A DNA stretch of 25,840 nucleotides from Verrucomicrobiota bacterium (GTDB lineage: Bacteria; Verrucomicrobiota; Verrucomicrobiia; Opitutales; Opitutaceae), in contig JAUPWC010000021.1 in the NCBI GenBank assembly GCA_030916665.1, forward strand, positions 1 through 25,840, read 5' to 3'. Shown in pieces: positions 1 through 25,840 of this stretch. A program made the position numbers and the translations under genes. Positions within the stretch are counted from its first letter, which is position 1. Every line of letters starts with the position of its first letter. The notes beneath the pieces are model-generated. The model was given only the letters and a program-made list of their open reading frames with translations, searched no databases and was not told the DNA's origin.

Positions 1-1349
1 CCTGGTTCGAGATCCCGCTCGACGCGCGGATCCTTGCCGCGACCCTCCTCGTGTCGCTGCTCACCGGCGTGATCTTCGGCGTCGTGCCCGCGCTCTTCGC
101 CTCGCGCAGTGACGTCAACAGCACCCTCAAGTCCCAGTCCCGCGGCGCCACCACGGGTCGCGGACACAACCTCATGCGTCACGGCCTGATCGTCGGCGAG
201 GTCGCGCTCGCCCTCATCCTGCTCGGCGGAGCCGCCATCATGAACCGCGGCTTCGACCGCATGCTCACGCGCTCGCCCGGGTGGGACACCCACCGCATCC
301 TCATGGGCTTCATGTCCCTCCCCGAGGATCGCTTCGACCAGGGCGAGAAACGCACCGCCTTCTTTCGCCGCCTCGAGGACAAGCTCACCGCCCTGCCCGG
401 CGTCGAGTCGGTGGCCCTTACCAACAGCCTCCCGCTCTTCAACTACCAGTCGGGCAGCGCCGTCTTCACCGAGGCTCCGGCCGCCGGGGCTGAGGGCAAC
501 AACCCGACCGCCACGGGCGCGCTGATCACGCCCGGCTACTTTGCGACGCTCGGCATTCCCGTGCTGCAGGGGAGCAACTTCCCCGCTGACATCAAGGCCG
601 ACAGCCCGCAGCAGATCCTCGTCAACGAGGCCCTGGCGCGCCGTTTTTGGCCCGGTGAAAGCGCGGTCGGCAAACGGCTTGGGGTTCAGGAAAACAACCA
701 AAGCGTCTGGCGCGAGGTCATCGGCGTGGTCGGGCACGTCGAGATGGCCGCTAACGTCTCCGACCCGGCCACCAATCTCCAATATTATCGGCCGCTCGTG
801 CAGGAACCCTGGTCGGGCTTCACCGTCGCGGTGCGCAGCACCAACCCGGCTGCGCTCACCGACACTGTGCGCCGCGCCGTCGCGGAACTCGATCCCGACC
901 TCGCCATCGACCAGGTCGGCACCGTCGGACAGTTCATCAGCCGCACGCAGCACAATCTCGTCGTCGTGGGCCACATGCTGACGGGTTTCGCCGCGCTCGG
1001 CCTCGTGCTCTCTGCGGTCGGGCTCTACGGCGTCATCTCGCACCTCGTCGCGCAACGCACCGGCGAGTTCGGCATCCGCCTCGCCCTCGGCGCCACGCCG
1101 CGCGACATCCTGTCCGACGTCCTGCTCCGCGGCATCCGCCTGACGGCCATCGGCCTGTTCCTCGGCCTGCTCGGTGCCTGGGGCCTCGGCCGATTCCTCG
1201 CCTCCTTCATGCCCCGCCTCGCCGCCTCCGACCCGCTCGCCGTGGCCGGCACCGGCGCGCTCCTGTTCATCGTCGCCCTCGTCGCCTGCTGGATTCCCGC
1301 CCGCCGTGCGACCAAGGTGGACCCGCTGGTCGCCTTGCGCGCCGAATAG
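1..1349 (+). CDS. ADOP-type ABC transporter permease, C-terminal part (5' end outside window)
   Basis: The reading frame is open from base 3 at the window edge to the TAG at 1347-1349, giving about 448 residues, so the gene starts upstream. A GTG at 51 is only an internal codon. The visible part begins in the last membrane helices of a first FtsX domain (LLTGVIFGVVPAL). It continues with a second-half membrane segment (GLIVGEVALALILLGGAAI), a MacB-like periplasmic domain (PGVESVALTNSLP, GYFATLGIPVLQG, VNEALARRFWPGE) and a C-terminal FtsX domain. That domain has the coupling-helix signature RTGEFGIRLALGA and the terminal signature CWIPARRATKVDPLVALRAE. This is the layout of the duplicated orphan permease (ADOP) family related to MacB, which sits in the inner membrane. 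The substrate is unknown and no ATPase gene lies nearby. Two paralogues follow on the same strand. Confidence 0.9.
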   Translation, partial: WFEIPLDARILAATLLVSLLTGVIFGVVPALFASRSDVNSTLKSQSRGATTGRGHNLMRHGLIVGEVALALILLGGAAIMNRGFDRMLTRSPGWDTHRILMGFMSLPEDRFDQGEKRTAFFRRLEDKLTALPGVESVALTNSLPLFNYQSGSAVFTEAPAAGAEGNNPTATGALITPGYFATLGIPVLQGSNFPADIKADSPQQILVNEALARRFWPGESAVGKRLGVQENNQSVWREVIGVVGHVEMAANVSDPATNLQYYRPLVQEPWSGFTVAVRSTNPAALTDTVRRAVAELDPDLAIDQVGTVGQFISRTQHNLVVVGHMLTGFAALGLVLSAVGLYGVISHLVAQRTGEFGIRLALGATPRDILSDVLLRGIRLTAIGLFLGLLGAWGLGRFLASFMPRLAASDPLAVAGTGALLFIVALVACWIPARRATKVDPLVALRAE

Positions 1350-1374
1350 GCCGCTCCGCGGCAGGTGCAGTGAA

Positions 1375-1442
1375 AAGTTGAAGGTGAAGCCATTGCATTC
1401 ACACCCAGCCGCCACTCTTAAACTTAAACTTCAGACTTAAAC
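1375..1442. repeat. Intergenic TTAAAC repeat element, copy 1
   Basis: The gap between the first two permease genes holds a left block, AAGTTGAAGGTGAAGCCAT (1375-1393), and a right block built from CTTAAAC units (1417-1442). Both blocks recur in the gap at 3969-4028. AAGTTGAAG in the left block is complementary to CTTAAACTT in the right block except at one position, so an imperfect hairpin is possible. It follows the permease stop by 26 bp, so it may act as a terminator or be a dispersed repeat. The sequence does not decide between these. Confidence 0.55.
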
Positions 1443-1488
1443 AGTCCCAGATCATACCACGCTTGTTCGAAGACGACTCGAAACAGCC

Positions 1489-3942
1489 ATGAACGACCTC
1501 CGCTTCGCCCTCCGGCAACTTCTCAAGACTCCCGGTTTCACCCTCGTCGCCGTGCTCTCCCTGGCCCTCGGCATCGGGGCCAACACCACCGTCCTCACTT
1601 GGATCGAGAACCTCGTCCTGCGCCCGCTGCCCGGGGTCGTCGACCAGCATGAACTCGTCGTTGTCACCACCAGCCAGAGCGGGCGCATGTGGGACACCGT
1701 TTCGCTGCCCGACCTGCGTGACATCGCCGCGCAGAAGGAAATTTTCTCCGGCGTTGCCGGCTCGCAGCAGACGCCTGCCTCGTTCACCGCCGACGGCCGC
1801 AGCGAATGGCTTTACGGCCAGATCGTGACCGCCGGTTTCTTCGACGTGCTCGGCGTGAAACCGCTCCTCGGCCGCACCTTCCTGCCCGAGGAGGATCTCA
1901 AGCCCGGCGGTCACCCGGTGCTCGTCATCAGCGAACAGCTCTGGCGCCGGCGCTTTCAGGCCAGCCCCGCGGTCATCGGAAAGACCGTCGAGATCAACCG
2001 CCACGGTTTCACCATTGTCGGCGTGGCGCCGGCCTCGTTCCACGGCGACGTGGCCGCGCTGCAGTGCGACTTCTGGGCGCCGACCATGATGCACCGCGAG
2101 GTGGCCTACTCGGGCAATGACGCCAACCTGATCCTCGAGCGCTACGCCCGCTGGCACCACACCCACGCCCGCCTGCAACCGGGCGTCCGTGTGGACCGCG
2201 CCCGCGCCGCGCTGGCCACGCTCGCCACACGCCTCGAGCAGACCTACCCCGACACCAACCGCGACATCCGTTTCCACGCCTCGCCGCTGTGGCAGGCGAC
2301 CTACGGTGCGCAGAGCATCTTCCGGCCGGTCTTCGGCCTGCTCCTCGCCGCCAGCCTGGGCGTGCTGCTCATCGTCACGGCCAATCTCGCCAGCCTCCTG
2401 CTCGCCCGGGCCGCCGCCCGCCAGCGGGAAATCGCCATCCGTCTCGCCGTCGGCGCCAGCCGCAGCCGCCTCATCCGGCAACTCCTCACCGAGAGCCTTC
2501 TCCTGGCCGTCACCGGCGGCCTCGCGGGGCTGCTGCTCGCCCACTGGATGGTCGGGCTGGTCAGCTACTTCACGCCGCCGACGCCCCACCTGCCGATCAA
2601 CGTCGTGCTCGATGTCTCGTGGCGCACCCTCGGCCTCTCCGTGCTGCTGACGCTGGGTGCGGGCCTGGTCTTCGGCCTCGCACCCGCGCTGCAATCCATC
2701 CGCACCCGGCTGACCGACGCGCTCAAGGACGGAGGCCGCACCGCCACCGGCAGCGCTTCAACCCAACGCGCCCGCAGCCTGCTCGTCGTGGCCGAAGTCG
2801 CTCTGGCCACCGCCCTGCTGATCGGCGCCGCGCTCTGCCTGCAGGGTCTCCGGCGCTCCAAGTCGGTCGATGCCGGCCTCGATCCCCGCGGCGTGGTCAT
2901 CGCCGGCCTGCGCGTCGGCATGAACGGCTACACGCGCGACACCGCCCCGGAATTCTACCGCATGCTCCGCCAGCGCGTCGCCGCCCTGCCGGGCGTCGAA
3001 TCCGTCGGGCTCGCCAACTGGTTCCCGCTGGGCTTCGAGGACACCGGCACCGGCAACGTCGAGATTCCCGGCCGGCCGTCCCGCACCGGCGAGTCGCTCA
3101 ACTTCCGTCTCGCCATCGTTTCCCCGGGCTACTTCGAGACCCTCGGCATCCCCGTGGTCGCCGGTCGGGCTTTCAATGAAAACGACACCCCGAGGTCCCC
3201 GCGCGTCGTCATCGTCAACGAGGCTTTCGCCCAGCGGTTTTGGCCCGGCCAGGAGGCGGTGGGACGGCCGGTGAAAATAGACGGCCGCGACCTGACGATC
3301 ATCGGCGTCGCCCGCACCGGCAAATACCGCGCGCTCAACGAGCCCGCCGAACCCTTCTATTACCTGCCCAACGAACAGGCCCGCTCCGCCCTCGATCTTG
3401 GCCTTTGTGTGCGCTACGCCTCCGGCGCGGCCACCGGGCTCGAAGGCCGGATGCGCGAGTTGCAGCTGGCGATCCACGGTCTCGACCCGAACGTCACCAT
3501 CTGGGCCGCCCTGCCGCTCGACACCTACGTCCAGGCCGCGTTCATGACGCAACGCATCGGTTCCAGCCTGCTCGCCTGCCTTAGCAGCGTGGCGCTCCTG
3601 CTCGCGGCGATGGGTGTCTATGCCGTGATGGCCTACGCGGTCGGCCAGCGCACCCAGGAATTCGGCGTGCGCCTTGCACTCGGCGCCAGCAGCGGACGCC
3701 TCGTCTGGCAGGTGGTCCGCTCGGGCCTCGTGCTCGCCGCCACCGGCGCCGGCATCGGCCTGATCCTGGCCTTCGCTGTCACGCGGCTGATGACGAACTT
3801 CCTCTACGGGGTCAGCCCCTTCGACCCCGTGACCTTCACCCTCGTACCCCTCGCCCTCGGCCTCGTCGCGCTCCTCGCCTGCTGGCTGCCCGCCCGGCGC
3901 GCCACAAAGGTGGATCCGATGACGGCCTTGCGCGCGGAATAG
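1489..3942 (+). CDS. ADOP-family ABC transporter permease (817 aa)
   Basis: This is a full-length duplicated permease of about the usual ADOP size (near 800 residues). It starts MNDLRFALRQLLKTPGF, the conserved family N-terminus, which supports the ATG at 1489. No clear Shine-Dalgarno sequence precedes it. In order: a first membrane helix at about 17-40; a MacB-like periplasmic domain at about 45-260; an FtsX domain with three or more helices from about 278, including RQREIAIRLAVGASRSRLIRQLLTES split across a coupling helix; a second helix block at about 430-455; a second periplasmic domain; and a C-terminal FtsX domain from about 690 with RTQEFGVRLALGASSGRL, ending CWLPARRATKVDPMTALRAE. By family it is an inner-membrane permease resembling the macrolide/lipoprotein MacB type. 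Partner ATPase and substrate are unknown. The upstream and downstream permeases are paralogues, which suggests tandem amplification. Confidence 0.93.
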   Translation: MNDLRFALRQLLKTPGFTLVAVLSLALGIGANTTVLTWIENLVLRPLPGVVDQHELVVVTTSQSGRMWDTVSLPDLRDIAAQKEIFSGVAGSQQTPASFTADGRSEWLYGQIVTAGFFDVLGVKPLLGRTFLPEEDLKPGGHPVLVISEQLWRRRFQASPAVIGKTVEINRHGFTIVGVAPASFHGDVAALQCDFWAPTMMHREVAYSGNDANLILERYARWHHTHARLQPGVRVDRARAALATLATRLEQTYPDTNRDIRFHASPLWQATYGAQSIFRPVFGLLLAASLGVLLIVTANLASLLLARAAARQREIAIRLAVGASRSRLIRQLLTESLLLAVTGGLAGLLLAHWMVGLVSYFTPPTPHLPINVVLDVSWRTLGLSVLLTLGAGLVFGLAPALQSIRTRLTDALKDGGRTATGSASTQRARSLLVVAEVALATALLIGAALCLQGLRRSKSVDAGLDPRGVVIAGLRVGMNGYTRDTAPEFYRMLRQRVAALPGVESVGLANWFPLGFEDTGTGNVEIPGRPSRTGESLNFRLAIVSPGYFETLGIPVVAGRAFNENDTPRSPRVVIVNEAFAQRFWPGQEAVGRPVKIDGRDLTIIGVARTGKYRALNEPAEPFYYLPNEQARSALDLGLCVRYASGAATGLEGRMRELQLAIHGLDPNVTIWAALPLDTYVQAAFMTQRIGSSLLACLSSVALLLAAMGVYAVMAYAVGQRTQEFGVRLALGASSGRLVWQVVRSGLVLAATGAGIGLILAFAVTRLMTNFLYGVSPFDPVTFTLVPLALGLVALLACWLPARRATKVDPMTALRAE

Positions 3943-3968
3943 GGCGCGTGCGCGCCAGTTGAAGTGTT

Positions 3969-4028
3969 AAGTTGAAGTTGAAGCCATCGCCGCAATCCAC
4001 TCCGTCTTCTTAAACTTCCGTCTTAAAC
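3969..4028. repeat. Intergenic TTAAAC repeat element, copy 2
   Basis: The left block AAGTTGAAGTTGAAGCCAT (3969-3987) differs at one base from the block at 1375-1393. The right block reads CTTAAACTTCCGTCTTAAAC (about 4009-4028). The spacers between blocks are similar in length, and the arms can pair imperfectly. The element begins 27 bp after one stop codon and ends 8 bp before the next start codon, so it fills the gap. Confidence 0.55.
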
Positions 4029-4036
4029 TCGCAGCC

Positions 4037-5296
4037 ATGCGCCTGCTCCCCCTCCTGCTGCTTCTCGCCACCGTCGCCGCCGCACCCAAGCACTCGAACC
4101 TGCTCCGCGAAGCCACCGCCGCGGCCAGGGCGGGTGACAACGCCACGGCTCTCGCCAAAATGGAGGAGGCCGCGAAGCTTCGCCCCGACTACCCGCGCGT
4201 GCAGATCAACCTCGCGCGCCTCTACGCCGCGCTCCAGCGCCCGGACGATGCGCTCGCGGCCCTGCAACGCCTCGCCGACATGGGCCTGCAGATGAACATC
4301 GCCACCGATCCTGCGCTCGCGGCGCTCAAGGAGCTGCCGCGCTTCCAGTCCCTCGCCAGCCAACTCGCCGCCGGTCCGGCCCCGGTCGGCTCGGCCGACG
4401 AAGCCGCCTTCACGATCACCGACGCCACCGGCATCGTCGAAAGCTGCCTCGTGGACCCGGATACCCTGCTCTGGTATTTCGGCGACGTGCGCAACCGCTG
4501 CGTCTGGCAGCGCGACGTCACCGGCGGCACCGCGACGCTGAAGCAATTCACCTCCGCCGAGGACGCCCTCGACGGCGTCTTCAAGATCGCCCTCTCCGCC
4601 GACCGGAAAACCCTCTGGGCTGCAACGGCCACCGTCGGCACCATGAACGGTCCCGACGCCGAGGACGGCAAACGCACCGCCCTCGTCGCCATCGATTTCG
4701 CCACCGGCCGTGTGCGCGCCCGCTTCCCCGTGCCCGCCGATGGCCGCAAGCACCTGCTCGGCGACTTCGTGATCGCTGCCGACGGCGCGATCTACGCCAC
4801 GGACTCCGTGTCGCCCGTCATCTGGCGCCTGCCCGCCGATGGCACCGCCCTCGAACCCTGGCTCGAAAGCGAGGAGTTCCTGAGCCTGCAAGGCATCGCC
4901 TTGGATTCTACCGAGCGCCACCTCCACATCGCCGACTACGCCAACGGCATCTGGCGCATAGCGACTGATACCAAGACGCCCGAACTGCTCACCGCTCCCG
5001 CCAAAACCACCTTCTTTGGCATCGACGGCCTTTACGCCGTCCCCGGCGGATTGCTCGCTGTCCAGAACGGCGTGAATCCCCAGCGCGTGCTTCGGATCGA
5101 TCTGTCCTCTGCGAAATCCCCTGCCGTCCGCGTCATCGCCCAGGGCCGCCCCGCCATGACCGACCTCGCCCTCGGCCAGGTCTTCAATGGACGCTTCCAC
5201 TTCGTCGGCAACAGCGGTTGGGCACTCTTCGATCCGCCGCCGGCGACTCCTCAGTCTCCGCGCACAGTCACGATCCTGTCCACGGCCATCGAATAG
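4037..5296 (+). CDS. Secreted TPR / SMP-30-like beta-propeller protein
   Basis: The product is 419 residues. The first 16 (MRLLPLLLLLATVAAA) look like a cleaved signal peptide, so it is probably periplasmic or exported. Residues about 22-85 contain alanine-rich TPR-like helices (AARAGDNATALAKMEEAAKL, RVQINLARLYAALQRPDDAL). From about 120 to 412 the sequence has repeated beta-propeller-like units (WYFGDVRNRCVW, KIALSADRKTLWAAT, GDFVIAADGAIYATDS, GIALDSTERHLHIADYANGI). These resemble the SMP-30/gluconolactonase/NHL class of propellers. I cannot assign metal ligands or a substrate, so this is a fold-level call. The gene sits between the second and third ADOP permeases on the same strand, which may hint at a shared envelope role. 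The ATG at 4037 has no obvious ribosome binding site. Confidence 0.75.
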   Translation: MRLLPLLLLLATVAAAPKHSNLLREATAAARAGDNATALAKMEEAAKLRPDYPRVQINLARLYAALQRPDDALAALQRLADMGLQMNIATDPALAALKELPRFQSLASQLAAGPAPVGSADEAAFTITDATGIVESCLVDPDTLLWYFGDVRNRCVWQRDVTGGTATLKQFTSAEDALDGVFKIALSADRKTLWAATATVGTMNGPDAEDGKRTALVAIDFATGRVRARFPVPADGRKHLLGDFVIAADGAIYATDSVSPVIWRLPADGTALEPWLESEEFLSLQGIALDSTERHLHIADYANGIWRIATDTKTPELLTAPAKTTFFGIDGLYAVPGGLLAVQNGVNPQRVLRIDLSSAKSPAVRVIAQGRPAMTDLALGQVFNGRFHFVGNSGWALFDPPPATPQSPRTVTILSTAIE

Positions 5297-5297
5297 G

Positions 5298-5372
5298 GGT
5301 GGAGCGACTTGACCTCAAGGCGCTGGTTCGGAGCGGCTTCGCCGCAACGCGCTGAGGTCAGCGCGTTCCACC
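5298..5372. repeat. Nested palindrome (REP-like or terminator)
   Basis: Directly after the propeller-gene stop, several nested pairs can fold together. GGTGGA (5298-5303) pairs with TCCACC (5367-5372). TGACCTCA (5310-5317) pairs perfectly with TGAGGTCA (5353-5360). GCGC (5320-5323) pairs with GCGC (5349-5352). An apical GCGGC-TTC-GCCGC hairpin spans 5333-5345. No T-tract follows, so a simple rho-independent terminator is less likely than a palindromic dispersed repeat. The rest of the gap (5373-5584) shows nothing I can name. Confidence 0.6.
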
Positions 5373-5584
5373 TTGGAGTGCCGCTGATTTCTGGGGCAGA
5401 ATTTCTCCTCATGGTTCCGGCTTAGCGTTTGTGTGGGCTCCGTAGGCCTGGGAATGGAGGTGGATGAGCCGTTTCTCGCGGCGGCCTCGGCTCGTCGGGA
5501 CGACTCGCCCTACCTCCTGCAGCCGGAATTACCTGCAACTGCCCGCCGCGGGCCGTGTTTTCGGATGAACACAGCTGTTCCTCC

Positions 5585-8188
5585 ATGCACTCCCTCCTGT
5601 CGGACCTGAAATTCTCCCTCCGTCTGCTCGCCCGCACCCCGGGCTTCAGCCTCGCCGCTATCACCGTGCTGGCTCTCGGCATCGGCCTGAACACGGCCAT
5701 GTTCAGCTTCATCCACGCCCTGGTCTTCAGCGCGCGTCCGTTCCCCGAGCCGGACCGCGTCGTCCAGCTCTACACCCAGGACAAAAAGCAGCCCGACAAC
5801 TACCGGGCCTTCAGCTACCCGACCTACCTTGAGCTGCGCCAGCGCTCCGACCTCTTCACCGGCGTCCTCGCCCACAACCTCAGCATGGTCGGCGTGGGCA
5901 ACGGCAGCGAGTCGCGTCGCACTTTCGCCGGCATCGTCTCCGAGGACTACTTCGCCACGCTCGGCGTGTCGCTCATCCGCGGTCGCACCTTCACGTCCGC
6001 GGAAGCCCGACCCGGCGCCAACCTGCCCGTCGTCGTCATCAGCCACCTCTACTGGCGCAAGACCGGATTCGATCCGGCCGTCGTCGGCTCCACCCTTCGC
6101 GTCAACGAGCGGCTCTACACCGTCATCGGCGTCGCCCCCGAGGGCTTCACCGGCACCATGTCCATGGTCGGCCCCGAGCTCTTCTTCCCGCTGGGCGTCT
6201 TCGATACGCTCTCCAACGACTTCGCCGAGGAGGCCGACCGTCGCACCCTCGACCGTCCCGACGCCTACAACCTCATCCTCGTCGCCCGCCTCAGGCCGGG
6301 CCTAACTCCCGAGTCGGCCATGGCCGCCCTCGCTGGCGTCTCCACCAGCCTGGAGCAGCGGTTCCCCGTCGGGCACAAGGACAAGCAGCTTACGCTCGCC
6401 CTGCTCCCGCGCTTTGGCACCAGCACTTCGCCTACCTCGGAGGGCGGCGTGCAGGTGTTCGGTTTCGTGCTGCTCGGCATGAGCGGTGCCGTCCTGCTCG
6501 TCGTCTGTCTCAATCTCGCCGGCCTGCTCCTCGCCCGCGGCCATGCCCGACGCAAGGAGTTCGCCATCCGCCTCGCGCTCGGCGGCGGCCGCGGCCGTAT
6601 CATCCGCCAGCTGCTCACCGAGGGCTTCATGCTTTCCCTCGTGGGCGTCGCCCTTGGCCTGGGCCTCGCGATCTGGTCCTCCGACCTGCTGCTGGCCTCG
6701 CTCGACGTGCTGCTCCCCATCCCCGTGACTTTCCCCGGTGCCGCCACCACGCCCGCGCTCGTCGCCACCCTCGGTTTCGCCGTGCTGGCCACGCTGTTCT
6801 TCGCCATCGGCCCCGCCCTCAAGCTCTCGCGCAACGACATCCTCACCGACCTCAAGCTCCAGACCGGCGATGATACGCCCACGAAGCGCCGGTTCTGGCT
6901 GCCACGCCATCCCCTCGTCGTCGCCCAGATCGCCCTTTCCCTCGCCCTGCTCATCGCCGCCGGCCTCTTCATCCGCATCGCCTTCCGCGTCGCCGGGGCC
7001 GACACCGGTTACCGCGCCGACCAGACCATCGTCGCCGAGGTGGACGCCAGCCTCGGCGGCTACGACGAACCGCGGGCCCGCGAGATCTACCGCGCCGCCG
7101 GCGAGCGCCTCGCCGCGCTGCCCGGCGTCAGTTCCGCCAGCGTCGGCGCCATCATTCCCTACGGCTTCGTCCACATCGGCCGCTCCGTCCAGCGCGCCGG
7201 CCTGCACCCCGCGCCCGACGCCAAGCCCGCCACCGCCGCCGAGGGCCTGGCCTTCTCCGCCGGCTGGAACAGCATCGGCGCCGACTACTTCACCGCCATG
7301 GGCCTGCCCCTGCTGCGCGGCCGCGCCTTCACCCGCGCCGAGGCCGAGGGCAAGGAGACCCCGCAGGTGGCCATCATCGACGAGGTGCTGGCCAAAAAGC
7401 TCTGGCCCGACGGTGACGCCCTCGGCCAGCACATCCAGTTTGCCGAGCGCGACGCCCCCAAGGCTGCTGGGCAGGATTCCGGCGGCGTGGGCGACCACCA
7501 GGAGCTCGCCGCCAAGCCGGGCGAGCCCAAGACCCTCGAGATCGTCGGCATCGTGCCCGCCGTGCGTGGTGACGTCTTCGACAAGGAACCCGGCAGCGCC
7601 GTCTACGTGCCCTTCGCCCAAGGGTTCATGAGCAACGTGCATTTCCACGTGCGGCCTGCCTCTGCCAACGACGCCGCGGCCCATGCCCTGGTCGACACCG
7701 TGCGGCGCGAGCTGCGGGCCGCCGCCCCGGGCGTGCCGGTGTTCAAGGTCCGCACTTTCCGCGAGCACCGCGACGCCTCCATTGAGTTCTGGGCCGTCCG
7801 CTCCGCCGCCCTGATGTTTTCGCTCTTTGGCGGCCTGGCCATGATCGTCGCGGTGGTCGGCATCTACGGCCTCAAAGCCTACGCCGTCTCGCGGCGGACG
7901 CGGGAGATCGGCATCCGCCTCGCCCTCGGCGCCGAGCCGGGCCGGGTGCGCAACCTTATCCTCCGCGAAGGCCTGACGATGACCCTGACCGGCGTGGGTC
8001 TCGGCCTGCTGCTCGGCCTCGGCGTGGGCCGTCTGCTCGCCGCCGTGTTCGTGGATTTCAACGCCTTCGACACCCTCGCGTTCAGCGCCGCCGCCGTCAG
8101 TCTGCTCGCCGCCGCCATGATCGCCTGCTGGCTGCCGGCTCGGCGAGCGACACGCATCAACCCGCTCGACGCGCTGCGCGCGGAGTGA
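5585..8188 (+). CDS. ADOP-family ABC transporter permease (867 aa)
   Basis: This is the third duplicated orphan permease. I chose the ATG at 5585 because it puts MHSLLSDLKFSLRLLARTPG at the N-terminus, matching the family (DLxxxLRxLxRTPGF). The frame also opens at an ATG at 5555, which would add ten residues without family resemblance. Layout: helix at about 20-42; MacB-like periplasmic domain; first FtsX domain from about 290 with RRKEFAIRLALGGGRGRIIR; second-half helix at about 443-465; second periplasmic domain; C-terminal FtsX domain from about 738 with RTREIGIRLALGAEPGRVRN, ending CWLPARRATRINPLDALRAE. Compared with the paralogue at 1489 it carries an extra stretch of about 30 residues near 617-652 (DAPKAAGQDSGGVGDHQ), probably a surface loop. 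No ATPase is adjacent. Substrate unknown. Confidence 0.92.
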   Translation: MHSLLSDLKFSLRLLARTPGFSLAAITVLALGIGLNTAMFSFIHALVFSARPFPEPDRVVQLYTQDKKQPDNYRAFSYPTYLELRQRSDLFTGVLAHNLSMVGVGNGSESRRTFAGIVSEDYFATLGVSLIRGRTFTSAEARPGANLPVVVISHLYWRKTGFDPAVVGSTLRVNERLYTVIGVAPEGFTGTMSMVGPELFFPLGVFDTLSNDFAEEADRRTLDRPDAYNLILVARLRPGLTPESAMAALAGVSTSLEQRFPVGHKDKQLTLALLPRFGTSTSPTSEGGVQVFGFVLLGMSGAVLLVVCLNLAGLLLARGHARRKEFAIRLALGGGRGRIIRQLLTEGFMLSLVGVALGLGLAIWSSDLLLASLDVLLPIPVTFPGAATTPALVATLGFAVLATLFFAIGPALKLSRNDILTDLKLQTGDDTPTKRRFWLPRHPLVVAQIALSLALLIAAGLFIRIAFRVAGADTGYRADQTIVAEVDASLGGYDEPRAREIYRAAGERLAALPGVSSASVGAIIPYGFVHIGRSVQRAGLHPAPDAKPATAAEGLAFSAGWNSIGADYFTAMGLPLLRGRAFTRAEAEGKETPQVAIIDEVLAKKLWPDGDALGQHIQFAERDAPKAAGQDSGGVGDHQELAAKPGEPKTLEIVGIVPAVRGDVFDKEPGSAVYVPFAQGFMSNVHFHVRPASANDAAAHALVDTVRRELRAAAPGVPVFKVRTFREHRDASIEFWAVRSAALMFSLFGGLAMIVAVVGIYGLKAYAVSRRTREIGIRLALGAEPGRVRNLILREGLTMTLTGVGLGLLLGLGVGRLLAAVFVDFNAFDTLAFSAAAVSLLAAAMIACWLPARRATRINPLDALRAE

Positions 8189-8225
8189 GTCGCGAGGCGG
8201 ACGCCACGTTGAAAGCCGGACGCCT

Positions 8226-8304
8226 GGATTCTTCGCTTCGCTCAGAATGACACGAAATGCGGATCGCTCTGGATGCGTGTCACCCTGAGCCCAGCGAAGG
8301 GTCC
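8226..8304. repeat. 28-nt-arm imperfect palindromic repeat
   Basis: The left arm (8226-8253, beginning GGATTCTTCGCTTCG) and right arm (8277-8304, ending CAGCGAAGGGTCC) are inverted complements over 28 nt with a few mismatches. They flank a 23-nt spacer. Read as protein, the arms give the strings ILSEAKNPG and CHPEPSEGSS, which from memory recur in spurious ORFs across many genomes. This is therefore likely a widespread intergenic repeat rather than coding sequence. It lies just downstream of the third permease. Confidence 0.65.
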
Positions 8305-8408
8305 AGTGATTTTGCTCATTGGTCGCACGGGGCAAAACCCATGTCCGCCACTCGGAGATTGAACGCATCTCACTCATTCGCCTTCCTGCCTCTCGGCGGG
8401 CCAAGCCA

Positions 8409-8425
8409 GCGTAGACTTTCTACGC
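8409..8425 (+). other. Perfect 7-bp stem-loop upstream of RDD gene
   Basis: GCGTAGA (8409-8415) and TCTACGC (8419-8425) form a perfect stem around a CTT loop. The stem ends 21 bp before the GTG start of the RDD gene. It could be part of that gene's leader or a leftover repeat end. No T-run follows. The remaining sequence between 8305 and 8446 shows no other feature I recognise. Confidence 0.35.
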
Positions 8426-8446
8426 AATCTGCTTTCGCTGCTACCT

Positions 8447-8956
8447 GTGACCATCACGAGTGACTACCGATACCGAACCATAGGCGCGCGCTTCGTTGCC
8501 GGCTTGATCGATGCAATTATCATCCTGCCGTTCCTGGCGGTAATGTATCTAGTCGAGATGCCCGAGGTTTTCGGGTGGCTGGTAGGAGTTGCCATGCTCG
8601 TAGTAAACACGGCGTATTTTGTGATTCTCCACGGTCGCAATGGACAGACCCTTGGGAAACGAGCGATGAATGTTAGAGTGGTCAGCGCAAACGACGAAAC
8701 TCGAATATCCTATCGGCAGTCATTCTGGCGCGAATCTCCATTAATCGCCATCAACCTGATATTTTTCGCCCTGGAAGCCATTATCTTCCTGTCGTCGCCT
8801 GATGAAGCACCCGGGGCCATCGTTGCGATATACACTGCGATTCAACGCGTCCCGAATATTTGGTTTATCTGCGATGCTGCCACAGCTCTCTCCAACCCCA
8901 AGCGACGGTCGATTCACGACCTCGTTGGAGGAACTGTCGTGGTGCGTGAGCGCTAA
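8447..8956 (+). CDS. RDD family membrane protein
   Basis: The 169-residue product starts at a GTG with no visible Shine-Dalgarno sequence. It opens YRYRTIGARFVAGLIDAIII, the Arg and Asp arrangement that names the RDD family (R16, D22 region). Helices lie at about 17-36 and 44-62 and further hydrophobic segments at about 95-115 and 122-145. The motif NGQTLGKRAMNVRVV and the C-terminal RSIHDLVGGTVVV are also characteristic of RDD domains. It is an integral membrane protein of unknown function; some RDD proteins have been linked to Na+/H+ antiport. Its composition is clearly more A/T-rich than its neighbours, with many A/T-ending codons. A dispersed palindrome lies just upstream, so horizontal acquisition is plausible. 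It is convergent with mdtC, 37 bp away. Confidence 0.85.
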   Translation: MTITSDYRYRTIGARFVAGLIDAIIILPFLAVMYLVEMPEVFGWLVGVAMLVVNTAYFVILHGRNGQTLGKRAMNVRVVSANDETRISYRQSFWRESPLIAINLIFFALEAIIFLSSPDEAPGAIVAIYTAIQRVPNIWFICDAATALSNPKRRSIHDLVGGTVVVRER

Positions 8957-8993
8957 GAGCCGTAGAAACGTCAGACAGCCGTAATGATCGCAC

Positions 8994-11900
8994 TCACGCC
9001 TCCACCGCTTTCGCCGCTTCCACCGGGTTGAGGCGACCGAGGCGGGCGAGCACACGGAGGCGCATGCGGTCGAGCCAGAGATAGACGACGGGGACGGTGT
9101 AGAGCGTGAGGAGCTGGCTCACGACGAGACCGCCGACGATCGCGAGGCCGAGCGGGCGGCGCATCTCGACGCCTTCGCCGGTGGACAGCACCAGCGGCAG
9201 CGCGCCGAGCAGCGCGGCAAGGTTGGTCATGAGGATCGGCCGCAGGCGCAGTTGCGCGGCCTCGAAGATGGCCTGCCGCGGCGATAACTTGTCCTGCCGC
9301 TCGCGGACGAGCGCCACGTCGATCATGAGGATGGCGTTCTTCATCACGATGCCGATGAGCAGAAACAGCCCGAGCAGTGCGATCAGCGAGAACTCCGTGC
9401 CGGTGAACCGCAGCGCCAGCAGCGCGCCGAGGCCGGCCGAGGGCAGCGTGGACAGGATCGTGAGCGGGTGCAGCAGGCTCTCGTAGAGAATGCCGAGCAC
9501 CAGATACACCGCGACGAGCACGCCGAGCAGCAGCCAGTGCTGGTTTTCCAGCGCGCTCTGGAAGTTGTGCGCCGAGCCCGCCAGCCGCGCCTGCACCTCC
9601 GTCGGCAGCATGATCGCCGCCATGGCGCGGTCGATGGCGGCGAGCGCCTCCTGCAACGACACGCCGGGGGCGAGCGAGAACCCGACATTCTCGGCCACGA
9701 ACTGCTCGCGGTGGCGCACCCGGTCCTCGACCAGCGAATATTCGTAGCGGGTGAAGGCCGAGAGCGGCACCCGCGAACCGTCGCGGGCGACGACCTTCAC
9801 CTGGTCGAGCACGACGGGGTCCTGCGTGTATTGCGGCTCCAGCTCCATGATCACGCGGTATTGGTTCAGGCGGTCGTAGAGCGTGGCCACCTGGCGCTGG
9901 CTGAAGGAATTGTTCAGCACCTGCGTGATCATCCGCATATCCACGCCGAGGCGGCGCGCGGCCTCGCGGTCGATGGTGAGCATGACCTGCTTGGTGCCGC
10001 CGTCGTTGGGCGTGTCCACGTCGATGATCTCGGGGACCTCCTGCATGGCGCGCGCGATCTTCGGCTGCCATTCGCGCAGCAGCGAGACGTCGTCGGTGAG
10101 CAGCGCCAGCTCGTAGGAACCGGCGTCGGAGGTGCGCGGGGGCTGGATGTCCTGTGAGACGTTGAGCCAGAGCATGCCGCCGGGCACGGGCGGGGACTGG
10201 AGGCGCAGGCGGTTGATGATCTCGCGGGCGCTGGCGTCGCGCTCGCTGCGCGGCTTCAGGCGGATCATGAAGCGGGCGTTGCTGATGCCGCTCCACCCGC
10301 CGCTGAAGCCCATCACGTCCTCCACCGCCGGGTCGGCCATCACCAGCCGGCGGTAGGCCTCGATCTTGGGCTGCATGACCTGGAAGGAGAACCCGTCGTC
10401 ACCGCGTACGAAGCCGTCGAGCTGCCCGGTGTCCTGCTCGGGCAGGAAGCCCTTGGGCGCGCTGTAGTAGAGCGAGACGTTGAGCGCGACGATGCCGGCG
10501 AGAATGAACAGCGTGAGCCCCGTGTGCTGCAGCACCCAGCCGAGCGAGCGGGCGTAGCCGGTTTTCACGGCGTCGAAGAAGCGCATGCCCGCCTGGCGGA
10601 GGCGCCCGGGCCGGCTCGCGTGCTGCGGCTGGAGCCAGCGCGCGCAGAGCGAGGGCGTGAGCGTGAGCGAGACCACCAGCGACACCAGCATCGCCGCGGC
10701 CAGCGTGATGGAGAACTCCCGGAAGAGCCGCTCCACCAGCCCGCCCATGAAAAGGATCGAGACGAAGACCACTACGAGCGACAGGTTCATCGCCAGCAGG
10801 GTGAAGCCGACCTCGCCCGCCCCGCGCACGGCGGCGTCGAGCGGGGGCACGCCCTGCTCGATGTGGCGCGAGATGTTCTCCAATACGACGATGGCGTCGT
10901 CCACCACGAGGCCGGCGGCCACGATCAGCGCCATCAGCGAGAGGTTGTTGAGCGAAAAGCCGTAGAGATACATCACCCCGAAAGTGCCGATGACGGACAC
11001 CGGGATGGCCAGCGTCGGGATCAGGGCCGCGCGCGGGCTGCCGAGAAACAGGAAGACCACGAGCATGACCAGCGCCGACGCCAGGAAGAGCGTGCGCTGC
11101 GACTCTTGGAGTGTGCCACGAATCGACGGCGAGCGGTCCATCACGACCTTGAGGTCGGCGTCGGCCGGCAGGAGCGCGCGCAGGGCGGGCAGCTGGGCGT
11201 TGATCGAATCGATCGTGGCGATGATGTTCGCGCCGGGCTGGCGGCTAACCATGACGAGGACGGCGGGGCGGTCGTTGTGGAAGCCGCTGCTGTAGCGGTT
11301 CTCGACCGAGTCGGTGATCTTGGCCACGTCGCCGAGGCGCACGGGCGCGCCGTTGGTGTAGCGGAGGATGACCGGCTGGTAGTCGTCGGCCTTGCGCAAC
11401 TGGTCGCTGGCCTGCACCTGCCACTGCCGGCCGCCGCCCTCGATCACGCCGCGCGGCTGGAGCGAGTTGGTCGCGCCGATGGCCTGCCGCACTTCGTCGA
11501 GGGCGATGCCGTGGTGCGCGAGCTGGTGCGGGTTGAGCTGCACGCGGATGGCCGGCAGCGAGCTGCCGCCGACCGTGACCTCGCCCACGCCGTTCATCTG
11601 GGAAATCTTCTGGGCGAGGATGGTGGAGGCGAAGTCGTAGAGCTGGGCCGGGGAGAGGTTCGGCGAACTGAGCGCCAGCGCCATGATGGGCGCGGCCGAG
11701 GGGTTGATCTTCCGGTAGGACGGGTTGCCCGGCATGCCGGAGGGCAGCTGCCCGCGCGCGGCGTTGATCGCCGCCTGCACGTCGCGCGCCGCGTCATCGA
11801 CGTCCCGGTCCATGTCGAACTCGAGCATGATGCCGACGCTGCCCTGGCGGCTGTCGGACGTGATCGCCGTGACGCCGGCGATGCTCCCGAGCGCGCGCTC

Positions 11901-12101
11901 CAGCGGCGTGGCCACGCTGGAGGCGACGGTCTCCGGACTGGCGCCCGGCAGAGACGCCCCGACGCGGATTACGGGAAAATCCACCTCCGGCAGCGGTGCG
12001 ACCGGCAGCAGCCCGTAGGCCAGCGCGCCCATCAGCACGAGCGAGATGGCGATCATGCCGCTGGCGACCGGACGGCGGACGAAGGGGCCCGAAAGGTTCA
12101 C
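8994..12101 (-). CDS. mdtC: RND multidrug efflux transporter, MdtC-like subunit
   Basis: The 1035-residue product has the usual length of an RND (HAE1-family) inner-membrane pump: two repeats of helix-periplasmic loop-five helices. It closely follows E. coli MdtC as I recall it: [97 protein letters not shown]. The proton-relay aspartates lie in GLVVDDAIVVLENI (D401, D402). It would form a heteromeric drug/proton antiporter with MdtB and the adaptor MdtA. An outer-membrane channel (TolC type) is not encoded nearby. The start is GTG at 12101, supported by a GGAGG seven bases upstream. It lies 79 bp downstream of mdtB on the same strand. Confidence 0.93.
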   Translation of the reverse strand: MNLSGPFVRRPVASGMIAISLVLMGALAYGLLPVAPLPEVDFPVIRVGASLPGASPETVASSVATPLERALGSIAGVTAITSDSRQGSVGIMLEFDMDRDVDDAARDVQAAINAARGQLPSGMPGNPSYRKINPSAAPIMALALSSPNLSPAQLYDFASTILAQKISQMNGVGEVTVGGSSLPAIRVQLNPHQLAHHGIALDEVRQAIGATNSLQPRGVIEGGGRQWQVQASDQLRKADDYQPVILRYTNGAPVRLGDVAKITDSVENRYSSGFHNDRPAVLVMVSRQPGANIIATIDSINAQLPALRALLPADADLKVVMDRSPSIRGTLQESQRTLFLASALVMLVVFLFLGSPRAALIPTLAIPVSVIGTFGVMYLYGFSLNNLSLMALIVAAGLVVDDAIVVLENISRHIEQGVPPLDAAVRGAGEVGFTLLAMNLSLVVVFVSILFMGGLVERLFREFSITLAAAMLVSLVVSLTLTPSLCARWLQPQHASRPGRLRQAGMRFFDAVKTGYARSLGWVLQHTGLTLFILAGIVALNVSLYYSAPKGFLPEQDTGQLDGFVRGDDGFSFQVMQPKIEAYRRLVMADPAVEDVMGFSGGWSGISNARFMIRLKPRSERDASAREIINRLRLQSPPVPGGMLWLNVSQDIQPPRTSDAGSYELALLTDDVSLLREWQPKIARAMQEVPEIIDVDTPNDGGTKQVMLTIDREAARRLGVDMRMITQVLNNSFSQRQVATLYDRLNQYRVIMELEPQYTQDPVVLDQVKVVARDGSRVPLSAFTRYEYSLVEDRVRHREQFVAENVGFSLAPGVSLQEALAAIDRAMAAIMLPTEVQARLAGSAHNFQSALENQHWLLLGVLVAVYLVLGILYESLLHPLTILSTLPSAGLGALLALRFTGTEFSLIALLGLFLLIGIVMKNAILMIDVALVRERQDKLSPRQAIFEAAQLRLRPILMTNLAALLGALPLVLSTGEGVEMRRPLGLAIVGGLVVSQLLTLYTVPVVYLWLDRMRLRVLARLGRLNPVEAAKAVEA

Positions 12102-12108
12102 GGGGAAA

Positions 12109-12113
12109 CCTCC
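12109..12113 (-). promoter_or_regulatory. Shine-Dalgarno site deciding the mdtC GTG start
   Basis: On the minus strand GGAGG is followed by a seven-base spacer and the GTG at 12101. This is one of only two canonical ribosome binding sites I see in the window. It fits mdtC needing its own initiation signal, because it lies 79 bp beyond mdtB instead of overlapping it. Confidence 0.7.
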
Positions 12114-12180
12114 GCGCAGATCTCTGGCTGGGTCGCCGCTTGTGACGACCTCGCAGGAACGGATCGTGGCAGTCGGTTCC

Positions 12181-15100
12181 TCATGACGACACCCGCTCCG
12201 GTTCCGCGTTCACGGAGAACGGCGCCTGGGTTTCCTTGCCCTGCGAGCGGCGGGCCAGGCGGTCGAAGAACAGATAAACCACCGGCGTGGTGAAGAGCGT
12301 GAGCACCTGGCTGACCAGCAGGCCGCCGACCATGACGAGACCGAGCGGCTGGCGCAGCTCGGCGCCGGAACCGCTCGAGAACATGAGCGGCAGCGCGCCG
12401 AAGAGCGCCGCGAGCGTGGTCATGAGAATCGGGCGAAATCGCAGCAAGGCCGCCTGCTTGATGGCCTCGCGCGGCGACATCCCCTGCCCGCGCTCCGCCT
12501 CCAGAGCGAAGTCCACCATCATGATGCCGTTCTTTTTCACCAGGCCGATGAGCAGAATGATCCCGATGATCGCGATCATGTCCAGGGGCCGGCCGGTCAC
12601 CCAGAGCGCGAGCAGCGCACCGACCGCGGCCGAGGGCAACGTCGAGAGAATCGTGATCGGGTGGATGGCGCTCTCGTAGAGCACGCCCAGCACGAGATAC
12701 ATGGTCACGACGGCCGCGAGCACGAGGAAGAGCGTGCTCGACAGCGAATCGCGGAACGCGTGCGCGGCGCCCTGGAACCGCAGCTCGATGGCGGCGGGCA
12801 GTTCCAGCTCGGCGGCCGCCTGCTCGATCGCCTCCACGGCGGAACCGAGCGAGGCGTCGGGGCCGAGGTTGAAGGAAATCGTCACCGCCGGGAACTGGCC
12901 GATCTGGTTGATCAGGAGCGTGGCCGAGCGCTCGCTCACGCGGGCGACGCTCGCCAGCGGGACGGCCGCATTGCCGTTGCCCCGCACGTAGAGCCCTTCC
13001 AGCGCCTGCGGCCCGGTGGCCAGGCGCGGGTCCATTTCCAGCACGACGCGATACTGGCTCGCCTGCGTGAAGAGCGTGGAAATCTGCCGCTGGCCGAAGG
13101 CGCTGTAGAGCGCGTCGTCGATCTCGGAGACGGTCACGCCGAGCCGGCTGGCGGTGTCGCGGTCGATCTCGAGGAAGGCCTGAAGCCCGCGGTTCTGGAG
13201 GTCGCTGGCCACGTCGGACAGCTCGGGCCGGTTCTGCAGGTGCTCCACAAACTTGGGCGCCCACTCCTCCAGCAGGTTCGCCGCGGGCGAGGTCAGCGTG
13301 AACTGAAACTGCGTGCGGCTCACCCGGTCCTCGATGGTCAGTTCCTGCACGGGCTGCAGGTAGAGCCGGATGCCCGGCACCGCGCGGGCCGCCGCGCGCA
13401 ACCGGTCCACGACCTCAAGCGCGCCGGCGTCGCGCTCGCCGTGGGACTTCAGGTTGATGAGCATGCGGCCGCTGTTGAGCGTGGCATTGGTGCCGTCCAC
13501 GCCGATGAACGACGACAGGCTGTGCACCGCCGGGTCCGCGAGGATCACGTCGGCCAGCGCCTGCTGGCGTTCCGCCATGGTGCTGAACGACACCGACTGC
13601 GGCGCCTCGGTCACCGCCTGGATCGCGCCGGTATCCTGCACCGGGAAGAAGCCCTTCGGCACGGCGAGGTAGAGCAGCGCGGTGAGCGCCATCGTGGCGA
13701 CCATCACCCAGAGCATGGGACGCTGACGCTCCAGCACCCAGTCAAGCCAGCGCCCGTAACTGGCGATCACGCGGTCGAGAAACCCGTCGCCGCCGTGCGG
13801 ATCGAGCGACGGCAGCATGCGCGCGCACATCATCGGTGTGAGCGTGAGCGACACGACCAGCGAGATCAGGATCGAGACCGCCAGCGTGATGGCGAACTCG
13901 TGGAAGAGCCGCCCCACCACCCCGCCCATGAACAGCAGCGGAATGAGCACGGCCACGAGTGAAACCGTCAGCGACACCAGCGTGAACCCGATCTGCCCCG
14001 CGCCCTTGAGCGCCGCGTCGAGCGGGCTCAGGCCCTCCTCGCGGTAGCGAGCGATGTTTTCCAGCATCACGATGGCGTCGTCCACCACGAAGCCCGTGGC
14101 GATGGTCAGCGCCATCAGCGTGAGGATGTTGATCGAATAGCCGGCCAGATACATCACGCCGAAGGTGCCGATGAGCGAGAGCGGCACGGCGATGCTCGGG
14201 ATGATCGTGGCCGCGGGTTTGCGGAGGAACATGAACGTGACCAGCACGACCAGCGCGATGGCGAAGACCAGCTCGTGCTCCACGGCGCGCACGGAGGCGC
14301 GGATGCTCTGCGTGCGGTCCGTGAGCACGGCGAGCTCGACGGCGGCAGGCAGGCTGGCGCGGAGCTGCGGCAGGAGCTCCTGCACGCGGTTGACCACCTC
14401 GATGACGTTGGCGCCGGGCTGGCGCTGGACGTTGACCAGGACGGCCGGCAGCCGGTCGGCCCAGGCGGCGAGCCGGCGGTCCTCGGTGGCCTGCTCGATG
14501 CGGGCGATGTCGCCGAGGCGAAGCGGCGCACCGTCGCGCCAGGCGATGATGAGGTTGCGGAACTCGGCGACTGAGCGGAGCTGGTCGTTGGCGTCCATCA
14601 GGATCGTGCGCACCGGGCCGTCGAAACTGCCCTTGGGGGCGTTCACGCTGGCGGCGTTGATGGCGTTGCGCACGTCGGCGAAGTTCAGGCCGCGCGCCGC
14701 GAGTTCGGCCGGGTTGACCTGCACGCGGATGGCCGGGCGCTGGCCGCCGGCCAGGCTCACGAGACCGACGCCCGGCAGCTGGGCGAGCTTCTGCGCGATG
14801 CGCGTGTCCACGAGGTCGTGCACCTCGTTCAGCGGCAGCGTGGCCGAGGTGACCGCGAGCGTGACGATGGGCGTGTCGGCGGGGTTGACCTTGCGATAGA
14901 CAGGCGGCGCCGGGAGGTCGTTGGGCAGGAGGTTGTCGGCGGCGTTGATGGCGGCCTGCACCTCCTGCTCGGCCACGGCCATCGGCAGGTCGAGGGAGAA
15001 CTGGAGCGTGATGACCGAGGCGCCCGCGGAGCTGGCCGAGGACATCTGGTTGAGGCCGGGGATCTGGCCGAAGCGGCGCTCCAGCGGCGCGGTGATGGCG

Positions 15101-15282
15101 CTGGCCGTGACCGACGGGCTCGCGCCGGGCTGGAAGGTGAAGACCTGAATGGTCGGGAAATCCACCTGCGGCAGCGCAGCGACCGGCAGCAACCGGTAGG
15201 CCATGATGCCGGTCAGCAACAGCGCCACCATGAGCAGGCTCGTGGCGACCGGGCGGAGGATGAACGGGCGCGCGAGGTTCAT
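12181..15282 (-). CDS. mdtB: RND multidrug efflux transporter, MdtB-like subunit
   Basis: The 1033-residue RND pump matches recalled E. coli MdtB more closely than Mdt[119 protein letters not shown]. Proton-relay aspartates are D401 and D402 in [14 protein letters not shown]. Twelve helices in the two-repeat layout are expected. Its ATG at 15282 overlaps the mdtA stop as ATGA, so translation is probably coupled. A purine-rich run in the mdtA tail (AAAAAGAAGGA) could serve as its ribosome binding site. With mdtC it would form the mixed trimer known for MdtBC. Confidence 0.93.
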
Positions 15283-16502
15283 TCCTTCTTTTTCTTGCCG
15301 GCCGGCGGCGGGCCCGGGGGCGGGGTGACGGCGACGCCGTCCTCGACGATCACGACGTTGCGGCCCTCGCGCAGGCGGTCGATGCCCTCGAGCACGACCG
15401 GCTCGCCCGCCGTCAGGCCGCTCGTGACGGCCTGTTCCTGGCCCTCGGCGGGCCCGAGCAGGATCTCGCGCACGGTGGACTGGTTTTTGTCGTTCACGAC
15501 GAACACGTAGGTGCCGCGCGAGCCGAACTGCACGGCGGCGGCCGGGATCACCACCGAGTCGGAGAGCGTGCGCACGCGGAGGCGGACGTTGACGAACTGG
15601 TTGGGGAAAAGACGCTCGTCGGCGTTGGGGAACTCGGCCTTGAGCCGCACGGTGCCGGTCGCGAGGTCGATCTGGTTGTCCACGGTCGTCAGCACGCCGG
15701 TGGCAAGGAGATGCTGCTCGCTGCGGTCCCAGGCCTCGGCGACGAGTTTCTCCCCGGCGCGCATCGGCTCGAGCACCTTGGAGAGATCCACCTCGGGCAC
15801 GGTGAACATGACGGCAATGGGCTTGGTCTGCGTGATGACGACGAGGCCGCCGGTGTCGTTGGCGCGGATCAGGTTGCCGGCATCGACCCGGCGCAGGCCC
15901 AGCCGGCCGGAGATGGGCGCCTCGATGCGGGTGTAGGCGAGTTTCAGGCGGGCTTCCTCAATCACAGCCCGGTCGGCGGCCAGCGCTCCCTCACGCTGCC
16001 GCACCAGGGCCTCCTGCGTCTCCATCTGCTGGCTGGTGACGAGACTTTTCTCGTAGAGCTGGCGGAAGCGCTCCAGATCGGCGCGGGCGGTCTCGATCTG
16101 CGCGAGGTTCTGCTGTTGCCGGCCCTCGACCTGCGCGAGCGCGATGCGGTAGGGCTCGAAATCGATCTCGGCCAGGAGCTGCCCGGCCTCGACCTGCTGG
16201 CCCTCCTCGAAGGCCACGCGCAGGAGCTGGCCGTCCACTCGGCTCCGGACCGTGACGGTGTTGAAAGGCGTGACGGTGCCGATGGCCTTCAGGTGGATGC
16301 CGAGTTCACGGCGCTCGGCCTTGACCACGCGCACGGGCATGCCGGGGGAGTTGCCGGTGCCGGCCCAGGCCGGATTAGGGCCCCAGCGGTTTTCCGACGG
16401 CTTCTCCTTGGAACTGAAATGCCAGACACCGGCGGCGATGACCAAAGCGATGATGGCGTAGATGACCCAGCGGCGCCGGGATGACGAAAGTTTGGCGGAC
16501 AT
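15279..16502 (-). CDS. mdtA: RND efflux periplasmic adaptor, MdtA-like
   Basis: The 407-residue membrane-fusion protein of the MdtABC-type pump links the RND transporter to an outer-membrane channel. I chose the ATG at 16502 ([20 protein letters not shown]) because it gives a short basic N-terminus and one anchor helix at about 12-28, as in E. coli MdtA. The frame extends to an ATG at 16550 and a TTG at 16556, adding a basic stretch that does not resemble the family. Later landmarks are [13 protein letters not shown] (lipoyl/barrel-sandwich half), [12 protein letters not shown], a coiled-coil hairpin at about 105-165, [64 protein letters not shown] and [11 protein letters not shown]. It ends in a proline- and lysine-rich tail. 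It is first in the operon and overlaps mdtB by ATGA. Confidence 0.92.
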
Positions 16503-16589
16503 GGAAGGTGTGCGAGGTTGGTGACGCCGGGGCCGTCGCGACCGTTTCATCTGCAACGACTTTTATCGTCCCAACACCCGGCTGGCGCC

Positions 16590-16618
16590 TAGTGGGGCCA
16601 GCCCGGACACACTGTCAA
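16590..16618 (-). promoter_or_regulatory. Possible mdtABC promoter
   Basis: On the minus strand a perfect -35 hexamer TTGACA (16618-16613) is followed after about 17 bp by a poor -10 (CCACTA). It lies about 95 bp upstream of the mdtA ATG in the divergent gap. The weak -10 would suit an activator-dependent promoter. Only the -35 is convincing, and no binding site for a BaeR-type regulator was recognised. Confidence 0.3.
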
Positions 16619-16728
16619 ATCAGACCACCCAACGGTTGTGAAATTTCTGCGTCGGCAGGCGGGGCGCAGGCTGCAACTTTTGCTGCCGGAATCCTGTAAC
16701 TTTTTCTCCGCCGACGGGTTCTAAATCC

Positions 16729-17493
16729 ATGTTCATGAACACCACCCTGCTCCGCCCCTCCTCTCTCGTCCTCGCCCTCCTGCTCGGCGCGACCGTCGCC
16801 TCCGCGAAGGTCACCGAGAAATTCGCCCAGACCTACCCGCTCGACGCCAACGGCTCCATCCACCTGGAAAACGTCAACGGCTCGGTCGAAGTCATCGCCT
16901 GGGACAAAAACGAGGTCTCGCTCGAAGCCGAGAAATCCGCCCGCGACCAGGATGGCCTCTCCCGCATGCACCTGCGGATCGACTCCACCAACCGCCGCCT
17001 GACCGTGAAGACCGAGTTGGAGAAGAAATGGCGGTTCTGGGACAACATGAACGCCCAGGTCCACTACAAGCTCATGGTCCCGGCCGGCGTCACGGTCGAC
17101 AAGATCGACGTCGTCAACTCCGGCATCACCGTCACCGGCGTGAAGGGGCCGGTCAACCTGGAGGCGGTCAACGGTGGCATCGAAGCCGACGGTCTCTCGA
17201 CCGACGGACGTTTCCGCACCGTGAACGGCTCCATCCGCGTCGGCTACGCCACCCTGCCCGCCAGCGGCAGTGTCTCGCTCAAGACAGTCAACGGCACCTG
17301 CACGCTGACCCTGCCCAAGGACGCCGCCTTCGATCTCGACTCCGACACCGTCAACGGCCGCATCAGCTGCGATTTCCCGATCACCCTGCAAAACTCCGGC
17401 AAGCGCGAGCTGCGCGGCCCCGTCAACGGCGGCGGCACCCGCATCAGCCTCGAGTCCGTCAACGGCAACCTGACGGTCGCCGGCGCGAAGTAA
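16729..17493 (+). CDS. Secreted DUF4097-like beta-repeat protein
   Basis: The 254-residue product has an N-terminal signal peptide (MFMNTTLLRPSSLVLALLLG..., cleavage near VASA-K at about 26) and is probably exported. The mature part is built of repeated short beta units each containing a VNG or similar turn: GSIHLENVNGSVEV, VVNSGITVTGV, LEAVNGGIEADGL, RTVNGSIRVGY, LKTVNGTCTLTL, DTVNGRISCDF, LESVNGNLTVAG. This is the right-handed repeat style of the DUF4097/putative adhesin family (Pfam PF13349). Its function is unknown. It is divergent from mdtA and shares the 226-bp gap with it. The ATG at 16729 is used here; an ATG at 16735 is equally possible. Confidence 0.8.
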   Translation: MFMNTTLLRPSSLVLALLLGATVASAKVTEKFAQTYPLDANGSIHLENVNGSVEVIAWDKNEVSLEAEKSARDQDGLSRMHLRIDSTNRRLTVKTELEKKWRFWDNMNAQVHYKLMVPAGVTVDKIDVVNSGITVTGVKGPVNLEAVNGGIEADGLSTDGRFRTVNGSIRVGYATLPASGSVSLKTVNGTCTLTLPKDAAFDLDSDTVNGRISCDFPITLQNSGKRELRGPVNGGGTRISLESVNGNLTVAGAK

Positions 17494-17535
17494 GGCATCT
17501 TGCCTTCAAATGGAGCCGGGGTGCCCTCACCCCGG
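17492..17535 (+). other. Two stem-loops after the DUF4097-like gene
   Basis: AAGGCA-TCT-TGCCTT (17492-17506) overlaps the stop codon. CCGGGGTG-CCCT-CACCCCGG (17516-17535) follows ten bases later. Both stems are perfect. Neither is followed by a T-run, so they may be part of a composite termination region with the next hairpin. Confidence 0.45.
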
Positions 17536-17551
17536 TGTCGCAGGTCGCCCC

Positions 17552-17573
17552 GCCCGGATAAGGCTGGGCTTTT
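17552..17573 (+). terminator. Possible rho-independent terminator before cysS
   Basis: GCCCGG (17552-17557) pairs with CTGGGC (17564-17569) with one G-U pair. TTTT follows at once, then GCTT. It could end transcription of the DUF4097-like gene about 70 bp before the cysS start. The stem is short, so this is tentative. Confidence 0.4.
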
Positions 17574-17642
17574 GCTTGCCCGCGAATCCGAGGTTGAAAA
17601 ACCGGCCCTTTTCGCGCCCTTCTTGGAGTTACGCCGCGTCCC

Positions 17643-19007
<1,365 letters not shown>

Positions 19008-19063
19008 CCTTAGCCGGAACGATGCAGTAGGATTGATACCATTTTGCCTTCAAGGGTATCAAA

Positions 19064-19141
19064 ATGGTAGGGCCCGACCTCCGGGCGGGCCGGATAAATG
19101 CGCGAATCCTGCCGGGCCGCCCGGAGGTCGGCCCCTACCAT
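19064..19141. repeat. 30-nt-arm near-perfect palindromic repeat
   Basis: The left arm (19064-19093, beginning ATGGTAGGGCCCGACCTCC) and right arm (19112-19141, ending GGAGGTCGGCCCCTACCAT) match as inverted complements at 28 of 30 positions. They flank an 18-nt spacer. This is the form of a REPIN- or MITE-like element. The GACCTC/GAGGTC core also occurs in the palindrome at 5298-5372. A second overlapping hairpin uses ACCATTTTG (from about 19038). Confidence 0.65.
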
Positions 19142-19185
19142 TCCGTCCAGAAAACATGCCTTTGAATGAGAAATGGTATGAGGCG

Positions 19186-19208
19186 AAACCTGCGCTCCGC
19201 GCAGGTTT
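19186..19208. terminator. Perfect 10-bp hairpin, possible terminator
   Basis: AAACCTGCGC (19186-19195) and GCGCAGGTTT (19199-19208) pair perfectly around a TCC loop. The stem reads A's on one side and T's on the other, so it could terminate transcription in either direction, as fits a convergent gap. The T-run is only four bases. It is 178 bp beyond the cysS stop. Confidence 0.45.
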
Positions 19209-19257
19209 TCTGAACGAGCATCGAACAGCCCCGGGCTCCACCTTTCAATGATTGTGA

Positions 19258-19319
19258 TGTGGGAGCGAGCTTGCTCGCGACTCCGAGCGGAACCTGACGC
19301 GAGCAACCTCGCTCCCACA
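19258..19319. repeat. 22-nt-arm REP-like palindrome (GTGGGAGCGAG core)
   Basis: The left arm (19258-19279) starts TGTGGGAGCGAGCTTGC. The right arm (19298-19319) ends ACCTCGCTCCCACA. They are inverted complements with one mismatch in 22. Each arm's core (GCGAGCTTGCTCGC) is itself palindromic. From memory this resembles REP sequences of pseudomonads that begin GTGGGAGCGGGCTTGCTCGC. Two inverted REPs with a short spacer is the REPIN arrangement. Confidence 0.6.
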
Positions 19320-19329
19320 ATATCAACTA

Positions 19330-19459
19330 AACCCGGATTCCGGGTTTGCGCCGCCTTGGTGCAGCCCTGCGCGGGGCGCAGGGACGGAGAATCGCGACTA
19401 CACGCAGAAATCCCGCTGCTTCCGCAGCGGGCCACACGGACAATTACGGAATCCGGGTT
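19330..19459. repeat. 130-bp composite inverted-repeat element
   Basis: AACCCGGATTCCG (19330-19342) is exactly inverted at 19447-19459. The ends enclose two perfect 8-bp hairpins: CCCTGCGC-GGG-GCGCAGGG (19365-19383) and CCCGCTGC-TTCC-GCAGCGGG (19412-19431). The left end is also self-complementary (AAACCCGGA/TCCGGGTTT). The right end touches the last base of the stop codon of the pseudouridine synthase gene. No coding potential was seen. Confidence 0.6.
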
Positions 19460-20220
19460 CAATACCCCGCCAAAAACTCCTTCGGCAGCGGGGCGCTGGC
19501 CTTGAAGGGGTGGCTGCGGCCGGCGAACTCGTAGGTGAACGCGGTCTCCAGCGAATGGAGGAACAGCCGGTCGCTGCCGGTGGCCTTCTTGAAGGCGCGG
19601 TTCATCCCAAAATCACCGTAGGTCTGGTCGCCGATGATCGCCAGCTCGCGCTTGGCGCACTGCACGCGCAACTGGTGACTGCGGCCGGTGCGCGGCTCCA
19701 GCCGCACGAGTGCGGTGGAGAAACTGCGCTGCGTGTGCCGCAGCAACTCGAACGCGGTCTCGGCGGGAATGTTGCCGCGGGCGGCCGTGCGGATCTGGCC
19801 GCCCTGCTTCGTCACCGCCAGCTGGTCGCGCCAGAGCTCGCGCTCCTTGTGCGGCCGGCCGAAGACCAGCGCGTTGTAGATTTTGCGCACCTGCTTCTTC
19901 GCGAAATGCTCGCGCACGGCGGCGGCGAGCTTCTCGGTCGCCGCGGTGAGGATCACGCCCGAGGTCGCCGAATCGAGGCGGTTGAGCAGCCAGAGCCGCC
20001 GCATCGTGCCGTCGGCCGCCTTCCACTGGAAACACTGCGCCCCCTTGTCGTAACGGCAGGTGAGAAGCGCGCGCCCTTCGTCCTCCGAGCCGTTGGGATG
20101 CGAGAGCAGGCCGGAGGGCTTGTCGAAGGCGGCCAGGCCGTTGCCATCGAGGCGGAGCAGGTTTACACCCTCGCCCAAGGGCAACGTTTCCCAGAAATCG
20201 GCCGGCACACTCACGGTCAC
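19459..20220 (-). CDS. RluA-family RNA pseudouridine synthase
   Basis: The 253-residue enzyme isomerises uridine to pseudouridine in rRNA or tRNA. I start it at the GTG at 20220, whose GTGA overlaps the stop of the upstream gene. The frame is open further upstream, but that extension lies wholly inside the upstream gene. Family motifs are FDKPSGLLSHP (32-42), RLDSATSGVIL (81-91, catalytic D83), KIYNALVFG (113-121) and RTGRSHQLRVQ (177-187). The residue before RLD is Asn (N80), where RluA enzymes usually have His. There is no N-terminal S4 domain, which points to RluA/TruC-like short enzymes and not RluC/D. The target uridine cannot be told from sequence. It is last in an operon with maf and a TonB-like gene. 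Confidence 0.9.
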   Translation of the reverse strand: MTVSVPADFWETLPLGEGVNLLRLDGNGLAAFDKPSGLLSHPNGSEDEGRALLTCRYDKGAQCFQWKAADGTMRRLWLLNRLDSATSGVILTAATEKLAAAVREHFAKKQVRKIYNALVFGRPHKERELWRDQLAVTKQGGQIRTAARGNIPAETAFELLRHTQRSFSTALVRLEPRTGRSHQLRVQCAKRELAIIGDQTYGDFGMNRAFKKATGSDRLFLHSLETAFTYEFAGRSHPFKASAPLPKEFLAGY

Positions 20221-21323
20221 CGGTGATAAAAGCGGAAGGTCAGCGTCTGCTCCTCGCCCATCATCGCGATCATCTGGTCGGTCCACTTGCGGTAGGGCTG
20301 ACGTGCCTGAATCGCGTTCTGGCAGGAGAACACCGCCTGCCGGCCGGCGCCTTCGTCCTCGACCTTCACGATGTCGGTTTCGCCGTTGGCGTTGATCTTG
20401 AAGGTGACTGCAACCATCGACCCGCGCGGCGGCGCGATCCGGCTCTCGTCGAGGATGCGATACCACGACGCCTGGATGATCTCGATGAGTTCCTGCAGAT
20501 ACTCGCCGTATTCGCTCCAACGGGCATCGATGCCGGTGAGGCCGATGTTGGCCACGCCGGGCGCCCGGTTCGTCAGGATGGTCGAGCGCGGAGCCGTGAG
20601 CCGCGGGCGGGCCTTGGGCTGCGCCGCGGAGGCCGCGTTTACCGCCACCAGGCCGCCGTCCGGGTTCTGCGAATCGGCCGCACCTTCCACTTGCTGATCG
20701 GCGTGCGTGGAGGCGGACTTGCTGTTGGAAACATTGCTCGCGATGCCGTCGGGGTTGTTGCCCGTGAACTTTTCCACGCCGGCGTCGGGCGTCTGGAGCA
20801 TGCGCACCAGCTGCTCCTGCTGGTCAACCTCGGCGGTCGCTTCGCGCTCGGGACGTGCGGCGTTGCCGTCCTGCGGCTCGGCCATGTCACCGGTCACGAT
20901 GGACATGTCGTTCTTGATCTCGTCCTGACCGTTGGTGATCGAGGGGCGGCGCTCGGGGTCGAGTTCCTTGGCCGCCTCCATCTGCGCCGACTGCTGGTTG
21001 CGGTTGCTGAAGTTGACCGTCTTGTCCGGCTCGTTCTCGGGCGCGTCGGGATTCGTCTCCACGAAGCGGAAGGGATCGCGCTCCTGCTCGCGGGTGTCCT
21101 GGGCCAGCTCGAAGTCGAAGGTCTTGCCACGCTCCGTCGTGTTCAGGTGGATGCCGGTATGGACGCCCGAGAACTCGTCGAAGGCGAATTTGGGCGACAG
21201 CACCGCCAGCAGGACGTGGAACAGCACGGTGCCGACGATGCCGATGAGGATCGAGCGGTCGGAACCTTCTTTTTCAGGTGCGTCGGGGCGTTCCCCAAAG
21301 GCAGCGTAACGGGAAGTGCTCAC
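20217..21323 (-). CDS. TonB/TolA-like single-pass envelope protein
   Basis: The 368-residue protein has one N-terminal membrane helix (about 24-43, SILIGIVGTVLFHVLLAVLS). A long hydrophilic region follows, rich in D, E, N, Q and A (about 60-260). A small C-terminal domain (about 270-368) contains YLQELIEIIQASWYRIL, GSMVAVTFKINANGETDIVKVEDEGAGR and a terminal beta strand TLTFRFYH. This is the topology of TonB and TolA: inner-membrane anchor, periplasm-spanning linker and C-terminal alpha/beta domain. The linker is not the proline/lysine-rich type of classical TonB, and no ExbB/ExbD genes are adjacent, so the role is uncertain. It starts at the GTG at 21323, 15 bp after maf, and overlaps the pseudouridine synthase gene by GTGA. 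Confidence 0.65.
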   Translation of the reverse strand: MSTSRYAAFGERPDAPEKEGSDRSILIGIVGTVLFHVLLAVLSPKFAFDEFSGVHTGIHLNTTERGKTFDFELAQDTREQERDPFRFVETNPDAPENEPDKTVNFSNRNQQSAQMEAAKELDPERRPSITNGQDEIKNDMSIVTGDMAEPQDGNAARPEREATAEVDQQEQLVRMLQTPDAGVEKFTGNNPDGIASNVSNSKSASTHADQQVEGAADSQNPDGGLVAVNAASAAQPKARPRLTAPRSTILTNRAPGVANIGLTGIDARWSEYGEYLQELIEIIQASWYRILDESRIAPPRGSMVAVTFKINANGETDIVKVEDEGAGRQAVFSCQNAIQARQPYRKWTDQMIAMMGEEQTLTFRFYHR

Positions 21324-21338
21324 GGGTTGGTTGTAAAA

Positions 21339-21929
21339 TCAACGCCCTAGACCCGCCTGAGTCAAAAGTTGTTTCATTTCATCCACCGGCAGCCCCACAA
21401 TATTTGTCAGCGATCCCGTGAAGCCGGCCACGATCAGGTCGCCGTGTTCCTGGATTCCATAGCCGCCGGCCTTGTCGAGGGTGTGGACCTTGCTCAGGTA
21501 GAGCTCGATGGTGGCCTCGTCCAGGACCTTGAAGGTCACCTCGCTGGCGACGCCCCGGTCGAGTCGGAGCCCGTCGCTCAGCCGTCGCACGGCCAGCCCG
21601 GTGAACACCGTGTGCCTCCGCCCGCTGAGCATGCGCAGCATGGCGCGGGCGTCGGCGGTATCGCGGGGCTTGTTGAGCACGGTGCGGTCGATGAACACCG
21701 TCGTGTCGGCCCCGATGACCGTAGCGTCGGGATGGCGCGCGGCCACCCAGTCGGCCTTGAGTGCGGCGTTGTGCGCGACCATCACGCGCGGATCGGCGTC
21801 CGGCGCCTCGTGCTCGGTCACCTCGGCGGGAACGATGTCGAACTGGTAACCGAGCTCCGCCAGCAGTTCGCGCCGACGCGGCGAGGCGGAGGCGAGGATG
21901 AGCGGCGCGGCTTTTTTGTGCTCGGGCAT
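21339..21929 (-). CDS. maf: Maf family nucleotide pyrophosphatase
   Basis: The 196-residue Maf/HAM1-fold enzyme hydrolyses non-canonical or surplus nucleoside triphosphates to monophosphate and pyrophosphate. Motifs seen: [12 protein letters not shown] (12-23), a phosphate-binding Ser/Arg loop; E39; K58 in NAALKAD; GADT (73-76) with the catalytic-type aspartate D75; LNKP (85-88); [17 protein letters not shown] (152-160); and [10 protein letters not shown] (172-181). The K/Q pattern is like the dTTP/UTP-preferring YhdE subgroup rather than the m7GTP type, but I hold that loosely. It starts at the ATG at 21929. It is first in a three-gene operon and divergent from nadE with a 58-bp gap. Confidence 0.93.
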
Positions 21930-21987
21930 GATAGGCTATGTGTTTGCAGTCCGGCGGCTTGACCCTCAGTTGTCTAATCCAATTTCC

Positions 21988-23670
21988 ATGCGCATCGGCC
22001 TGGCCCAGATCAACACCATCGTCGGCGACCTCGCCGGAAACCGCCGGCTCATCGAGGCCGCCTACAAGACCCTCGTCGCCCAGGGTGCCGAGCTGGTTGT
22101 TTTCCCGGAACTCGTCGTCAGCGGCTACCCGCCGCGCGACCTGCTCTTCAAGCGCCGCTTCGTCGCCGACGTCGAGGCCGCCACCCGCGAAATCGCTGCC
22201 GCCATCGGCGCCGTGCCGGCCGTGATCGGCTACACCGAGACCAACACGACGCGCCAGGGCCGCCCCTACTTCAATTCCGCGGCCTTCTGCCACAACGGCC
22301 GCATCCTCGCCTCCGGCCGCAAGTGCCTGCTGCCGACCTACGACGTGTTCGACGAGGACCGCTACTTCGAGCCCGCCGCCGGCCCGACCGTCGTGGAGTT
22401 CGGCGGACGCCGCATCGGCATCACCATCTGCGAGGACATCTGGACGCACAGCATGATCTCCACCCGGCACCTCTACAACGGCGTGGACCCCGTCGCCCAG
22501 CTCATCGGCAAGTGCGACCTCATGGTCAACCTCTCGGCCAGCCCGTGGTATCACGGCAAGGGCCACGTGCGCCACACGCTGGTCAGCGACACCGCGCGCC
22601 GCCTCGGCTGCCCGGTCGCCTATGTCAACGCCATCGGCGGCAACGACGAACTCATCTTCGACGGCCGCAGCCTCGCGGCCGACGCCAACGGCCGGATGCT
22701 GGCCGGGCTGGCCGCCTTTCGCGACGATCTGCAGGTGATCGAGCTCGGCAAGGTCACGCCCCACAGCCGCCCGCCGCTCGTGCCCAATCCCGCCGACGCG
22801 CCCTATCTCCACGCCAGCTTCAGCCAGGAGGAGATGGCCGACATCTACGAGGCGCTAGTGCTCGGCCTGCGCGACTACGCCCGCAAGACCGGTTTCAAGA
22901 AGGCCCTGCTCGGCCTCTCCGGCGGCATCGACTCCGCCCTCACCGCCGTCATCGCCGCCGAGGCGCTCGGTCCGCAGAACGTCATCGGCGTCAGCCTGCC
23001 GTCGGTGATCTCCAGCCAGCACTCCCGCGACGACGCCGCCGCCGTCGCCAAGAACCTCGCCATCGCCTACCACACGCTCTCCATCGCCGACGTGGTCGCG
23101 TCCGCCGAGGGCGCGCTCGCGCCGGTCTTCGCCGGCCGTCCGCGCGACATCGCGGAGGAAAACATCCAGGCCCGCGCCCGCGGCCTGTTGCTGATGGCCA
23201 TCTCCAACAAGTTCGGCGCGCTGCTCCTCACCACCGGCAACAAGAGCGAGCTGGCCGTCGGCTATTGCACGCTCTACGGCGACATGTGCGGCGGCCTCGC
23301 GGTCATCAGCGACGTGTTCAAGACGCAGGTCTATGCCCTCTCCCGCTGGATCAACCGCCACAAGGAAATCATCCCGGTCAACTCCATCGACAAGGCCCCG
23401 AGCGCCGAGCTGCGCCCCAACCAGACCGACCAGGACAGCCTGCCCCCCTACGACATGCTCGACGCCATCCTCAAGGGCTACGTCGAGGAAGGCCTGTCCC
23501 GCGCCGATCTCGTGGCGCAGGGTTTCTCCGAGGCCGTCGTCAACGACATCGTCCGCAAAGTGGATCTCAACGAATACAAACGGAAGCAGGCCGCCCCCGG
23601 CCTGAAGATCACCCCCCTCGCCTTCGGCGTCGGCCGCCGCATCCCGATCGTGCAGCGGTATGTGAGCTGA
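21988..23670 (+). CDS. nadE: Glutamine-dependent NAD+ synthetase
   Basis: The 560-residue two-domain enzyme makes NAD+ from deamido-NAD+, ATP and glutamine. I use the ATG at 21988 ([18 protein letters not shown]), the family start. The frame opens earlier at 21898 but that part overlaps maf on the other strand. The N-terminal nitrilase-type glutaminase has the Glu-Lys-Cys triad: E41 ([14 protein letters not shown]), K112 ([18 protein letters not shown]) and C148 (ITICEDIW). The C-terminal synthetase has the ATP loop [10 protein letters not shown] (310-319), [13 protein letters not shown], and [30 protein letters not shown]-like TCTAAT at 21973-21978 lies about 10 bases before the start without a clear -35, so the mRNA may have almost no leader. 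It is followed by the inserted GxxExxY cassette. Confidence 0.97.
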
Positions 23671-23684
23671 TATTTTTCTGGTCA

Positions 23685-23713
23685 CCACTAATCCACACTA
23701 ACGGGCCACTAAT
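23685..23713 (+). repeat. Left CACTAAY triple-repeat end of GxxExxY cassette
   Basis: Three heptamers, CACTAAT (23686-23692), CACTAAC (23696-23702) and CACTAAT (23707-23713), start 10 and 11 bases apart. That is one helical turn each. The set is matched in inverted orientation at 24110-24138. CTGGTC (23678-23683) and GACCAG (23717-23722) form an outer inverted pair around it. The third heptamer abuts the ribosome binding site of the enclosed gene. Confidence 0.8.
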
Positions 23714-23718
23714 GGAGA
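23714..23718 (+). promoter_or_regulatory. Shine-Dalgarno site of the GxxExxY gene
   Basis: GGAGA is followed by a seven-base spacer and the ATG at 23726. It directly follows the last CACTAAT heptamer, so a protein or RNA structure on the repeats could affect translation. Good sites of this kind are rare in the window. Confidence 0.6.
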
Positions 23719-23725
23719 CCAGCAA

Positions 23726-24109
23726 ATGACCGCGACGACCGGACTGTATCAGCAGGAAGGCTATGACTTCATGGCCGCAGTGTTTGAGGTTCATAACGAA
23801 TTGGGCAACGGCTTCCTCGAGGAAGTTTATCAGGAGAGCTTGGAGATGGAGCTCAACGACCGGGGCATACCCTATGTCACCAAGCCCCGGCTCACGCTTC
23901 ACTACAAGGGGCGCCCCCTGAAGAAATATTATGAAGCCGACCTGATCGTCATCGGGGAAATTGTCGTGGAGCTTAAGGCAGCCAAAGCGCTCACGACGGA
24001 ACACGACGCGCAGCTGATCAACTACCTGAAAGCCACCCGCAAGCGGGTCGGTTATCTCGTGAATTTCGGCTCGTTTCCCAAGCTCGAATGGAAACGCTTG
24101 GTTCTCTGA
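23726..24109 (+). CDS. GxxExxY family protein (PD-(D/E)XK nuclease-like)
   Basis: The 127-residue protein carries the naming motif G29-F-L-E32-E-V-Y35 (ELGNGFLEEVYQESLEMEL). Downstream is a PD-(D/E)XK-like core, D72 in YYEADLIVIGEIV and E82-L-K84 in VVELKAAK, followed by HDAQLINYLKAT and VGYLVNFG. This matches the GxxExxY family (NCBIfam TIGR04256, Pfam PDDEXK_3), whose biological role is not established. No signal peptide or membrane helix is seen. The gene has its own Shine-Dalgarno site, a visibly lower G+C and more A/T-ending codons than nadE and hemL. It is enclosed by inverted triple CACTAAY repeats that end 14 bp after the nadE stop and 8 bp before the hemL ATG. Together these suggest a transferred cassette. 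Nuclease activity is inferred from fold residues only. Confidence 0.9.
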   Translation: MTATTGLYQQEGYDFMAAVFEVHNELGNGFLEEVYQESLEMELNDRGIPYVTKPRLTLHYKGRPLKKYYEADLIVIGEIVVELKAAKALTTEHDAQLINYLKATRKRVGYLVNFGSFPKLEWKRLVL

Positions 24110-24138
24110 ATTAGTGTCTCATTAGTGTCCGTTAGTGG
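24110..24138 (-). repeat. Right CACTAAY triple-repeat end of GxxExxY cassette
   Basis: On the plus strand ATTAGTG (24110-24116), ATTAGTG (24121-24127) and GTTAGTG (24131-24137) are the inverse of the left set. Read inward from 24138, the starts are again 10 then 11 bases apart. Over 29 aligned bases the two ends agree at 23. The last base lies eight bases before the hemL ATG, and the first base overlaps the stop region of the GxxExxY gene. Confidence 0.8.
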
Positions 24139-24146
24139 TTCAAAAA

Positions 24147-25442
24147 ATGCCTTCCTCCTCCGAACAACTCTTCGCCCGCGCGCAGCAGCTCATCCCCGGT
24201 GGCGTCAATTCGCCCGTCCAGGCCTTCCGCTCGGTCGGCGGGGCTCCGTTCTTCACCCGCTCCGCGCAGGGCGCGACGCTCACCACGGCCGACGGCCGCG
24301 AGTTGATCGATTTCGTCTGCACCTGGGGCCCGGCGATCCACGGGCACAACCACCCGCGCATCAAGGCCGCCATCGCCGACGCCCTCGAGCGCGGCACTTC
24401 CTTCGGCACGCCGAATCCCTACGAGGTCGAGATGGCTGAGCTGATCGTGTCGTTCTTCCCCTCGATTCAGAAGGTCCGCATGTGCAGCAGCGGCACCGAA
24501 GCCACGATGTCGGCCATCCGGTTGGCGCGCGGCTTCACCAAGCGCGACAAGATCATCAAGTTCGCCGGCTGCTACCACGGCCACAGCGACTCGCTGCTGG
24601 TCGCGGCCGGCTCGGGCGCGCTCACCCACGGCAACCCCGACAGCGCCGGGGTGCCGGCCTCATTCGCGCGCGAAACCGTCGTCCTGCCCTACAACGACGC
24701 CGCTGCGCTCGACGCCGCTTTCGCTGCCAATCCCGGCCAGATCGCCTGCGTCATCCTCGAGCCCTACATCGGCAACGTCGGCTTCATCAAACCCGACGCC
24801 GGTTACCTGCAGCACGTCCGCAAGGCCACCGCCGCGCACGGCACGGTGCTCATCTTCGACGAGGTCATGACCGGTTTCCGCCTCGCCCGCGGCGGCGTGC
24901 AGGAGTTGGAGAAGATCACGCCCGACCTCACCTGTCTCGGCAAGATCATCGGCGGCGGCCTGCCCGTCGGCGCCTTCGGCGGCCGCGCCGACATCATGGA
25001 TTACCTCGCGCCGCTCGGTCCGGTCTATCAGGCCGGCACGCTCAGCGGCAACCCGCTCGCCATGGCCGCGGGCATTGCCTCTTTGAAGCTGCTGAATCAC
25101 AATCCCAGGGAAACAATTTCTCCATACGAAACAATGGACGCGCTCGGACGACAAATTCGCAGTGCGGCCTTGGCTGCGGCCAAAGCCAAAGGGATGCCGC
25201 TTCAGGTTCCGCAGGTCGGCTCCATGTTCAGCCTGTTTTTCACGGCCACCCCAGTGCGCGATATGGCCAGCGCTCTGACCTCCGACGCCAAGCTCTATGG
25301 GCGCTTTTTCCATGCCTGTCTGGCAGCGGGAGTTTATCTCCCCCCCAGTGCCTATGAATCTTGGTTCTTAAGCACTGCTCATGAAGGTCCGGCCGTAGAG
25401 GTAGCTTGCGAAGTCATCACCTCTGCGATTAAGTCCCTCTAA
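24147..25442 (+). CDS. hemL: Glutamate-1-semialdehyde 2,1-aminomutase
   Basis: This PLP enzyme converts glutamate-1-semialdehyde to 5-aminolevulinate in the C5 route to haem. Its 431 residues are the usual length. Landmarks are [18 protein letters not shown] (15-32), [65 protein letters not shown] with D238, and the PLP lysine K266 in [18 protein letters not shown]. The ATG at 24147 is preferred over an in-frame GTG at 24135, which lies inside the inverted repeat. The leader is only CAAAAA plus the repeat end, with no Shine-Dalgarno sequence. From about 25081 the G+C falls sharply (about 56% by hand count to the end, against about 70% in a sampled upstream line), with A/T-ending codons. The frame is intact and the C-terminus ([14 protein letters not shown]) looks normal. 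Confidence 0.96.
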
Positions 25443-25475
25443 GGAACTTCTCATCGCATCCGTTATCATCGAGGC

Positions 25476-25840
25476 ATGAACATCACGCAGCGTAGCCGCC
25501 TAGCCGGCCTGATCGAGGGCATGGCTTTGCTCCTTTGCTCCTTCGTGTTTTCCTTCGCCCAGCCGCAGAACGCCCCGTTGCTCGCCCTGGATGAACTCCA
25601 GCCCGGCATGAAGGGCGAGGTCTGGACCGTCTTCAAGGGCAGCGCCCCCGAGCCCTTCTCCGTGCAGGTCACGGGCGTCCTCCGCAACGCCCTCGGCCCC
25701 GGCAAGAGCATGATCCTCTGCGAACTCACCGACGCACGCGTCCAGGGCATGGGCGCCGTAGCCGGCATGAGCGGCAGCCCGCTCTACATTGACGGCAAAC
25801 TCGCCGGCGTGCTCGCCTACCAGATCCAGCGCTTCGAGAC
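25476..25840 (+). CDS. SpoIVB peptidase S55-like protein, N-terminal part (3' end outside window)
   Basis: From the ATG at 25476 the frame stays open to the window edge (121 full codons). Residues 1-29 look like a signal peptide or anchor (GMALLLCSFVFSFAQ). Residues 35-115 contain ELQPGMKGEVWTVFKG, VTGVLRNALGPGKSMILCEL, MGAVAGMSGSPLYIDGKL and GVLAYQ. The GMSGSP motif (97-102) holds the serine expected as nucleophile in SpoIVB/S55 peptidases (Pfam PF05580). The preceding GVLRN..GPG..MI segment also fits that domain. In non-sporulating bacteria such proteins have no settled role. The His and Asp partners cannot be checked because the gene leaves the window. It begins 33 bp after hemL, so it may be co-transcribed. 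Confidence 0.8.
   Translation, partial: MNITQRSRLAGLIEGMALLLCSFVFSFAQPQNAPLLALDELQPGMKGEVWTVFKGSAPEPFSVQVTGVLRNALGPGKSMILCELTDARVQGMGAVAGMSGSPLYIDGKLAGVLAYQIQRFE

Follow-up and report, generated by a model that had tools for sequence, protein, structure and literature searches.

The GxxExxY gene of the window, by which we mean the whole 25,840-nucleotide stretch analysed here (Verrucomicrobiota bacterium, GCA_030916665.1, contig JAUPWC010000021.1, positions 1-25,840), appears to belong to a population of short elements with inverted repeats, as the member that carries a gene. Each such element would consist of two three-heptamer arms, mostly AAC followed by three copies of CRCNRAN with spacers of 2-4 bases, and then the inverse. 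Most elements would be gene-free hairpins of about 60-190 bp, the gene being carried by one or a few of them per flavour (that is, per heptamer word) and genome. We consider it somewhat probable that these dispersed hairpin repeats and their cognate PD-(D/E)XK nuclease gene form a system resembling REPIN/RAYT, in which the nuclease mobilises the elements; the system is probably of a new kind. In the window the cassette and its neighbours are arranged as follows.

21898..23670, + strand: upstream neighbour, putative nadE (name from the sequence reading in the preliminary description)
23684..23713, + strand: left arm, AC followed by CACTAAT-3-CACTAAC-4-CACTAAT
23686-23692, 23696-23702 and 23707-23713, + strand: left-arm heptamers
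23714..23719, + strand: candidate Shine-Dalgarno-like GGAGAC, found by reading the sequence, with the start codon 6 bases on
23726..24109, + strand: GxxExxY gene, 127 aa, TIGR04256/PF13366, PD-(D/E)XK superfamily
24110..24139, - strand: right arm, inverted, AC followed by CACTAAC-3-CACTAAT-4-CACTAAT on the - strand
24131-24137, 24121-24127 and 24110-24116, - strand: right-arm heptamers
24147..25442, + strand: downstream neighbour, putative hemL (named from the same description), used as the query for orthologous junctions

The preliminary description had placed the gene between inverted CACTAAY triplets, and this arrangement was recovered: the heptamer occurs six times in the window against 0.85 expected, a count reached in 0 of 100 shuffles, and every copy flanks the GxxExxY gene. 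CRCNRAN triplets of any flavour occur once per strand in the window, while the one-strand count was 0 in 30 first-order simulations. On rereading, the heptamers of both arms start 10 and then 11 bases apart from outside to inside and the arms are identical at 23 of 29 bases, both as described earlier; the arm pair is the longest inverted repeat within 23300-24500 (42 nt, 74%). The right arm starts at the base next to the stop codon of the gene. The G+C content of the gene is 54.7%, compared to 67.6% for nadE and 65.0% for hemL, which agrees with the lower value noted before. The view that the gene and the inverted triplets make up one unit was also upheld. No target-site duplication could be made out at nadE-hemL.

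The window protein matches PF13366 (2.3e-39, 134.8 bits versus a curated cut-off of 22) and TIGR04256 (8.1e-40, 135.8 bits versus 35). Residues E32, D72, E82 and K84, which correspond to the conserved E, D and ExK of PD-(D/E)XK nucleases, are invariant in 22 aligned rows. A PDB sequence search gave a single, weak match (E 0.54). At least 162 of the 288 sampled genomes of the phylum match the GxxExxY protein search. A role as a defence gene was rejected, the PADLOC matches being weak (best Cas4 at E 0.0034). With the window protein as a single query, a type of search that misses distant members, 0 of 50,697 phage records and 8 of 72,556 plasmid records were matched, and the search with alignment A1 found 2 loci in viral contigs; spread by phages or plasmids was rejected on these counts. 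In the literature searched, which covers few subscription journals, we found no description of these arms or flanks, nor of the role of the family.

The next question concerned the flanks of GxxExxY genes at large. Loci were taken from 80 records of named genomes (best 80 of 556 confirmed relatives), from 30 loci of the phylum search and from the relatives' loci (104 genes, 101 with arms). For the arm-swap comparison, 165 gene matches were reduced to 155 after removal of duplicates and to 148 with full arms. The upstream flank and the inverted downstream flank of the same locus matched better than swapped flanks: 118 of 148 loci exceeded the 95% level of the swaps and 83 exceeded the 99% level (75 with all swaps). 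Among controls, the 95% level was exceeded by 1 of 22 hemL flanks and by 9 of 80 other ORFs of the same records, 4 of the latter also exceeding 99%.

We then fitted six heptamers, using all 64 CRCNRAN words, to 218 distinct loci obtained by merging on the first 100 residues. At a threshold of 38/42, picked after the distribution had been seen (the series was computed from 33 to 40), at least this fit was reached by 116 of 218 loci, by 16 of 218 when arms were swapped between loci and by 0 of 218 when shuffled. The expectation that such repeats accompany GxxExxY genes thus held for these 116 loci and failed for the 102 that fit below 38/42. Good fits made up 81 of 139 phylum-search loci and 35 of 79 named-record loci (79 of the 80 records were counted), and they are spread over 16 of 23 taxon labels, with 1 of 20 in Bacteroidota; the labels were assigned by us from record titles. 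Spacing is the same on both arms in 102 of the 116 loci, compared to 34 expected and a maximum of 51 in 2000 shuffles. The helical phasing suggested by the window, however, is not a general rule: left-arm spacings are dominated by 9,9 (44 loci) and 9,10 (40 loci), and 10,11 is found in 6.

In the 122 loci with a fit of at least 37, the two arms agree at 92% of heptamer positions and at 56% of spacer positions (34% between different loci), so the match between arms lies more in the words than in a perfect stem. Where a base deviates, its nested partner carries the same deviation in 21 of 215 cells, compared to 20 of 461 when the two are not partners. This hints weakly at pairing or at common origin, and strict stem pairing is thus weakly supported. 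The two bases just outside the arms agree in 91% and 96% of cases, versus 39% and 77% between loci, and the most frequent outer end beside the CRCNRAN heptamers is AAC/GTT. As a separate observation, PF05635 (23S_rRNA_IVP) genes (L084-L113) also lie between inverted short-repeat arms, built of other words and, in several cases, repeating about every 7-8 bp. Here 24 of 30 loci were compared (L089, L094, L099, L106 and L109, all five too short, and L110 were left out), and 15 of the 24 exceeded the 95% level of swapped arms.

The heptamer words follow the lineage of the protein. In a quickly built tree of the 116 proteins with a fit of at least 38, the words require 42 changes, whereas shuffled words require 93.8 on average and 88 at minimum. 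Taken base by base, the seventh and last position needs 7 changes (shuffled mean 50.0, minimum 44), the fourth 15 (39.0, 34), the fifth 16 (38.5, 29) and the second 20 (34.3, 28); spacing needs 28 (57.6, 51). In 41 genome-labelled rows from relatives, 14 words are accounted for by 14 changes, the minimum possible being 13, while the genome labels of the same rows require 34, no better than the shuffled 32.6. CACTAAT pairs with proteins of (or near) the LYQQEGYDFMAA type in eight genomes, CGCGGAT with MIHEKLSGEIIGAAM-type proteins in G004, G012, G013 and G023, and CGCGAAG with LLYRDEVYRI-type proteins in six genomes. Since the shuffles leave out vertical descent of orthologous cassettes, part of this association is linkage, and physical linkage by itself could keep flavour and protein together. 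This is what the strongest alternative proposes: another enzyme spreads the hairpins, and GxxExxY genes ride in their loops as cargo. We regard this as possible but unlikely; that single-base differences in flavour track protein clades over many loci and taxa speaks against it.

Gene-free copies of the same repeats are present in the genome of the window itself (4.29 Mb, 698 contigs, 85% complete), which contains 10 GxxExxY matches and 14 CACTAAY triplets, control patterns giving 0. Two of the triplets belong to the window cassette and the other 12 lie at 10 sites, none of which coincides with any of the 10 GxxExxY matches. Both arms are exact triplets at two of these sites, the partner arm has one or two exact heptamers at seven, and one site (L012) has no visible partner. 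The gene-free arms are at most about 35 bp apart, except at L024, where an interior of about 150 bp holds a nested pair of CACGAA-type repeats. Further GxxExxY genes of this genome have, by eye, arms of CACGGAA, CGCGGAG, CACAGAG, CACAAAA and others. A side observation concerns locus L065, where two near-identical CACGAAT hairpins without a gene enclose a GxxExxY gene, resembling a small composite element.

In G013, 1.52 Mb were scanned blindly for three like 7-mers (20 of 21 letters identical, three or more different letters, spacing 9-11) with the same word inverted within 1500 bp. This returned 41 inverted and 10 direct pairs, and 0 in a first-order Markov copy. All 41 inverted pairs can be read as CRCNRAN in some register, 39 facing inward and 2 outward. 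By content, 33 have an interior of at most 135 bp (total length 57-187 bp), three have interiors of 384-395 bp that coincide with GxxExxY genes, and five are longer, with an IS-like insert or spanning neighbouring elements and genes. The scan recovered three of the seven GxxExxY genes among the matches listed in that stretch. Its six words (CACGGAT, CACTAAT, CGCGGAT, CACGGAA, CACGAAA and CACAGAG) each have their own GxxExxY cassette in G013, the CACGGAT one fitting at 37/42. Many CACGGAT and CGCGGAT loops contain further hairpins, and once CACTAAT lies inside CACGGAT. Two side observations were made in this genome. Loops of CACGGAT and CGCGGAT (L252-L327, e.g. G013:C1:3563171-3563334) often hold an inverted repeat of the TGTCATCCTGAGCGAAGCGAAGGATCC type, and one loop also holds an IS-like transposase gene (3779107-3780514), which we take to be IS110-like. 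Moreover, CCAAGGCATTT is found just outside several arms of different flavours (G013:C1:3530634-3531634), perhaps as a preferred insertion site.

The number of gene-free copies was compared with the presence of the cognate cassette across 21 genomes of the genus, using triplet counts for four words. Cassettes with a fit of at least 37 were taken from the matches listed, so genomes scored as lacking one may hide weak ones; the CGCTAAT cassette of G010 was included on the basis of its right arm. Where a genome has a cassette of a given word, it carries more other copies of that word (centred permutation p 0.0012 both with and without the G005/CGCTAAT cell, and 0.0058 when G013 is left out too; a first run that included the G005 cell gave a raw p of 5e-5 and a centred p of 6e-4). 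Copies without a seen cognate gene also exist: at least 9 CACTAAY in G017, 12 CGCGGAT in G003, 30 CGCTAAT in G012, and 11 CACGGAT triplets in G007 (86% complete), which has no GxxExxY gene among the matches listed. In G005 (L392-L411) the CGCTAAT pair lies inside a unit of about 190 bp (AAATTCCGCAG ... GTTTTCTAGG) that has multiplied recently. Another engine probably moved these copies, as they sit inside a unit larger than the pair, and for this reason the G005 amplification was rejected as proof of GxxExxY action.

The G005 copies therefore count in favour of the cargo explanation, as do the other inserts in loops of gene-free elements and the PF05635 genes, which are likewise enclosed by inverted short-repeat arms, of another type (15/24 above 95%). 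Against it stand the dependence of copy number on the cognate gene and the contents of the 41 G013 pairs (33 short, 3 with GxxExxY, 5 long with an IS-like insert or neighbours), among which no second cargo family is apparent. The tie between protein and repeats suspected in the preliminary description has gained ground in two ways, as flavour tracks protein lineage and the number of gene-free copies follows the cassette. If anything, the gene-bearing copy would be the complete form of the element and the gene-free hairpins the dependent ones.

As single strands, three gene-free units fold with z values of -6.9 to -8.0; they fold well, so a hairpin substrate is possible. Rho-independent terminators were rejected, as the CACGGAT units mostly have the T-run first and the A-run last, the wrong orientation on either strand. 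Known RNA families were also rejected, with two sub-threshold matches only in the five loci scanned.

The history of the window copy was traced at the hemL junctions of relatives, of which 22 (L025-L046) of 30 hemL loci were judged by eye.

CACTAAY cassette, 6: G000, G005, G012, G013, G016, G018
CGCTAAT cassette, 3: G001, G004, G010
CACTGAT cassette, 2: G015 (on what is left of a CGCTAAT cassette), G024 (another genus)
Right arm of a CACTAAY cassette as a relic, 1: G009
Pair of a different word without the gene, 1: G020
CCTATARG-type short repeats in the nadE-hemL gap, no GxxExxY cassette, 3: G003 (L034), G011 (L031), G017 (L026)
Short plain gap, 3: G002, G006, G008
Rearranged, 1: G019
nadE end not found upstream, 2: G022, G023

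Eleven of the 22 junctions thus carry a GxxExxY cassette upstream of hemL, six of them CACTAAY. The nadE end lies upstream of 10 of these 11, the eleventh (G010) being cut by the contig, and in G001 it is separated from the cassette by a few hundred additional bases. As the cassette and the nadE order are common to relatives, the window copy is inherited, and we found no support for a minimal cassette of recent arrival and unique to this site. The preliminary description had named three observations that would refute its reading: GxxExxY genes without such arms, repeats without the gene, and a nadE-GxxExxY-hemL order shared by relatives. Each was seen in part, with 102 of 218 loci fitting below 38/42, many gene-free sites and relatives carrying the same order. 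Taken together, these facts are better explained by a population of repeats and its cognate gene than by a single mobile cassette.

Pairwise, the six orthologous CACTAAY cassettes differ at 4.4% of heptamer and 14.3% of spacer positions, at 61% of fourfold codon sites and at 21.7% of amino acids. The low divergence of the heptamers relative to fourfold sites indicates that the words are under selection at this inherited site. Such strong conservation of protein and heptamers would also be expected in a regulatory network, where the GxxExxY protein would bind or cleave intergenic DNA or RNA hairpins acting as operators and so control expression, mobility being incidental; the good single-strand folding of the three units agrees with it as well. 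We find this explanation rather improbable, because gene-free units are absent, reduced to relics or changed in flavour at orthologous sites of sister species. For G013 and G019, comparison of 8 distinct of 53 G013 elements (a looser list) and of 5 of 11 in the other direction gave 11 distinct orthologous sites, at which, by eye, the word was the same in 2, different in 3, and absent or a relic in 6. At one of the two sites with the same word, the CGCGGAT pair has an additional hairpin nested in its loop in one genome and lacks it in the other. No target-site duplication was made out in this comparison, the flanks being 74-94% identical and too diverged for one to be read.

We also considered that the repeats are the REPs of a RAYT, an HUH transposase, with GxxExxY as a bystander. 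Y1_Tnp genes are present in 16 of 21 genomes of the genus, and the five genomes free of them hold 0 to 3 triplets per word for the four words, among the matches listed. However, an inverted CRCNRAN pair around the gene was found in 0 of 30 Y1_Tnp loci among the matches listed; one locus (L450) has a single CACGGAT triplet nearby without a partner, and at L445 a gene-free pair lies far from the Y1_Tnp gene. As none of the 30 loci examined is enclosed by arms, RAYT was rejected as the owner of the repeats, and we see very little chance that it holds this role. Equally improbable in our view is homing, in which the nuclease would cut pairs of its own flavour that lack the gene, and repair would copy the gene into them: the arms are the same in cassette and gene-free forms and the CACTGAT cassette of G015 lies within CGCTAAT remains upstream of hemL, but at about 30 bp the arms are short for homologous repair and the spread of gene-free pairs is left unexplained.

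Returning to the system of hairpin repeats with a cognate nuclease, we infer from the sequences that the GxxExxY protein binds, cuts and mobilises the elements. The protein would recognise the heptamers of its own flavour and nick or cut at the arms, probably in their hairpin or cruciform form. Copying would be started by its putative nuclease centre (E32, D72, E82-x-K84), and host repair or replication may then copy the elements, both in cis and in trans.

In way of life, REPIN/RAYT is the closest of the known systems. According to the accessible parts of the respective papers, inverted REP doublets form hairpins and are tied to specific RAYTs (PMC3116915), RAYTs are single-copy and vertically inherited with REPINs more numerous where a RAYT is present (PMC8049555), and RAYT genes are flanked by GTAG repeats or long TIRs (PMC3733652). 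Within what these sources describe, the elements reported here share with REPINs the form of dispersed extragenic inverted doublets, able to fold as hairpins and present in many copies, as well as the higher copy number in the presence of the cognate gene (p 0.0012; 0.0058 without G013; cassettes among the matches listed). As with RAYTs, the cognate gene is flanked by the same repeats and inherited vertically. Unlike a RAYT, it encodes a PF13366 PD-(D/E)XK protein and not an HUH tyrosine transposase. The arms are made of three heptamers, most often with an AAC/GTT outer end, and lack the GTAG-tagged palindrome of REPs as these sources present it, and, again in comparison to the REPIN/RAYT systems covered there, many flavours coexist in a genome, each with its own protein clade.

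MITEs share terminal inverted repeats with gene-bearing parent transposons, and here, too, such repeats are common to gene-bearing and gene-free forms. However, the enclosed gene is no known transposase, the arms are triple heptamers, and a target-site duplication was not seen, the flanks being diverged. Homing endonuclease genes are small nuclease genes residing at sites that they may recognise; they differ from the present system, in which the site also exists in many copies without the gene and inverted arms stand on either side. The TAACTGA repeats of Beggiatoaceae are intergenic direct repeats of one heptamer with one inverted case, as far as the available part of the source goes (PMC4679880). 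They resemble our elements in being intergenic heptamers but not in the inverted arms and the linked gene family, none being found for them in that part of the paper.

More generally, GxxExxY proteins of many phyla may act as the cognate nucleases that mobilise repeat populations coded by heptamers. This would be the nuclease-driven equivalent of REPIN/RAYT: single letters of the word would change with the protein clade, and many parallel families, each with its own nuclease, would coexist in one genome. We put this forward tentatively, as a plausible extension held with less assurance than the system itself. If it is true, an abundant nuclease family would gain a substrate, namely its own flanking words, and a common class of intergenic repeats would gain an engine. 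The more than 100 natural pairs of protein and word, some only one base apart, would provide a code for DNA reading by PD-(D/E)XK proteins, and the REPIN/RAYT way of life would have had a second, independent origin.
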